64,000 nucleotides of DNA from positions 1 through 64,000 of the forward strand of contig CALRGJ010000004.1 in assembly GCA_943357285.1 (NCBI GenBank), given 5' to 3'. This DNA comes from Candidatus Peribacteria bacterium. Its GTDB lineage: Bacteria; Patescibacteriota; Gracilibacteria; UBA1369; LOWO2-01-FULL-3. Positions within the stretch are counted from its first letter, which is position 1, and the number at the start of each line of letters is the position of its first letter. Below are positions 1 through 64,000 of the stretch, in pieces. The translations under genes and the position numbers were made by a program. A model generated the notes under the pieces. The model saw only the letters and a list, made by a program, of their open reading frames with translations. It was not told the DNA's origin and did not search any database.

Positions 1-46
1 CGTCATTTTGCCAGCAAATTTTACATGAGGCTTGAGTCTTAATCTT

Positions 47-337
47 TTAGAAAATTTTGAGCGCTGGTTGTCCCAATACTTTGCTCATTATCGCCATTAC
101 CATAACAATCGCGATGAAACTTACGAAGTAGGAGAAAAATACATGTGAAACAATTTGTTTTTTGTATTTTGCTACGAAAGAGATGATTAACGCTATTAGT
201 AATATTTGTCCAATAAATGGTTTGAGTTGAATATATCCAAGAATGAAATCTGCAATCGCGAGTGTTAGGCCTGCTAGTCTGCTGTACTTTTCCTCTTTTG
301 TCATTGTCATGAGTTTTTTATTATTTATTATCACCAT
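47..337 (-). CDS. small hypothetical membrane protein
   Basis: 96 aa ORF with hydrophobic segments; no recognised family. Confidence 0.45.
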   Translation of the reverse strand: MVIINNKKLMTMTKEEKYSRLAGLTLAIADFILGYIQLKPFIGQILLIALIISFVAKYKKQIVSHVFFSYFVSFIAIVMVMAIMSKVLGQPALKIF

Positions 338-425
338 TCAACCGAATTCGCCAGATATTGTCAAAGTTTTTATATGTACTGTAATCCCACTTTTTGCTAT
401 TATTTTGCCGATCTAAACTATACAC

Positions 426-1868
426 ATGAAATTTGAAGCTGTAATCGGATTAGAAATTCACGCCCAGATCTCTACAAAGACAAAGATGTTTTGTCGCTGT
501 AGTACTGATTCTTTTGATAAGGAACCTAATATCAATACTTGCCCTGTCTGTATGGGCTTTCCAGGTCAACTACCTGTAGTGAATGAAGTTGCGGTGGAGA
601 AGGGAATTATTGCTGCGCTTGCGCTCAATTGCGAGATTCCATCTCACTGTAAATTTGACCGTAAAAACTATTTTTATCCTGATAATCCAAAGGGTTACCA
701 GATTTCTCAATTTGATGAGCCTTTGTCTGTGAAAGGCTATATAGATGTAGATGTGCCAGAGGGCGCTACGACAAGAAAACTAAAAGTTGGTATCACTCGT
801 CTCCATTTGGAAGATGACGCTGGTAAGCTTACTCACGTGCGCAATGGTTCACTTGTAGATTTCAATAGGGCCGGTTCTCCTCTGATGGAAATCGTGTCTG
901 ATCCGGATATGCATAATTCTGTTGAGGCTGCGTCATACGCGCGCCAGATTCAGAAGATTGTGAGATACGTAGGTAGTAGCGAAGCGGATATGGAGAAAGG
1001 AATGATGCGTTTTGATGCCAGTGTGTCTATCAGACCAGTGGGTGAAACTAAATTATATCCTCGTGCTGAGATTAAAAATTTGAATTCATTTAAATCACTT
1101 GAGAGTGCTGTGGAATATGAGATCGCTCGCCAGACTGAAGAATGGGAAGCAAATGGTCCGATGAAAGGACCTATTACTGTGGGTTGGAATGAAGAGACTG
1201 GAAAGACATTTTTCATGCGTGATAAGGAGGAAAGTGATGATTATCGCTACTTCCCTGAGCCGGATATTCCACCTCTTTCTATTGATCAAAAAATGGTGGC
1301 GAAATACAAGGCGGCTTTGCCTGAATTGCCAAATGTGAAACGTGCTAGATTTATCGCTGAGCTTGGACTTCTCGAAGATGATGCGAAACTTTTGTCTGAT
1401 GATTTGAAACTCGCTGTTTATTTTGAAGAAGTTTTTGCTAAATGTAATGATGCCAAGAAAGCTGTGTCATTCATCAATACAATTTTGATGAAACATTTGA
1501 ACGAAGAATTGATTACGGTAGATGAGCAAAAAGTGACGGCCGAGATGATGGCTGAATTGATTAATTTGGTAAACAAAGGTGAAATTTCTAATAACGTAGC
1601 AAAGGCGGAAGTCTTTGACGAAATGTATGCGACTGGAAAAACTCCATCTCAAATCGTACAAGAAAAGGGATTGAAGCAGGTGAGTGATACTGGCGCGATT
1701 GAAGCTGTGTGCAAGAAGGTGATTGAAGCAAATCCTGGTCCTGTGGCTGATATTAAGGCTGGTAAGGGCAAGGCAATTGGATTCATTGTGGGAATGGTGA
1801 TGAAGGAAATGAAGGGTCAGGGAAATCCGCAGATTATAAACGATTTGATTCGCAAGCTTCTGGCGTGA
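426..1868 (+). CDS. gatB: Asp-tRNA(Asn)/Glu-tRNA(Gln) amidotransferase subunit B
   Basis: Full-length GatB: MKFEAVIGLEIHAQISTKTKMFCRC start, DNPKGYQISQFDEP, C-terminal YqeY-like GNPQIINDLIRKLL. Confidence 0.97.
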   Translation: MKFEAVIGLEIHAQISTKTKMFCRCSTDSFDKEPNINTCPVCMGFPGQLPVVNEVAVEKGIIAALALNCEIPSHCKFDRKNYFYPDNPKGYQISQFDEPLSVKGYIDVDVPEGATTRKLKVGITRLHLEDDAGKLTHVRNGSLVDFNRAGSPLMEIVSDPDMHNSVEAASYARQIQKIVRYVGSSEADMEKGMMRFDASVSIRPVGETKLYPRAEIKNLNSFKSLESAVEYEIARQTEEWEANGPMKGPITVGWNEETGKTFFMRDKEESDDYRYFPEPDIPPLSIDQKMVAKYKAALPELPNVKRARFIAELGLLEDDAKLLSDDLKLAVYFEEVFAKCNDAKKAVSFINTILMKHLNEELITVDEQKVTAEMMAELINLVNKGEISNNVAKAEVFDEMYATGKTPSQIVQEKGLKQVSDTGAIEAVCKKVIEANPGPVADIKAGKGKAIGFIVGMVMKEMKGQGNPQIINDLIRKLLA

Positions 1869-1902
1869 TATATTTGGTTTACCTTATCCTTAAACACTTC
1901 CT

Positions 1903-2166
1903 ATGTTTGCAACCTCTGGCGACATTTTGAATATCGCTTTAGCTGTTGGTTTTCTCGTATTGGTAATTTTCCTTTCAATTTTAATATTCTACACAATCCT
2001 CGTCATGCGTGACGTGAGCAAAATTACTGACGACTCCAAAGACCTCATCGACCGCATCCACAACACAATTACCGGCCCACTAAGAGCCGTAGATTTCATC
2101 GTGGAAAAGGCAAAACCTTATATCGAACAGATGATTGAGAGTAGGTTTAAGGGGAAGAAGAAGTAG
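1903..2166 (+). CDS. small hypothetical protein, one N-terminal TM helix
   Basis: 87 aa ORF, hydrophobic N-terminus then amphipathic helix. Confidence 0.6.
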   Translation: MFATSGDILNIALAVGFLVLVIFLSILIFYTILVMRDVSKITDDSKDLIDRIHNTITGPLRAVDFIVEKAKPYIEQMIESRFKGKKK

Positions 2167-2200
2167 AGCGGATGTGGGATGAATGAGCGAGTAAACAACC

Positions 2201-3226
2201 TTAGTGCTTGCTAATTTGAGATTTCAACATATCCAATAATTCTCCTATCAATTGTTTATCATATTTTCTACCATCATCCTTTATTGTAGGCTCAGAAAAT
2301 AGAACATTCAAACCTTTTTCAAGAATTTTTTCTTGTGTCGAAATTTTTCCGCCATGCGTGCTTATTAAGTTATTCATTGTATTTAGTGATGCAAATTTAA
2401 ACATGTACGTTTCATACATTTTTTTGTGATACAAAAATTGGTTTGAGCTAAATATAGTTAAGTAAGCAGGAACTAATAGTGAAGAAATCCTTAGGATTGT
2501 TTGCCCAGCTGATATAGATTCTTTTCCTGGTCCTGATAATTGAATGAAAGAGTAGGTTATATATGCAATAAACATTGAGAATATGAAGGCACCAAATAAC
2601 CACCACCAATTTCCACTAAATTTCCATGATAGAAAAATTTCTTTTCTGTGAATTTTATGTTCTTTCGCTCTAACTAGGTAAGCTTGAGCATGTTCCTCAA
2701 ATATTTTCTTATTGATTTCGTCTCTTGACGTCAACCATTCTGACGCTGAATCTATAGCTCTATTAAATTCTTCTTCATTTTGGAGAATTCGTTTTAGTAA
2801 TGGCTCTGCTTTTGTTAATTCTTCAAATCTTGTTTTTAGGTTTGGGTCGAATTTTATCTCTGTATATATTCCTGAGCTTCTTAGCGCAGTGTTTACATTA
2901 CTTAACTGATTTAGTGAACTATGATGTTGACTTATGATTTGTTCTTCATTAAGTGATCTTATGTTGTGAAATTGGTTGATGAAACCTTCTAGATGGCTTT
3001 CTATATTAAGGGCGTAGCTAGTGCCAGCACTGTCTAGTAAGTTTATTTTTTGCTTGAGTTCTTTAAGTGTTTCTATAGTATCTTTAACAAATTTTTCAAT
3101 ATCATTTCTATCCATGCTTTGCCATGGAATAGCGTTTAAATTGTTTGGATACAGCTTTTTTAGATCGAGTTCTTCAACTCGTCCTATGTTGGATATTATT
3201 CCTTGCTTTATTTCTGTTAAACTCAT
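2201..3226 (-). CDS. hypothetical protein with coiled-coil regions and two TM segments
   Basis: 341 aa ORF; WKFSGNWWWLFGAFIFSMFIAYITYSFI and ILRISSLLVPAYLTIFSS look like TM helices. Confidence 0.6.
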   Translation of the reverse strand: MSLTEIKQGIISNIGRVEELDLKKLYPNNLNAIPWQSMDRNDIEKFVKDTIETLKELKQKINLLDSAGTSYALNIESHLEGFINQFHNIRSLNEEQIISQHHSSLNQLSNVNTALRSSGIYTEIKFDPNLKTRFEELTKAEPLLKRILQNEEEFNRAIDSASEWLTSRDEINKKIFEEHAQAYLVRAKEHKIHRKEIFLSWKFSGNWWWLFGAFIFSMFIAYITYSFIQLSGPGKESISAGQTILRISSLLVPAYLTIFSSNQFLYHKKMYETYMFKFASLNTMNNLISTHGGKISTQEKILEKGLNVLFSEPTIKDDGRKYDKQLIGELLDMLKSQISKH

Positions 3227-3282
3227 TCGTGTTGCTTATTTTTCTTTAGCATACTGTGTTATCTTATAATTTCAAGCTTTAT

Positions 3283-3642
3283 CTACTCCCTCAAAATCTT
3301 TTCCATTTTTTTGCCTTTGGAGAGTTCGTCGATTAGTTTGTCCAGATAACGGATTTTTTGCATTAGTTTGTCTGTCATGTCTTCGACGCGCCAGCCGCAG
3401 ATTACGCCAGTGATTTTTGAGGCGTTTGGGTGGAAATGTGGGGCTTCGGCAAAGAAAGTTTCGAAATTGGTTTGGTTTTCTATCTGTGCTTTCAATGTCT
3501 TTTTATCATATCCTGTCAGCCAAAAGATGATAGTATCTACTTCTTTCTTTGTATGGCCTTTCCTCTCCACTTTTTTAATATAAAGTGGATAAACTTTGGC
3601 GAAAGGCATTTTGAATATTCTAGAGTTATCCTTCGTTTTCAT
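3283..3642 (-). CDS. DUF2200-family protein
   Basis: RIFKMPFAKVYPLYIKKVERKGHTKKEVDTIIFWLTGYD matches the DUF2200 pattern; the ORF extends to 3756 but MKTKDNSRIF is the likelier start. Confidence 0.75.
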   Translation of the reverse strand: MKTKDNSRIFKMPFAKVYPLYIKKVERKGHTKKEVDTIIFWLTGYDKKTLKAQIENQTNFETFFAEAPHFHPNASKITGVICGWRVEDMTDKLMQKIRYLDKLIDELSKGKKMEKILRE

Positions 3643-3697
3643 ATGCGACCAATTTTCCGCTTGTGATATAGTGAAGTCAATCATTTTTATTTTTTTT

Positions 3698-4426
3698 ATG
3701 AAATCTTTTCTCAAGGCCTTAGCTATGGGTTGTACCTGGTTGACGGGGGCGGTCATGATTTGGGTGTTGGTGACTAGTTTGAGTAATATATATCTTGGAA
3801 CTAATTTGGGAATTGTAGTCGGGCCGGCTGGATCGAGAGATTATTTTGATTCCCCTAAGGTTTTGATTGATCTTTTGGCTTGGGAGACGATGCTTGGTGT
3901 GTTTTTTTCGATGTGTCTTATTATTTGGCAGATGGACTGGATTTGGGAGAAGATTAAAAAATATCCTGTGATTGGTACTGTTTGTGTAATTATTTATGTT
4001 TCTCTTATTTATACGTTTTTTTATTTTCTGATGAAGGATATTAACGGTGGCGATTTGAATACTGCAATTGAGAAAAATGATGTGGTGGTGCTAGAAGAAA
4101 TGATTGATAAAACAAATCCGGGAATTGAGAAATCAGGTTTTTACTTCATTGAAGCGGCCAGATTTGAGAGCAAGGAAGTGATTCCTGTGCTGGTTAAACA
4201 TGGTTTTGATATCAATGGTGGCAATACCGAGGGTACGACAGCCTTGATGGCTGCTGCGGGTATGTGGTTTAGGCCGGACATGGTGGAGTTCCTTTTGAAA
4301 AACGGGGCAGATGTGAATGTGAAGGATAAGGCTGGTGATACGGCATTATCTTTGGCTCAGAAAAATTTTGACAGTTCTATGTATGCTCAAGAAGATTTTG
4401 ATAAAATTATTGAATTGTTGAAATAA
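3698..4426 (+). CDS. membrane-anchored ankyrin-repeat protein
   Basis: N-terminal TM helices, then ankyrin-like repeats (GTTALMAAAGMWFRPDMVEFLLKNGADVNVKDKAGDTALSLA); ORF opens at 3596, start at 3698 preferred. Confidence 0.75.
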   Translation: MKSFLKALAMGCTWLTGAVMIWVLVTSLSNIYLGTNLGIVVGPAGSRDYFDSPKVLIDLLAWETMLGVFFSMCLIIWQMDWIWEKIKKYPVIGTVCVIIYVSLIYTFFYFLMKDINGGDLNTAIEKNDVVVLEEMIDKTNPGIEKSGFYFIEAARFESKEVIPVLVKHGFDINGGNTEGTTALMAAAGMWFRPDMVEFLLKNGADVNVKDKAGDTALSLAQKNFDSSMYAQEDFDKIIELLK

Positions 4427-4427
4427 G

Positions 4428-5219
4428 ATGATTGAAGCAGATAAAAAATATTTATCACCGTGGAGAGTGCTTTGGCTTGGAACTTTGTTGATGATTTTTG
4501 TAGAGCTAATGGGGATTTTTATGTCGGCTACGATTGGTAGCTTTGGAGCTTTTTTTATTTTGCTTTTTGGGGGATTTATTTTGATGGGTGTGACTCAAAA
4601 ATTTATCGGTGGATGGGGTGCTGCTGCTGTGGCTCTTTCAGCTCTTATGATTATGATGATAGGTTTTGGAAATGCTGCGCGACCTATGTGGATGGCTATG
4701 ACTGGGCAAGGAGTGAATGCAACAGTAGTGGAGCTTCCTGATAGCATAATAAGATCTGATTTAAGTGGGTATAATGTTACTTTTGGCTATCGTGCTACTC
4801 GTACCGGCGGAAGAGGACATCCTGCTGCGACTGAGTATATAGTTGCTCCGCTTGTTAATGAAAAATGGACTGATGGAGAGGAAGTAGATGTTTGGGTTGT
4901 CTGTATGGATACTTGGGATACAGATACGGATTTTTCTGAGACGGATAAGTGTGTAAAAAAGTGGAAAAATAATTTCACCAAGGGTTTTGAAATCGATCTC
5001 AGCGATAGGGGAGATGTGGGGAAAGCTGTAATGGATGCGATGACGAAATACAGATTGAGTTCTTCTGATTCTGCTAAATATATTTACTCATCGTCGGATC
5101 CGGAAGATGAAGTGGCCGTGATGGTAAACTTTAGTATTGCGCTTTTAGTATTGATTCACCTTGGTTACATTATTGCGGTTTTGGTGAACTGGAGAAAGAT
5201 TAGAGTGATGGAGTTTTAA
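4428..5219 (+). CDS. hypothetical membrane protein (DUF3592-like)
   Basis: Three N-terminal TM segments, extracytoplasmic beta-rich domain, C-terminal TM helix. Confidence 0.6.
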   Translation: MIEADKKYLSPWRVLWLGTLLMIFVELMGIFMSATIGSFGAFFILLFGGFILMGVTQKFIGGWGAAAVALSALMIMMIGFGNAARPMWMAMTGQGVNATVVELPDSIIRSDLSGYNVTFGYRATRTGGRGHPAATEYIVAPLVNEKWTDGEEVDVWVVCMDTWDTDTDFSETDKCVKKWKNNFTKGFEIDLSDRGDVGKAVMDAMTKYRLSSSDSAKYIYSSSDPEDEVAVMVNFSIALLVLIHLGYIIAVLVNWRKIRVMEF

Positions 5220-5222
5220 TTT

Positions 5223-5298
5223 TGGTGGAGCTGAGGGGACTCGAACCCCTCACCTCATCCATGCCATGGATGCGCTCTACCAGATGAGCTACAGCCCC
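5223..5298 (-). tRNA. tRNA-Ala (anticodon GGC), CCA encoded
   Basis: Minus strand GGGGCTG TA GCTC ATCTGGTA GAGC G CATCC ATGGCAT GGATG AGGTG AGGGG TTCGAGT CCCCT CAGCTCC A CCA folds as a cloverleaf. Confidence 0.96.
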
Positions 5299-5311
5299 AA
5301 GTGTTTTGTTT

Positions 5312-5563
5312 TTAACGATGACTACATCCTTCCCAACAGCACGGTCTTCGCATTCCGCCTTTCATTTTAGATAGTGCCTTCTCAATACGGATATTTCTGG
5401 TCTCAGCTTTCTTAGCTGATGTAACCCAGCAGATCCACTCATTACGCGCGAGTGGCGTAATATCTTCCCATACAGCTAGTATTGCGGGCGTGGCAATGAG
5501 AGCCTTCTCTAAATCCTCAGGCAGTTTGTGTACAGTACCGGTGGCTATTTCTTTCTGGGTCAT
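5312..5563 (-). CDS. YdeI/OmpD-associated-like small protein
   Basis: TVHKLPEDLEKALIATPAILAVWEDITPLARNEWICWVTSAKKAETRNIRIEKALSKMKGG resembles the C-terminal OmdA domain. Confidence 0.7.
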   Translation of the reverse strand: MTQKEIATGTVHKLPEDLEKALIATPAILAVWEDITPLARNEWICWVTSAKKAETRNIRIEKALSKMKGGMRRPCCWEGCSHR

Positions 5564-5610
5564 ATTTATATTCTAGAGATTTTATTAAAGGTGAGGAAGC
5601 AAATTTTGTC

Positions 5611-5639
5611 TTGACGGTGAGTGTGCACTCACCTATGAT
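5611..5639 (+). promoter_or_regulatory. sigma70-type promoter with an inverted-repeat operator filling the spacer
   Basis: TTGACG (5611-5616), 17 bp, TATGAT (5634-5639); GGTGAGTG-TG-CACTCACC inverted repeat at 5616-5633. Confidence 0.8.
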
Positions 5640-5660
5640 TGTTTTGTAGAATTTAACTTT

Positions 5661-6509
5661 GTGAATATGAAAAAGAATTTAGACTTGAGACCATCGATAA
5701 AGACTTTTGAAGATATTAAAAAAATTGATAAGGATGGTGTTGAATATTGGGAAGCTAGGGAGTTAATGAAAGTTCTTGAATATACTGAGTGGAGAAATTT
5801 TGGAAAAGTCATGGAAAAAGCAAAGTCAGCTTGTGCCTTGAGTAAGCAAGATATTCAGTATCACTTTGTTGATATCAACAAAGTGATAAAAGGTGGAAAG
5901 GGAGCCGTTTATTCAATATTTGACAGTAAGCTTTCTAGGTATGCTTGTTATCTTATTGCTCAAAATGGAGATTCTTCAAAAGAGCCTATTGCGCTAGCTC
6001 AAACTTATTTTGCGGTTCAGACTCGCAAGCAAGAACTTTTTGAGGCTTTGAGCGATGATGAAAAGAGAGTTTTGGTTAGAGGTGAGGTTACAAATTATAA
6101 TAAGAAGCTTTTTAAGACGGCAAAGGATTCTGGAGTCAGAAATTTTGGGAAATTTAATGATGCTGGATATTTGGGTTTGTATGGTTTGACTAATAGGCAA
6201 ATACAGGAAAAGAAGCAGATAGGAGAAGATAAAGTGCTTGATAGGGCTGGTGCGACTGAATTGGCTGCCAATCTTTTTAGAATAACTCAAACTGATGAGC
6301 AACTGAGTTCTAGATTGAGTAATGGAGAAGAAATTGGCGAAGGAAGGGCGTCAAACACTCATTTTGTCGTAGGGGGTAAAGTTAGAAAGGCTATTAAGGA
6401 TATTGGAGGAACAATGCCAGAGGATTTATCTGCTCAGGAGCATATAGATGCAGTGAAGAAAAGAATGGGTGTATTACCGGGGACGAATAGTAATGGCGAG
6501 ATTACTTAG
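5661..6509 (+). CDS. dinD: DinD-like DNA-damage-inducible protein
   Basis: YWEARELMKVLEYTEWRNFGKVMEKAKSAC, SRYACYLIAQNGDSSKEPIALAQTYFAVQTRKQE; start GTG 5661 or ATG 5667. Confidence 0.88.
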   Translation: MNMKKNLDLRPSIKTFEDIKKIDKDGVEYWEARELMKVLEYTEWRNFGKVMEKAKSACALSKQDIQYHFVDINKVIKGGKGAVYSIFDSKLSRYACYLIAQNGDSSKEPIALAQTYFAVQTRKQELFEALSDDEKRVLVRGEVTNYNKKLFKTAKDSGVRNFGKFNDAGYLGLYGLTNRQIQEKKQIGEDKVLDRAGATELAANLFRITQTDEQLSSRLSNGEEIGEGRASNTHFVVGGKVRKAIKDIGGTMPEDLSAQEHIDAVKKRMGVLPGTNSNGEIT

Positions 6510-6523
6510 TGAAATTGATAATT

Positions 6524-7348
6524 TTATTTCGATCTTTTCCTTAACACCTTCACAGGAAACTTCACCGTTGCATTGAAAATTCTTTTGACTCTGGATGGTT
6601 GCTGAATGAGACGGTAGAGCCATTCGGCGCCGAGTTTTTGGAGGAGTTTTGGGGCGCGTTTGCGGATGCCGGCGATGTAATCGAAAGCGCCGCCAATGCC
6701 GATGGCGAGTTTAACCGTGTTCAGCTTTTTTAAGTTTCTGGAAATCCAGAATTCTTGAGCTGGAGCGCCATAGGCGATGAAAAGAATTTGTGCGTCAGTT
6801 TTGTTTATTCTTTTAATTATGTCATCCTCATCTTCTTGGCTTGCTGATCCAGCAAAAGTGCCGACGATTTTTATGCCAGGATGTTTCTTTTCCAAAATTA
6901 TTTTTACTTTTTCAGCCACACCTTCGGCAGCGCCGAGCAAGAATACTTTCAGATTTTCGTGAGCTCCTTCTTTGCAAATATCTTGCATGAGGTCAGTACC
7001 AGTTACTCTTTCAGCGAGTTCGGTACGAATATATTTTGGATAAAAAAGAATAGAGGATAGGGAAGAGAGCCATTTAGCAAAAATGCCTAGACTCTTCTTA
7101 TTATGTTCCGTGATTTTTTCGAATTTACTAGCCCATAGAATGCCGATGCCATCTGCAATATTCAGATCAGAATGGTTGAGAACTTCGAGGTATTTAGGAT
7201 TATTTTGAGCAGCGAGGAGAATCTCAGGATTAGGCGTGCAGATGTAATGTTGGTGTTTGTCTTTTGCAAAAGATATGGCTTTTTCTAGAGCGTCTTTCAT
7301 TCTCACTTTATCGAATCTAACTCCTAGAATTTTTATTGTTTCTGACAT
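6524..7348 (-). CDS. WecG/TagA/CpsF-family glycosyltransferase
   Basis: HYICTPNPEILLAAQNNPKYLEVLNHSDLNIADGIGILWASK, KVFLLGAAEGVAEK, GIGGAFDYIAGIRKRAPK. Confidence 0.93.
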   Translation of the reverse strand: MSETIKILGVRFDKVRMKDALEKAISFAKDKHQHYICTPNPEILLAAQNNPKYLEVLNHSDLNIADGIGILWASKFEKITEHNKKSLGIFAKWLSSLSSILFYPKYIRTELAERVTGTDLMQDICKEGAHENLKVFLLGAAEGVAEKVKIILEKKHPGIKIVGTFAGSASQEDEDDIIKRINKTDAQILFIAYGAPAQEFWISRNLKKLNTVKLAIGIGGAFDYIAGIRKRAPKLLQKLGAEWLYRLIQQPSRVKRIFNATVKFPVKVLRKRSK

Positions 7349-8019
7349 ATGAAAACGAAATTGTTATCAATGATGGTTTCCAAAACTTTGAAGTCGTGGG
7401 TTTCCAAAAGTTGCTGCAGTTCTTTTACTTTGAAGGCGTAGTAATATCGATGAACGTCGGTTTTGCCCCAAGGTATCATAGTATCGCGCCAATCATATTT
7501 TCCTAAAGATACTATATGTTTGAGGCGGGCTTTCCAAACATATTTTTTATACTTATCCTGAAATAAATTCCAGACGCTGATGATGAGAATGCCTTTGTCT
7601 TTGAGAATTCTGTGCATTTCTTGCAAAGACTTTTTTCTCGTGTCTTTGCCAGGCAGGTGATGGAAGGAAGCAATGGCGGTGATGGTGTCGATGGAGTCAG
7701 TTTCTAGGTTTGTGTTTATGAGGTCTCCTTCTAGGAATTTAGCGTTGGTGTTGTTCTTATATTTCTTCTTTGCGAGCTCGAGAAGGTTTTTGCTGTTATC
7801 TACTCCAATGTACTGAATTTGGCGGTTTTTCTTCAAAAATTCGAATAATCTGCCGTTTCCACAGCCTAAATCAGCGATTTTGTCGTCATTTTCTATGTAT
7901 TTCAAGAAAATTTCGAATTCTTTCCAGCTATGATTTCTAGTGTTGTCGAATTCTTCAGCAATTTTGTCGTAGTCCTTAATGACTTTAGTCATCAGCTCCT
8001 TTGCGATTTTGTCTTTCAT
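7333..8019 (-). CDS. class I SAM-dependent methyltransferase
   Basis: IADLGCGNGRLFEFLKK motif I and following class I motifs. Confidence 0.88.
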   Translation of the reverse strand: MKDKIAKELMTKVIKDYDKIAEEFDNTRNHSWKEFEIFLKYIENDDKIADLGCGNGRLFEFLKKNRQIQYIGVDNSKNLLELAKKKYKNNTNAKFLEGDLINTNLETDSIDTITAIASFHHLPGKDTRKKSLQEMHRILKDKGILIISVWNLFQDKYKKYVWKARLKHIVSLGKYDWRDTMIPWGKTDVHRYYYAFKVKELQQLLETHDFKVLETIIDNNFVFICQKQ

Positions 8020-9093
8020 ATGCTAAAATATAGAGATAAATTAGCTAAATTGGAATACCAAATGGAGAAAGCTCCAAAAATTCTCGGGAGAACTAAAAAG
8101 GTTGAAAAACCTGTGGTTAAAGCTGAAAAATTAAAAGAGCAGGAGGCTATAAAGGCCAAGGCTATTGAAGCTAGAAAAATTCGAGTGATGAAATATATTG
8201 ATGCGCGCTATGATAGTAAAAAATTTGTGGATAGTTATGCAACTAAATATCCTAATGGAGAATTTTCAGATGAAGAAAGAGCTTTAAGAACATTGAAAAT
8301 GGGTGAGGGGATTGTTATGAGACATGATGTCGGTCTCAATTATTATTTAGTGCAAGAGGCGGATTCTTTTGTGGTAATTGTAGAGAAATTGTCTAGGTTT
8401 CCGTTTTTTGCTTATTTGAAAGATTTACCTAAATCAAAGATCAAAGGTTTTAATATTTCTGGTAAGGATTTGCATCCGGGAATGTGGATTGTAATTCCCC
8501 CTAACCATTCTCCGGCAGAAGGATTGACTGATATAAAATTTATTGATGATTGCAAGGCTGCCATAAAAGAAATACAAAGTGATCCAATTTATGGACGTTT
8601 TGTTGTGGAATTATTAAAGAAAACTACCGAAGATCAGGTAATTGCTATGATGCTCGCTTGTGCGAAAACTGAATCTGGTAGCGGAAGACTGGATCAGTTT
8701 TCATTATTTAGATATCAGGGTAATTATAAGGCTTATTCTCTTAGTTTGTTTCATGTTTTGATGCATGGTGCCGGTCTAAAGGCGCGACAAAATCTCTGGA
8801 TGACTGAGGGGCAGACTTTGACACCAAAAAATTCCGTGAAATTATTTTTGGCTTTTCTGATAGAGAAGGATCCGGAAAATTTTCAGGATCTTTTTCCTCT
8901 TGATGGAAATACTGAGAAATTCGCTACTTTTTATAATGGAAACTGGAAGTTTGCTTTGAAGAGAGAAAATAAAATGATTGAGGCAAGAAATAAGCAAAAG
9001 AAAAAAGGTGAAAAATTAGAACCTCTTGCTGAGGATTACCCGACCAGACTCGGAAAAAATTTGGATGTGTCTAAAGCGATGTTGAAGTTGTAG
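8020..9093 (+). CDS. hypothetical protein with possible LysM-like and lysozyme-like regions
   Basis: ATG 8020 abuts the divergent methyltransferase start (CATATG); GMWIVIPPNHS and CAKTESGSGRLDQFSLFRYQGNY are suggestive only. Confidence 0.55.
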   Translation: MLKYRDKLAKLEYQMEKAPKILGRTKKVEKPVVKAEKLKEQEAIKAKAIEARKIRVMKYIDARYDSKKFVDSYATKYPNGEFSDEERALRTLKMGEGIVMRHDVGLNYYLVQEADSFVVIVEKLSRFPFFAYLKDLPKSKIKGFNISGKDLHPGMWIVIPPNHSPAEGLTDIKFIDDCKAAIKEIQSDPIYGRFVVELLKKTTEDQVIAMMLACAKTESGSGRLDQFSLFRYQGNYKAYSLSLFHVLMHGAGLKARQNLWMTEGQTLTPKNSVKLFLAFLIEKDPENFQDLFPLDGNTEKFATFYNGNWKFALKRENKMIEARNKQKKKGEKLEPLAEDYPTRLGKNLDVSKAMLKL

Positions 9094-9130
9094 TCAGATG
9101 TGTTAAAATCCTTTTGCTATAAAGCAAATT

Positions 9131-10843
9131 ATGGATTTCGCAAAACTCGATTTAAAAGACAATCAGGTATTAGCTCGAGTCATTATTGAGAGAGCTGCTA
9201 AGAAGCACTTCAAAGATCGTCATGAATTTGAAAAGTTTCGTAATGGGATGATGAAAGAATTTAAGGGAAAGATTTTTCATAATCTATTTTTTATCAAGGC
9301 TTATAACGATTTGGTAAAAGAAGGAAAGATAGAAAGAAATATGGAACTTCTAAGTTTGATTCAAAAAAGAAGTGTGAGAACCATGAGCGGTGTGGCGCCG
9401 GTGACTGTCCTAATGAAGCCGTTCCCTTGTCCTGGTAAGTGTATTTATTGTCCTACTGATGTTCGTATGCCAAAGAGTTATTTGCCGAGCCAGCCAGCTG
9501 CGCAGAGAGCTTTTCGTCAGAGATTCAATCCTTACACTCAGGTGTTTGTGAGGCTGAAGGCTTTGAGCATTACCGGTCACGAAGTTTCCAAAGTAGAATT
9601 GCGTGTGCTGGGTGGAACTTGGAGTGCTTATACTAAACGTTATCAAATTTGGTTTTTAAAAAAATGTTTGCAGGCGATGAATGAATTTTATTTGCAAACT
9701 GATCACGGCAAGACAGATAGAATGGAAGATATTGTGAAAGAAGAAACTGTAGATAGCGCTTATGGTAGCGACAAAGTGAATACTGTGATTCTTAAACCTC
9801 TTAATAAAAAGAATCAAACTTGGGAACAAATTGTGAAAGAAAATGAGACGGCGGATGTGCGTTGTATTGGAATAAATATTGAGACAAGATCAGATTTTAT
9901 TAATGAAGAAGAGGTGAAAAGATTGCGCTACCTAGGTGTAACTAAAGTGGAAATTGGTGTGCAAACAACAGATGATGAGGTACAGGAAATTACCAAGCGT
10001 GGTCATGATTTGAAATCGGTGGTGGAGGCGACAGCTTTGCTAAAGGATGCTGGTTTTAAAATCAGTTATCACATGATGCCAAATTTGCCTGGATCTACTC
10101 CGGAGATTGATAAGAAAATGGTTGGTGAACTTTTTGCTGATGACAAATATCAACCGGATTATTTGAAGATTTATCCATGTGTGGTGGTGCCGAAATCAAT
10201 TCTCTCATCTATCTATAGAAAAGGCTTGTTTAAGACCTATGATGATAAGACTTTGGAAGATATTTTGCTTCAGGAAATTAAGGATGTGCCGGAGTGGTGT
10301 CGTATTGATAGGATAGCTCGAGATATTCCTTCTACCGATATTGAGTCTGGATTTAAGTCTTCAAATATTCGTCAAATTCTTGAAGAAAGGCTTCGTAAGA
10401 TGGGCAAACCTTGTCGTGATATTCGTGCTCGTGAAATTCAAAATACTATTGTGGACCCTACCCATGTAGAACTTGTTGTACGTAAATATATGGCTCAAGG
10501 AGGCCAAGAATTCTTCATGTCATATGAGGATGTGAAGCAAGATAAATTGGTGGCTTTGCTTCGTTTGAGATTTCCTAAAAAGACTTTTATTCCTGAACTA
10601 AAAGATGCTGCTCTTATTCGTGAAGTACATGTATATGGAAAACAAATTGCCATTGGTAATAAGGAAAAAGGCGAAAAACAGCATGTTGGGTGGGGGACGA
10701 GATTAATGCAAGATGCGGAAAAAATGGCAAAAGAGGCTGGATATAAAAAGATGGCGGTGATTGCCGGTATAGGAACTCGGGAATACTACAAAAAGAAGGG
10801 TTATAAACTAGAGGGGACGTATATGGTTAGGTCTATGTTTTAG
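9131..10843 (+). CDS. elp3: Elp3-family radical SAM / GNAT tRNA U34 modification enzyme
   Basis: CPGKCIYCPTDVRMPKSYLPSQPAAQRAFRQRFNPYTQ, KVELRVLGGTWSAYTKRYQIWF, C-terminal GNAT AIGNKEKGEKQHVGWGTRLMQDAEKMAKEAGYKKMAVIAGIGTREYYKKKGY. Confidence 0.95.
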   Translation: MDFAKLDLKDNQVLARVIIERAAKKHFKDRHEFEKFRNGMMKEFKGKIFHNLFFIKAYNDLVKEGKIERNMELLSLIQKRSVRTMSGVAPVTVLMKPFPCPGKCIYCPTDVRMPKSYLPSQPAAQRAFRQRFNPYTQVFVRLKALSITGHEVSKVELRVLGGTWSAYTKRYQIWFLKKCLQAMNEFYLQTDHGKTDRMEDIVKEETVDSAYGSDKVNTVILKPLNKKNQTWEQIVKENETADVRCIGINIETRSDFINEEEVKRLRYLGVTKVEIGVQTTDDEVQEITKRGHDLKSVVEATALLKDAGFKISYHMMPNLPGSTPEIDKKMVGELFADDKYQPDYLKIYPCVVVPKSILSSIYRKGLFKTYDDKTLEDILLQEIKDVPEWCRIDRIARDIPSTDIESGFKSSNIRQILEERLRKMGKPCRDIRAREIQNTIVDPTHVELVVRKYMAQGGQEFFMSYEDVKQDKLVALLRLRFPKKTFIPELKDAALIREVHVYGKQIAIGNKEKGEKQHVGWGTRLMQDAEKMAKEAGYKKMAVIAGIGTREYYKKKGYKLEGTYMVRSMF

Positions 10844-10867
10844 TTTGCACAATGTATCTTGTGCAAA
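10844..10867. repeat. perfect 9 bp inverted repeat (hairpin) directly after the elp3 stop
   Basis: TTTGCACAA-tgtatc-TTGTGCAAA; no clear U-tract. Confidence 0.75.
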
Positions 10868-11207
10868 GTTATTGAGCTTTCGAGAGGGGTTACGTGACAC
10901 CTGGGTTCTTTGCTTTGTTTTGATGTTTGTACACTATGTTTGTGAATGTTAGACATTACTTACTATCGTTTGTTGTCGACAGCTTTTCCGACGAGGATGT
11001 TTGTAATTAGGATTCATATTTATGATGTGCGCTCTATGCTTGGTTCTCTATATTTCGGCTATATTTTCTTTCGATTTAACGCGTTTAAAAATTCTAGACG
11101 ACGTTTGGGTCGTCTGACGCTTTGTTTAGAAACTGGGTTGAATGATCTTTTGGCTTAGTTTAGGTCTTTTTGTATGATTTTTTATTTTGGTTTTGATTCT
11201 GAGGTTT

Positions 11208-13253
11208 TTAGTCCTGAACGTAAATTTCTTGTAATGCAGCAATTTTTTCTGCGAGTTTGTCGTAAGTTTTTAATAATGGATCTTTGTTGATAATTTTCTG
11301 AGCACTTCCCCGTGCTTTTTCAATAGTTTTAGAGTCTGTCAAGCTAGCCATCTTTAGGTCTGGAATTCCACTTTGTTTCACTCCGTATACTTCACCGGGT
11401 CCTCGTAGTTCCAAATCAATTTCTGATAATTTAAATCCGCTGGAATACATTTCCATGGCTTTCATACGCTTAGTTCCCTCTTCGGATAAATTTCCGGTAA
11501 ATAGGAAACAGTAGGACTTGTGCTCCCCTCTTCCTACACGTCCTCTAAACTGATGTAGCTGCGATAAACCGAAGCGTTCTGAGCCCTCAATTAGCATGAT
11601 TGTGGCGTTTGGGACGTCTATACCAACTTCGATTACGGATGTCGATACTAGAATGTTTATTTTGTTGTCTTTGAAGTCAGTCATTATTTGGTCTTTTTCT
11701 TCCTGTTTTAATTTTCCGTGAAGAAGTCCGAGTTTTAGTTTTGGAAAAATATGTTCGCTGAGGAAAGCAAATTCATTGAGAACGGATTTTACTTGGAGAA
11801 CGTCGGATTCGTCGATGAGAGGACAAATTACGAAAGCTTGGCGTCCTTTGTTTACTTGATCCTCAACCCATCTATAAGCTTCTATACGTTTAGATTCCGG
11901 GACTAATTTTGTGAGAATTTCTTGGCGTCCTTTTGGCATTTCATCGATTACGGAAAGATCTTGGTCTCCGTAAATTGTGATAGCTAGTGTGCGTGGAATC
12001 GGTGTAGCGGTCATATTTAATAAATGCGGAGAACCATAGCTTTTGAGTACTTCTCTTTGTTTTACGCCGAAGCGGTGTTGTTCATCGATTATAGCGAGAC
12101 CGAGATTTTTGAAACCAATTCCGTCTTGAATTAGAGAATGTGTACCGATGACTATATCGCAAGTTCCTGTTTTTAATTGCATTACGACGTCATCTTTTTG
12201 ACCTTTGGATGTGCTGCCGGCAATGAATTGAATATTGAGTCCGAAGCGAGTAAGAATTTTTACAAAAGTTTGGTAGTGTTGCTTAGCGAGGATTTCTGTA
12301 GGAGCCATAATGGCGACCTGGAAGCCATTTTTTATTACATTGAGAGCAGCGATGGCGGCGACAATAGTTTTACCTGAACCTACATCACCTTGGATGAGGC
12401 GTGACATTGGGAATGGTTGTTTGAGGTCCTCGAGAATTTCGTTGATTACTTTTTTTTGGGCGTTGGTGAGTTCAAAGGAAAGTCCGGAAATAAGTTCATT
12501 GATGATTTCATCTTTCCTTTCTATTTTTTTTGCATCTTCAGCGCTGATGTTTTGCCAATGCCATTTTTTCTGGAGAACTTTTAATTGAAGAAGAAAAAGT
12601 TCATCGAAAGATAGGCGCTCTTTTGCTTTATCTAAAATGGCGTCATCTTCAGGGAAATGGATGTTTTTGATGGCTGTTTTGTAGTCTATGAGTTTATGTT
12701 CATCAAGAACTTCTTGTGGCATATATTCTTCGAAGAGTTCTAGCCATTCATCTACTAGAGGCTTGAGTTTTTCGCGCATCCATTTGGAATTTATTCCTTC
12801 GGTTTCGTGATATACGGGAACGATGCGACCGGTGTGAATTTGTTCTTTGTTTTGACTGATGAGTTCGTAAGAAGGTCCTTGTAGTGAAATTTTGCCCATG
12901 GAAAGCTTAGCTTTTCCGCTGAGGATAATGTCTTTATTTCTAGGGAGCATCTTTGTGAGATGTGGCTGATTGAACCAAACTACTTGAATCGAGCCGGATT
13001 CATCAGTAAAAAGACCACGAGTGATTTTTACTCCTGTTCTTGTGCTCATATTAAAAAGATTGCTGAGTTTTCCTTTAATGACGTTTATTTCATCTGTTCG
13101 GACGTCGATGATTTGAGTGAATTCGCTGGCATCATTGTAAGTGCGGGGAAAATACATCAAGAAATCTTTCACATTTTTTACACCGAGTGTTTCGAGTAAA
13201 GATAGATGCTTTTTTGTGGTGCGGAGGACATTTGCTAAACTTCTATTTAGCAT
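11208..13253 (-). CDS. recG: ATP-dependent DNA helicase RecG
   Basis: SRLIQGDVGSGKTIVAAIAALN, IIDEQHRFGVKQR, MTATPIPRTLAITIYGDQDLSVIDEMPKGR, QFRGRVGRGEHKSYC. Confidence 0.97.
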   Translation of the reverse strand: MLNRSLANVLRTTKKHLSLLETLGVKNVKDFLMYFPRTYNDASEFTQIIDVRTDEINVIKGKLSNLFNMSTRTGVKITRGLFTDESGSIQVVWFNQPHLTKMLPRNKDIILSGKAKLSMGKISLQGPSYELISQNKEQIHTGRIVPVYHETEGINSKWMREKLKPLVDEWLELFEEYMPQEVLDEHKLIDYKTAIKNIHFPEDDAILDKAKERLSFDELFLLQLKVLQKKWHWQNISAEDAKKIERKDEIINELISGLSFELTNAQKKVINEILEDLKQPFPMSRLIQGDVGSGKTIVAAIAALNVIKNGFQVAIMAPTEILAKQHYQTFVKILTRFGLNIQFIAGSTSKGQKDDVVMQLKTGTCDIVIGTHSLIQDGIGFKNLGLAIIDEQHRFGVKQREVLKSYGSPHLLNMTATPIPRTLAITIYGDQDLSVIDEMPKGRQEILTKLVPESKRIEAYRWVEDQVNKGRQAFVICPLIDESDVLQVKSVLNEFAFLSEHIFPKLKLGLLHGKLKQEEKDQIMTDFKDNKINILVSTSVIEVGIDVPNATIMLIEGSERFGLSQLHQFRGRVGRGEHKSYCFLFTGNLSEEGTKRMKAMEMYSSGFKLSEIDLELRGPGEVYGVKQSGIPDLKMASLTDSKTIEKARGSAQKIINKDPLLKTYDKLAEKIAALQEIYVQD

Positions 13254-14436
13254 TGCAGATTACTTTTAAAAATTTGCGTTTGCCTACCTGTAGTAACTTT
13301 TCATTTGTGAGGTCGATTTCTTCTTCGTGTGTGGCAACTTTATTGCCATCTACTCTTATTCCCCCACCCTCGATCAAACGTCTAGCTTCGCCTTTGGAAG
13401 CCACTAGTTTTGATTCTGATAGGAGTTCGATAATGTTCATCTTGTTATTTGCAAATTTCTGTACTGGAATATTTTCCGGTAATCCTTTGTTGGCAAAGAT
13501 TTCAATAAATTCAGCTTCGGCTTGGTCGGCAGCAGTTCGGCTATGGTAGAGAGCAACTATTTCTCTCGCTAATTTCATCTTGAGGTTGCGAGGATTTTCG
13601 CCTTCACTCATAGCTTGTTTGATCTTGGCAATTTCTTCTAAGCTTAAGTCTGTAGTTAATTCAAAGTATTTAAAAATTAAATCGTCAGGCACGGACATAG
13701 TTTTTCCGTACATGTCTTTTGGTGTTTCAATTACGCCGATGTAGTTGTCCAAACTCTTACCCATTTTATTTACGCCGTCAGTACCTACAAGAAGTGGAAC
13801 AGTGAGGACGTTTTGTGGTTCTTGGCCGTAGTCTTTCTGAATAACTCTTCCGGCTAAAAGATTAAAAGTTTGATCGGTACCGCCTAATTCTAGATCTGAA
13901 TTTAGGGCTACGGAGTCATAACCTTGCATAAGTGGATACAAAAATTCGTGCATGTAAATTTCAGCATTTTTCTTAATTCTTTCTTGGTACATATCACGGT
14001 GAAGCATTTGTTGAACAGTAAAACTCTGAGCGAGTTTTGTGACGTCAGCAAAAGTTAATTTACCAAGCCAGTCAGCATTCCATACGATATTAGCTTTTTT
14101 AGTATCGAGAATTTTTCCGGCTTGTTCGAGATATTTTGCAGCGTTTGCTTCAAGTTCTGATTGAGTTTTTGGTTTGCGGGCATTTAGTTTATCTGTCGGA
14201 TCCCCTATTTGTCCTGTGAAGTTTCCAAATAATAAATCAACCTGATGTCCGGCTTCTTGGAATTCTCTTAGTTTTTTTATTACCACCATGTGACCTAGAT
14301 GAAGGTCGGCTCCGGATGGATCAATTCCTAGTTTAACTTTTAATTTTTTTCCTGATTTTAGTTTTTCTTCTAGGTCCTTGCGAACGATGACTTCCACCGT
14401 GCCACGATCTAGAAGAGTTTTGATGTCTGGTTTCAT
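13243..14436 (-). CDS. tyrS: tyrosine-tRNA ligase
   Basis: LKVKLGIDPSGADLHLGHMVVIKKL, GTDGVNKMGKSLDNYI, C-terminal S4 domain. Confidence 0.96.
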   Translation of the reverse strand: MKPDIKTLLDRGTVEVIVRKDLEEKLKSGKKLKVKLGIDPSGADLHLGHMVVIKKLREFQEAGHQVDLLFGNFTGQIGDPTDKLNARKPKTQSELEANAAKYLEQAGKILDTKKANIVWNADWLGKLTFADVTKLAQSFTVQQMLHRDMYQERIKKNAEIYMHEFLYPLMQGYDSVALNSDLELGGTDQTFNLLAGRVIQKDYGQEPQNVLTVPLLVGTDGVNKMGKSLDNYIGVIETPKDMYGKTMSVPDDLIFKYFELTTDLSLEEIAKIKQAMSEGENPRNLKMKLAREIVALYHSRTAADQAEAEFIEIFANKGLPENIPVQKFANNKMNIIELLSESKLVASKGEARRLIEGGGIRVDGNKVATHEEEIDLTNEKLLQVGKRKFLKVICNAK

Positions 14437-14492
14437 ATGGGCCTATTTTAATCTTTTATTTGGGATTTTACATCTGTTTTTACGAGAAAAAG

Positions 14493-14520
14493 TTGACAAA
14501 ATTCTGAAAGCTCTTATATT
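14493..14520 (+). promoter_or_regulatory. sigma70-like promoter
   Basis: TTGACA (14493-14498), 16 bp, TATATT (14515-14520), upstream of the ATG at 14546. Confidence 0.6.
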
Positions 14521-14545
14521 GTTAGTTTCCTGTTAACTTTTTTGA

Positions 14546-15322
14546 ATGCTTGAGTTGAAGCTAGCCGAAATCGGCTTATCAAAGAGTGAGGCGAAGATCT
14601 ATACCGGTCTACTTTCTTTGGGTCATCAACCTGTAAGTATAATTTCAAAAAGAGTTGGTCTCAATCGAACTACAACTTATTCCATTCTCAGAAGTTTGGC
14701 CAAAAAGGGTTTTGTGGCTTTTTATAATAAGTCTTCAACAACTTATTTTGTAGCGAACGATCCTAATTGTTTGATTGGTTATCTAGATAGTAAGTGTCGT
14801 ACTTATGATTATTTTCGTAGTGAACTGGTGAATTTGGTGCCTCAATATAGAGCGTTAATGAATGAGTATACTTTTTCTAAGCCGGTAGTTACTTATCACG
14901 AAGGTCTTGAAGGAGTGAAGCATGTGATGTATGATGCTTTGACGGCTAAGGGTAATTGTTTTGCTTGTCTGTGTTTACACAAATGGTTTAAGTCAGGATT
15001 GAAGGAGTTTCTGCTTGAGTATAAAGATTTTCGTATCGCAACAAAACAGATTCCGTTGTCAGCAATCGTGCCCGATACCCCTGAGGTTCGGGCTTTTTTT
15101 GAAGAAAATTATGACAAAAATAATGCTTTGACTCAGGTGAAATATTTGAAAGATCCAAAATATTGCCAGTTGTTTGAAAATGAAATTAATATTTATGATG
15201 ATAAGGTGGCAATAATACATCTGGAAAGGGGGCAGGAGTTTGGAGTAATTATTCAAAGTAAGGAGATTTCCAATATGCAGAAAAGTATTTTTCAATTAGC
15301 CTGGAACGGATTGGAGTTTTAG
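14546..15322 (+). CDS. TrmB-family-like HTH transcriptional regulator
   Basis: N-terminal wHTH IGLSKSEAKIYTGLLSLGHQPVSIISKRVGLNRTTTYSILRSLAKKGFV. Confidence 0.82.
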   Translation: MLELKLAEIGLSKSEAKIYTGLLSLGHQPVSIISKRVGLNRTTTYSILRSLAKKGFVAFYNKSSTTYFVANDPNCLIGYLDSKCRTYDYFRSELVNLVPQYRALMNEYTFSKPVVTYHEGLEGVKHVMYDALTAKGNCFACLCLHKWFKSGLKEFLLEYKDFRIATKQIPLSAIVPDTPEVRAFFEENYDKNNALTQVKYLKDPKYCQLFENEINIYDDKVAIIHLERGQEFGVIIQSKEISNMQKSIFQLAWNGLEF

Positions 15323-15336
15323 GCTACAATCCATGC

Positions 15337-16248
15337 ATGTCAACAAACCGTTTAGATAGATACATTGTTAGTAAGTATCCGGAATTTTCCAGAGGTCAGG
15401 CTCAAAAGCTGATAGAAAAAGGAAAAATTTTGGTTAATGGTAAGCCAGCTAAATCGAGTCAGGCTATTAGAGAGGCTGATAAGGTAGAGGTGGTGAAGGC
15501 TAAAAAAATGAAAAAGGTAGATAGACCAAAAGTTGATTTTCCTGTTCTTTATGAGGATAAAGAGTGTTTGGTTATAAATAAACCAGCTGGTATATCTGTA
15601 TATCCTATTAACGAAGCTGATAAATCAAAGACTATTATTGATTATAGTTTACAGAATTTTAAGGTGAAATTTAAGGATCCGGAAAGACCTGGAATTGTTC
15701 ATAGATTGGATAAGGAAACTTCAGGAGTTTTGATTTTAGCAAAAAATCAGGAAGCTCTAGATTATTTGATGGCTCAATTTAAGCAAAGAGAAGTAAAGAA
15801 GGTTTATTGGGCTCTTGTTTATGGAATCATGCAGCATCCGGAGGGAATTATTGATTCTCCAATTCAAAGAAGTCATAAACATAGAAAAAAAATGTCTTTG
15901 GCTGCTGCCGGAACAGGCAGAGAAGCTATTTCTCAATATAAGGTTTTGAAAGAGTACAGGCTTGATCCTAAGCATTTGTTGAGTTTGATAGAAGTGCGAA
16001 TTCACACGGGACGTACTCATCAGATTAGGGTACATATGTCTTCTATCGGTCATCCGGTGATTGGAGATGTTACTTACGGCAATTCCTCAATGAATAGGAA
16101 GTTTATCAAGAAGTATGGTCTAAGAAGACAGTTCCTTCATGCACGTCTAGTAGAATTCAAAACACCTGTTAAAGATAAACAGGTGTCAGTTGAGGCAGAA
16201 TTGCCAGATGAATTGAATAACTTAGAGACTAAGCTTCAACAGATTTAG
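15337..16248 (+). CDS. RluA-family pseudouridine synthase with S4 domain
   Basis: GIVHRLDKETSGVLILAKN, HTGRTHQIRVHMSSIGHPVIGD. Confidence 0.96.
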   Translation: MSTNRLDRYIVSKYPEFSRGQAQKLIEKGKILVNGKPAKSSQAIREADKVEVVKAKKMKKVDRPKVDFPVLYEDKECLVINKPAGISVYPINEADKSKTIIDYSLQNFKVKFKDPERPGIVHRLDKETSGVLILAKNQEALDYLMAQFKQREVKKVYWALVYGIMQHPEGIIDSPIQRSHKHRKKMSLAAAGTGREAISQYKVLKEYRLDPKHLLSLIEVRIHTGRTHQIRVHMSSIGHPVIGDVTYGNSSMNRKFIKKYGLRRQFLHARLVEFKTPVKDKQVSVEAELPDELNNLETKLQQI

Positions 16249-16627
16249 TCTTTTTTGGAGCAGCTTTTTTTACTGCAGCTGGTTTTTTTGCTTCTGCTTT
16301 TACTCTTGCAGCACCTTCAGCTTTGATTTCTGTGATTTCTAGGTTTGTGTATTTTTGTCTGTGACCTGCTGTTCTCTGGTAATGCTCTTTAGCCTTCATT
16401 TTGTAAACACGGATTTTTTCTCCTTTGATTTGTCCTAATACCTTAGCAACAACTGCAGCTCCTGATACGTATGGAGTACCGATTTTAACATCGTTGTTAT
16501 CACTGATAAGAACTACTTTGTCGATAGTGATTGTAGAACCGTCTTCTGCGTCTAATTTTTCTACTTCAACTGTAGCACCCTTTTCTACTTTGTATTGTTT
16601 TCCTCCTGTCTCGATAATTGCGAACAT
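16229..16627 (-). CDS. rplU: 50S ribosomal protein L21 with Lys/Ala-rich C-terminal tail
   Basis: MFAIIETGGKQYKVEKGATVEVEKL, YKMKAKEHYQRTAGHRQKYTNLEI. Confidence 0.96.
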   Translation of the reverse strand: MFAIIETGGKQYKVEKGATVEVEKLDAEDGSTITIDKVVLISDNNDVKIGTPYVSGAAVVAKVLGQIKGEKIRVYKMKAKEHYQRTAGHRQKYTNLEITEIKAEGAARVKAEAKKPAAVKKAAPKKTKSVEA

Positions 16628-16653
16628 GATTTTATTGTTAAATTTGCCCTGAT

Positions 16654-16682
16654 AATCTAGGGATAAATGCCTCTTTGGTCAA
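16654..16682 (-). promoter_or_regulatory. sigma70-like promoter of rplU
   Basis: Minus strand TTGACC, 17 bp, TAGATT; expected TSS about 20 nt before the rplU ATG. Confidence 0.6.
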
Positions 16683-16705
16683 GCTGAATTTAGGTGGAAG
16701 GGGCT

Positions 16706-17257
16706 TTAAAGTAACTTTTTTAACTCCTCAATGCTTTGTTTTAGAGCCTCGGAAATCAGAGGATATTCGGCCTTAATGAAGTTTCCAAGTACGAAATCGG
16801 CCAAATCTTGCTGTTTTGGGGCTAATTCTCCTCTACTTTCTATTCCAATGCGAATTCTGTTGAAATCTTCGCTTCCGAGGCATTGGATGATGGATTTCAT
16901 GCCATTGTGAGTGCCTGCGGAGCCTTTTTCCCTTACTCTTATTTTTCCCAGTGGCAAATCTATATCATCGTAAATAACTATAAGGTTTGTTTTTTCTTCT
17001 TTGTAAAAGTTTAATATTTTGCTTACGGCTTCCCCAGAAAGGTTCATGAAAGTAGTGGGTTTTACCAAAAGTATTTTTTCCCCTTCATAATTTACTTTAG
17101 CAATTTCAGCATCTAGTTTAGATTCGTTTTTCCAGGATACTTCGGTTCCTTCGAGTTCTAATTGTTTTGTAAATTCGTCTAAGGCCAAAAAACCACAATT
17201 GTGACGTGTCTTTAGATATTTTTCGCCTACGTTTCCGAGACCAACTACTATTTTCAT
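16706..17257 (-). CDS. pth: peptidyl-tRNA hydrolase
   Basis: MKIVVGLGNVGEKYLKTRHNCGFLALD, KPTTFMNLSGEAV, GSAGTHNGMKSI. Confidence 0.95.
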   Translation of the reverse strand: MKIVVGLGNVGEKYLKTRHNCGFLALDEFTKQLELEGTEVSWKNESKLDAEIAKVNYEGEKILLVKPTTFMNLSGEAVSKILNFYKEEKTNLIVIYDDIDLPLGKIRVREKGSAGTHNGMKSIIQCLGSEDFNRIRIGIESRGELAPKQQDLADFVLGNFIKAEYPLISEALKQSIEELKKLL

Positions 17258-18577
17258 TTATCTTCTATAAGGTATTTTCTTTCCTTTAATAACAATTATA
17301 TCACCAAATGTAGCGCCTTTCTTCTCTACAGCTTTCTGAAGTCCCATGCGTCCCATGTAGTGATAAACACGCTCTAAGCCTTCAGGATTGCTGATATCGG
17401 TCATTACAATCAATTGTTCTATGCGTTTACCTCCGACGTGGAAAATGGTGTTTTCTGCGGTTTTTTCTACGTCTTTGATAAAGAATTTAACTCTATCTAT
17501 ATGTGGATGAAGAATAGGGATGATTACTTCTTTTTTCTTTGCAGCAATTCTAACTTTCTTTTCTTTCTTTTGTAATATTGTTAAATCACCAAATACTTGG
17601 AACATTAACTCTTTTAATCCCTTCCTAGTCATACAGGAAATGGGATAGATTTTAGTGCTCTTTGTTAGTTTTTTAATTTCCTCTATTTTTGTGTTTAGAG
17701 TTTCTTCGTCTAGCATATCGATTTTATTGATAGCAACTATTTGTTTTAATTTTGAAAGTTTTTTGTCGAATAATTTTAATTCTGAAATTATGGTTTTGTA
17801 GTCTTTTTGTGGATTTTCAGATGTGCAGTCAATAATATGCACTAATAATTTTGTGCGACTTACGTGACGTAGAAATTTGTGTCCCAAACCTTTTCCTTCA
17901 CTGGCTCCTTCAATTAATCCAGGAATGTCCGCAACTACAAAAGATTCCATGTCGGATCCACCAAATTGATTCATGTTTACTACTCCAAGATTTGGAATAA
18001 GAGTTGTGAAGTGATAAGCGGCTATTTTTGGCTTTGCGTTGCTTACTACTGAGATTAAAGTAGACTTTCCAACTGAAGGTAATCCAATAAGTCCTACGTC
18101 GGCTACAAGTTTAAGTTCCAATAAAATATCTTTTTCTTCTCCCGGTTCTCCTGTTTCTGCAAAGTGTGGAGCTTGATTAGTGGAGCTAGTAAATCTGAGA
18201 TTTCCCATTCCTCCTTTTCCTCCTTTTGCTAGAATTACAATATCGTTTGGTTTGCTTAAGTCTGCGAGCTGTACGCTTTTATCGGCAGTGTATATTATGG
18301 TGCCTTGTGGAACATCTAATATAAGATCTTCTGCATCATTACCGGTCATGTTGTTTCCTCTGCCCTTTCCGCCTGATTCAGCCTTGTACATTTTCCTATT
18401 GGAAAGATGACTTAGGGTGTTAACGTTTGCATTGGAACGGAAAATAATATTTCCTCCCCTGCCTCCGTCTCCTCCATCGGGGCCTCCCCTAGGAATAAAT
18501 TTTTCTCTTCTAAAACTGAGAGCTCCATTACCTCCATCACCGGCTATAATCTTTAAATTTAGTTCGTCGCAAAACAT
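17258..18577 (-). CDS. obg: GTPase ObgE/CgtA
   Basis: Glycine-rich Obg fold GDGGNGALSFRREKFIPRGGPDGGDGGRGGNI; GLPSVGKSTL, DIPGLIEGASEGKGLGH. Confidence 0.97.
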   Translation of the reverse strand: MFCDELNLKIIAGDGGNGALSFRREKFIPRGGPDGGDGGRGGNIIFRSNANVNTLSHLSNRKMYKAESGGKGRGNNMTGNDAEDLILDVPQGTIIYTADKSVQLADLSKPNDIVILAKGGKGGMGNLRFTSSTNQAPHFAETGEPGEEKDILLELKLVADVGLIGLPSVGKSTLISVVSNAKPKIAAYHFTTLIPNLGVVNMNQFGGSDMESFVVADIPGLIEGASEGKGLGHKFLRHVSRTKLLVHIIDCTSENPQKDYKTIISELKLFDKKLSKLKQIVAINKIDMLDEETLNTKIEEIKKLTKSTKIYPISCMTRKGLKELMFQVFGDLTILQKKEKKVRIAAKKKEVIIPILHPHIDRVKFFIKDVEKTAENTIFHVGGKRIEQLIVMTDISNPEGLERVYHYMGRMGLQKAVEKKGATFGDIIVIKGKKIPYRR

Positions 18578-18671
18578 TTTGTCGGGTTACATTTTTTTTC
18601 ATTATACAGAATTATGTGATTTTGTTGTAGTTTTTAAATTATTGCGCTAAGTTATGTCTTGTAATTTTTAT

Positions 18672-18758
18672 GCCCAGGTGGCGGAACTGGTAGACGCGCT
18701 AGACTCAAAATCTAGTGTTGGCAACATCGTGAGGGTTCAAGTCCCTCCTTGGGCACCA
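18672..18758 (+). tRNA. tRNA-Leu (anticodon CAA), CCA encoded
   Basis: GCCCAGG ... CTAGA CTCAAAA TCTAG, long variable arm, GAGGG TTCAAGT CCCTC, CTTGGGC A CCA. Confidence 0.95.
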
Positions 18759-18788
18759 AAATTTCTGTGAATACGTGATAAATATTTT

Positions 18789-19418
18789 ATGGAACAGTTT
18801 GCAAGTGCCCTTCTAGATATAACTTCTGGTATGGGGTATTGGGGTATTGTTATTTTGATGGCTATAGAAAGTTCATTTATACCTTTCCCGTCGGAGATTG
18901 TTATTCCTCCAGCGGCATATTTGGCTTACAAAGGTGAAATGAATATTTATTTGATAATTTTGTGTGGTATTCTTGGTAGTTTGATTGGTGCTGTTTTTAA
19001 TTACTACGTGGCGATGTGGCTGGGTAAACCTTTGGCGTACAAACTAGTTGATAAAAAATGGGCAAAATATTTGCTTTTAAGTCGATCAGGGCTTGAAAAA
19101 GCTGAAAATTATTTTAATAAATATGGGTCAGCCTCAACTTTCTTTGGTAGACTTATACCGGCTGTGAGGCAGCTTATTTCCTTGCCGGCTGGTTTTGTTA
19201 AAATGGATTTTGGAAAATTTGTTTTTTATACTGTTTTGGGATCTGGTTTTTGGGTTTCAGTGTTGGCGGCTTTGGGTTACTTCTTTGGTGAGAATCAAGA
19301 GCTCTTGAAGGAATATTACAGAGAAATTACTATAGGACTAATAGTTTTAGTTGCTTTAATTGTTGCGGTTGTGTTGTTGAAGAAGTTGATTGCCTCTCGC
19401 AGAGTTTCAATTGAATAA
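18789..19418 (+). CDS. DedA-family membrane protein
   Basis: ESSFIPFPSEIVIPPAAYLA, FFGRLIPAVRQLISLPAGFVKMDFGKFVFYTVLGSGFW. Confidence 0.92.
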   Translation: MEQFASALLDITSGMGYWGIVILMAIESSFIPFPSEIVIPPAAYLAYKGEMNIYLIILCGILGSLIGAVFNYYVAMWLGKPLAYKLVDKKWAKYLLLSRSGLEKAENYFNKYGSASTFFGRLIPAVRQLISLPAGFVKMDFGKFVFYTVLGSGFWVSVLAALGYFFGENQELLKEYYREITIGLIVLVALIVAVVLLKKLIASRRVSIE

Positions 19419-20567
19419 ATTTTGGAAGGAAAGTGCTTTGTTCATGGTTTCGGTGAACTCGTCTTTTTCTTTGGAGTCATTTACTATGCCTCCTCCTACT
19501 TGTAGGTAGAGTTTTTCGCCCTTTTTTATGATGGTTCTGATGGCAATGCTGAAATTTAATTCCTTTTGATCTGGCATGATGTAACCAATTATTCCAGTGT
19601 AAATCCCACGCATTGTAGGCTCTAGTTCGTCAATTATTTCTATGGCTCTTTTCTTTGGGCAACCGGTGATTGAACCGCCCGGAAGCATGGAAATTAGTGC
19701 TTCAATCGGTGTTGTTTGTAGTTCTCCGGTGATGCGGCTGAAGGTGTGCCATACTGTTGGGCATTTTTGAAGGATCCTGTGTCCTTTTACTTTAACTGTG
19801 CCTATTTTGCAGACTTTCCCTAAATCGTTCCTTAAAAGGTCTGTAATCATGTTTAATTCGGCTGCCTCTTTTTCGCTAGAGATTAATTCTTTGGAAAATT
19901 CGAGATCTTCAGTTTTATTTTTTCCTCTAGGTCTTGTGCCTTTTATGGGGCAGGTCTCAATTATATTGTTTTTGATTTTAATGAATTTTTCAGGAGATGC
20001 GCTGAGTATTTCAGCCTGATTGGCTTTTATATATGCTAGATAGTTTACGGGATTTTTTTCAGCAATTTTGAGAAAAAGATTTTTACCTTCCTCCTTTGTT
20101 GATGTTTCTAGTCTATGAGTGAGATTGATTTGGTAAATATCCCCTTCCTTGATGTAGTTTTTGATTCTGTTGAAAGCTTTTTTGTAATCTGATTTGCTGA
20201 TTTTGATTTCAAATTTGATTTTTTCTATTAAATTTTTTATTGGAAATTTATTGTGTTTTTCTTTGTTGTTTTCTTCTTTCCATTTGTTGAAGGCGAAGAA
20301 GTTGATTGACGGTAGATTGAGATCGTTTTTTGCTTTAGGGGCGATGTTGTATAGGCTGTAGGCTACATCATATGAAATGTAACCAATTAGGAGGCTTTTC
20401 TTGTGTTTTTCTGTGAATTTTTTAAATTCTTTCAGATTATTTCCCTTGAATTCTGCTATTGGATTTGAGGCTAAAATGCTTATTCCTTTTTGAGATGAAT
20501 GAAGAAAGCAGATGTTTTGATCTGATGGTTTCAGGTTTTGAAAATTTTCTAGAATGTTAGATTTCAT
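19407..20567 (-). CDS. pabB: aminodeoxychorismate synthase component I
   Basis: Chorismate-binding fold with PIKGTRPR (PabB-type Lys), DLLRNDLGKVC, MLPGGSITGCPKKRAIEIIDELE. Confidence 0.92.
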   Translation of the reverse strand: MKSNILENFQNLKPSDQNICFLHSSQKGISILASNPIAEFKGNNLKEFKKFTEKHKKSLLIGYISYDVAYSLYNIAPKAKNDLNLPSINFFAFNKWKEENNKEKHNKFPIKNLIEKIKFEIKISKSDYKKAFNRIKNYIKEGDIYQINLTHRLETSTKEEGKNLFLKIAEKNPVNYLAYIKANQAEILSASPEKFIKIKNNIIETCPIKGTRPRGKNKTEDLEFSKELISSEKEAAELNMITDLLRNDLGKVCKIGTVKVKGHRILQKCPTVWHTFSRITGELQTTPIEALISMLPGGSITGCPKKRAIEIIDELEPTMRGIYTGIIGYIMPDQKELNFSIAIRTIIKKGEKLYLQVGGGIVNDSKEKDEFTETMNKALSFQNLFN

Positions 20568-21117
20568 ATAAGAAATTCTTCATTATTTTATTACCCTCGG
20601 TGGTAAGGAAGGATTCGGGATGGAATTGAACGCCATACAATGGATATTTCTTGTGCTTAATGGCCATTATTTCTCTATCGTCGGTCCAGGCTATTAGTTC
20701 GAATTCCTTTGGTGTTTTGTCTATTACTAGTGAGTGATATCTGGCTGCTTTAAAAGGGTTTTTAACGTTCTTGAATATTGGATCTTTTGTATGGATGATT
20801 TCGGATGTTTTTCCGTGCATTATTTTTTTGGCGTGAATGATCTTTGAACTAAAAATTTGTCCAATGCATTCATGACCAAGACACACTCCCAGAACAGGTT
20901 TTGTTGTATAAAATTTTTGTACTACTTCGCGAGAAATGCCACTATCTTCCGGTCTCTTTGGGCCTGGGGAAATTACAATTTTTTCAGGGTTAAGTTTCTT
21001 TATTTTCTCTATATTTATTTCGTCATTTTTAAAAACCAGACATTTCTGTCCTAAGGACTCTATTTGCTGATAAAGATTATAAGTAAATGAGTCGTAGTTA
21101 TCGATGATTAAAATCAT
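20557..21117 (-). CDS. pabA: aminodeoxychorismate/anthranilate synthase glutamine amidotransferase
   Basis: IIDNYDSFTYNLYQ, VISPGPKRPEDSGIS, VLGVCLGHECIGQ, GVQFHPESFLT. Confidence 0.94.
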   Translation of the reverse strand: MILIIDNYDSFTYNLYQQIESLGQKCLVFKNDEINIEKIKKLNPEKIVISPGPKRPEDSGISREVVQKFYTTKPVLGVCLGHECIGQIFSSKIIHAKKIMHGKTSEIIHTKDPIFKNVKNPFKAARYHSLVIDKTPKEFELIAWTDDREIMAIKHKKYPLYGVQFHPESFLTTEGNKIMKNFLYEI

Positions 21118-21674
21118 TGATTTTCTTTAATTAATCTCAAAAATTCGCTTCTGGTTTTGGCGTTTTTCTTGAATAATCCGGTGCAAGAAGAAGTAATCAT
21201 TGAAGCATTTTGCTTTTCTACTCCGCGCGCCATCATGCAAAGGTGTTTAGCTTTAACTACTACTGCAACACCCTTTGGTTTTAGGAGGTCGTTGAGGGTG
21301 TTGGCAATTTGCATAGTAAGACGTTCTTGATTTTGTAGTCTTCTAGAGAATATTTCTACGATTCTTGGTAATTTTGAAAGGCCGATTATTTTCTTATTTG
21401 GTATGTATCCGATTGATACTTTTCCGAAAAATGGTTGCATGTGGTGTTCGCAAGTTGAGAAGAAATCTATATCATTACAGATTATCATCTCATCATAATT
21501 TTCACCGTCAAATTGAGTGAGAGCTTCTGAGGCTTTTTGTTTGTAGCCGCCGAAAATCTTCTCAAATGATTTGGCAATTCTTTCTGGTGTTTTTTCTAAT
21601 CCTTCACGCTTTGGGTCTTCACCTATTTCTTTGAGGATTTCTTGATATAAATTTGCAATTTTTTTTAAGTCCAT
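21114..21674 (-). CDS. folE: GTP cyclohydrolase I
   Basis: DFFSTCEHHMQPFFGKVSIGYIPNKKIIGLSKLPRIVEIFSRRLQNQERLT, AKHLCMMARGVEK. Confidence 0.97.
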   Translation of the reverse strand: MDLKKIANLYQEILKEIGEDPKREGLEKTPERIAKSFEKIFGGYKQKASEALTQFDGENYDEMIICNDIDFFSTCEHHMQPFFGKVSIGYIPNKKIIGLSKLPRIVEIFSRRLQNQERLTMQIANTLNDLLKPKGVAVVVKAKHLCMMARGVEKQNASMITSSCTGLFKKNAKTRSEFLRLIKENQ

Positions 21675-22150
21675 AGTGTTACTTTTTCTGGATTTATAAT
21701 TGTTTCTTTTTGGATTGAAACGCTTTTATTGGTGATTGGATCTAGGTATTCCGGTTCAATTTCTACTATTGGAGTGAGAACGAAATTTCGTTTGTTGTAG
21801 CTTGGGTGTGGAATTTGCAGATGCTTTTCTCTTATGATCTCGTTGTTGTAGAAAATTATATCCAGATCAATGTTTCTTGGCCCTTTATCTATCTCTTTTA
21901 CTCTTCCCATTTTGTGTTCTATCTCCTGTAGTTTAATTATTAATTCCGCTGGAGATAATTCTGTTTCTAATAGTATGGCTGAGTTGAGAAAGTTTGGTTG
22001 ATTTGTGTAGTCTACTGGTTCGGTTTCGTATACAGATGATTTTTTTGTAATGGTTCCAATCTTTTCAATTTCTCTAATTGCAGTTTCTAAATTGCCTTTT
22101 CTGTTTTCAAGATTGCTGCCGAGGCTGATATAAGCTTTATTTTTAGCCAT
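21665..22150 (-). CDS. folK: 6-hydroxymethyl-dihydropterin pyrophosphokinase
   Basis: AYISLGSNLENRKGNL, KMGRVKEIDKGPRNIDLDIIFYNN, IPHPSYNKRNFVLTPIVEI; ORF extends to 22159. Confidence 0.96.
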   Translation of the reverse strand: MAKNKAYISLGSNLENRKGNLETAIREIEKIGTITKKSSVYETEPVDYTNQPNFLNSAILLETELSPAELIIKLQEIEHKMGRVKEIDKGPRNIDLDIIFYNNEIIREKHLQIPHPSYNKRNFVLTPIVEIEPEYLDPITNKSVSIQKETIINPEKVTLWT

Positions 22151-22490
22151 AATATTCACAATAGTAATCGTCAGTTTCGTAAATTGTTAATTTTTTAAGT
22201 GGTAGTTCGTCCTTAAGCTTGTCCCAAACCCATACTATCACGTTTTCTGCTGATGGATTGTCAATGATGTCGTTTAGATGTCTGTGGTCTAAGATATCAA
22301 TAACTAATGAATTAACTTTTTCTTTAATTATTTTGAAATCTATGACCATGCCGTCTTCTTTAACTGTATCAGAAATTGTAACAATTAATTTGTAATTGTG
22401 TCCGTGTAGATTTTCACATTTGCCGTGATACTTTGTGAGAAAGTGTGAAGCGGCGAAGTGAAATATGCAATTTAAATCCATTTTTTTCAT
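22143..22490 (-). CDS. 6-pyruvoyl-tetrahydropterin synthase family protein with CExxHGH motif
   Basis: FAASHFLTKYHGKCENLHGHNYKLIVTI, HRHLND, SAENVIVWVWD; COG0720 fold. Confidence 0.93.
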   Translation of the reverse strand: MKKMDLNCIFHFAASHFLTKYHGKCENLHGHNYKLIVTISDTVKEDGMVIDFKIIKEKVNSLVIDILDHRHLNDIIDNPSAENVIVWVWDKLKDELPLKKLTIYETDDYYCEYYG

Positions 22491-23332
22491 AGTATTTCTA
22501 ATATGTTTTTAGTGCCTTTAACATCGTGAGTTCTGATTATACTGGCTCCATTTAGATATGCAATAGCACTGACCATCTCCCCTTTTGTGTCTCTTTCCTC
22601 AATTTTTCCGCCGAGGAAGGATTTTCTGGATGCGCCGATGCAAATTGTTTTCTTTAAAATTTTTAATTTGTTTAGATTATTTAGAATTTCAAAACTGTAT
22701 TTTGGGATTTTGCTGATAAAGTTTCCCATGCCTGGGTCTATAATAATTTGAGAATCTTTAACTCCTGATTTTTTCGCTATTCTGATCTGTTGTTTGAGGA
22801 AAGTTTCAATAGTTTTTAAAACGTTTTTGTAATGTTTTTCTGTTTGCGTTGTTCTGGCAGTGGGATCTTTTGAATACATGATTATTAATGGAGATTTGTA
22901 TTTTGCGATTACTTTGGCCATGTTTTTATCTCCGCGTAATGCTGTGACGTCATTGATCATTGAAGCGCCTAAGCGGAGGCATTCTTCAGCTATTTCGCTT
23001 TTATATGTATCTATGGAAATTGGAAGTTTTGTGATTTTCAGAGCTTTTTTGAGAATTGGGATTACTCTTTTTCTCTCTTCTTCTAAGCTTACGTCTTTAG
23101 AATTTGGACCGGTGGATTCTCCTCCAATGTCGATAATATCTGCACCTTCTTGTTCCATTTCTTTTATTCTTTTTATGGCTTTTTTGAGATTGTTAAATTG
23201 TGACCCGTCGCTAAAAGAGTCTGGGGTCATATTTAAAATACCCATGATGACTGGCTTTTTGGCTTTCTTTATTGTATTAATTAGGTCCATATTTTGCTGA
23301 TTGATTCTATGCTCAGATTCATTTTTGCACAA
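22487..23332 (-). CDS. folP: dihydropteroate synthase
   Basis: KPVIMGILNMTPDSFSDGSQF, ADIIDIGGEST, SIDTYKSEIAEECLRLGASMINDVTAL, DPGMGNF. Confidence 0.96.
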   Translation of the reverse strand: MCKNESEHRINQQNMDLINTIKKAKKPVIMGILNMTPDSFSDGSQFNNLKKAIKRIKEMEQEGADIIDIGGESTGPNSKDVSLEEERKRVIPILKKALKITKLPISIDTYKSEIAEECLRLGASMINDVTALRGDKNMAKVIAKYKSPLIIMYSKDPTARTTQTEKHYKNVLKTIETFLKQQIRIAKKSGVKDSQIIIDPGMGNFISKIPKYSFEILNNLNKLKILKKTICIGASRKSFLGGKIEERDTKGEMVSAIAYLNGASIIRTHDVKGTKNILEIL

Positions 23333-23355
23333 TATTCTTGTATTATTAGCAGCTT

Positions 23356-24552
23356 ATGAAGCGTTTTATTTTGATACATTACGGGGAGATTGGTTTAAAG
23401 AAAGCAAATATTTCTTATTTTGTGGATAAACTTAAGAAGAGGCTTAGATTTGTATTGCAAAAAGAGTTTAAGATTAATTATTCCATAAAGCATACTTTGG
23501 GGAGATTTTTAGTGTCTTTACCAGATGATTTTAATGAAGCTGATGAAAAGAGGTATGCTGAAATTTTATTTAGGGTTTTTGGGATTCAAAATTTTAAATT
23601 TGTTTATCAACATGGAGTGGAATTGGATGCTTTGCTGGATTCTATCTGGGAAAATTTGCCTGACAATGTGTTGAACGGAGATTTAAAACCTAGGACTTTT
23701 AGGGTTGCGGTGAAGCGTTCTATGCCTTTGCCTTTTAAGTCTACTGAATTGGAACGTGAAATTGGTGCGCGCCTTTTACGCAGAGGAATTGGAATTAAGG
23801 TGAAAATGGTAGATCCGGAATTGGTGGTAGATTTGGAATTTTTCAATGATCACTCTTATTTTTCATTTAAAAAATACAAAGGAGCTGGTGGTTTGTCTCC
23901 AAATAGTCAGGGACGTTTTGTTTCTTTGATTTCATCTGGAATTGATTCCCCTGTCGCCTCTTATATGATGATGAGACGTGGTGCCAGAGTGCTATTTGTT
24001 CATTTCCATGCTTATCCGTTTAGTGATAAGTCTGAAATGGAAAATGTGAAGAAGATTGTGGAAATTCTTTCCGATTATCAATTTGATACGAAATTATATC
24101 TTGTTCCTTTTGGAAAATTTCAAAAGTCTATTTCTACGAATTTAGACATTCCATCAAAGATACGTACTGTTATTTATAGGCGTTTGATGGTGAGAATTGC
24201 TGAAAGAATTGCCAGAAATGAGCATGCAAAAGGTCTAATTACTGGAGATAGTTTGGGGCAGGTAGCTTCTCAGACTCCTGAGAATATGTTTGCGATTCAT
24301 GATGCTTCTACTATTCCGATGTTTTATCCTTTGATTGGTTTTGATAAGGATGAAACAGTGGCTCTAGCTGAGAAAATTGGGACTTTTGATATTTCTAAAC
24401 TTCCTTGCACGGATACTTGTGCGATGTTTATGCCGGAGCATCCTGAGCTTAAGGCCAATATTTATGATGTTCGTGAATATGAAAAGGCTTTGCCTCTTAA
24501 TGAGTGGATAGATGGAGTGTTGAAAGAGTCAGAAGTTATTAATTTAAAATAG
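23356..24552 (+). CDS. thiI: tRNA 4-thiouridine synthase ThiI (no rhodanese domain)
   Basis: LIHYGEIGLKKANISYFVDKL, THUMP, PP-loop LISSGIDSPVASYMMMRRGARVLFVHFHA. Confidence 0.95.
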   Translation: MKRFILIHYGEIGLKKANISYFVDKLKKRLRFVLQKEFKINYSIKHTLGRFLVSLPDDFNEADEKRYAEILFRVFGIQNFKFVYQHGVELDALLDSIWENLPDNVLNGDLKPRTFRVAVKRSMPLPFKSTELEREIGARLLRRGIGIKVKMVDPELVVDLEFFNDHSYFSFKKYKGAGGLSPNSQGRFVSLISSGIDSPVASYMMMRRGARVLFVHFHAYPFSDKSEMENVKKIVEILSDYQFDTKLYLVPFGKFQKSISTNLDIPSKIRTVIYRRLMVRIAERIARNEHAKGLITGDSLGQVASQTPENMFAIHDASTIPMFYPLIGFDKDETVALAEKIGTFDISKLPCTDTCAMFMPEHPELKANIYDVREYEKALPLNEWIDGVLKESEVINLK

Positions 24553-26709
24553 ACTTTCTGATGGACCATTGGGTCTCTTGGCCTTTTTAATTGCGTTACT
24601 ACGCAGTTCTTTATTAAAACTAATAGCGAACCTGTGTGCTTCGTCTCTCGCTCTCTGAAGCAGCTTCAGGGCCTCGTCAGTGTGCGGCAATATAATTGGC
24701 GTAGAGTTTTCCGGCAAAAATATCTCTTCAATTCTTTTGGCTAAGGAAATGTGGAAAATTTGAAGTTTTAGTTTTGTGAAAACTTCATGGGCAATTGAAA
24801 GTTGTCCTTTACCACCGTCTATTATTACCAAGTCAGGTATTTTGCTGAATGACTCATCTTCTTTGTGTTTAAAGCTGTCGTAGGCCATGTAGCAGACTTC
24901 GCCATGCTTTCTTTTGCAGAAATTTGAACGTTCTTGCATCTCTTCTGGGATTTTCTGAATTTCCTCAAAACCGGCCATTAGATAATAGTCTCTGAGTTTT
25001 GCTTTGCAGATTACGTAAGTTCTTTTTAATTTATTTTTTTTGATCGCATCTTGAATTAATTTGTAGCCCATTTTTGTCCCTCTATCTTCCTTTTTTATCC
25101 AAAGATTTCTCAATTCGCTCACTTTGTCGTTGTGTTTCTTTACTGAGATGAATCCTACGTCCTCCTTGTTTTTTTTGAGGATAAAGAAAGTTCTATCAGC
25201 TTTTTTGAAATTTACTTTATTGTTTTTTTTGATGAAGTCTTTGTCTTTTTTTGTGGCTTTTTTAAGTTGGTAATCTTTGTGGAGATATTTGAGAGCAATT
25301 TTACTAAAGCGGCGTGTGAGAACTTCTTCCATAGACTTGAAGTCATCCGGTTTATTATTTACTGTTCTGATCTTGAATTTGCGGTATAGGTTGTTTTTGG
25401 GAGCACCGTTTTCAAATACTATCATTGAGCCAACTGTATCTGTTCCACTGAGGTGAGAGATGTCATAACATTCTATTCTCTTGAGTGGTTTTTCTATTTT
25501 TAATATTTCTTGGAGTTTATTGCAGGCTTTTTCAGTTGATTCACTTTCTTCTTTCCAGCTTGGCTTGTTTCTGTCAGCAAAAATTCTGGCATTATTCAGG
25601 GACATTTCAAGTAGTTTGTTTTTTATTCCTATTTTTGGAACGATTATGCTTACCTTCTTTTCTGTTTGGTTGGCTATGAGAAGTTCAATTTCATTGATGT
25701 CTTGAGCCTCATGTGGAATGTATATTTCCTTTGGTATATCTGTGGCTATTTCGTAATATTGTTTGAGAAAGGCACTAAGCACTTCGCTGTCTTGTTCATC
25801 CTGAATTTCGTGAGCGCTGAGAATGAAGTTTTCTTGGTCTATTAATTTGCCATCTCTAATTTGAAAAAGATTGAAATAGGCTTTGTGCTGAGTGATGCAG
25901 TAATTTATAATATCTTTATCGGTTTGGTTTGGGTCTTGGACCTTTTGAGTTTCAAGAATAGATTCTATTTTCTTGATTTTGTCTCTTATTTTAACTGCTT
26001 TTTCAAACTCTTTTTTGATTGCAAACTCTTGCATTTTCTTTTTGAGGTCGTTAACGATGGTATCGCTTTTTCCTTCGAGAAAATTCTCTACATTTCTAAT
26101 TATTTCCTGGTATTCTTGAATGCTACATTTGGCAATACATGGAGCGGCACAGCGCTTAATATAATAGTCTAAGCATGGATATTTAATTGTTTTGTGTGTG
26201 ACGATAACTTGTTGTGGTGCTGTTTGCTGAATATCAAGGCTGCAGTGTCTGAATGGAAAAATCTTTTTGAGTATTTTGAAGGTCTCTTTTACTTTATGTG
26301 CTGCTGTTTTTGGCCCGATATATTTTGCTCCATCCTTTTCTATTTTGCGTACTAATTGGATTCGGGGAAAGTCTTCCTTTGTGATTTTTATATACACATA
26401 ATTTTTGTCATCTTTCATGATGACGTTGTATTTAGGCTGAAGCTGTTTTATTAGGTTGTGCTCGAGAATCATGGCTTCCAATTCGCTGTCTACGGCAATA
26501 GTTTCTATATCAAAAACATTCTCCATTAATTTTCTTGTTCTGGTGGAGTGCTCGTAATCTTTTTTGAAATACTGTTTTACTCTTTTGTTTAGCTCTTTAG
26601 CTTTGCCGATATAGATGACTCTTCCATCCTTGTCTAGCATCTTGTAGACACCGGGAGATTTGGGTAAATCATCCAAGATCTTTTGTAATTTTGTTTTTTC
26701 TGTCATCAT
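24544..26709 (-). CDS. uvrC: excinuclease ABC subunit C with internal GNAT-like insertion
   Basis: GIY-YIG (GVYKMLDKDGRVIYIGKAKELNKRVKQYF), UVR motif, RNase H-like ECYDISHLSGTDTVGSMIVFENG and PDLVIIDGGKGQL; GNAT-like segment at aa ~478-618. Confidence 0.95.
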   Translation of the reverse strand: MMTEKTKLQKILDDLPKSPGVYKMLDKDGRVIYIGKAKELNKRVKQYFKKDYEHSTRTRKLMENVFDIETIAVDSELEAMILEHNLIKQLQPKYNVIMKDDKNYVYIKITKEDFPRIQLVRKIEKDGAKYIGPKTAAHKVKETFKILKKIFPFRHCSLDIQQTAPQQVIVTHKTIKYPCLDYYIKRCAAPCIAKCSIQEYQEIIRNVENFLEGKSDTIVNDLKKKMQEFAIKKEFEKAVKIRDKIKKIESILETQKVQDPNQTDKDIINYCITQHKAYFNLFQIRDGKLIDQENFILSAHEIQDEQDSEVLSAFLKQYYEIATDIPKEIYIPHEAQDINEIELLIANQTEKKVSIIVPKIGIKNKLLEMSLNNARIFADRNKPSWKEESESTEKACNKLQEILKIEKPLKRIECYDISHLSGTDTVGSMIVFENGAPKNNLYRKFKIRTVNNKPDDFKSMEEVLTRRFSKIALKYLHKDYQLKKATKKDKDFIKKNNKVNFKKADRTFFILKKNKEDVGFISVKKHNDKVSELRNLWIKKEDRGTKMGYKLIQDAIKKNKLKRTYVICKAKLRDYYLMAGFEEIQKIPEEMQERSNFCKRKHGEVCYMAYDSFKHKEDESFSKIPDLVIIDGGKGQLSIAHEVFTKLKLQIFHISLAKRIEEIFLPENSTPIILPHTDEALKLLQRARDEAHRFAISFNKELRSNAIKKAKRPNGPSESLF

Positions 26710-26731
26710 ATGTTTGGATTATACCTAAAAA

Positions 26732-27457
26732 ATGGAAGATTTAGAAAAACAAATGTGGAGAAAGGTGGAAAAGTATGTGGGCCTTTTGAATTTTGTGCCA
26801 TTTCTAAGAATGGTTGCAGTTTGTAATAATCTGGCTTTTTCTAATTTGAATGAAAAAAGTGATATAGATCTTTTTATTGTGGCGCGAACCGGAAGGTTGT
26901 TTATTGTTAGATCATTCGTTACTGCGGTACTTCATTTGGCAGGAGTAAGAAGACATGGAAAAAAGGTAGCTGGACGTTTTTGTTTAAGTTTTTTTGTGGA
27001 TGATAGTGTTTTAGATTTGTCTTCTATTGCCATTGAAGATGATGTTTATTTGAGGGTTTGGATAAAAACTCTGGTTCCTGTGATTGATGATGGTGTATCA
27101 AAGGATTTCGTTGTCTCAAATTCATGGATTGATGATAATTTAGAAGTATCTTCTAGCGAAATGACTAGGCCAGTTTTCCTTTTGGGGAAGAGTAAAACCA
27201 AGGTTTTACTTCACTGGTTGTTTTCTGGGAAATTAGGAGATTTTATTGAGAATAGGTTGTCTAAATGGCAGTTAAAACGAGCTAGGAAAAAGGCGGCCAC
27301 CGTAGCTGATTCGACAAATCTTTTGATTAATGAACATATATTGAAATTTCACAACTTTGATCGTCGTCGTGAGTATAGAAATTTGTGGAAATCAAAATTT
27401 GGAAATTCAAAAATTTCTTTGGGGAAATTTAGAGAATTGAGTATTGAGAAAAATTAA
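26732..27457 (+). CDS. nucleotidyltransferase-fold hypothetical protein
   Basis: NNLAFSNLNEKSDIDLFIVARTGRLFIVR resembles the GSxxxxSDIDLxI motif. Confidence 0.7.
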   Translation: MEDLEKQMWRKVEKYVGLLNFVPFLRMVAVCNNLAFSNLNEKSDIDLFIVARTGRLFIVRSFVTAVLHLAGVRRHGKKVAGRFCLSFFVDDSVLDLSSIAIEDDVYLRVWIKTLVPVIDDGVSKDFVVSNSWIDDNLEVSSSEMTRPVFLLGKSKTKVLLHWLFSGKLGDFIENRLSKWQLKRARKKAATVADSTNLLINEHILKFHNFDRRREYRNLWKSKFGNSKISLGKFRELSIEKN

Positions 27458-28812
27458 TTTTTCTCTTCTCCTCTATTTGGAACCTGAGTTTTGAATTTGA
27501 GCTGTATGGCTGTTCCATTGAAGCCATATTCTTTTCTTAATTCATTCTCGATATAACGAGGGTATGAAAAGTGAAGTTTGTCACCGTTTTTGAAGAATAA
27601 TAGTATTTTTGGTGGATTTGTATCTACCTGGCTTGCGTACATGAACTTTGGCTTTTTGTTGCTTGTGCTTGCAGGTTTATGTCTCATCATTGTTCTCTGC
27701 AGAAATTTGTTTAGTTCAGGAGTGGAGATGCGCTTTTTTCTCTCTTCGATGATTGAACTTGCTAGATTGAGAATTTCGTAAATGTTCTTTTTGTTCTTTG
27801 TGGAGATGAAAACGATTGGAGCCCATGGTACAAAAGCAAACTTTTGTTTAAGTTTCCAAATAATTTCTCCTTTTTTCTCGTCTGTTTCTTTAAATAAATC
27901 TATTTTGTTTATAACTATTATCAGGCCTTTTTCTGCATCCAAGGCGTATTCTGCAATGTGACAATCTCCCTTTGTTACGCCACTTGTTCCGTCAATCAAG
28001 AGTACGACTACGTCTGATCTTTCTACGGCGTTTAGTCCTCTTAAGCTGCTATATTTTTCAATTCCTTTTTCAATTTTTCCTGGACGACGTAAACCAGCTG
28101 TATCGATGATATTAAATCTTTTATCGTTGTAGTTTATTTCCGTATCAATAGTATCTCTGGTTGTTCCTGCTATGTCTGAAACTATAATTTTTTCTGAACC
28201 AAAGAGTGCGTTTACCAATGATGATTTTCCGGCATTTGGTTTTCCGATGATGCAAACATTACATAGATCTCTGTCTGACTGAATTTTCTTTTTACTGATT
28301 TTTATTTTCTTCAATCTCTTAATAAGTTCTTCTTCCAGATCCTTGATTCCTTTATTGTGAATTGCGGAAATTAAGACAGCTTTATCAAAACCTAGTTCGT
28401 AGTACTGATAAGTTTCGTTTTTAGAACCAATATTTTCGCACTTATTGGCAATTAGAATTATTTCTTTTTTCGATTTTCTAAGGATGTCAGCCGCTAAACG
28501 ATCATTTTTTGTAAGTTCTTCCATATTATCTATTACAAACATGACAATATCAGCCTCATTTATGGCTATCTTAGCCTGAGATTGTACATCTGCTTCAATA
28601 TTGTCTTTTTTGTCGTATTCAAGACCTCCTGTGTCTACTAAGATAGTGCTGTAGTCTCCACAATCATAGCTGTGGAATAATCTATCTCTGGTTGTTCCTG
28701 CTATGTCAGAAGTAACGGCATATTTTTTGCCTATCAATCTGTTAAAAAGGGAAGATTTTCCTACGTTTGGTCTACCTATAATGGCTATGGTTGCAGTTGA
28801 TTTTTCGGTCAT
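27454..28812 (-). CDS. der: ribosome biogenesis GTPase Der (EngA)
   Basis: Two tandem G domains (AIIGRPNVGKSSLFN, CIIGKPNAGKSSLVNALFG), C-terminal KH-like domain; ORF extends to 28836. Confidence 0.96.
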   Translation of the reverse strand: MTEKSTATIAIIGRPNVGKSSLFNRLIGKKYAVTSDIAGTTRDRLFHSYDCGDYSTILVDTGGLEYDKKDNIEADVQSQAKIAINEADIVMFVIDNMEELTKNDRLAADILRKSKKEIILIANKCENIGSKNETYQYYELGFDKAVLISAIHNKGIKDLEEELIKRLKKIKISKKKIQSDRDLCNVCIIGKPNAGKSSLVNALFGSEKIIVSDIAGTTRDTIDTEINYNDKRFNIIDTAGLRRPGKIEKGIEKYSSLRGLNAVERSDVVVLLIDGTSGVTKGDCHIAEYALDAEKGLIIVINKIDLFKETDEKKGEIIWKLKQKFAFVPWAPIVFISTKNKKNIYEILNLASSIIEERKKRISTPELNKFLQRTMMRHKPASTSNKKPKFMYASQVDTNPPKILLFFKNGDKLHFSYPRYIENELRKEYGFNGTAIQLKFKTQVPNRGEEKN

Positions 28813-28881
28813 TTTGGTTTGTAATAGCTTATACATTGTAGCTATTGGAATTAAAAGAGCAAGTGTGATATTCTAAAATCA

Positions 28882-29439
28882 ATGAATTTCCTCAAAAAAA
28901 CAGCAATTTCGGGATTGTTACTTATTCTTTCTGTTTTGCAATTTTCGAATGTGGTTTTTGCTGCGGAAAGTGGAACAATTTTACCTTCTACTACTAGTTC
29001 TGTGAAAGATTGTAGAGGTATTATGAATGAAGTTTCTAAAAGTTCTTGTTGGGTTAAGTTGAATGTTTTTAAAACCGGTGCAGTTAGTGCTGATAAGACT
29101 GGTGGTAGTACAAGTGTGACTTGTCCTGGTTCCGGTACTGATCCTCAGTTAACAGGGGTTACTGCAAATCAAATTCTTGCTTGTGGTATTAAGACTGGTG
29201 ATATCCACCTTTGGATGATTCCTTATTATATTAAATATATTTTACAATTTGTTATTGGAATTTCCGGTTTGGTTTCTGTGGGTGGAATTGTTTATGGCGG
29301 TTATTTGTATTTGTTTGCTGGTGTTTCTAACGATAAGGATCAGGGAAAAAAAGCCATTCAGTATGCTCTTCTTGGAATGGTACTAACTTTGGTAGCTTGG
29401 GCTTTGGTAAATATTATTATGTCTCTAGTTACCGGTTGA
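28882..29439 (+). CDS. TrbC/VirB2-like pilin-type membrane protein
   Basis: Signal peptide plus two C-terminal TM helices, GIVYGGYLYLFAGVSNDKDQGKKAIQYALLGMVLTLVAWALVNIIMSLV. Confidence 0.75.
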   Translation: MNFLKKTAISGLLLILSVLQFSNVVFAAESGTILPSTTSSVKDCRGIMNEVSKSSCWVKLNVFKTGAVSADKTGGSTSVTCPGSGTDPQLTGVTANQILACGIKTGDIHLWMIPYYIKYILQFVIGISGLVSVGGIVYGGYLYLFAGVSNDKDQGKKAIQYALLGMVLTLVAWALVNIIMSLVTG

Positions 29440-30549
29440 TTGCCATTCATTCCATTTTTCTTCTATCAGTTTCATGAGTTTGTTTTCAAATTCCTCTTGG
29501 TCGAATGATTGAGCATGCTTTTTTATGAAGTGAGTGTCGAATTTGTTTTTAGTTTTTTGATAAGTTTCAATTGCACTTATTAAATGTTCCGGAGTTTGTT
29601 TATTGAAGAAAATACCAGTTTTGCCGTCTATTATTGTGTCCACGGCTCCGCCTTGATTAAAGGCTATCACTGGTCTTCCTGAAGCCATTGCTTCTATTGT
29701 AGTAATGCCGAAGTCTTCTACTTGTGGGAATATTAGTGCTTCGCATTCGCTGTAAATTTTCTGGAGACTTTTGTCGTCGATATTGCCGAGAAATTCTACG
29801 TTGGATTTAGCTTTGTTTCTTAGTTCTTCCTGTATAATTCCCTCTCCCACTATCTTGAGTGGTAAACCAATTTGGTTGAAAGCTTCAATAATCAAATCAA
29901 ATTTTTTGTAAGGAATGAGTCTTCCAACTGCCAAAAAATAACCCTTTGTTTCTTTTGAAATATAGAATTTTTTACTATCAATCATTGGATGAATTACATC
30001 TGAATCTCGTTTGTAGTACTTACTTATTCTCTTTTTTGTAGTTTCCGAATTTGCAATGAAGTGGTCTACTCTATCTGCCGATAATCTGTCCCACATTCTT
30101 ATTTTGTGAAGACTTTTTTTCGCGAAACTTTTTAGAATTGGATTCATTTTGTAGTCCCGTATGTAGCTATGCCAGTTATCCCAAGCGTATCTCATAGGAG
30201 TGTGGCAGTAGCAGATATGTAGAGTTTCAGGCTTAGTGATAATTCCTTTTGCGCAAGCATGTGAACTGGAAATTACAATGTCATAATTGCTTAGGTCAAA
30301 TAACTCATATGCGTATGGCATTAGCTTTAAGTAGAGTTGGTGTCTTGTTTTTGAAAAAGGGAGGTTTTGTATGAAGGAAGTTGTAATTGCTGCCTTTTCA
30401 AATCCCTTGATGACGTCGTGATTAAAAATAGATGTAAATATGGGAGCTTGGGGAAACATTTTGTGCAGAACAGAGTTAACTTTTTCTGCTCCTCCATTAT
30501 TTGTCATCCAGTCGAAAACTAGGGCGATTTTTGCTTTTCTAAAACTCAT
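29425..30549 (-). CDS. family 4-type glycosyltransferase
   Basis: IALVFDWMTNNGGAEKVNSVL, YFLAVGRLIPYKKFDLIIEAFNQ, EDFGITTIEAMASGRPVIAFNQGGAVDTI. Confidence 0.93.
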   Translation of the reverse strand: MSFRKAKIALVFDWMTNNGGAEKVNSVLHKMFPQAPIFTSIFNHDVIKGFEKAAITTSFIQNLPFSKTRHQLYLKLMPYAYELFDLSNYDIVISSSHACAKGIITKPETLHICYCHTPMRYAWDNWHSYIRDYKMNPILKSFAKKSLHKIRMWDRLSADRVDHFIANSETTKKRISKYYKRDSDVIHPMIDSKKFYISKETKGYFLAVGRLIPYKKFDLIIEAFNQIGLPLKIVGEGIIQEELRNKAKSNVEFLGNIDDKSLQKIYSECEALIFPQVEDFGITTIEAMASGRPVIAFNQGGAVDTIIDGKTGIFFNKQTPEHLISAIETYQKTKNKFDTHFIKKHAQSFDQEEFENKLMKLIEEKWNEWQSTGN

Positions 30550-30583
30550 GGAAATTTGGTTGTCCAGAGTTTACCTCATTTTT

Positions 30584-31984
30584 TTATAATTTAAAAGTTC
30601 CTTCTCCGGTGAGATCTTCTAGAAGTTTTTTCTTTGGTGCTTCTTCTGTGTTTGGTGGAGTTTGTTGCGTTGGAGTTTTAGGGATTGATTTTACTTCTTT
30701 TGTTTCTGTGTTTCTAGAAGCGTATTTACTGATGATACTTTTGTCATCAGTTGAAAGATCTTCGTCTGTTTTCACTACTGTTCCAAGAATTTTTTTGTAG
30801 ATATTTTTCTCATCCATCTCATCCATGGCTTTTGCCTTAAACATTTTTACTACTGTGTTGTCAGGATCTCTTTCTAAAAGTCTTTCGCAAATATGAATAA
30901 CATCAACATATCTTTGATCTTTGAGCCACATATTCATTAATTCAATGACTACATCCTCGTCTTTTTTTCCCATCGTGGAAATTTTTTTTGTACTTGGGTC
31001 GGTTAGTAAAATTAGATGTCCGGCTTTGCGATTCATTAGATATTGAAGGAATGCAAACATAGCTATGTTTGCCAGTATTACTATTGGTAATAGTATTTGA
31101 ATTCCGTAGTCTTGTTGCGCCTGAAGCATGAAGTTTATTGAGAAGTGTAAACCCATGGCAATAAATAATCCTTTTAGAACAGTTTTTTGTCTGAATCCTT
31201 CGCTAGGTGGAATATTGAATATTTTGGAGATGTATTGTGAAATTTTATCTTGATTACCTTCTATGAGATTTTGCTGATTAATAACCATGGAGAATTTTCC
31301 TATCCCATAGTAGTAACCAAAAATTCCAGAATAGGTCATATGCGCTGCGGTGGTAAAAATTCCACGGAAAATATACATGGTGATTAATTCGCTATTGCTG
31401 ATTGATGGCCACCAGCTATATAGGTAGTAAACGTTTTCTGCAAAGGAGAAGCCAAGGGCTGCAGCTATTGCGTATATCATTGCGTCATTAATCTTTGAGA
31501 TGTAGAGGGTTTTTCTGTCTATGACTTTCATTACATAGAGCTTGATGTTTTCTTCCATTACTACGAATAAAAGTAATGATAGTATTGTTGCTGTAATGTA
31601 AGAAGATGCATTTGTTTCAATTGCTGATTGAAGATTGAATTGTGGAATCTTAATACTCCAAATCCATTGAAAACTAGCTATGTAATTTGAAACGATGCAT
31701 AGAATTAACAGGATAAAGGCAATGGTTTTCTTGATATATGAATCAAAGATGAATATTGATAGTCCCAATAGAGGAATTAGGGCCATTATGACTGCTGTTC
31801 TTCCTTCCCATACTACTTGTAGCCCAAGAAGCGCTGGTGCGGTGATACAACCAAACCCAAAGACCATTAGAGCTATTTTCTTGCTGCTAGGTCCTTGTTT
31901 TAGTGTAATAAAAAGCCAAACCGCAATTGGTATTGCGGCTATAAGTATTGAGAGACCTAGAAGTGCGATTGGATTATCAAGCAT
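30584..31984 (-). CDS. PrsW-family intramembrane protease-like protein
   Basis: Multi-TM with MEENIKLYVMK (EExxK), FSFAENVYYLYSW, AAHMTYSGIFGYYYG, GLHFSINF; Pro-rich C-terminal tail. Confidence 0.85.
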   Translation of the reverse strand: MLDNPIALLGLSILIAAIPIAVWLFITLKQGPSSKKIALMVFGFGCITAPALLGLQVVWEGRTAVIMALIPLLGLSIFIFDSYIKKTIAFILLILCIVSNYIASFQWIWSIKIPQFNLQSAIETNASSYITATILSLLLFVVMEENIKLYVMKVIDRKTLYISKINDAMIYAIAAALGFSFAENVYYLYSWWPSISNSELITMYIFRGIFTTAAHMTYSGIFGYYYGIGKFSMVINQQNLIEGNQDKISQYISKIFNIPPSEGFRQKTVLKGLFIAMGLHFSINFMLQAQQDYGIQILLPIVILANIAMFAFLQYLMNRKAGHLILLTDPSTKKISTMGKKDEDVVIELMNMWLKDQRYVDVIHICERLLERDPDNTVVKMFKAKAMDEMDEKNIYKKILGTVVKTDEDLSTDDKSIISKYASRNTETKEVKSIPKTPTQQTPPNTEEAPKKKLLEDLTGEGTFKL

Positions 31985-32005
31985 TTTTGGCTCATTATCT
32001 CTTTA

Positions 32006-32536
32006 TTATTGATTCTGTACAGGTGTCACTGGTGCAACTGGGGTTGCAGGAGTTGGACTCGGTGTAGGAGCGACCACGCTTGGCGCAGGGGTTGCAGGTA
32101 CTGGCGTAGGAGCAACGGCTACCGGTGGTGTTACTGCTGCTGGTGCAGGAGTTGCAACGGCTGCTGTGGCATTTTCTCCAATATATTTTTTAGCTTCTTC
32201 CACTGAATCAAATGTTTTAATTAATTGTGTTAAACCCACTACCTGTAAAATGTCGGTAATGTTTGGTTTTGCTTTAGCAATAGCTGCTGTTCCACCGCTT
32301 TCTGTTACTTTTCCGTATAAATCAGTTAAGTAACCGATAGATTTGCTATTCATATAATCTAGATTTTCTAGATTAAAGAGGATATTTACTCCTTTTGGAG
32401 TTGCCTCAAAAATTTTGTAAATTATTTGGATTTTTTCATCAACATTGCTTTCATCTAATTGTCCTGAAATTTGGACTGATTTAACAATTTTGTTTAATCC
32501 GGCTATGTCTTCAATTACGATATTTGCTTCTGTCAT
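32006..32536 (-). CDS. STAS-domain protein with Ala/Pro/Val-rich C-terminal tail
   Basis: GQLDESNVDEKIQIIYKIFEA, LDYMNSKSIGYLTDLYGKV, low-complexity tail. Confidence 0.87.
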   Translation of the reverse strand: MTEANIVIEDIAGLNKIVKSVQISGQLDESNVDEKIQIIYKIFEATPKGVNILFNLENLDYMNSKSIGYLTDLYGKVTESGGTAAIAKAKPNITDILQVVGLTQLIKTFDSVEEAKKYIGENATAAVATPAPAAVTPPVAVAPTPVPATPAPSVVAPTPSPTPATPVAPVTPVQNQ

Positions 32537-32539
32537 TTT

Positions 32540-33070
32540 TTATACGTTAAGAACTAATGTATTTACGGCATTGCTTATAGGAGAACCTCCTGTTGGTTGT
32601 CTGACATTCTTTAGATATTTTCTAACGGTAATTGCCAAACCTCCTTCAGGACGGTCAATAAAAGTTAATTCATCGCTCCATTCTCCTATGATTTTTACAA
32701 GTCCTCTTCCTCTTATTCCACTAAAAACATATCCAACTTCTTTTCTTGAATTGTATAGTTTTTGTAATTCTTGAGAATTTATTTTATTTTTTCCTGTACC
32801 TGTGTCTTCAACGATGATTTCTAGGTAGTTATCTTTTGCATATAAAAATGTGATTCCAATTTCGCTTCCAGGTTTTGAACCATATTCAATAGCGTTATTG
32901 CATAATTCATCAACTACAGATTGAAATCTAAAAGCCCACTGTTCTGTGAAGTTAGTGGTGTTTTTAATCATGTTCAAAGTAAAATCTCTAATACCGGACA
33001 TAAAGTATGCATTTGTCGGCATTGTGATAGAGATTTTTGTATCTGTATTTTGGTTTGAATTGAGATTCAT
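32540..33070 (-). CDS. HATPase_c serine kinase (RsbW/anti-sigma-factor-like)
   Basis: FQSVVDELCNNAIEYGSK, IIVEDTGTGK, GIRGRGLVKII. Confidence 0.88.
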   Translation of the reverse strand: MNLNSNQNTDTKISITMPTNAYFMSGIRDFTLNMIKNTTNFTEQWAFRFQSVVDELCNNAIEYGSKPGSEIGITFLYAKDNYLEIIVEDTGTGKNKINSQELQKLYNSRKEVGYVFSGIRGRGLVKIIGEWSDELTFIDRPEGGLAITVRKYLKNVRQPTGGSPISNAVNTLVLNV

Positions 33071-33099
33071 TTTTTTTGTTTTTAGCTTGTTATATTATA

Positions 33100-33375
33100 T
33101 CACATTTTGTATGGTTTTTGCAAGGATGCTTTAGGCTTCTTTGAAGACTGTAGTTTACGTGATTCGCTTAGTATTTTTTTGAATATCTGTTTCTCAAAGT
33201 TGTTTTCCATTTTTCCAAGGATGAATTCTTCTCTTTTGGAGTCTTTTATCTTGATTCCTTCCTTTTCTTTTATATTTTTCACGTCAATTAATAGTTTTGC
33301 CCTTTTTTGGAGTAGTTTGGATATATTGTCATCTATTGAGTCTAATTGTTTTCTGATTTTTTCTAATTTGGTCAT
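33100..33375 (-). CDS. AroQ-type chorismate mutase-like protein
   Basis: LEKIRKQLDSIDDNISKLLQKRAKLLIDVKNIKEKEGIKIKDSKREEFIL; ORF extends to 33414. Confidence 0.82.
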   Translation of the reverse strand: MTKLEKIRKQLDSIDDNISKLLQKRAKLLIDVKNIKEKEGIKIKDSKREEFILGKMENNFEKQIFKKILSESRKLQSSKKPKASLQKPYKM

Positions 33376-33534
33376 GTTTTGTGCTTTTGGCTTGCAATTA
33401 AGCTTTATTTTCATTAGATTAACGCTGTTATTTTTTTATATCAAGTCGGTATTTCAGCTTGTGGAATCCTCCTAGCCTTAATTGGCCTGGCTATAACGCA
33501 AATTAATGACTTACTGGCGTAAACCCCAAGGATT

Positions 33535-34218
33535 ATGCAAAAAGAAGAAATCAAAAAGATGTTTGAGAATGCAGTGCATATCGGACATCGCACACAGAAA
33601 TGGAATCCACGCATGAAGAAGTATATTCATGGCGAGAGAAATGGAATTCATATCATCAATCTCGAGAAAACCTACGAGATGCTAGAGAAAGCTTTGGCTT
33701 TTTTGTCTAAGTCTTTTTCTGAAAATAAGACTGTACTTTTCGTTAGTACAAAACCTCAATCTGTTAAACTTCTAGAAGAATTGGCAAAGGAATGTTCTAT
33801 GCCATATGTAGTTTCAAAATGGATTCCAGGTTTGTTGACTAACTTTACTACTATTAAATCAAGAACTAAATATCTTGCTGATTTGAAACGTCAGGTTGAG
33901 ACTGGTGAAATTTCAAAATACACAAAGAAGGAAGTTTCAAAGATGAAGAAGATTATGGATAAATTACAAATAGCTTTAGGAGGTGTGCAGAACATGACTT
34001 CTAAGCCAGATGTAGTATTTGTAGTAGATGCTTTGAGAGATAAAATTGTAGTTAAGGAAGCTAGAAGAATGAAGATTCCTGTTGTAGGAATTGTTGATAC
34101 TAATGCTGACCCTTCTGGTCTTACTTATCCAATCCCAGGTAATGACGATGCTATTAAGTCTTTGACTTATTTCCTCGATACTATCAAAGGTGTATATAAA
34201 AAGGCTAAAAACAAGTAG
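33535..34218 (+). CDS. rpsB: 30S ribosomal protein S2
   Basis: FENAVHIGHRTQKWNPRMKKYIHGERNGIHIINLEKT, WIPGLLTNF, GIVDTNADPSGLTYPIPGNDDA. Confidence 0.97.
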   Translation: MQKEEIKKMFENAVHIGHRTQKWNPRMKKYIHGERNGIHIINLEKTYEMLEKALAFLSKSFSENKTVLFVSTKPQSVKLLEELAKECSMPYVVSKWIPGLLTNFTTIKSRTKYLADLKRQVETGEISKYTKKEVSKMKKIMDKLQIALGGVQNMTSKPDVVFVVDALRDKIVVKEARRMKIPVVGIVDTNADPSGLTYPIPGNDDAIKSLTYFLDTIKGVYKKAKNK

Positions 34219-34220
34219 TA

Positions 34221-34691
34221 ATGGCTGATTTATCAAATCAAAACCCTGTCGCTGATATTCAGGCGAAGATTGTCGCTTTGAGTGGTGATAAAGGTTGGGC
34301 AATTAGTTGTTATATCCCAGTATTCAATATTGTTACTTGCGTTTTGTGTTCTATCAAAATGGTAAATAGCAAATTTTGTTTATTTCATGCTCGACAAGGT
34401 TTAGCTTTGTTTGCATTCTGGTTTTTTACTACGATTGTTATATCTATAATCAGTCCCTTGGTCAGTTTGATGACTTTGGGGTTGGTAATTGCTTTGCATA
34501 TTGCTGGAATGGTGATTGCTTATGGCGGAAAAGTTACTGAGATTCCAATTATAGGAACTTTTGCGATGAAAATACCTGAGGATTATATTTTCAAGATGTT
34601 AACTGGAAAGATTTTAGATAAAAATGTGTCAGTAACTCCTCCTGTTCCTCCTGTTCCGCCAGTTAAACCTGTCGAAACTCCAAAATCCTAA
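34221..34691 (+). CDS. DUF4870-like small membrane protein
   Basis: GWAISCYIPVFNIVTCVLCSIKMVNSKFCLFHARQGLALFAFW plus further TM helices; lies between rpsB and tsf. Confidence 0.7.
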   Translation: MADLSNQNPVADIQAKIVALSGDKGWAISCYIPVFNIVTCVLCSIKMVNSKFCLFHARQGLALFAFWFFTTIVISIISPLVSLMTLGLVIALHIAGMVIAYGGKVTEIPIIGTFAMKIPEDYIFKMLTGKILDKNVSVTPPVPPVPPVKPVETPKS

Positions 34692-34712
34692 TTATTTTTT
34701 TAAATTAATATT

Positions 34713-35486
34713 ATGACTGCTTCAATTGAATTGATCAAAAAGTTACGTGATGCTACTGGTGTTTCTATGACTGCTTGTAAATCTGCTTTAGAAGAGGCTA
34801 ATGGTGATTTTGAAACTGCGATCGATGTACTTAGAAAAAAGGGTGAGGCAAAAGCTATTGATAGAGCTGCTCGTGGAACTTCACAAGGCGCAGTATTTAT
34901 CGAAACAGATTCTTCAAAAGGTGCTATGGTTTTGATTGGTTGTGAAACTGATTTTGTGGCTCGTGGTGATGATTATTTGACTCTTGGTAATACTATTGTT
35001 GAAAAATTATTTGCTGGATCTATTAAAGCTGAGGATCGTGATTTACCAGAAATTAAAGATGCTGGTTTGAGATTGGGCGAAAATATTCAATTGGCAAATA
35101 TGTCTTTGGTTGAAGGAGATGTTATCGGTGATTATGTTCATTCTAATAAGAAAATTGGTGTTTTAGTTTCTATGACTGGTGGCACTATTGAGTTAGCGCG
35201 TGATGTTGCTATGCATGTTGCTGCTACAAATCCAGCCGTTTTGTCACCTGAACAAATTTCTCCTGAATTGGTTGAACGTGAAAAATCAATTTGGTCAGAA
35301 CAATTGAAATCAGAAGGTAAGCCTGCTGAAATCGTTGAAAAAATTATGCTTGGTAAAGAAAAGAAATATAGAGAAGAGAATGCTTTATTGAAACAGGCTT
35401 TTGTTAAAAATCCTGATCAGACTATCGAGCAATTATTAAAAGATGCCGGTGCAACTGTGAAGACATTTGTACGTTTTGCTGTTTAG
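34713..35486 (+). CDS. tsf: translation elongation factor Ts
   Basis: IKKLRDATGVSMTACKSALEEANGDFETAIDVLRKKG. Confidence 0.96.
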   Translation: MTASIELIKKLRDATGVSMTACKSALEEANGDFETAIDVLRKKGEAKAIDRAARGTSQGAVFIETDSSKGAMVLIGCETDFVARGDDYLTLGNTIVEKLFAGSIKAEDRDLPEIKDAGLRLGENIQLANMSLVEGDVIGDYVHSNKKIGVLVSMTGGTIELARDVAMHVAATNPAVLSPEQISPELVEREKSIWSEQLKSEGKPAEIVEKIMLGKEKKYREENALLKQAFVKNPDQTIEQLLKDAGATVKTFVRFAV

Positions 35487-35514
35487 TGGCATAATCTGAA
35501 TCTAGCAATTTTAT

Positions 35515-36720
35515 ATGACTCACTTTGATAAAATTGAGGACGCTGTTATTGCCTTGAAAAAGGGCGAGATGGTTATTGTCCTTGATGATGAAGAACGCGA
35601 AAATGAAGGTGATTTTGTGATGGCAGCTGAGAAAGTTACTGCAAAAGATATAAATTTTATGGCCAAAGAAGGTCGTGGTTTGATTTGTACTCCTGTTGAT
35701 GCTGACATTGCTGATCGTCTTAATTTCTATCCAATGGTTCAGGATAGTAAAGAATCTAATAAATGTAATTTTACTGTTTCGGTAGATTTGAAGATGGGTA
35801 TTACTACTGGTATTTCGGCGTCTGATAGAGCTAGAACTATTCAGTCTATTGCTGATTACAGCACTACTTCTGAGGCTTTTGTACGTCCGGGTCATGTATT
35901 CCCTCTTCGTGGAAAGCAAGGTGGTGTTTTGGTTAGGGCTGGTCACACTGAGGCTTCTATTGATTTGGTGAAGATGGCTGGTTTTGCTCCAGCTGCTGTA
36001 ATTTGTGAGATTGCTCGTGAAGATGGTGAAATGATGAGACGTGATGAGCTTTTGGATTTTGCGAAAAAAAATGAAATGAAAATTATTACAATTAAGGATT
36101 TAATTGAGTACAGACGTCGTTTTGAGAAATTGGTAAAAATAGTTGCTGAAACGGTACTGCCTACGGAGTTTGGAGATTTTAATGTAAAGATTTTTAAGAC
36201 TACTGTTGATGACTCTGAGCATGTAGTTCTGTCTAAAGGGGTTTTGGATGATGGTGGAAATATATTAGTAAGAGTTCAAAGTGAATGTCTTACTGGTGAA
36301 GTTTTTAGATCATTGAAGTGTGATTGTAGGAATCAATTAGATGTTTCGTTAGAAAAAATTGCGAAAGAAGGAAAAGGTGCAGTTTTATATATGAGGCAAG
36401 AAGGAAGAGGTATTGGTTTGGTGAATAAAATTAAGGCTTATAAGTTGCAAAATGAAGGTTATGATACTGTTGAAGCAAATACTAAGCTTGGTTTTGCTCC
36501 TGATTTGAGAAATTACGGAATTGGTGCTCAAATATTAGCTGAGCTGGGCATAAAAAATATTCGTCTATTAACTAATAATCCTACTAAAATTGTTGGGTTG
36601 GAGGGTTATGGATTGAATGTTGTAGAAAGAGTTCAAATTGAAATTACTCCAAATGAAACTAATCGTGAGTATTTAAGTACCAAGAAGTCTAAAATGGGGC
36701 ATCTATTAGACATGGTCTAA
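35515..36720 (+). CDS. ribBA: bifunctional DHBP synthase / GTP cyclohydrolase II
   Basis: [36 protein letters not shown]-like region, [41 protein letters not shown]. Confidence 0.97.
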
Positions 36721-36782
36721 GTTTATTGACGATGTATCTGCTTTGTGTTAATTTATCCATCTGTTGAGTATTAAAAAATGCT

Positions 36783-37925
36783 ATGGATGAAATTTTTATG
36801 AAGCGAGCCATTGAGCTTGCTAGGAAAGGAGAGGGTTTCACTTCACCAAATCCCTGTGTTGGTGCAGTGATTGTTAAAGGTGGTCAAATTGTGGCTGAAG
36901 GTTGGCATCAGAAGGCGGGAGCAGATCATGCGGAGATTGTGGCAATTAAACAGATGATGATGAAGTCTGGAATTATGACTGTGGATATTGAGCCTATGTT
37001 ATTTCACAATGCTACTTTGTACGTGACGCTCGAGCCGTGTGCTCATATTGGAAAGACACCTCCATGTGTTAAGGCTGTGTCAGCTGCTGGTTTTAGCAAA
37101 GTAGTGATAGGAATGAGGGATCCGTTTAAGAAAGTTAATGGAAAGGGAATTTCTTACTTAAAGAAGCATGGAATTAAGGTTTCTGTTATAAAGCCTACTT
37201 CTAAGTTAGCTGAAGATGTGCGAGCTGTTAATCAGCCTTTTATTAAAACTGTGACTTTGGGACTTCCCTATTTGACTCTTAAAGCTGGTTTAAGTTTGGA
37301 TGGAAAAATTGCTACTTCTTCAAGAAATTCCAAGTGGATTACGAATGAAAAATCTAGAATTGATTCTAAAATTGAACGTAGTAAGTGTGATGCGGTTATT
37401 ATTGGTGCGCGTACTGTGTGTGCTGATAATCCGGAATTGGCTGCTATTGGTGACTACAAATCTAAAAATCTGTTGAGGGTAGTAGTTGGAGATAAGTTTG
37501 ATTTTGATAAAAATATGAAGGTTTTCCGAGATCAAAATGTTTTGATTGCTTGTTCTGATGCTATGCCTTCTAGGTTGAAAAAGAAATTTATTGATGCTTC
37601 TGTGTCTGTAAAATCTTTTGGAAAGAAAAAAGTAGTTTTGAAGAAGCTATTAAAATATTTATCATTGAATGGTGTACAAAGTGTGTTTGTTGAAGGAGGT
37701 AGCGGGCTGAATGGTTCTTTGTTTGATGAAAATTTAGCTGACTCTAAGCTTGTTGATAGGGTTCTGTTTTATTACGCTCCAAAGTTAGTAGGTGGTGAGA
37801 AATCATTGTCTGTAATAGGAGGTACTGGGATAGATAAAATCTCTGACTCTATTGATATTGTGAAGTCAAAGTTTGAGCTAATTGATCAAGATTTGAAGTA
37901 TGATGGGGTGATCAATTTTTACTAG
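36783..37925 (+). CDS. ribD: riboflavin deaminase/reductase
   Basis: GFTSPNPCVGAVIVKGGQIVAEGWHQKAGADHAEIVAIKQ, VTLEPCAHIGKTPPC, TLKAGLSLDGKIATSSRNSKWITNE. Confidence 0.96.
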   Translation: MDEIFMKRAIELARKGEGFTSPNPCVGAVIVKGGQIVAEGWHQKAGADHAEIVAIKQMMMKSGIMTVDIEPMLFHNATLYVTLEPCAHIGKTPPCVKAVSAAGFSKVVIGMRDPFKKVNGKGISYLKKHGIKVSVIKPTSKLAEDVRAVNQPFIKTVTLGLPYLTLKAGLSLDGKIATSSRNSKWITNEKSRIDSKIERSKCDAVIIGARTVCADNPELAAIGDYKSKNLLRVVVGDKFDFDKNMKVFRDQNVLIACSDAMPSRLKKKFIDASVSVKSFGKKKVVLKKLLKYLSLNGVQSVFVEGGSGLNGSLFDENLADSKLVDRVLFYYAPKLVGGEKSLSVIGGTGIDKISDSIDIVKSKFELIDQDLKYDGVINFY

Positions 37926-39486
37926 CTTCAATATTTTCTATTGGTTTTTTGGTCAGCTTTGCCATTATGAATTTGATGCTATGAATTTCTTCGCATTTCA
38001 ATAAGTAAGAGGCTGCAAAGAAGATAGATGCTCCAATTGTTATTATTGTAACATCTGCTATTTTTGATGGGAGAATGTTTTTTAGTGGCTCTGCGGCCAT
38101 AATTGCGATTGCCATTATTCCGGAAGAAATAGTTATTTTAAGTAGGCTGCTGAAAAATTTTTTCTTTTGGAATCCAGCGAGATGTTTTTTTAATAAAATT
38201 GTGTTAGCTATTACGTAGAATAGGTATCCCAGTGTGAAACCAATGGAGAACCATTCTATGCCGTACTTTGGTGCAAGATAGATAGTACAGAATGCTGTAA
38301 TTATTGTTGTGCCCAGGTATATAAACATTGGGGTTTTTGTATCTTTGACAGCGTAAAAAGCTCTTGAGAGGATGTGTGAAAGGCTTTCTAGTGGGATGGA
38401 AACGGCGAAGTAAAATAGTATAAGTGAGGTAAGGTCTATGGATTTTTGGTTGAATTCTCCCCCACTTAAAATTAGATCTATACTTGTTTTTGATAGAAGC
38501 ATTATTCCCACCATAGATGGAATAGTGAAAAATAATATTCTTTGAATTGTTTTCTGAATTTGATCCGTAAAATCAGTTTTGTCTCCTTTGCTTATTGCGC
38601 TTGTAAGATATGGAAATATTGCCGTGGAGAAAGCCATGCCGAATAGTGTAACGGCTACGCTTTGAATGTTTCTGGCGAAGTTGAAAGCGGCCACTCCGCC
38701 TACTGCTAATCCTATTCCAACTGATGTGAAAAGAAACATATTGAATTGGGTGGCAATAATTCCTATAGCTCTTGGAATCATTAATTTAATAATTTTAATG
38801 AAACCAGGATGCTTTAAATCCATTTCAAATTTATATTTATATTCAGTGGCTCTTATGTCTATTAGTCTGATGGCGCAGTGAAGTATTCCTCCTCCAATTA
38901 CTCCCACTACGGCTGAGTAAATTCCTATTTTTTCCTGGAGAAATATTACTCCCAGGATTATTCCAAGATTGTATAATAAAGGGGAAATAGAATATGCAAA
39001 GAAATGTTTGTAGCACATCAGAATATTTCCGATGCTGTTGCTGATGGTGAATATCAATGCTGAACTGAGCATTAACCTGGTCATGCTTACTATTTGGAGT
39101 TGCATCTCTTGAGTGGCTTGAGGAAAAGTGAAGCCAATTATTTGGTGCATGAAAATTAGAGCGACAATTGAGAGTAAGCCAATGACTAGCATTGCTGAGT
39201 TTAGTAGCGTATTTGCGATCTTTCTTGCTTCTTCTTTGTCTTTACCTAGATATTCGGTAAAAACTGGAACAAAGGCGGCTGCAAGAGCTCCTGCTATGAA
39301 AAGATTGAAAAGTGTATCTGGTATTAAAAATGAAGCATTGTATATATCAGTTTCACTACTTGTACCGAAATGAGTAGCAATGATACGGTCTCTAAGTAAA
39401 CCAAGAATATTGCTGAAAAAGATGGTTATAGTTACCAGTAAGGTAGCCCCTCCAATTTTCACCGGTTTAAATAGTTTTGCGAACAT
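37912..39486 (-). CDS. murJ: lipid II flippase MurJ/MviN
   Basis: FFSNILGLLRDRIIATHFGTSSETDIYNASFLIPDTLFNLFIAGALAAAFVPVF; multi-TM. Confidence 0.95.
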   Translation of the reverse strand: MFAKLFKPVKIGGATLLVTITIFFSNILGLLRDRIIATHFGTSSETDIYNASFLIPDTLFNLFIAGALAAAFVPVFTEYLGKDKEEARKIANTLLNSAMLVIGLLSIVALIFMHQIIGFTFPQATQEMQLQIVSMTRLMLSSALIFTISNSIGNILMCYKHFFAYSISPLLYNLGIILGVIFLQEKIGIYSAVVGVIGGGILHCAIRLIDIRATEYKYKFEMDLKHPGFIKIIKLMIPRAIGIIATQFNMFLFTSVGIGLAVGGVAAFNFARNIQSVAVTLFGMAFSTAIFPYLTSAISKGDKTDFTDQIQKTIQRILFFTIPSMVGIMLLSKTSIDLILSGGEFNQKSIDLTSLILFYFAVSIPLESLSHILSRAFYAVKDTKTPMFIYLGTTIITAFCTIYLAPKYGIEWFSIGFTLGYLFYVIANTILLKKHLAGFQKKKFFSSLLKITISSGIMAIAIMAAEPLKNILPSKIADVTIITIGASIFFAASYLLKCEEIHSIKFIMAKLTKKPIENIEASKN

Positions 39487-39550
39487 GTGATTATTCTATA
39501 TTAGTTTTCACATTTGTTCGAGTCATATGCTTGTTCCTGATCTTATTTTG

Positions 39551-39559
39551 TGGTATAAT
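39551..39559 (+). promoter_or_regulatory. extended -10 promoter element (TGGTATAAT)
   Basis: TGnTATAAT; ATG at 39583 follows with a ~16 nt leader and no SD. Confidence 0.6.
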
Positions 39560-39582
39560 ATTGTGTTAAATATATTTACTCT

Positions 39583-41958
39583 ATGTTTCAGTCTTTAAGA
39601 GAAATTTCGTTATTAAATCGTTTCTTTAATATAAGGGGCAATGAGTGGTCGCGAGTAATTTTTGCTTTAGTTATTAAATTTCTTTATAGAACTTCATTTG
39701 TTGTCGGGTGGACTGTTTTGGTGGCGATGTTTGTTAGTAGATATGGAATTTTGGCTTTGCCTTATCTTTTTGTTATAAATGCTATTTTTTCAATTATTGG
39801 AAGTGTGGTTTATTCTCTTTGTTTTGAGAGAATATCAAGATTGACTGTAATGATTTCTACGATTGTCTTGTCGGGATTGTTTCTCTTTACGGCTGCTGTA
39901 ATTGTTAATACTCATCAGATTTTATTTTTTGCCTTATTGATTCTTTCTATCTCAATTTTATTGAATCAGTTGAGGATTATAATGATTGCTTATGTGGAGG
40001 AATTGTTTGATCCTCTCACTTCTGAGAGAACTTTCCCAGTTATAGAAGTTTCTGAAACTTTGGGTGGTATAGTTGCCGGTATAATGGTGACGTTTTTATC
40101 TAGTTATTTTTCTCTTTCTAGCTTTGTTTATCTAATGGTTAGCGTGTTATTGCTACTTATCCCGTTACTTTTATTCTTTGATTTTGAGGAGGAGAAAGTG
40201 GAGTTGGTTCGTAGTAAAAATTATGAAAAAGGTCCGGATGGAATATTTACTCAGTTGAAGCAGGCTTTTAGCGATAAGGCTCACGCCTCATTTGTTTATG
40301 GTTTGATTTTTATCGTTCTTTTTCAATGGATTATTTTTAACCTTATTGAATTTCAGTATACAAAAGTTGTTTATCAGAATGTTTCTAATGTGATTTTTGA
40401 GGCGGGCAGTGGATTTGAGCATGCATTTATTCACGATTTGGGTCTCTTATTTATTTTATTCAGTACTTCGGCATTGATTGTTGAAATACTATTGGGCAGT
40501 CGTCTAATAACTAGTTTAGGTGTTGTGGGGGCTATGTTGCTACATCCTATTGTTACTCTATTTAGCTTGATGGGTTTATTTTTAAGATTTGATTTTTTGA
40601 CTGCGGTTTTGGCAAAAAATAATTTTACTCTTACTTCTGTAATCCATACAAATACCTATCATATTTCTTACTATGCAGTTAAAGAGAGAGTTAGGGAGCA
40701 TTTGAGGGAATTTCTTGAGGGTGTTGTGAGACCTTTAGGTGCTTTGATTGGTACTCTTGCCGTAATTATTCTTGATAAAATTTTTGTAGGAAATCCTTTG
40801 AATTTGGCTTTGAATATTTCAATGGTGATTTGTACTTTAGTGTTTTTCTTTATCACTTATCGCCAACAGGCGAGATATACAAAAGTTGTTACAGAGGAGC
40901 TTCTCAATTCAAAAGAAAAGCATATTAGATTTAATGCTATTAATCTTTTGGCTCAAAGAGGTCATAAAATGGCTCTAGTCACTTTGCAGGAAATTTTGGC
41001 TAAAGCTGATGAACCTGATTCTGTTAAGGTAAAGATTCTAGCTGTTTTGTCTGAGTTGCAATCCTCTGAAGCTGTTTTGGATGTTGTTAAATGTTTGAAC
41101 TCTCAGAAAGCTGAAATACGTGAGGCTGCTCTCGATACTTTGATCTCATTTAAATTTTTGCATTCATATTCCAAGGAGTATTTGTTTGTAAAATATCAGT
41201 TGGTTGCTTCTCTAAAAGAACTTTATAAGGAAGAAAAAGATAAGGAAATTTTAGCTAAAATTATTTATTTAATGTCTCTTTTAAGCAATGTTTCTACAGT
41301 TGAATTTTTGTTTAAAGTTATTAATTCTAAAAATTCCGATCATAAATCCGATGCAATTTTTGCTTTAGGTAAATGTGATGATGAGAAAATTGCCAAAATT
41401 TTAGAGGAATATCTTTATTCTAAGAATCTTAGTTATCAGATCAATGCTGCTATGGCTCTGATTAATTTTAAAGGCTATAGGGATGAGGCTTTGCATGTAA
41501 TAAATTCTTTCATTTATTCTGAAAAGAAAGATAGGGTTCTCTTTGGTTTATTGGCTATTGGTGAACTTAACATGAGGAGTAAAAAGGCTGTTTGTCTGAA
41601 ATATCTTGATTCGGACGATGTTGACATGAAAATGTATAGCGCTATAGCTCTAGCTAAAATGGGTTTTTATCACTCTGTATCTTCAATATTAGATTTACTG
41701 TTTACTGGTGATGAATACCTGGTAAAAAAACTTAAAAGTTCAATTAAAAATGTTGACGTGCGAATTTATAAAAATATTGATAAGATTGTGAAGCATGTTG
41801 TTTCACAAAAAATTGAAGATTTGAAACTTAAAAATAATCATGTTGATCTTGAGTCTTTTTCCAATGAGTCATTGTCTCATTTAAAGAAATTGTATACTCT
41901 AATTGATGAATATGAAGAGATTGATACAATTAATTCTTTAATAAAAAATAACTTATAA
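39583..41958 (+). CDS. MFS/nucleotide-transporter-like membrane domain fused to HEAT repeats
   Basis: About 12 hydrophobic helices in aa ~20-430; HEAT-like repeats thereafter (HIRFNAINLLAQRGHKMALVTLQEIL..., EIREAALDTLISF..., DMKMYSAIALAKMGFYHSV). Confidence 0.8.
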   Translation: MFQSLREISLLNRFFNIRGNEWSRVIFALVIKFLYRTSFVVGWTVLVAMFVSRYGILALPYLFVINAIFSIIGSVVYSLCFERISRLTVMISTIVLSGLFLFTAAVIVNTHQILFFALLILSISILLNQLRIIMIAYVEELFDPLTSERTFPVIEVSETLGGIVAGIMVTFLSSYFSLSSFVYLMVSVLLLLIPLLLFFDFEEEKVELVRSKNYEKGPDGIFTQLKQAFSDKAHASFVYGLIFIVLFQWIIFNLIEFQYTKVVYQNVSNVIFEAGSGFEHAFIHDLGLLFILFSTSALIVEILLGSRLITSLGVVGAMLLHPIVTLFSLMGLFLRFDFLTAVLAKNNFTLTSVIHTNTYHISYYAVKERVREHLREFLEGVVRPLGALIGTLAVIILDKIFVGNPLNLALNISMVICTLVFFFITYRQQARYTKVVTEELLNSKEKHIRFNAINLLAQRGHKMALVTLQEILAKADEPDSVKVKILAVLSELQSSEAVLDVVKCLNSQKAEIREAALDTLISFKFLHSYSKEYLFVKYQLVASLKELYKEEKDKEILAKIIYLMSLLSNVSTVEFLFKVINSKNSDHKSDAIFALGKCDDEKIAKILEEYLYSKNLSYQINAAMALINFKGYRDEALHVINSFIYSEKKDRVLFGLLAIGELNMRSKKAVCLKYLDSDDVDMKMYSAIALAKMGFYHSVSSILDLLFTGDEYLVKKLKSSIKNVDVRIYKNIDKIVKHVVSQKIEDLKLKNNHVDLESFSNESLSHLKKLYTLIDEYEEIDTINSLIKNNL

Positions 41959-41961
41959 AAT

Positions 41962-42324
41962 ATGAATGTTAATTTAAAACTTAATTTTTTGGAGGCAGAT
42001 AAGGTAAACGGTGTTCAAGTCGTGGTTTTTGATGGTGAATTTGATAAGGCAGGATTTGCTGAAGTAAAGGATGAATTAACTAATTTTGTTAAAGCTTTTG
42101 ATTTGAAGTCTTTGGTTTTTGATTTTGGAAAACTTAAATATATTAACAGCGAGGGTATAGGCTTTTTGATGGAGGTTCATACTCACTTGATTCAACGTGA
42201 TAGAAAGTTGATTGTTGTGGCTTTGAATGCGAATGTTAAAGATATTTTTACTGCAATTGGGATTGCGGATATTGTTCCTATTTTCGATTCCTTAAATGAT
42301 TATTTAAAATCTGCAACTAAATGA
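41962..42324 (+). CDS. STAS-domain anti-sigma antagonist-like protein
   Basis: VFDGEFDKAGFAEVKDEL, LVFDFGKLKYINSEGIGFLMEVHTHL, IADIVPIFDSLNDYL. Confidence 0.9.
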   Translation: MNVNLKLNFLEADKVNGVQVVVFDGEFDKAGFAEVKDELTNFVKAFDLKSLVFDFGKLKYINSEGIGFLMEVHTHLIQRDRKLIVVALNANVKDIFTAIGIADIVPIFDSLNDYLKSATK

Positions 42325-43463
42325 AATTATTTAGAATCAGTTTAGTGAGAAAATTATTTGTGCTTTTACTCTTGATCTCAGGGGTTTCTGCCGCTGTTTT
42401 ATTTTACTATTCTGGGTCCAATCCTTTATTGGTTAGTACTGATTATTTTATTTATTTTGCCATTTTGATGTTGGTAGTTTTTACAGTTTTTTCTTACTTA
42501 ACATTTGTGAAACCTCTTGATGTAGTGCTAGAACAAATGGAGGCTTTGATTGCAGGAAAGCCATATAAAAAAATTTATACTAATAGGATTGATGAAATCG
42601 GGGTTTTGGCTCATTTTTTCAATCAAGTTACAAAAGGTTTTAGCGAGGTAAGCTCTGATATTAAAGATAGGCAAAGAATGATTGATGAATTAACTATTGC
42701 TGCCAGTTTGCAAAGAGATATTTTACCTTTGAGTTCACCTGTTATTTCCGGTCTTCAGGTAATTGCAAAAAATAAGCCTGCAACTGAAGTTGGTGGTGAT
42801 ATTTTTAATTTTATTACATCCAAAGATAAGACTTATATTTATATTGGTGATGTAACTGGTCATGGTGTTGCTGCGGCACTTATTATGACTATGGCTACCT
42901 CTTTGATTAGTGTTTTTGCTGATTCATGTAATTCAGCTTATGAGATTCTGGTTAGCGTTAATCGTTATATTAAGCGTCATGTGAAGCGTGCGATGTTTAT
43001 GACTCTTGTGATGCTTTCTTGGGATGCTAAAACTGAAAAACTTACTTATGTTGGTGCTGGTCATGAGCATATTTTGGTTTATCACGTGGACACAGGGGTA
43101 TGTGAATCTATTTTGTCTGGTGGTGTGGCTTTAGGTATGGTTCCTGATAATTCTAAATTAATTAAAGAGCAGGAAATAAATTGGAATGATGGAGATTTTG
43201 TTGTTGTATATAGTGATGGAATTACCGAATCGAGAAATGTCGCAGGAGAGTTATATGGTTTAGAAAGGTTGAAGAATGCTTTGATAGAATTTGCTCCTCA
43301 GTATTCCGCTGAAGGTGTAAATTATCACATCGCTCAGGATGTGTCCTCTTTTGCTAAAGGCCATATTCAAGATGATGATATGTCTTTGATTGTTATCAAG
43401 CGTGACAAGTCTTTAACGAAAGGAGCAGATGTAAGTAATCAATCTATTACTTGGTCTGCATGA
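42321..43463 (+). CDS. SpoIIE/RsbU-type PP2C phosphatase with TM helices and HAMP-like region
   Basis: PATEVGGDIFNFI, IYIGDVTGHGVAAALIMTM, GAGHEHILVY, FVVVYSDGITESRN, QDDDMSLIVIK. Confidence 0.94.
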   Translation: MKLFRISLVRKLFVLLLLISGVSAAVLFYYSGSNPLLVSTDYFIYFAILMLVVFTVFSYLTFVKPLDVVLEQMEALIAGKPYKKIYTNRIDEIGVLAHFFNQVTKGFSEVSSDIKDRQRMIDELTIAASLQRDILPLSSPVISGLQVIAKNKPATEVGGDIFNFITSKDKTYIYIGDVTGHGVAAALIMTMATSLISVFADSCNSAYEILVSVNRYIKRHVKRAMFMTLVMLSWDAKTEKLTYVGAGHEHILVYHVDTGVCESILSGGVALGMVPDNSKLIKEQEINWNDGDFVVVYSDGITESRNVAGELYGLERLKNALIEFAPQYSAEGVNYHIAQDVSSFAKGHIQDDDMSLIVIKRDKSLTKGADVSNQSITWSA

Positions 43464-44509
43464 AAACTTCTGATTTTGATTATTACTTGCCTGAGTCTTT
43501 AATTGCTCAGAATCCTGCATTTCCCAGGGATGCTTGTCGTCTTTTAGTTTATGATTCAAAAAATGATTCCGTGGAGCATTGTCATTTTTATGATTTGCCT
43601 AAATTTTTGAGTAAGAGTGATGTTTTAGTTTTAAATAAATCGAGGGTTGTACCTGCTAGAATTTTGTTTAGAGTAAATGGCTCTTTGAGAGAAATTTTTT
43701 TGTTAAAGCAGATTTCTCTTAATACTTATGAAGTTTTATTAAAGCCGGCTAGGAATTTTAAAGTGGGTGTTATCGTGAGGGTTTCTGAGGAATTGGAGTG
43801 TTCTGTTACTGAGGTTTTAGATGATGGTAGAAGAATTCTTTCTTTTAATTTGTTGAGCGGAGTGGATTTAAATTCTGTTCTATTTAAGCTTGGATCAATG
43901 CCTTTGCCTCCATATATTAAGCATTCTAAGGCTGTTTTTGAGGATTACCAGACGGTATTTGCTGAAAAGGACGGTAGTAAGGCTGCTCCCACAGCAGGTC
44001 TACATTTTACACGTGAATTGCTTTCTAATTTGAAAACTATGGGGGTTGATATAGAAGAGGTCGTTCTGCATATTGGTCTCGGTACTTTTGCTCCTGTTGT
44101 AGCGGAAAATTTGGGCGATCATAAAATGCATTTTGAGGAGTATGAAATGCCTTTGGATGTTGCTAGGAAATTAAATGAAGCAGTTATGAACAAAAAGAGA
44201 ATTGTGGCCGTAGGTACTACTTCTGTAAGGGTTTTGGAATCCTCTTTTGATCTAGAGAAGTCTTCTTTTGTATCCGGTACAGCTAACACTAATATTTTTA
44301 TTTATCCAGGGTCTTATGATTGGAAGGTGGTTGATTCATTGATTACTAATTTTCACTTACCAAAAAGTACTTTAATTATGTTGGTGTCTTCACTTCTTGA
44401 GTCTAAAGGTGTAAAAAATCCTGTAAAAAAAATATTGTCTCTCTATGAATTGGCTGTAAAAGAAAATTACAAGTTTTTTAGTTTTGGTGATGCAATGCTT
44501 ATAATTTAA
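43460..44509 (+). CDS. queA: tRNA preQ1(34) S-adenosylmethionine ribosyltransferase-isomerase
   Basis: FDYYLPESLIAQNP, NKSRVVPARI, KAAPTAGLHFT, TSVRVLES, LITNFHLPKSTLIMLVS; ATG overlaps the PP2C stop (ATGA). Confidence 0.96.
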   Translation: MKTSDFDYYLPESLIAQNPAFPRDACRLLVYDSKNDSVEHCHFYDLPKFLSKSDVLVLNKSRVVPARILFRVNGSLREIFLLKQISLNTYEVLLKPARNFKVGVIVRVSEELECSVTEVLDDGRRILSFNLLSGVDLNSVLFKLGSMPLPPYIKHSKAVFEDYQTVFAEKDGSKAAPTAGLHFTRELLSNLKTMGVDIEEVVLHIGLGTFAPVVAENLGDHKMHFEEYEMPLDVARKLNEAVMNKKRIVAVGTTSVRVLESSFDLEKSSFVSGTANTNIFIYPGSYDWKVVDSLITNFHLPKSTLIMLVSSLLESKGVKNPVKKILSLYELAVKENYKFFSFGDAMLII

Positions 44510-46898
44510 GCCATTGCGGTAAAAGTTTTGCCGGTCTTATTCCGTTAATTCTCTTTATTTTTTCTATGTCTGAAATATTGAATTTCCCGATGTAGAGATC
44601 TTCTATTTTCCCTCCATCTTCTATGAATTTTTTTATTTCAAAATATCCCTTGAAGTAAAGATAGTCTTTTGTGAATGCTCCTGATTTTCCAGTGTCATTG
44701 AATCCCCTTTTTGCTTTTACTGTAGATCTAAATGCTTGTTCTTTCGTGAATCCATAGCTTACTAATTTAGAGTAAACTTTGCTAAAACTATTGTGCATTG
44801 CTTCATATATTGCTACTACGTGTCCAAGTGCTTTGGAGTTTTCTGTAAATTTTTTATTGCGTTGTTTCTCTACGTTATACATTGCAAGTCCTTCTTGTGT
44901 TGTTAGATAGTTTGCTGATCCTCTATTGAGAATTTCGTATGGCTGGAGCTTTCCGTTTTCTGCAGTAAGTATGTGAGTTTCTATTTCGTGGATAATTAAT
45001 TCTTCGATTCTGTCTTCACAGAATGTCGCATTTTTTTTGATAAATAAGCTGTTGTTTTTGCCGGCTACGCAATTTGAAACTAAATCTTCCTTTATTTTTA
45101 CGGCCCACTTGTTTAATCCATATTTCTTAAAGGATTCTTCAAATCTATTTTTTGCTTCATTTGAGTCTATGGTGCATTTTTCCTCTATTTGCTCAGGTGC
45201 ATCACTTATGTATTTTTTGCATTCTTCGTACTCTTCTTGGCTTGGTTGTCCATATAATTCTATGGAATATTTTGTGAAATTTTCTTCATCTATCGATTCA
45301 AGAAGATTGATTTTTTTTATGATTTCTTGTTTCTTTTCCTCGTATATTTTCCCCAAGGTTGAGGAATCGGTTTCTATTTTTCCGAGTTCATCCAAAAGGT
45401 CTATTGCGTTGAATTTCATTGAGGGATATTCAAATTCCGGATTGTAGTTAGTATTTTTGAAAAACTTTTTTTTCTCTTCTTCCAGATTTATAGGTCTGAG
45501 ATGATATAAAAGTTTAATTTTATTATCTAAATTTATTATTTTCTGGTCTGTTTCGTAGAAATTTATTTTTTTAAAAGTTTCTTCTTTTGGTGTGGCCGGA
45601 GTTTCAGATTTTGTGTTTTTTTGTTCTTTCTTTTCTTGATTTAAATTTGTGTCTATTAAAAATTCCTGTAAATCTCTGGTGCCAAGAATTATCTTGTATT
45701 CTTTGTTTGGTATTTTTTCTATCTCAACAATTGTATGAATTCTTTTTCCTTTGAGTGTGAATTTCAATTTAAGGGTCGATTTTTCATCGTCGTAGTCGTT
45801 TTCATTATCTAAAAGCCCGCATTTTAGAGCTGTTTCTTCATCCAAGATGCTTATTTTTCTACTTGTATCTACTTTTGCCGCTATTTGAATTGTGCTCTGT
45901 TTTTGTATTATTTCTACTTTTTCGTTTGTGCTGATGACTTGTTTACCGGAGATTTGAGCAATTCCCTTTTCTACTATGTTTCCAAACATATCTTTGGCAA
46001 TTCTTACGCCTTTTGCCGGAGTTGTTACTTTTACTCCTTCAATTCTTTCCAGGCGTTTTCTGAGTGGTGCAAGATTGGCTATTTGAACTCCGAGTCCGGC
46101 TCTGGCGTTGATTTCCAAGAGAACGGGTCCGGTGTTTTTATCTATACAGATGTCGACCGCCATGTAACCCAAGTTTGTTACTAACTGTACCGTTGAAGCA
46201 ATAGTTAAAATTTGATCCCAATATGGAATACTGAGTCCTTTAATGCTACCCATTCCATCAGGAAGTTCTTCTATTATTCTATTCTTGTATGAGATATGGG
46301 TTGTTTGACCTTTTGCTATGTCTATTCCTATTCCCACTGCACCCATGTGTAAATTGGCTTTACCTTTAGATTCCTTTGTAGGAAGTCTAAGCATGGCCAT
46401 TACAGGAATAAGATTATGCACGATGACTCTAATGTCAGGAAGTCCTTCGTATGAGTATTTTCCTATTTTTTCATCGGCAACAATATATTGTTCAAAAAAG
46501 GCAAAATCGCTCACGTTTGATATGGAAAATCTACCATCCAAAATATCTCTTATATGATCCTTTAGTTCTTCTTTGTTTAATTTTGTTCCTCCGGCCGTGT
46601 AGTAATTGTTATCTTTTACTTCTGTAACAGGAATAATTCCTTCACCACCGTATCCGGTGTTTGGCTTGAGAGCAAAAGAATCTGGAAGTGAGTTGAAGTC
46701 GAATTTTTCGAGCTCCGCTGTATCACGGATAACTCCATAAAGTTTTGGGACCGGAATATCACGTGCAGAAAGAAACTGTTTTGTTTTAATTTTATCGTCG
46801 GCTAATTTAACAGCTTTTTTAGGGTTGTATGGCCTCATATAGAGGAGATTTCTAGCGTTGATGCCAAGAATTCCTTTATTCGAAAAAAATGAAAACAT
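44499..46898 (-). CDS. fusion: RimK-related ATP-grasp ligase + retropepsin-like protease domain + DUF1704/MATCAP-like metallopeptidase
   Basis: ATP-grasp aa ~1-315 (FALKPNTGYGGEGI, PVLLEINARAGLGVQIAN); aa ~325-418 AAKVDTSRK...KIILGTRDLQEFLID; aa ~446-799 with HEIETH (44973-44990) and TTQEGLAMY. Confidence 0.87.
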   Translation of the reverse strand: MFSFFSNKGILGINARNLLYMRPYNPKKAVKLADDKIKTKQFLSARDIPVPKLYGVIRDTAELEKFDFNSLPDSFALKPNTGYGGEGIIPVTEVKDNNYYTAGGTKLNKEELKDHIRDILDGRFSISNVSDFAFFEQYIVADEKIGKYSYEGLPDIRVIVHNLIPVMAMLRLPTKESKGKANLHMGAVGIGIDIAKGQTTHISYKNRIIEELPDGMGSIKGLSIPYWDQILTIASTVQLVTNLGYMAVDICIDKNTGPVLLEINARAGLGVQIANLAPLRKRLERIEGVKVTTPAKGVRIAKDMFGNIVEKGIAQISGKQVISTNEKVEIIQKQSTIQIAAKVDTSRKISILDEETALKCGLLDNENDYDDEKSTLKLKFTLKGKRIHTIVEIEKIPNKEYKIILGTRDLQEFLIDTNLNQEKKEQKNTKSETPATPKEETFKKINFYETDQKIINLDNKIKLLYHLRPINLEEEKKKFFKNTNYNPEFEYPSMKFNAIDLLDELGKIETDSSTLGKIYEEKKQEIIKKINLLESIDEENFTKYSIELYGQPSQEEYEECKKYISDAPEQIEEKCTIDSNEAKNRFEESFKKYGLNKWAVKIKEDLVSNCVAGKNNSLFIKKNATFCEDRIEELIIHEIETHILTAENGKLQPYEILNRGSANYLTTQEGLAMYNVEKQRNKKFTENSKALGHVVAIYEAMHNSFSKVYSKLVSYGFTKEQAFRSTVKAKRGFNDTGKSGAFTKDYLYFKGYFEIKKFIEDGGKIEDLYIGKFNISDIEKIKRINGIRPAKLLPQWLKL

Positions 46899-46900
46899 AT

Positions 46901-48442
46901 TTATTCTTCAATATGACGTAATATTTCTCTGAAGCGAATGCGTTCTAAAACCCTTAATCCCGTCCATTTTCCAAGACCTATATCTGCTATGATTAATAGG
47001 AATACTAATTCAGGATATGTTAGCATCATACGTTTTACGAATTCTAATTTTACAACCGTAAATCCTAGGTCTATTTCTCCTCCGGCAATGAAGTAAGCGA
47101 CGATTGCTACTATCAGAGTTTCAAACATTAATACTGCAGCTGAGGAAAGTCCGTTCTCTGTTCTTGCTGTCACAAATTTCTCAACTAAAGTGCTTAATAT
47201 AAGCATTGGGAAAATAGCGATTGAGAGAAATTGAGCATTGAAAAATCCAAAATAATTGGCAGAAATTAAAATTAAAAATAGGGCTAGAGTTACTAGCGTG
47301 AGAACTATAGCCATCTTTGGTATAAAAAGCATTCTAGCGCGCTTTAGTAGTGGTTTGGCGGCTATCCCTACGGCGATAGCTACTAAAAGAGTTAGTAACC
47401 CTGCTTGTATACCTATGATCAAGAAAGAGAGAGTCATTATGGTAGGAGTGTAGATGCCGAAAGTAGTGATTCCAACGACTTGTCTCATTACTGCAACAAC
47501 GGTAGCGATCACTGGTAATAGGAGAAGGAGGGCTATGGTGTTATCCGGAATACCATTGTTTACGAGAGCATTTACAAAGTAGCTCATAAAATTCCAAGGT
47601 AGGAGTTTGCCACTTTTAGAATCTACTATCTGGTATACGTTTCCTCTTTCTTTGAGGTTATTAACGAATTCTTCTTCGGATACGCTTTCAATCAGAGCAT
47701 CAATTGCTCCTTCCTTTGCAACTATTATTGATTTTGGCTTTATGAGATTGAATTGGCGTTGTGTTCGCTCAATTTTGCTATCAACTGAATTGTCGAGAAC
47801 TATTAAAGTCTTCTGGCTGAAGTCACTGGCTATTTTTCCGCTATTATTTTGAATAAAACGTGAAATAGAATTGAGTCCTGAATTTTCTTTGCTCCAGATT
47901 GCGATTTGTTTCGCTTTTTGGAGGTCATCCATTGCTTCTGTTAGTTTTTTTGTGAGAATTTCTTCTGAAATAAATTCTGTGCTGCTGCCGTAGCTATCAA
48001 TTGTTTTGAGATACACACCTTTTTTCTCAGCGTAATTTTGAATTATTTGAATTCGGTCTTTGTTTTCTGTTTGATCTGTAATTAAAACTATAAGCTTTCT
48101 GTATCCGAATACTTTTGTGGTGGAGTTTGATTTATTTTTGCCATCATTTAAAGTAAGTTTTACGTCGTAGTACCCAGGTTCTTTAAAAGAATGTAATACT
48201 TCTATTCCTTCGTTACGGTTTCCATCTCCAAAGTCCCATTCATATTTAACATTTTTAATTCCTTCCGGAATATATGATTGAGATGCATCAAAAATTGTGC
48301 TTTTTTTAATTTCGACGGCATTTGGAATATTTATTACTGCTCTTAGATAATTGGAGTCTTGTGGAGTTTCAGCGTAAGTAATTTGTGCACCTACGGTAAA
48401 ACAAAAAAACAAGGCTACGACGCTATTTAATATTTTTTTCAT
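46901..48442 (-). CDS. PKD-domain protein with C-terminal 7TM (transglutaminase-associated type)
   Basis: Signal peptide; YEWDFGDGNRNEGIEVLHSFKEPGYYDVKLTL (PKD); GIPDNTIALLLLLPVIATVVAVMRQVVGITTFGIYTPTIMTLSF and further TM helices. Confidence 0.83.
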   Translation of the reverse strand: MKKILNSVVALFFCFTVGAQITYAETPQDSNYLRAVINIPNAVEIKKSTIFDASQSYIPEGIKNVKYEWDFGDGNRNEGIEVLHSFKEPGYYDVKLTLNDGKNKSNSTTKVFGYRKLIVLITDQTENKDRIQIIQNYAEKKGVYLKTIDSYGSSTEFISEEILTKKLTEAMDDLQKAKQIAIWSKENSGLNSISRFIQNNSGKIASDFSQKTLIVLDNSVDSKIERTQRQFNLIKPKSIIVAKEGAIDALIESVSEEEFVNNLKERGNVYQIVDSKSGKLLPWNFMSYFVNALVNNGIPDNTIALLLLLPVIATVVAVMRQVVGITTFGIYTPTIMTLSFLIIGIQAGLLTLLVAIAVGIAAKPLLKRARMLFIPKMAIVLTLVTLALFLILISANYFGFFNAQFLSIAIFPMLILSTLVEKFVTARTENGLSSAAVLMFETLIVAIVAYFIAGGEIDLGFTVVKLEFVKRMMLTYPELVFLLIIADIGLGKWTGLRVLERIRFREILRHIEE

Positions 48443-48587
48443 GGTATTTTAAATTTCTTCCCATCCATACTACCAAAATTGGCTATTTTTTCAATCAGTT
48501 TATTGACTTGACTAGTATTGCGGTTATGGTTGGGTTCATTGCTGATTTAGCAGAAATGAGGTAGAATAATGAGATACAAAAAACAAA

Positions 48588-50714
48588 ATGAAAATAAAAA
48601 AAATATTGATATCACTTTTGGTTATTGCTGCGGGAGTAGTTTCTACTGTCGTATCTGCATCATCTGTGCAGAATTTTTCAGGAGCTCCTGTTCAGGCCTA
48701 TGGTATGGATGCGGTGGCTGGTACCCCTACTATCCTGAGAACTTCGAAAGTAAATCCAGGTTCAGTGGTTACATTCATAGTGGAGCAGCCGAATGGTAAA
48801 CAGCTTCAGTTTCAGGGTGTGGCTGATGAATCTGGAATTGCTTACTCTAAGCTTTCTGACTATTACACTTCTGTTGCAGGTACTTACAATTTGGACCTTT
48901 TGGTGAATGGAAATGCTCAACAGTCGGTTTCTAGTTCTTTTAAAATTAATGCTGGTCAATTGTCTATGTCCAATTCTGTACTTTCTCCAAAGGATCAGGT
49001 TGTCCATACTGGTTCCGAATTGGCGAATTTGAGTGTTAAGTTAAGAGATGATTTCAATAATCCTATTCAGGGTCATATTGTTAAATTGGTTTCCAGCTCT
49101 GATTCAGATTCTATTAACTACTTGGGTAAAACTAATATTTCGAATGTAAACGGAGAGGTTAATTTCCAGATCATACCTGGCTCTACAGGTTTGGTGAATT
49201 ACTCCGTATATGATGTTACTTCAGATGTTATTTTAACTTCACGTGCTAAAATTGTTTACTTTAGTTCTGCTGATCAATTGTTTAGTTCTAGTAAAGTTAA
49301 GTTGGCTTCTTTTGGTAGTAATAATGAGGGAAATGCTGCGGGAGCGGTGGATCATTTTGAATTTCAGGAAGTTCCGGCAAATGTGACGGCCAATCAAAGT
49401 GTTACTATTAAAGTGAGTGCTTTTGATGCTGCGAATCAATTGGTTTCTAACTATTCAGGTAAAGTAAGGTTTACCGTAGACGGAAGTAACGCCGGTTTTG
49501 CTACTCTTCCTGATGATTATACTTTTGGTATTCCGGATCAGGGATCTCATGTGTTTAGTTTAGCTTTTAATTTCAAACAACCTGGTGTTTATAATCTTAA
49601 GGTAACTGACTTAGCTAATGTTGGTGCATATGGTACTAAAACAGTTACGGTTTCTTCAGGAGATAATTCAGGTTTGAATTCTACACCTACTTCTACGGTG
49701 GTTCTTACTAATCCACTTCCTGGTACTTTTAGTACTAATGTGCAAGTTGTTAGTGGTACTGCTCCAGCAAATGCTAAGCTGAAAATTTTTGATAATAATC
49801 AGGAGATGTCGGCTGTTGTGGCTGATTCTGCCGGTAAGTTTTCTTATACCACGAGTCTATTGTCGGATGGTCCACACAAGATATATGTGGCTGTTGTGAA
49901 TGATATAGGCACTGTTGTGACTACGAGTCCTACGGTTGATTTTACTATTATGACTAAGGGTGCTCAGGTTTCTCAGATTGTCATTGATCCTGCTGGTCCT
50001 GTGGATCCAGGTACGCCAATTGCGGTGAAAGTTTATATTGGTGACACTTTGTCTAAAGCTCAGGTGGTAGTTTCTGGGAATGTTTATACTTTGGAAAAAA
50101 ATTCTGCCGGTTACTATGAGGGCAAATTTAATGCTCCTGTAGATTTTGGAACTTATAAGTTGAGTTTCAGTTTTGTAAGTGAACTGGGAGTTGAAACTAA
50201 GGCTGATGATAAATCTATTCAGGTTGGTAAATTGGGCGCAACTCCTAATTTTAAGCCAGAGAAAGTTCTTGGTTTGGTTGTTCAGCCTGCTGACGGTAGA
50301 GTCGTTCTCACTTGGACTGCGTTGAACTCAGTAGTTAATCCGGTAGTGAATTATCGTATTTATTATGGTACTTCTCCTAATGCATTAATAAATGCTGTAG
50401 ATACTTTTACTAACGCTACAACTTGGTATATTCCAGGTCTAAAGAATGGAACGGAGTATTACTTTGCAATTGCTGCTGTGGATTCTAAGGGTAATGTAAG
50501 TGAAGGTTTTGATAAAATTGTTCCTGCTGTTGCCGGTGGAGTTGTTAATGTTGTGCAGGCTCCTGCAGTACAAAGTGGAAGCGCAGGAAAGGAAGAACTT
50601 AAGGATTTAAAGGGTGGTACTAGTGATACTGGTCCGGAGATGCTCTGGTTGGTGGTACTTTCTATTTTAGGTGGTGTTGGTTATGGTTTTATTTCCAAAA
50701 AACAATATAGATAG
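48588..50714 (+). CDS. large secreted/surface protein with Ig-like and fibronectin III-like domains and C-terminal anchor
   Basis: Signal peptide; beta-sandwich repeats; FnIII-like VVLTWTALNSVVNPVVNYRIYYGTS...NGTEYYFAIAAVDSKGNVSEG; C-terminal DTGPEMLWLVVLSILGGVGYGFISKKQYR. Confidence 0.83.
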   Translation: MKIKKILISLLVIAAGVVSTVVSASSVQNFSGAPVQAYGMDAVAGTPTILRTSKVNPGSVVTFIVEQPNGKQLQFQGVADESGIAYSKLSDYYTSVAGTYNLDLLVNGNAQQSVSSSFKINAGQLSMSNSVLSPKDQVVHTGSELANLSVKLRDDFNNPIQGHIVKLVSSSDSDSINYLGKTNISNVNGEVNFQIIPGSTGLVNYSVYDVTSDVILTSRAKIVYFSSADQLFSSSKVKLASFGSNNEGNAAGAVDHFEFQEVPANVTANQSVTIKVSAFDAANQLVSNYSGKVRFTVDGSNAGFATLPDDYTFGIPDQGSHVFSLAFNFKQPGVYNLKVTDLANVGAYGTKTVTVSSGDNSGLNSTPTSTVVLTNPLPGTFSTNVQVVSGTAPANAKLKIFDNNQEMSAVVADSAGKFSYTTSLLSDGPHKIYVAVVNDIGTVVTTSPTVDFTIMTKGAQVSQIVIDPAGPVDPGTPIAVKVYIGDTLSKAQVVVSGNVYTLEKNSAGYYEGKFNAPVDFGTYKLSFSFVSELGVETKADDKSIQVGKLGATPNFKPEKVLGLVVQPADGRVVLTWTALNSVVNPVVNYRIYYGTSPNALINAVDTFTNATTWYIPGLKNGTEYYFAIAAVDSKGNVSEGFDKIVPAVAGGVVNVVQAPAVQSGSAGKEELKDLKGGTSDTGPEMLWLVVLSILGGVGYGFISKKQYR

Positions 50715-50730
50715 CCGGATTTGATCCTTA

Positions 50731-51045
50731 ATGATCTATTTGCTATTATCTTTTTCGATGACCAAATTTTTAATAATCAGTTATTTAATTACGACGCTAG
50801 ATGTTTTGAGGAATTTGTTGTTGTTGGCGATTTTATTCCGTTCTCTTTCATCTTTTTTTGTTACTCCATATTCTCATAAAGGTTGGTTTCTTCAGTTTTT
50901 GTTTGATGTGACTGATCCTGTTATCAAAGTGGCAAAATTATTACCTCATCAATTTGGGATGATGGATTTTTCTGCTTTTATTGCTATGATTATGGTAGAT
51001 TTTGGAGGTAGATTAATTATTATTTTGTTAGCTAAATTAGCATGA
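50731..51045 (+). CDS. YggT-family-like membrane protein
   Basis: Two hydrophobic segments, LLAILFRSLSSFFVTPYSHKGWFLQFLFDVTDPVIKVAKLLP. Confidence 0.75.
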   Translation: MIYLLLSFSMTKFLIISYLITTLDVLRNLLLLAILFRSLSSFFVTPYSHKGWFLQFLFDVTDPVIKVAKLLPHQFGMMDFSAFIAMIMVDFGGRLIIILLAKLA

Positions 51046-52436
51046 TTAAGATCTATGACACATTGACGGCAAGGAAGGTGGATTTTGTGCCTCTAGACGA
51101 GGGTAAAGTGGGTATCTACGTGTGTGGACCTACTGTATATGATAGTGCTCATTTAGGGCATGGACGCAGTGCGGTTTCTTTCGATGTTATTCGAAGATAT
51201 TTTATTTATCGTGGTTATGAGGTGAAGTATGTTTCGAATTATACGGATATTGATGACAAGATGATAAATAGAGCAAATCAGGAAGGTATTTCCGTGAAAG
51301 AGTTAAGTGATAAGGTTATTCCAATTTATGCGAAAGATTATGGGGCTTTGGGAGTAATGGTTCCTGACGTACAGCCATTAGCAACAGACCATGTACCTGA
51401 GATGATTGAGTTGATTCAGGGTTTAGAAAAACAGGGTTTTACTTATGTACTCGATGATGGTGTTTATTATGAAGTGGCTAAATTTACAGAATATGGAAAA
51501 CTTTCTAAGCAAAAGTTAGAAGATTTAAGAGTTGGATCTCGTGTGGAGGTGAAGGATGGAAAGAAGAGTCCTTACGATTTTGTTTTATGGAAATTCAAAA
51601 AGGAAGGAGAGCCTTCTTGGTCTAGCCCTTGGGGCGAAGGTCGTCCTGGGTGGCATATTGAATGTAGCGCGATGACTTGGAAGCATTTGGGTGAGAAGTT
51701 TGATATTCATGGAGGAGGATTGGATTTAACATTTCCTCATCATGAGTGTGAAATTGCCCAATCTGAGCCTGTTTTTGGCAAAGGATCTTTTTCTAAATAT
51801 TGGATGCATAATGGATTTATAAATGTAGATAATGAAAAAATGAGTAAGAGTTTGGGGAATTTTTTCACTTTGAAAGAAATTTTTGAAAAATATGATCCGA
51901 AGGTTGTAAGATTTATGTTCTTACAAACTCATTATAGAAATCCTGTGAATTTTTCTAATGTTCTTTTGGATCAGGCAAAGGCGGGACTTTCTAGGTTGCA
52001 TGATTTTGTAAGAAATTTAAATGCGCTACTGGATGCCGCTGATGATGGAGTTGTTTCCGCTAATTTAACTGCTGCTATAAATGTGGCTCGTTCCAGATTT
52101 GAAGGTGTAATGGATGATGATTTTGATACTTCCGGAGCTTTGGGTGCGGTGTATGAATTTGTTAAAGAAGTTAATGTGATGATGAATAATTCTTCTTTAA
52201 ATAAGATTGAGTTGAGTGCTGTTCTTAATTTTCTACAATTGGTTGATAAGGTTTTAGGGGTAATTTTCGTGGAGGAGGCTACTATTGATTCTGATGTAGA
52301 AAAATTAATTGAAAAACGAAATCTTGCTCGTAAAAATAAAGATTTTAAAGAATCAGATGCTATTAGGGATGAGCTGTTGGAAAGAGGCATTGTGCTTGAG
52401 GATAAGCCTCAAGGTACTATCTGGAAAAAAGTTTAA
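51042..52436 (+). CDS. cysS: cysteine-tRNA ligase
   Basis: GIYVCGPTVYDSAHLGHGRSAVSFDVIRRY, GRPGWHIECSAM, HGGGLDLTFPHHECEIAQ, KMSKSLGNFF. Confidence 0.97.
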   Translation: MIKIYDTLTARKVDFVPLDEGKVGIYVCGPTVYDSAHLGHGRSAVSFDVIRRYFIYRGYEVKYVSNYTDIDDKMINRANQEGISVKELSDKVIPIYAKDYGALGVMVPDVQPLATDHVPEMIELIQGLEKQGFTYVLDDGVYYEVAKFTEYGKLSKQKLEDLRVGSRVEVKDGKKSPYDFVLWKFKKEGEPSWSSPWGEGRPGWHIECSAMTWKHLGEKFDIHGGGLDLTFPHHECEIAQSEPVFGKGSFSKYWMHNGFINVDNEKMSKSLGNFFTLKEIFEKYDPKVVRFMFLQTHYRNPVNFSNVLLDQAKAGLSRLHDFVRNLNALLDAADDGVVSANLTAAINVARSRFEGVMDDDFDTSGALGAVYEFVKEVNVMMNNSSLNKIELSAVLNFLQLVDKVLGVIFVEEATIDSDVEKLIEKRNLARKNKDFKESDAIRDELLERGIVLEDKPQGTIWKKV

Positions 52437-53719
52437 AGGAGTTTGTAAATCTTACTAATATCCCCTGCTCCCATCGTCACTATGATGTCGTATTTTTTGT
52501 AATTTTCTTTGATATATGTTGCGGTTTTTTCTAGACTTTGGCCGTTTTTGACGTGAGGTTGCTGTGTTTTTATTTCATTCACCAAATCGTCGACGCAAAT
52601 TGATTTTACTACTTCTTCGCTGTCACGAACTTGGTAAATATTTGGAATAATTACTTGGTCTACAGCATTGAAGGCGTGTCCAAATTCTTTGAGAAGCATT
52701 TTTGTGCGGCTATGCTGATGAGGTTGGAATACACAAAGAATTTTGGCTTCTGGATGCTTTTCTCTGATGGCTGCAAGAGTGACCCTGACTTCTGTAGGAT
52801 GATGTCCGTAATCGTCGATGAATTGCGTTTTGCAGAGTTTTTTCTTTTTGTAATCCATACGGCGCCAGCTGCCTTTATATTTTTTTATGGCTGAGTTTAT
52901 GTTTTTTTCTGAAATGCCGAGTAGTTTTCCTACCATAGCTGCATTAGTTGCGTTAACTAGATTGAATTCTCCAGGAATTCCCGGTTTTGCTTTTACTTTT
53001 TCTTTCCATTTAATTATTTGAGCTGAGCAATTTTTTAGAATTGGAGAGAGATTTTTTTCTTCGTTGTTTACTACGATGTATCCGTCTTTAGAAACTTTTT
53101 TTGCAATATCATGAAAGGCCTTTTGATAATCTTCGAGGTCTTTGTAGTAGTCTAAATGTTCAGCTTCTATATTTGTGATTACTAAAATATTTGGTTTGAA
53201 ATGAAGGAATGAACGGCGGTATTCACACGCCTCGATTACTAAATATTTACTCTTCCCTACTCTGAAATTTTTGTTTTTAAATTCGCGAAGCTTGGTGCCG
53301 ATTACTACCGTAGGATCGAGTTTTCCTTCTGTTAAAATTAGGGATGTCATGGCTGTCGTAGTGGATTTTCCGTGTGTGCCGGCGATGGCAATTGTGAAAT
53401 ATTCTTTACTTAATTCTCCCAAGGCTTCTGGGTAGGATAAGCATTCTATCCCAAGTTCTTTTGCTTTTTTTAGTTCTGGATTGTTTGATGGGACTGCTGG
53501 TGAATAAACTACTAGCTCAATTTTTTTATTAACATTTTTTTCATCATGTCCTTCAAAAACTTTTATCCCATTTTTATTGAGACTTTTGGTTAATTCTGAG
53601 GTGTAGTTATCTGATCCAGATACGGTTTTCCCTTTGGCATGTAAAATCTGTGCGAGACTGGAAACTCCAATTCCGCCGATGCCTATAAAATGAAAATATT
53701 TTTTATCTAAAAGTGACAT
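52433..53719 (-). CDS. murC: UDP-N-acetylmuramate-L-alanine ligase
   Basis: FHFIGIGGIGVSSLAQILHAKGKTVSGSD, IAGTHGKSTTTAM, DDYGHHPTEVRVTL. Confidence 0.96.
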   Translation of the reverse strand: MSLLDKKYFHFIGIGGIGVSSLAQILHAKGKTVSGSDNYTSELTKSLNKNGIKVFEGHDEKNVNKKIELVVYSPAVPSNNPELKKAKELGIECLSYPEALGELSKEYFTIAIAGTHGKSTTTAMTSLILTEGKLDPTVVIGTKLREFKNKNFRVGKSKYLVIEACEYRRSFLHFKPNILVITNIEAEHLDYYKDLEDYQKAFHDIAKKVSKDGYIVVNNEEKNLSPILKNCSAQIIKWKEKVKAKPGIPGEFNLVNATNAAMVGKLLGISEKNINSAIKKYKGSWRRMDYKKKKLCKTQFIDDYGHHPTEVRVTLAAIREKHPEAKILCVFQPHQHSRTKMLLKEFGHAFNAVDQVIIPNIYQVRDSEEVVKSICVDDLVNEIKTQQPHVKNGQSLEKTATYIKENYKKYDIIVTMGAGDISKIYKLL

Positions 53720-53778
53720 AGTTTTGCTTTTGGTAGTTTAGATTCTATGCTAAAGTTCCGACGTTTAAAAGATTTTTT

Positions 53779-54183
53779 ATGTCATCCCGATTTTCCTATA
53801 CCTCAAATTTCACTAAATTAATTATTGTAATTGAGTTTGCGCTTGTGAGTTATTTGCTCTATTCGCTTACAAAAAACATTTATAATAGTTATCAAGTTGA
53901 TCAAGTTATAGAATCTTTTCAAAAAGAAAATTCTGCTATCGAGGAAGAGAATAGAAAGAAAAATGCCGATTATCTTTATTTTACTTCTGAAGAATATATC
54001 GATAAAATTGCTAAGCAGAATTTGGGATTAGTTGATAAAGGTGAAGAGGTAATAATTTTGTCTGAAAAAGTTACTAATCCGCAGCAGGATCAAAGTGAAG
54101 AAGATTCTGCGGTGACGACTCTTTCACGAAGAAGTAAAATGAGTAATCCTGAACAATGGTGGGATTTCTTTTTCGGAAGATAG
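53779..54183 (+). CDS. FtsB/DivIC-like septum formation initiator
   Basis: Single TM, coiled coil, EEYIDKIAKQNLGLVDKGEEVIIL. Confidence 0.82.
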   Translation: MSSRFSYTSNFTKLIIVIEFALVSYLLYSLTKNIYNSYQVDQVIESFQKENSAIEEENRKKNADYLYFTSEEYIDKIAKQNLGLVDKGEEVIILSEKVTNPQQDQSEEDSAVTTLSRRSKMSNPEQWWDFFFGR

Positions 54184-54204
54184 TTTTATTGGATTGGTGT
54201 TAGT

Positions 54205-54233
54205 TTGACTTTAGTCATCTTTTACAGTATTTT
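54205..54233 (+). promoter_or_regulatory. sigma70-like promoter of the tRNA-Met pair
   Basis: TTGACT (54205-54210), 17 bp, TATTTT (54228-54233). Confidence 0.6.
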
Positions 54234-54247
54234 TCCTGAGCTTACGT

Positions 54248-54322
54248 CGCGGGGTAGAGCAGAGGCAGCTCGTCGGGCTCATAACCCGGAGGTCGGTGGT
54301 TCGAATCCATCCCCCGCAACCA
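54248..54322 (+). tRNA. initiator tRNA-fMet (CAT), CCA encoded
   Basis: CGCGGGG/CCCCGCA with C1:A72 mismatch; GGG:CCC in the anticodon stem; loop CTCATAA. Confidence 0.94.
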
Positions 54323-54346
54323 AATTTAGGTTTTTTCTTTTTATAT

Positions 54347-54423
54347 GTCAGGGTAGCTCAGTTGGTTAGAGCGTCGGATTCATAACCCGGAGGTCGGGAG
54401 TTCAAATCTCCCCCTTGACACCA
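54347..54423 (+). tRNA. tRNA with CAT anticodon, probably elongator Met
   Basis: GTCAGGG TA GCTC AGTTGGTTA GAGC G TCGGA TTCATAA CCCGG AGGTC GGGAG TTCAAAT CTCCC CCTTGAC A CCA; Ile2 (lysidine) not excluded. Confidence 0.88.
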
Positions 54424-54480
54424 CAGTTTCAGTAGATTGGCGCTGATGTGCCTATTTACCTTTATTTTAAGCTGTTTTTT

Positions 54481-54489
54481 TGGTATAAT
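54481..54489 (+). promoter_or_regulatory. extended -10 promoter element (TGGTATAAT)
   Basis: TGnTATAAT 22 nt before the ATG at 54512; no SD. Confidence 0.6.
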
Positions 54490-54511
54490 GATATGATATT
54501 AAAACAAAAAT

Positions 54512-55831
54512 ATGGGTGGCGAAATGCCTTCAAAATCGGGAGAAAGTGTTGATAGAAATCATCAGAATATTTTGACTGATGAGCGTTTGGGATGGTTGAA
54601 AGATTTGATTGGTGAAAAAGGCCCTCTTGAAAGGTCTAAATTACGAGAAAGTCTGAATTCTAAGGTGGAAATTAAATCGGCTTCTTTTGGCTTAGGTGAT
54701 TCTACTGTTGATAAGAAGCTTAATGATGAGATTGATAATTCTAATGTTGAGGTGTTGGTAGGATCTGTAGACTCTACGGCTTACGAAATGAAGTGGCATG
54801 AAAATGATTGGTATAAACCTTTTGCTCAAGATGCTCTTAAAATCTCTAAATTGTCTCCACTTTTTGATGACTCTACTATGGAGTGGTACAAGTCTTTGTC
54901 ACCGGCTTTCAAAGTTTTTGAAAATTTATCTTCCATGAATGAAGCTGATTTTTCTAAAAATATTAAGAAAGATATTTGGTCTTTGGTGAAAAAAAGTGGT
55001 GGTTCTAAAATGGTTTATGGTCCTAATGGTTTCTTCAATTTTGTATTGGCATATAAGAGAATTGAGTCTTTGTATTCCCCTATTGGTTTAGCTGATTTGG
55101 ATAATTTTAAATTAGAGGATATTACTGTTAAAAAAATTAAATTGGTGGCTGGGAAGGGTGTGGGAGAAAAAGGTGGAGAAAGTGATAGATTTGCTTATGC
55201 TGGTATTAGAAAGGCTGGAGAAAAAGCGAAGGAAGTTTCTAATGCTGCTATTGGTTCAGAGGAGTTTTTTAGAAAATATAAATTAGAAGGTGATGCGCGT
55301 GAAGATTTTATGTCTGGAATTAATCTCTACGAAAATTTTTTAAAAAAACCTAATAGGGGTTTGGATTTTTTGTCTCGCAGTGATTGGATGGAAAAGCGTG
55401 ACAATGAAGATGAGCTTAGATTTAGTAAGAGGATGGATGTGCTATTTGCTGAAAATGGTGAGATTTATAATTTGAGAGCGATTTTTGAGCAACATAAGGA
55501 TCTTTATTCTGAATTTTATAACGATGCTTCAAATCCGGATACTATAAAATATGTAAATTTGTATCGCTTGGCTACTTTGAAGATGTTGGAATATGAAGAT
55601 AAAACTTTTGAGGTTGCACCAAAAATTCGAGCGAACCAATTTTCTGTATATCATGAGGGAATGGTTAATGCTTTGGATCCTGTGAGGGTAAATCCTGAAT
55701 TTAGAAAAGTGGCCTTGGGTCAGTTAGTTGATTCTGCTAAATATTTATCTCAAAAATCTTTTTATGCCGAGGAGTGGCCAGAGAAATTGAAGGCTTATGA
55801 AAATGAGCTGAGAGAAGTGGCTCAAAAATAA
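54512..55831 (+). CDS. hypothetical protein
   Basis: 439 aa ORF with own promoter and terminator; no recognised family. Confidence 0.7.
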   Translation: MGGEMPSKSGESVDRNHQNILTDERLGWLKDLIGEKGPLERSKLRESLNSKVEIKSASFGLGDSTVDKKLNDEIDNSNVEVLVGSVDSTAYEMKWHENDWYKPFAQDALKISKLSPLFDDSTMEWYKSLSPAFKVFENLSSMNEADFSKNIKKDIWSLVKKSGGSKMVYGPNGFFNFVLAYKRIESLYSPIGLADLDNFKLEDITVKKIKLVAGKGVGEKGGESDRFAYAGIRKAGEKAKEVSNAAIGSEEFFRKYKLEGDAREDFMSGINLYENFLKKPNRGLDFLSRSDWMEKRDNEDELRFSKRMDVLFAENGEIYNLRAIFEQHKDLYSEFYNDASNPDTIKYVNLYRLATLKMLEYEDKTFEVAPKIRANQFSVYHEGMVNALDPVRVNPEFRKVALGQLVDSAKYLSQKSFYAEEWPEKLKAYENELREVAQK

Positions 55832-55842
55832 ATTTTAATTAG

Positions 55843-55874
55843 AAAAACCCCGCATCTGTTGAAGCGGGGTTTTT
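55843..55874. terminator. bidirectional intrinsic terminator
   Basis: AAAAACCCCGC-atctgttgaa-GCGGGGTTTTT, perfect 11 bp stem. Confidence 0.93.
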
Positions 55875-55905
55875 CCTCTCATGGTTACCTCCACGATTTG
55901 TTTTT

Positions 55906-55936
55906 CCCGCCTTTTTATTAAACCTTGGCGGGTTTT
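55906..55936 (+). terminator. second GC-rich stem with T-tract
   Basis: CCCGCC-tttttattaaacctt-GGCGGG TTTT; adjacent hairpin CCGGC-gaat-GCCGG at 55944-55957. Confidence 0.5.
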
Positions 55937-55958
55937 GGTCTTGCCGGCGAATGCCGGA

Positions 55959-56903
55959 CTACTTCTTGAGCCCCACTGGGAGCTTCACCATGCGCTCCTC
56001 CCCCTTCGGGGTGGGAGTGACGGCGGGCGTCGCCAGCTTGGTCGGCGGGACTGAGGACGGGGCGGCCTTCATGACCTTGGGTGGGGCCTTGGGGGCCTCG
56101 ACCTTCGGTTCCGGCTGGATGGCCGGAGGAGCGTCGTCCTCGTTGATGTCTCGGAGAGCGGCGTCGTGCCGCTTGATCCGATACATGACGTGAACGCCGT
56201 CCACTCGGGTCATCGGCTCCTGGAGCCCCTCACAGAGCTCCTCGCTCTTCATATCCTTCACGGCCGCGGGAGCGGTCGCGTAGGAGTACGCTGAGGTATA
56301 GGTGCTCTTGATGGCCTTGACCAGGGCCGCGTTGAAGGCCGTCAGCTTCGTGCCCTTTTCGTCGTCCTTCTTGGACATCTTCAGGAGGAAACGGCGAACC
56401 GCTTCTTCCGTGGTGAAGCCGCGGTAGTGAACCGCAGCGGCGATTTGACACCCGTAGGTGTTTCCATCGCTGCAAACCACGTTGAGACATGGGTCGTCGA
56501 CGCACTTATTGCCGTCGCAGACCTTATCTCCTTCACAGATGGCTTCGATGCCCTCTGCGTCCGCGGATTCTGGTCCGCACTCAGGCTTGGGCTCAGGCTC
56601 GGCTGTCGGGGTGACGGCTGAGGCGGGGCCCGCAGGTTGAGCGGTTTCCTCGGACTCGGGCTCCTCGGCCGGTGCATCCGGCGCGGGGGGCCGTTCCCCC
56701 TTCTCCTCCTCGATGGCCGCCGGGGTGGCGGGTTCGGGGTTGGTGACGGGGGCCGGCTCGGCCTCGGGGGCGGGGTTCTTGACGGAGAGCTTCTTGACGA
56801 CCTCCTCTTTCTGAGGCAGGGGCGTCTTGGGCTTTTCGTTCTTGGACTCGCAGCCGATGAGGGTGATGAGGGCGATGATGATGGCGGCGGTGGTATAACG
56901 CAT
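55959..56903 (-). CDS. GC-rich putative lipoprotein with Pro/Glu/Ala-rich regions and a Cys-rich core
   Basis: Signal peptide/lipobox MRYTTAAIIIALITLIGC; CGPES...CEGDKVCDGNKCVDDPCLNVVCSDGNTYGC; AGGAG 10 nt before the ATG; composition unlike the rest of the window. Confidence 0.75.
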   Translation of the reverse strand: MRYTTAAIIIALITLIGCESKNEKPKTPLPQKEEVVKKLSVKNPAPEAEPAPVTNPEPATPAAIEEEKGERPPAPDAPAEEPESEETAQPAGPASAVTPTAEPEPKPECGPESADAEGIEAICEGDKVCDGNKCVDDPCLNVVCSDGNTYGCQIAAAVHYRGFTTEEAVRRFLLKMSKKDDEKGTKLTAFNAALVKAIKSTYTSAYSYATAPAAVKDMKSEELCEGLQEPMTRVDGVHVMYRIKRHDAALRDINEDDAPPAIQPEPKVEAPKAPPKVMKAAPSSVPPTKLATPAVTPTPKGEERMVKLPVGLKK

Positions 56904-56918
56904 GGGTCAGTGTCTCCT

Positions 56919-56930
56919 GATTCGCGAATC
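56919..56930. repeat. 12 bp perfect palindrome GATTCGCGAATC
   Basis: Direct reading; just upstream of the GC-rich CDS start. Confidence 0.9.
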
Positions 56931-56939
56931 GTATCTGTA

Positions 56940-56955
56940 AGGCATGCGCATGCCT
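56940..56955. repeat. 16 bp perfect palindrome AGGCATGCGCATGCCT
   Basis: Direct reading. Confidence 0.9.
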
Positions 56956-57016
56956 CCACTTGTGACAAACCTGACTTAGGTCTGACATTAGTGCTTCGCC
57001 GTTCTTCTCCGTGATG

Positions 57017-57076
57017 GATCAGTAGGCTTTGAAGACTGGAAAATTGCCCATTTCCAGCTTTCAGGGCCTACTGATC
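57017..57076. repeat. nested stem-loop
   Basis: GATCAGTAGGC (57017-57027) / GCCTACTGATC (57066-57076) enclosing CTGGAAA (57036-57042) / TTTCCAG (57051-57057). Confidence 0.88.
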
Positions 57077-57116
57077 TTGAAGTAGTTTAAATAAATTTTA
57101 AAACAAATCGTTAGTG

Positions 57117-57200
57117 GTAGAGAGAGGATCCGGCTTTCAGTACATTAGCTCAACCTTGCGGCAGGCGTTATGTCATTTTGAAAGACAGATGGCTCTCTAC
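57117..57200. other. second inverted-repeat-bounded segment, possible structured RNA
   Basis: GTAGAGAG/CTCTCTAC outer pair with CTTTCA/TGAAAG and ACAT/ATGT nested inside. Confidence 0.45.
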
Positions 57201-57287
57201 GACAGTTTTCAAGGAACGTTTAACGCAACAAAATTGTATACGTCAAAAGTCCAGAAATATAACATCAAACTGTGAAATTGTCAATGC

Positions 57288-60035
57288 CTATGCTTGAGCT
57301 GAGGGTTTTTGCGGTTGTGGTGCTACTGGTTCTGCTGCTGGAGTAGGATTTTGAGCTGGTGTGGTAGCTGTAGATTCTGTAGGAGTTGCTGCTGGTGTTC
57401 CCTGTTGTGCAGCTAAAATTTGAGCCATAGGGTTCTCAGCTGCTGGTTGAGCAGATCCTGCTTGGTTTGGTAATTTACTAGTGTCAACTGGCGCGGAATT
57501 TGGATCAATACCAATTCTTGATACGATTTCTTGTTCTACGAATTCCCTCTTACGAGCATGTTTCAATCTAGCGTATTCTCTGATGATTTTACCTACCTTA
57601 GGATTTTTCTTACTTTCATCCCAGATTGTAGCTACGGAGAATGGTCTGGAAGTTGTATTATTGATGTTTAATTTCATGTACATCTTGTAGTTCGAGATAC
57701 TAAGTACGTCCTGTTCTGTAAGAAGTGGGGCGTATTCTTTTGCAAGATATTCCGCATCTTCAGCACCTACCTTAAATGAAGAAATAGTACCAACGTTACC
57801 AAATACGGCGTCACGGATACCTGTAGAGGTGCTACCAAATTTGCTAGTAACTAACTGATTAATATACTGATGCGCCATGATTAAACTGAGGTGGTACTTT
57901 CTGGCCTCGGATAGGATTGAACAGAAACTGTCTGTGGCAAAGTTTTGAAACTCATCCACATACAGGAAGAAATCGCGACGATCTTTTTCCTCAATATCGG
58001 TACGACTCATAGCAGCCATCTGAATACGGGCTACCATTACGAGACCTAAAAGCTGAGTATTTAAATCACCAATTTTACCTTTGGAAAGTTTAACTAAAAG
58101 AATCTTTCCTTCATCCATTACCTTGCGGAAATCAAAGGCAGAATTTTTCTGACCAATGGTGTTTCTCATGATGGTATTGGTAATAAACGGACCAAATTTG
58201 GCACTGAAATACGGGATCATTTCCTGTCTTTCACGTTCACCTGTATTGGCATATTCATGTTCCCAGAAAGATTTAACTACCGGGTTTGTAACCTTTTTAA
58301 CTTTGTATTTCATGAAGGCATCATCAACGAACATTCTAGGTACGTCGATAAGAGTTGCGCCTTCTTCGTGATCCTCCATAAGAGTCAGACAAGCATTACG
58401 GAAATAATGCTGGATACGAGGTCCGAAAATTTCATCACCGAAAAGTTTAATAAAAATTTCTGTAGATTGTGAAGCGGCAAGATCCATTTCTGCTGGAGTT
58501 GTAGCTTCAAGGATATTTAAACCCATAGGTCTTTCAACGTCGGCAGGATCAAAAATAATTACATCTTTGGCTCTTTCTTTTGGAATGTAATCAAGTACTT
58601 CTTCCACAAGATCTCCATGAGGATCAATGATGCAGAATCCTTCGCCGTTTACGGCGTCTTGTCTGGCCATGAAAGATAAAAGTGCTGATTTACCTGATCC
58701 GGATTTACCAATGATGTAATGATGACGAGAACGATCTTGCTTCTTCATGTAAATTTCCTTTTTTACACCTCGGTAGAGGTTATATCCAAGCAAAAGACCT
58801 GATGTAGGAGTATCGACAGGCGCAGAAAGTACTTTGTAATCCAACCAACGAATGTTTGGAGTGTAATTGTATTTACTGTTTGGAAAATGATAGAGACTTG
58901 CAAGCTCGTCTTCACTCATTAGGGATTGTTTTTCACCAAATAAAACCCAGTGATTATCGAGGTTACGATTTTTGAAATTGCTTAAGAAAAGTAAATCGTT
59001 CATCGCATCGATGAAGAATATTCTTTTAGTCTGAAACCAGTTTGAGGCACTATCTTTGAAAAGATTTAATGATACTACGATATTGTTTGATATTTCTTCG
59101 GCACGTGATTCAGTTTTTCCTGAGCTTAATAGTCTTATAACTGTATCAAAACCTGCTCCTGAAGCCTTTACACCAATGCTTTTGGCTACTTCTTCTTTTG
59201 ATTGGAGCATTCTCACATATCCTCCGCCGGCGTCGGCCTTTGGTTCTATTTCCATTTTGTCGTAGCCCAAGAAAATTCCTTTTAGAACATTAAGGATAGG
59301 ACCTATGAATGGAATTTTGAAACCTTCTCCTTTTGGTTTTCCTTTAAAGAAAGCTTCACCAAATTCTTCAGCCTTTCTGGCCCATTTGTCGTCACGTGGT
59401 CTAACCACTATTTGGATGGCGGCTATTTCGTCATCTGCTAAACGTGTAAAAATATTTGTAAGATCGTTTAACGGATCGTTTTCGATTGTTTTGTAAGTTT
59501 TTATCGGAAACCAATACGGTTTTTCTTCATAGGCATAAAATCCCTTCATTTTTCCTCCAGGTTTTACGAGCTCGTATGGTTCGCATGGCTGGATATCAGC
59601 TGATGGGTAGTATGAAGTGATCTGTTTCTCTACTATTTCTCTGTAATAAATTGGTGTTGTAACGTAGAAGTCTATAACTTTTTCGTGCGCTACTAATTCA
59701 AATGAAAAAATATTGTTTTTGAAAATTAGAACTCTGAGTTTATTCATAGGATTCAATTCTCTCGTTTCCGATAGATTGCGGAAAAACTGAGTCATTATCG
59801 CTATTTTCTCTCTGAAATCTTTTTCGGTCTCTTTTTCTTTGTCTTTTTGTGAGTCTTCTCTAGGAAGAATCACCTTTAGGTAGACCAGATGTTTTGATTG
59901 ATGATGCTGATATAACCATCTGATCAAATGAAGAAATAGCCAAGCTCCTGCAACGATGGCAAAGGCCCAGATTGCTAATTGAATGGGATTGGCTTCTATG
60001 TACTTCCAGATGTTTAGAAAGAATTCCTGATTCAT
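57288..60035 (-). CDS. T4SS/TraD-VirB4-like DNA-transfer ATPase
   Basis: N-terminal TM, HHYIIGKSGSGKSALLSFMARQD (Walker A), FCIIDPHGDLVEEVLDYIP, FFLYVDEFQNFATDSFCSILSEARKYHLSLIMAHQYINQL (Walker B). Confidence 0.88.
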   Translation of the reverse strand: MNQEFFLNIWKYIEANPIQLAIWAFAIVAGAWLFLHLIRWLYQHHQSKHLVYLKVILPREDSQKDKEKETEKDFREKIAIMTQFFRNLSETRELNPMNKLRVLIFKNNIFSFELVAHEKVIDFYVTTPIYYREIVEKQITSYYPSADIQPCEPYELVKPGGKMKGFYAYEEKPYWFPIKTYKTIENDPLNDLTNIFTRLADDEIAAIQIVVRPRDDKWARKAEEFGEAFFKGKPKGEGFKIPFIGPILNVLKGIFLGYDKMEIEPKADAGGGYVRMLQSKEEVAKSIGVKASGAGFDTVIRLLSSGKTESRAEEISNNIVVSLNLFKDSASNWFQTKRIFFIDAMNDLLFLSNFKNRNLDNHWVLFGEKQSLMSEDELASLYHFPNSKYNYTPNIRWLDYKVLSAPVDTPTSGLLLGYNLYRGVKKEIYMKKQDRSRHHYIIGKSGSGKSALLSFMARQDAVNGEGFCIIDPHGDLVEEVLDYIPKERAKDVIIFDPADVERPMGLNILEATTPAEMDLAASQSTEIFIKLFGDEIFGPRIQHYFRNACLTLMEDHEEGATLIDVPRMFVDDAFMKYKVKKVTNPVVKSFWEHEYANTGERERQEMIPYFSAKFGPFITNTIMRNTIGQKNSAFDFRKVMDEGKILLVKLSKGKIGDLNTQLLGLVMVARIQMAAMSRTDIEEKDRRDFFLYVDEFQNFATDSFCSILSEARKYHLSLIMAHQYINQLVTSKFGSTSTGIRDAVFGNVGTISSFKVGAEDAEYLAKEYAPLLTEQDVLSISNYKMYMKLNINNTTSRPFSVATIWDESKKNPKVGKIIREYARLKHARKREFVEQEIVSRIGIDPNSAPVDTSKLPNQAGSAQPAAENPMAQILAAQQGTPAATPTESTATTPAQNPTPAAEPVAPQPQKPSAQA

Positions 60036-60071
60036 TTGTGTTTTTATTTATCTGATTATTATATCAGAAAA

Positions 60072-60101
60072 AGAGCTCTTCTACAAGTGTAGAGGAGCTC
60101 T
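60072..60101 (-). terminator. intrinsic terminator after glyS
   Basis: 13 bp stem AGAGCTCTTCTAC-aagt-GTAGAGGAGCTCT (one G:T); minus strand continues TTTTTCTGATATAAT. Confidence 0.85.
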
Positions 60102-60125
60102 AATGGTGTTTTTGTCAATCTGTCT

Positions 60126-61511
60126 CTATTTCAACTTTTCTTCAAGGAATTTCTCAATGTCAGTTATGGCGATTCTTTCTTGGTTCGTGGTATCGCGATC
60201 ACGAATTGTGACCATATTATCCTTCTCTATAGTGTCGAAATCTACTGTAATGCAATAAGGTGTACCAATTTCATCCTGACGGCGGTAGCGCTTACCCACA
60301 GCTCCAGATTCGTCGTATTCTACGTTCCACTTCTTGCTTAGGGTCTTGTAGATATCTTCGGCGATCTTAATAAGTTCAGGCTTCTTGATTAATGGGAAAA
60401 TTGCGGCTTTTACTGGTGCGATTTTAGGGTCGAAATGCATGATGGTACGTGGTTCTCCTCCGACTGTGTCTTCTTCGTAGGCATTGATTAAGGCGATAAG
60501 TACTGTTCTGTCGGCACCGAAAGATGGCTCAATAACGTGTGGAATGAATTTTTCGTTAGTCATTGGATCTAGATATTCCAATTTTTCTTTTGAAAAAGTT
60601 TGGTGTTGAGTAAGATCGAAATCTCCTCTGTAAGCAAGTCCCATCAATTCTCCCCACCCGAATGGAAATTCATATTCAATATCGAAAGTCATACTTGAAT
60701 AATGAGATAGTTCGTCTTTTTCGTGTTCGCGATAGCGAAGGCTATCTTTCTTGATTCCTAGGTCTAGGTACCACTGCCAACAAACTTTTTTCCAATCATC
60801 AAAAATTCTCTTAATTTCAGATTTATCTTTTGGTGAAACAAAATATTCAATTTCCATCTGCTCAAATTCGCGAGTACGGAAGGTGAAGTTTCCAGGTGTA
60901 ATTTCGTTTCTGAAGGCTTTACCAATCTGTCCAATTCCGAAGGGCACTTTCTGGCGGCAGCTTTGTACAACGTTTTTGAAATTTACGAAAATACCCTGAG
61001 CTGTCTCCGGTCGGAGATATACAGCTGTGGATGTTTCTTCTACTACACCTTGATGAGTCTTGAACATTAAGTTGAATGAACGAGCTTCGGTGAAGTCGCT
61101 AGTCCCGCATTTTGGACATTTTAGTTTATTTGCTGTGATTATTTCTGTGACTTCCTTTAACGATTTACCGACTGCAGCTTCTATTCCGAGATGTTCTTCT
61201 ATGAGCTTGTCTCCTCTGATTCTTTCCTTGCATTTCTTGCAGTCTATAAGTGGGTCGGAGAATGAGGCTACGTGACCTGACGCTTCCCAAACTTTTGGGT
61301 TCATTAGTATTCCGGCATCTAAACCTACCATATCATCTCTCTCGCGTACGAAAGTTTTCCACCAAAATTCTTTGATGTTTTTTTTGAGCTCGCAGCCGTA
61401 TGGACCGTAATCCCAGGTATTAGCGAAGCCTCCGTATATTTCTGAACCAGGAAAAATGAATCCCCTTCTTTTACATAGTGCCGCCACTTTCTCCATGATT
61501 GTTTGTGCCAT
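60126..61511 (-). CDS. glyS: glycine-tRNA ligase (dimeric type)
   Basis: ALCKRRGFIFPGSEIYGGFANTWDYGPYGCELKKNIKEFWW, YLRPETAQGIFVNFKNV, HVIEPSFGADRTVL. Confidence 0.97.
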   Translation of the reverse strand: MAQTIMEKVAALCKRRGFIFPGSEIYGGFANTWDYGPYGCELKKNIKEFWWKTFVRERDDMVGLDAGILMNPKVWEASGHVASFSDPLIDCKKCKERIRGDKLIEEHLGIEAAVGKSLKEVTEIITANKLKCPKCGTSDFTEARSFNLMFKTHQGVVEETSTAVYLRPETAQGIFVNFKNVVQSCRQKVPFGIGQIGKAFRNEITPGNFTFRTREFEQMEIEYFVSPKDKSEIKRIFDDWKKVCWQWYLDLGIKKDSLRYREHEKDELSHYSSMTFDIEYEFPFGWGELMGLAYRGDFDLTQHQTFSKEKLEYLDPMTNEKFIPHVIEPSFGADRTVLIALINAYEEDTVGGEPRTIMHFDPKIAPVKAAIFPLIKKPELIKIAEDIYKTLSKKWNVEYDESGAVGKRYRRQDEIGTPYCITVDFDTIEKDNMVTIRDRDTTNQERIAITDIEKFLEEKLK

Positions 61512-61520
61512 ATTCGGTGT

Positions 61521-61967
61521 TTAGTTTAATTTGCTATCAATAATTAGCGTAATTGGACCCTGGTTGACAAGGTGTACTTGCATATCAGCCCCAAAAACTC
61601 CTGTTTGAACTTTTATTCCTTTTTCTTTTAGTTTCTCTATAAACTTGTCGTAAAGTGGTTTTGCCACCTCTGGTTTTGCAGCTTCAATGAAATCTGGTCT
61701 GCGTCCTTTACGACAGCTGGCATATAAGGTGAATTGGGAAATTGCGAGAATTTCCTCGCCAACTTCTATAATAGATTTTTCGAAATATTTACCTTCGCTT
61801 TCAAATATTCTGAGGTTGGATATTTTCTCGACGAGGTATTCTATGTCTTTCTCTGTGTCGTCGTGGGTAACGCCTATAAGTAAGACTATGCCGCTTTTGA
61901 TTTCACCGTGAACTTTGTTTTCTATTTCTACTTTGGCCGGTCCGGACTTTTGTAATACTACTTTCAA
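61521..61967 (-). CDS. dtd: D-aminoacyl-tRNA deacylase
   Basis: MKVVLQKSGPAKVEI, LAISQFTLYASCRKGRRPDFIEAAKPE, GVFGADMQVHLVNQGPITLIID. Confidence 0.96.
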   Translation of the reverse strand: MKVVLQKSGPAKVEIENKVHGEIKSGIVLLIGVTHDDTEKDIEYLVEKISNLRIFESEGKYFEKSIIEVGEEILAISQFTLYASCRKGRRPDFIEAAKPEVAKPLYDKFIEKLKEKGIKVQTGVFGADMQVHLVNQGPITLIIDSKLN

Positions 61968-62136
61968 TGTTTTGAGAATTATTGTGCTGTAAAGTTAGCA
62001 TGTTGAACGGACTTAGACAACACTTTTGAGGCTAGTTTTTTCCTTTTGTGCTGCTGATTTTCATTATTTAAATTCGCTAAATTTGCCAAATTTTATTTTA
62101 GTTTCAGAATTTAAAGTGCTACTTAATTAATTATTT

Positions 62137-62448
62137 ATGAATAAGGAAATTATATGCTTGAATTCTTGTAAAATTAATTTGGATTTTTCATCGAGAAAAA
62201 TTTTCGTTGATGATGACGCGTTGATTTTGCGTAATAAATTGTTTGAATTGTTTGTGTGTTTTGTAAAGCATTCCGGAATAGTAGTTACACGAACTCAGTT
62301 GTTGGAAGAAGTTTGGGATCGCAATATTTGTTGGCCAACTAATACTTTGGATGTTCATGTTTCTATGTTGCGGAAGACACTTGGAAAACGTCTTGGCTAC
62401 GACGTTATTCGTACTGTGCATTGCATAGGATATATTTTTGAAATTTGA
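62137..62448 (+). CDS. stand-alone OmpR/PhoB-type winged-helix DNA-binding protein
   Basis: LRNKLFELFVCFVKHSGIVVTRTQLLEEVWDRNICWPTNTLDVHVSMLRKTLGKRLGYDVIRTVHCIGYIFEI; no receiver domain. Confidence 0.88.
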   Translation: MNKEIICLNSCKINLDFSSRKIFVDDDALILRNKLFELFVCFVKHSGIVVTRTQLLEEVWDRNICWPTNTLDVHVSMLRKTLGKRLGYDVIRTVHCIGYIFEI

Positions 62449-62563
62449 AAAACTATTAAACAACAAACTATTTTGGCAAGATACTCAACACCATTTTTTT
62501 GATATAATTCCAAAATGTTTTTATAATCGACTCAAGTTAAATCCTCTTAACCTCCTAATTCCT

Positions 62564-63643
62564 ATGTATAGCCCGCAAGTTGCGCCTGTTGTTCAAACAG
62601 TTACTGATTTGCATAACCTCGTAGACAATCTTTTGTTGTTACTTTCTGATAAAGAGAAAGTTGTAATCACAAAGCGTTTTGCTTTGGCTGGTATCACAAG
62701 AGCTACGTTGGAAGAAATCGGACAAGAATTTTCTGTCACTAGAGAGCGTGTAAGGCAGATTGAAAAAAATGCTTTAGCTAAAATGCGTCGCAATGTTTTC
62801 AATACAGCTTTGAAAAGTCTTCATGAGTTTGTTGGAAGTATTGTGAGAAAACATGGAGGTATTATGAAATCTGAAAACTTAATTAATGAGTTGTCAGAAA
62901 TTTTGCCCAATGATGTAAAAGTAGATGTCAATAATTTGAATTTGTCTTTGGCTTTGCATGACAATTTGGAATGCGTAGGAAATACAATAAATTTTTATCC
63001 TTATGTGAGAGATAAAGCTATTCCGGAATATTCTTTAAAACATGTTTCTGATCAATTAATCAATCAGCTTCATAAGTATGGAGATGTTAAGGCAATTGAT
63101 AAGATTCAGGAAGATTTGGGAGGACAACTTAAGCAAAATGATTTTGATCTTCTTAAAGTTAAATCGTTAATTGAAATAGATAAGAGACTAACAATCCTTG
63201 ATGATGATTTAGTTGGTTTATTGGAGTGGAGACATATTCATCCTCGCACTTTACGTGATAAAATTATGTTTGTTCTCAGAGGCGATAAATCTCCTATGCA
63301 TTTTTCTGCTATAGCTGAGAGAATTGGAAAAGCTGATTTTGATGCGCGTAGAGTAAATGTTCAGGCTGTGCACAATGAGCTTATTAGACATGATCAATTC
63401 GTTTTGATTGGTCGTGGTATTTATGCTCTTTCAGAATGGGGTTACGAGAAAGGGACGGTTGCGGAAGTTATTGAAAAGATTCTTAAAGATCATAAAGAGC
63501 TCGAACAAGATAAAATCGTTGATTTGGTTTTAAAACAACGCGACGTGAAAAAAATTACTATTGTTCTTGCGCTTAAGAATGATAGGAAATTTGCACGTAT
63601 TGGACGTAGAGTTTATAAATTGAAATCTGGTGCCAGGGCCTAG
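62564..63643 (+). CDS. sigma-70 region 4-like HTH fused to a HARE-HTH (RpoE-delta-like) domain
   Basis: LSDKEKVVITKRFALAGITRATLEEIGQEFSVTRERVRQIEKNALAKMRR; C-terminal LRGDKSPMHFSAIAERIGKADFDARRVNVQAVHNELIRHDQFVLIGRGIYAL; ORF opens at 62438. Confidence 0.85.
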   Translation: MYSPQVAPVVQTVTDLHNLVDNLLLLLSDKEKVVITKRFALAGITRATLEEIGQEFSVTRERVRQIEKNALAKMRRNVFNTALKSLHEFVGSIVRKHGGIMKSENLINELSEILPNDVKVDVNNLNLSLALHDNLECVGNTINFYPYVRDKAIPEYSLKHVSDQLINQLHKYGDVKAIDKIQEDLGGQLKQNDFDLLKVKSLIEIDKRLTILDDDLVGLLEWRHIHPRTLRDKIMFVLRGDKSPMHFSAIAERIGKADFDARRVNVQAVHNELIRHDQFVLIGRGIYALSEWGYEKGTVAEVIEKILKDHKELEQDKIVDLVLKQRDVKKITIVLALKNDRKFARIGRRVYKLKSGARA

Positions 63644-64000
63644 ATTTTTATAAATTTTGTTTTATCCTTATCGTATTCAGTTTTTAGACCTTGAAGGTTC
63701 TTGTTTATTGAATCAACTGCGAGGTCTTTTACTTGATCTTTGTACTTTCCAGTTGAATCTTCCAAGACTTCTTTAGCTTCCTTGTTTTCGGGATCTACTT
63801 TTAAAATTTCTTCGGCTGCTTTCATGGCTTTATCAAACTTTTTTAGTTTAACTAGTGTGTCCAAGTACTTTTCTCCGCCGTAGACGAATTCTTTTGTTTG
63901 AACTATCTCTCCTTCCAGTTTACGAGATTTTATTTGAGATTCTATTTCTTGGATTTTCTTGCTAAATCTATTTATTTTTCTTAAATCATCGAGAAAGCTT
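63640..64000 (-). CDS. partial CDS, TPR/coiled-coil-like C-terminus, truncated by window edge
   Basis: Frame stays open to 64000 (...LDDLRKINRFSKKIQEIESQIKSRKLEGEIVQTKEFVYGGEKYLDTLVKLKKFDKAMKAAEEILKVDPENKEAKEVLED). Confidence 0.7.
   Translation of the reverse strand, partial: SFLDDLRKINRFSKKIQEIESQIKSRKLEGEIVQTKEFVYGGEKYLDTLVKLKKFDKAMKAAEEILKVDPENKEAKEVLEDSTGKYKDQVKDLAVDSINKNLQGLKTEYDKDKTKFIKI

Follow-up and report, generated by a model that had tools for sequence, protein, structure and literature searches.

A bacterial fusion of an ATP-grasp ligase and a MATCAP carboxypeptidase that may act on the C-terminal glutamate tail of a 7TM partner

Results

The window (the whole 64,000-nucleotide stretch of DNA that was analysed) carries a gene of 799 codons that joins an ATP-grasp ligase, a retropepsin-like domain and a MATCAP metallocarboxypeptidase, next to a gene for an RloB-like 7TM protein ending in -Glu-Glu (-EE). 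What is new here is that the -EE tail of this partner tracks the coupling of MATCAP to the ligase. We consider it probable that the fusion is a cytoplasmic writer-eraser, in which the C-terminal -EE tail of the 7TM partner is lengthened by the ligase and cut back by MATCAP. With somewhat less assurance, and as a real possibility, we propose that this one chain makes the Glu tail at the C-terminus of a 7TM sensor longer and, reversibly, shorter again, MATCAP having replaced the retropepsin and the -EE tail having evolved to suit.

The ORF list and the translation place the fusion at 44499-46898 on the minus strand, as are all the features given below, in agreement with the first-pass annotation, which had described three modules in one uninterrupted frame of 799 aa and had given the coordinates without a strand. 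The host genome (1.2 Mb, 99% complete) is of Peregrinibacteria-type Patescibacteria, and the named relatives, taken from one scan tuned to the host clade, included Ca. Peregrinibacteria, Peribacteria and Gracilibacteria among the matches listed. Among 60 genomes of the host's genus, family and order, 49 had a match and 40 the full-length fusion. These are the other triple fusions that the first-pass annotation had proposed to look for and, since the fusion is kept at full length in dozens of genomes, an assembly artefact, which would have undone the earlier reading, is ruled out. MATCAP was present in 203 of 288 genomes of the host's class and in 86 of 380 genomes of a phylum-wide sample, in which the ATP-grasp model matched in 139 of 381 genomes, some of them weakly. 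A PADLOC search for a defence system gave no match, and a role of that kind is not supported.

The ligase domain (aa ~5-300, 45999-46886) matched Pfam ATPgrasp_ST PF14397 at aa 16-287 (E 3e-71, 240 bits, above the cut-off of 31.4) and NCBIfam TIGR02291 at aa 5-289 (E 6e-87), the latter with 291.6 bits, below the NCBI cut-off of 314.2. Pfam labels PF14397 as "sugar-transfer associated". Conservation was read from an alignment of 100 fusions, 75 of them distinct, in which K78, R157, D249 and the ExNAR block (E262/N264/R266) were found in all 100 relatives, and the top ATP-grasp structural match was RimK (5zct, Foldseek E 6.5e-9). The domain combines an ATP-grasp fold with the conserved ATP- and Mg-binding K, R, D and ExN of RimK-type enzymes, and the earlier proposal of a RimK-related ATP-grasp at aa ~1-315 is upheld.

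For the MATCAP domain (aa ~451-798, 44505-45548), Pfam MATCAP PF08014 (formerly DUF1704) matched aa 478-796 with E 2e-57 and 195 bits against a curated cut-off of 27, covering positions 2-346 of the 365 in the profile, and NCBIfam QEGLA TIGR02421 matched aa 451-798 with E 1e-59 and 202.5 bits, below its cut-off of 338.65. A phmmer search retrieved 7z5g (E 3e-14), and the best solved matches of the AlphaFold2 model of the whole protein were human MATCAP (Foldseek E 1.9e-11) and then RimK. The metal-binding and catalytic motif HEIETH (aa 637-642, 44973-44990) aligns with HEIGTH of human MATCAP, and HExExH was present in 100 of the 100 aligned relatives; QEG (aa 668-670, 44889-44897), which bears the third metal ligand E669 and begins the QEGLA motif (aa 668-672), aligns with EEG of human MATCAP and reads QEG in 96 and EEG in 4 of the same relatives. 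The DUF1704-like domain with HEIETH and QEGLA that had been recognised from the letters is thus confirmed, and the profile and fold searches recommended at the time recovered PF14397 and PF08014 on the one hand and human MATCAP, RimK and retropepsins on the other.

The middle part of the protein gave no match to Pfam, PF05618 included, up to E 0.1. Its AlphaFold2 model (pLDDT 91.8, pTM 0.83, domain modelled alone) had retropepsins as best solved matches (RloA2 9g59, RloA 9g58 and Ddi1; Foldseek E 3.5e-5), and its profile aligned with that of intact relatives in hhalign (99.8%, E 3e-28). Those relatives do match PF05618, and their profile matches the solved RloA structures. By fold, then, aa 316-422 (45633-45953) are retropepsin-like, while the catalytic D[TS]G and the flap are not there: the flap segment is gone and DTS (aa 344-346, 45861-45869) occupies the position of the catalytic Asp, where intact relatives have DTG. 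As annotated earlier, KVDTS replaces KVDTG (D344-T-S); of the retropepsin-like assignment to aa 325-418, the fold stands, and the protease is decayed in nearly all fusions.

This decay was followed in 79 further Patescibacteria stretches, most of them around ATP-grasp genes. Most of these carried an ATP-grasp-retropepsin without MATCAP nearby, in some MATCAP was the next gene, and in some it was fused. The retropepsin D[TS]G was intact in 62 of 62 proteins that had MATCAP neither fused nor in the operon, in 3 of 9 adjacent to MATCAP and in 11 of 79 fused to it; the fuller D[TS]GA occurred in 47/49 with no MATCAP nearby versus 0/79 fused, and the flap Arg in 96% of the former versus 4% of the latter. 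Eighteen additional fused proteins, ten of them translated with TGA as Gly, all lacked D[TS]G. Judged from these residues, almost every fused protein has a retropepsin whose catalytic site has decayed, and two working proteases per chain are ruled out for most members, where DTG and flap are lost. In the window protein the domain is probably a pseudo-protease, and we call it dead because of its missing flap and the trend across the family, Asp344 being retained. Loss of activity is likewise a deduction for the 11 fused proteins that keep D[TS]G. Loss of catalytic residues in all homologues, which had been named beforehand as evidence against the earlier reading, divides by domain, the ATP-grasp and MATCAP sites being invariant and the retropepsin site decayed. 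It appears that the eraser has been swapped, the retropepsin decaying where the unrelated MATCAP is coupled to the same ligase. Three loci (L142, L143 and L153) look like intermediates, with an intact DTG retropepsin, a separate adjacent MATCAP gene and no EE tail.

Directly upstream of the fusion, with a gap of 2 nt, lies the partner gene (46901-48442), which encodes 513 aa with a signal peptide-like N-terminus, a PKD domain (aa 37-111, 48110-48334; PF18911, E 8e-15), presumably extra-membrane, and a 7TM_transglut domain (aa 301-507, 46922-47542; PF14402, E 3e-26). Seven helices are predicted, and the protein also matches RloB, under the cut-off. No transglutaminase domain was found in it with Pfam up to E 0.1, PKD being present instead. 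In the full-length related loci the fusion usually starts 0-20 nt past an RloB-related 7TM gene, and the pairing is kept in nearly all related loci with enough flanking sequence. The earlier description of the fusion as self-contained does not hold, since this conserved gene partners it and supplies, in its -EE, the best substrate candidate. The partner ends in RFREILRHIEE, the codons of the final Glu-Glu lying at 46904-46909; the topology expected from its signal peptide and the seven helices would place this tail in the cytoplasm. Its proposal as the substrate is based on covariation and on the controls that follow.

The partner ended in -EE in 69 of 73 genomes with a fused MATCAP (72 of 73 ending in E), in 6 of 9 with an operonic one and in 1 of 58 others. 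The six operonic cases coincided exactly with those in which the retropepsin is dead, and the lack of EE in L142, L143 and L153 indicates that adjacency to MATCAP alone is insufficient for the tail. Exceptions among the partners were -LEEVY (L031) and -DDEEV (G553). Because the next gene often begins at most 20 nt away, a ribosome-binding-site artefact was tested. With partner-to-fusion gaps of at least 60 nt, -EE was found in 12 of 14 cases; control genes of the same loci ended in -EE in 2%, whether tightly spaced or not; and loci without MATCAP, with equally tight gaps, had it in 1 of 30. Moreover, in 14 genomes with the partner gene unlinked from the fusion, for which the -EE prediction had been written down before the new class-mates were inspected, 13 partners ended in -EE and one in -DDEEV. 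The persistence of -EE where the genes are unlinked, together with the wide gaps and the 2% base rate, rules out a Shine-Dalgarno origin of the EE codons. GAA-GAA is the commonest codon pair at the tail and was also counted against such an origin.

The shape of the tail bears on what the fusion does with it. Entropy at the partner C-terminus was 0.12 bits at -1, 0.43 at -2 and 2.6 at -3. A short and constant tail could be a fixed recruitment motif, docking at a basic ligase or MATCAP site and so keeping the enzyme at the membrane, while the substrate lies elsewhere (for instance a different protein, a precursor of the envelope or free poly-glutamate); the sugar-transfer name of PF14397 agrees with this, as does the production by RimK of free poly-alpha-glutamate under regulation by RimB (PMC11957791). 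However, the constraint falls on the final two residues, precisely where a carboxypeptidase or a C-terminal ligase works, with free variation from -3, and the tail varies in length from E to EEEE, which is not the behaviour of a rigid motif. We therefore regard docking as unlikely, and favour the -EE tail as the substrate itself.

The association of -EE with MATCAP was strong when shared ancestry is ignored (Fisher, 4e-30). In an enlarged ATP-grasp tree nearly all fusions fell in one clade (support 94), and there were two further lineages, the fused pair L157/158 and the operonic L148-150, L216 and L217. The first tree had suggested four independent fusions, a figure cut to about three captures after 18 proteins were added; MATCAP, a dead retropepsin and an E/EE tail thus seem to have combined in few independent lineages, about three. 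Concordant independent pairs numbered one to four, depending on the pairing and trait, and opposing ones were almost absent, too few for 0.05. With most fusions in a single clade and so few independent pairs, one could argue that a large clade has merely co-inherited three traits with no bearing on one another, the EE tail, the decay of the retropepsin and the fusion of MATCAP. Against this, the same trio recurs in both further lineages with opposing pairs almost nil, EE is kept in proteins that have diverged by ~40-60% and, where the partner is unlinked, in code-changing Gracilibacteria, and the MATCAP-adjacent loci divide by retropepsin state exactly as predicted. Mere co-inheritance is in our opinion very improbable.

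Discussion

From the domains, their conserved residues and the partner tail we infer a substrate, the addition of glutamate, cycling, a role for the dead domain and a physiology. The ATP-grasp domain would add amino acids, most likely L-glutamate, to the C-terminus of the 7TM partner by RimK-type chemistry, and MATCAP, as a metallocarboxypeptidase, would shorten the same tail. Known enzymes offer both reactions: RimK puts Glu on the C-terminus of RpsF and RimB takes Glu off and stimulates RimK (PMC11957791), while human TMCP1/2, of the MATCAP family, cut off C-terminal Glu and shorten tubulin polyglutamate (PMC10499314). The dead retropepsin may be retained as a fold, perhaps docking or stimulating the ligase as RimB does RimK, and where relatives have no MATCAP coupled to the ligase, the intact retropepsin is the presumed eraser. 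The state of the tail could set signalling by the partner, much as RloABC acts in osmotic and envelope stress. Of the cycle of addition and removal put forward in the first-pass annotation, the pairing of ligase and MATCAP is supported by the folds and the invariant sites, and the picture of three working enzymes is abandoned; with the retropepsin decayed, there is one probable eraser and not two.

A simpler scheme would have MATCAP only mature the partner by removing encoded Glu, the ATP-grasp chemistry being separate and without any cycle. The tail is gene-encoded, so that the ligase is not needed to provide a substrate for MATCAP, and MATCAP does occur operonic and unfused (L142, L148). Nevertheless, its repeated coupling with the ATP-grasp gene, by fusion or operon, suggests coupled reactions, the ligase active site is invariant, and the RimK product is known to be erased by retropepsins that occupy this slot (PMC11957791). 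One-way processing is thus improbable next to the writer-eraser that we favour.

Among the closest known systems is rloABC of P. aeruginosa, with RloA a secreted retropepsin, RloB an inactive transglutaminase-7TM protein and RloC an ATP-grasp, where deletion of rloB or rloC rescues the loss of the RloA proteases (PMC12239564). The resemblance lies in an operon that brings together an ATP-grasp, a retropepsin fold and a 7TM partner, and in the conserved placing of a PF14402 partner immediately beside a TIGR02291-like ATP-grasp. The layouts are not identical, however, since P. aeruginosa RloA is secreted, whereas the retropepsin here is not encoded by its own gene but lies, dead and unsecreted, inside one cytoplasmic polypeptide that includes MATCAP, with no signal-like N-terminus by eye and DTG lost. 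In addition, the partner has PKD where proteobacterial RloB has the inactive transglutaminase, and it ends in EE while two proteobacterial RloB, those of Legionella and Aeromonas, have no terminal Glu.

RimABK also pairs an ATP-grasp Glu ligase with a retropepsin that removes poly-Glu, and a one-polypeptide RimB-RimK hybrid, RimBK, has been published (PMC11957791). In that hybrid RimB is N-terminal and active, whereas the retropepsin here follows the ligase, is inactive and precedes MATCAP. RpsF is an unlikely substrate: the RpsF genes read from relatives carry no C-terminal Glu and end in -DPDITL or similar. ATP-grasp-retropepsin fusions without MATCAP are common across Patescibacteria, and such pairings and fusions are already known, as in RimBK, or expected; the distinctive part is thus the capture of MATCAP and the loss of the retropepsin. 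Such ATP-grasp systems were reportedly predicted by Iyer et al. in 2009. In the part of the open literature that was covered, we found no description of the fusion with MATCAP, of the decay of the retropepsin or of modification of the RloB tail.

If true, the proposal would describe something in bacteria that corresponds to the tubulin-tail code. Where tubulin is tyrosinated and polyglutamylated in a cycle, the TTL/TTLL ligases are opposed by MATCAP, VASH and CCP, all separate eukaryotic enzymes. In both settings an ATP-grasp-type ligase is set against a carboxypeptidase on a -Glu-Glu tail, although here both are in one chain. TMCP1 and TMCP2 (7z5g; PMC10499314) share family and active-site motifs with the fusion and act on acidic C-terminal tails; the fusion differs in being bacterial and ligase-joined, with no tubulin as substrate and a proposed tail on a 7TM membrane protein. 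The eukaryotic enzyme that trims tubulin tails would thus seem to have relatives in bacteria in which the pairing with a tail ligase already exists.

The proposal also gives a concrete candidate substrate and chemistry to two long-uncharacterised families, the RloB/RloC 7TM-ATP-grasp pair, which is tied to Pseudomonas envelope stress, and the bacterial MATCAP/QEGLA proteins, which are named solely for an old flavohemoglobin effect. The latter (TIGR02421) have the same fold and motif as the fusion, which lies under the cut-off of that family. The Aminobacter QEGLA gene has no RloB partner and adjoins an ATP-grasp gene of another, glutathione-synthetase-like family.

A divergent second MATCAP-like family, of 430-490 aa, is present in Patescibacteria; it frequently carries an HEIGTH motif, and its genes are often found away from the ATP-grasp operon. 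Members were located at 5768-7195 of locus stretch L154 (genome G008) and at 5925-7349 of L147, as well as in L151 and L152. L147 also encodes, at 7408-10173, one of two long ATP-grasp-retropepsin proteins (854-921 aa), the other being at 3218-5782 of L164; judged by eye, the L147 protein appears to have a second ATP-grasp-like region C-terminal to the retropepsin. A second MATCAP-ATP-grasp pairing, unrelated to that of the fused enzyme, is found in Aminobacter plasmid pAA02 (L223, 2199-5943), where a gene of the bacterial MATCAP-type family (QEGLA) has the gene for an N-formylglutamate amidohydrolase on one side and, on the other, that for a glutathione-synthetase-like ATP-grasp protein.

Among the C-termini compared of the RloB-like partner, the only -EE tail beyond the MATCAP-coupled group was that of L160, a long acidic run (SEEEEEEEREEE) from a genome with an intact retropepsin and an uncoupled MATCAP. 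In rare partners (L031, L055 and that of genome G553, L266), the C-terminus reads -LEEVY or -DDEEV rather than -EE, with one or two extra residues after the pair of Glu, an odd resemblance to the -EEY of tubulin; in L031, Cys residues immediately precede this variant end.

In TGA-recoding Gracilibacteria (L248-L257), the place ahead of the fused gene is taken not by the RloB-like gene, which lies elsewhere in the genome, but by a conserved one for a ~300-aa protein with 4-5 TM segments and a basic C-terminus (RRYLKK type).

At 39583-43463 of the window, a 791-aa MFS-transporter and HEAT-repeat fusion is followed by a STAS protein and then a SpoIIE phosphatase; the three genes look like a single operon, possibly a partner-switch signalling cassette.
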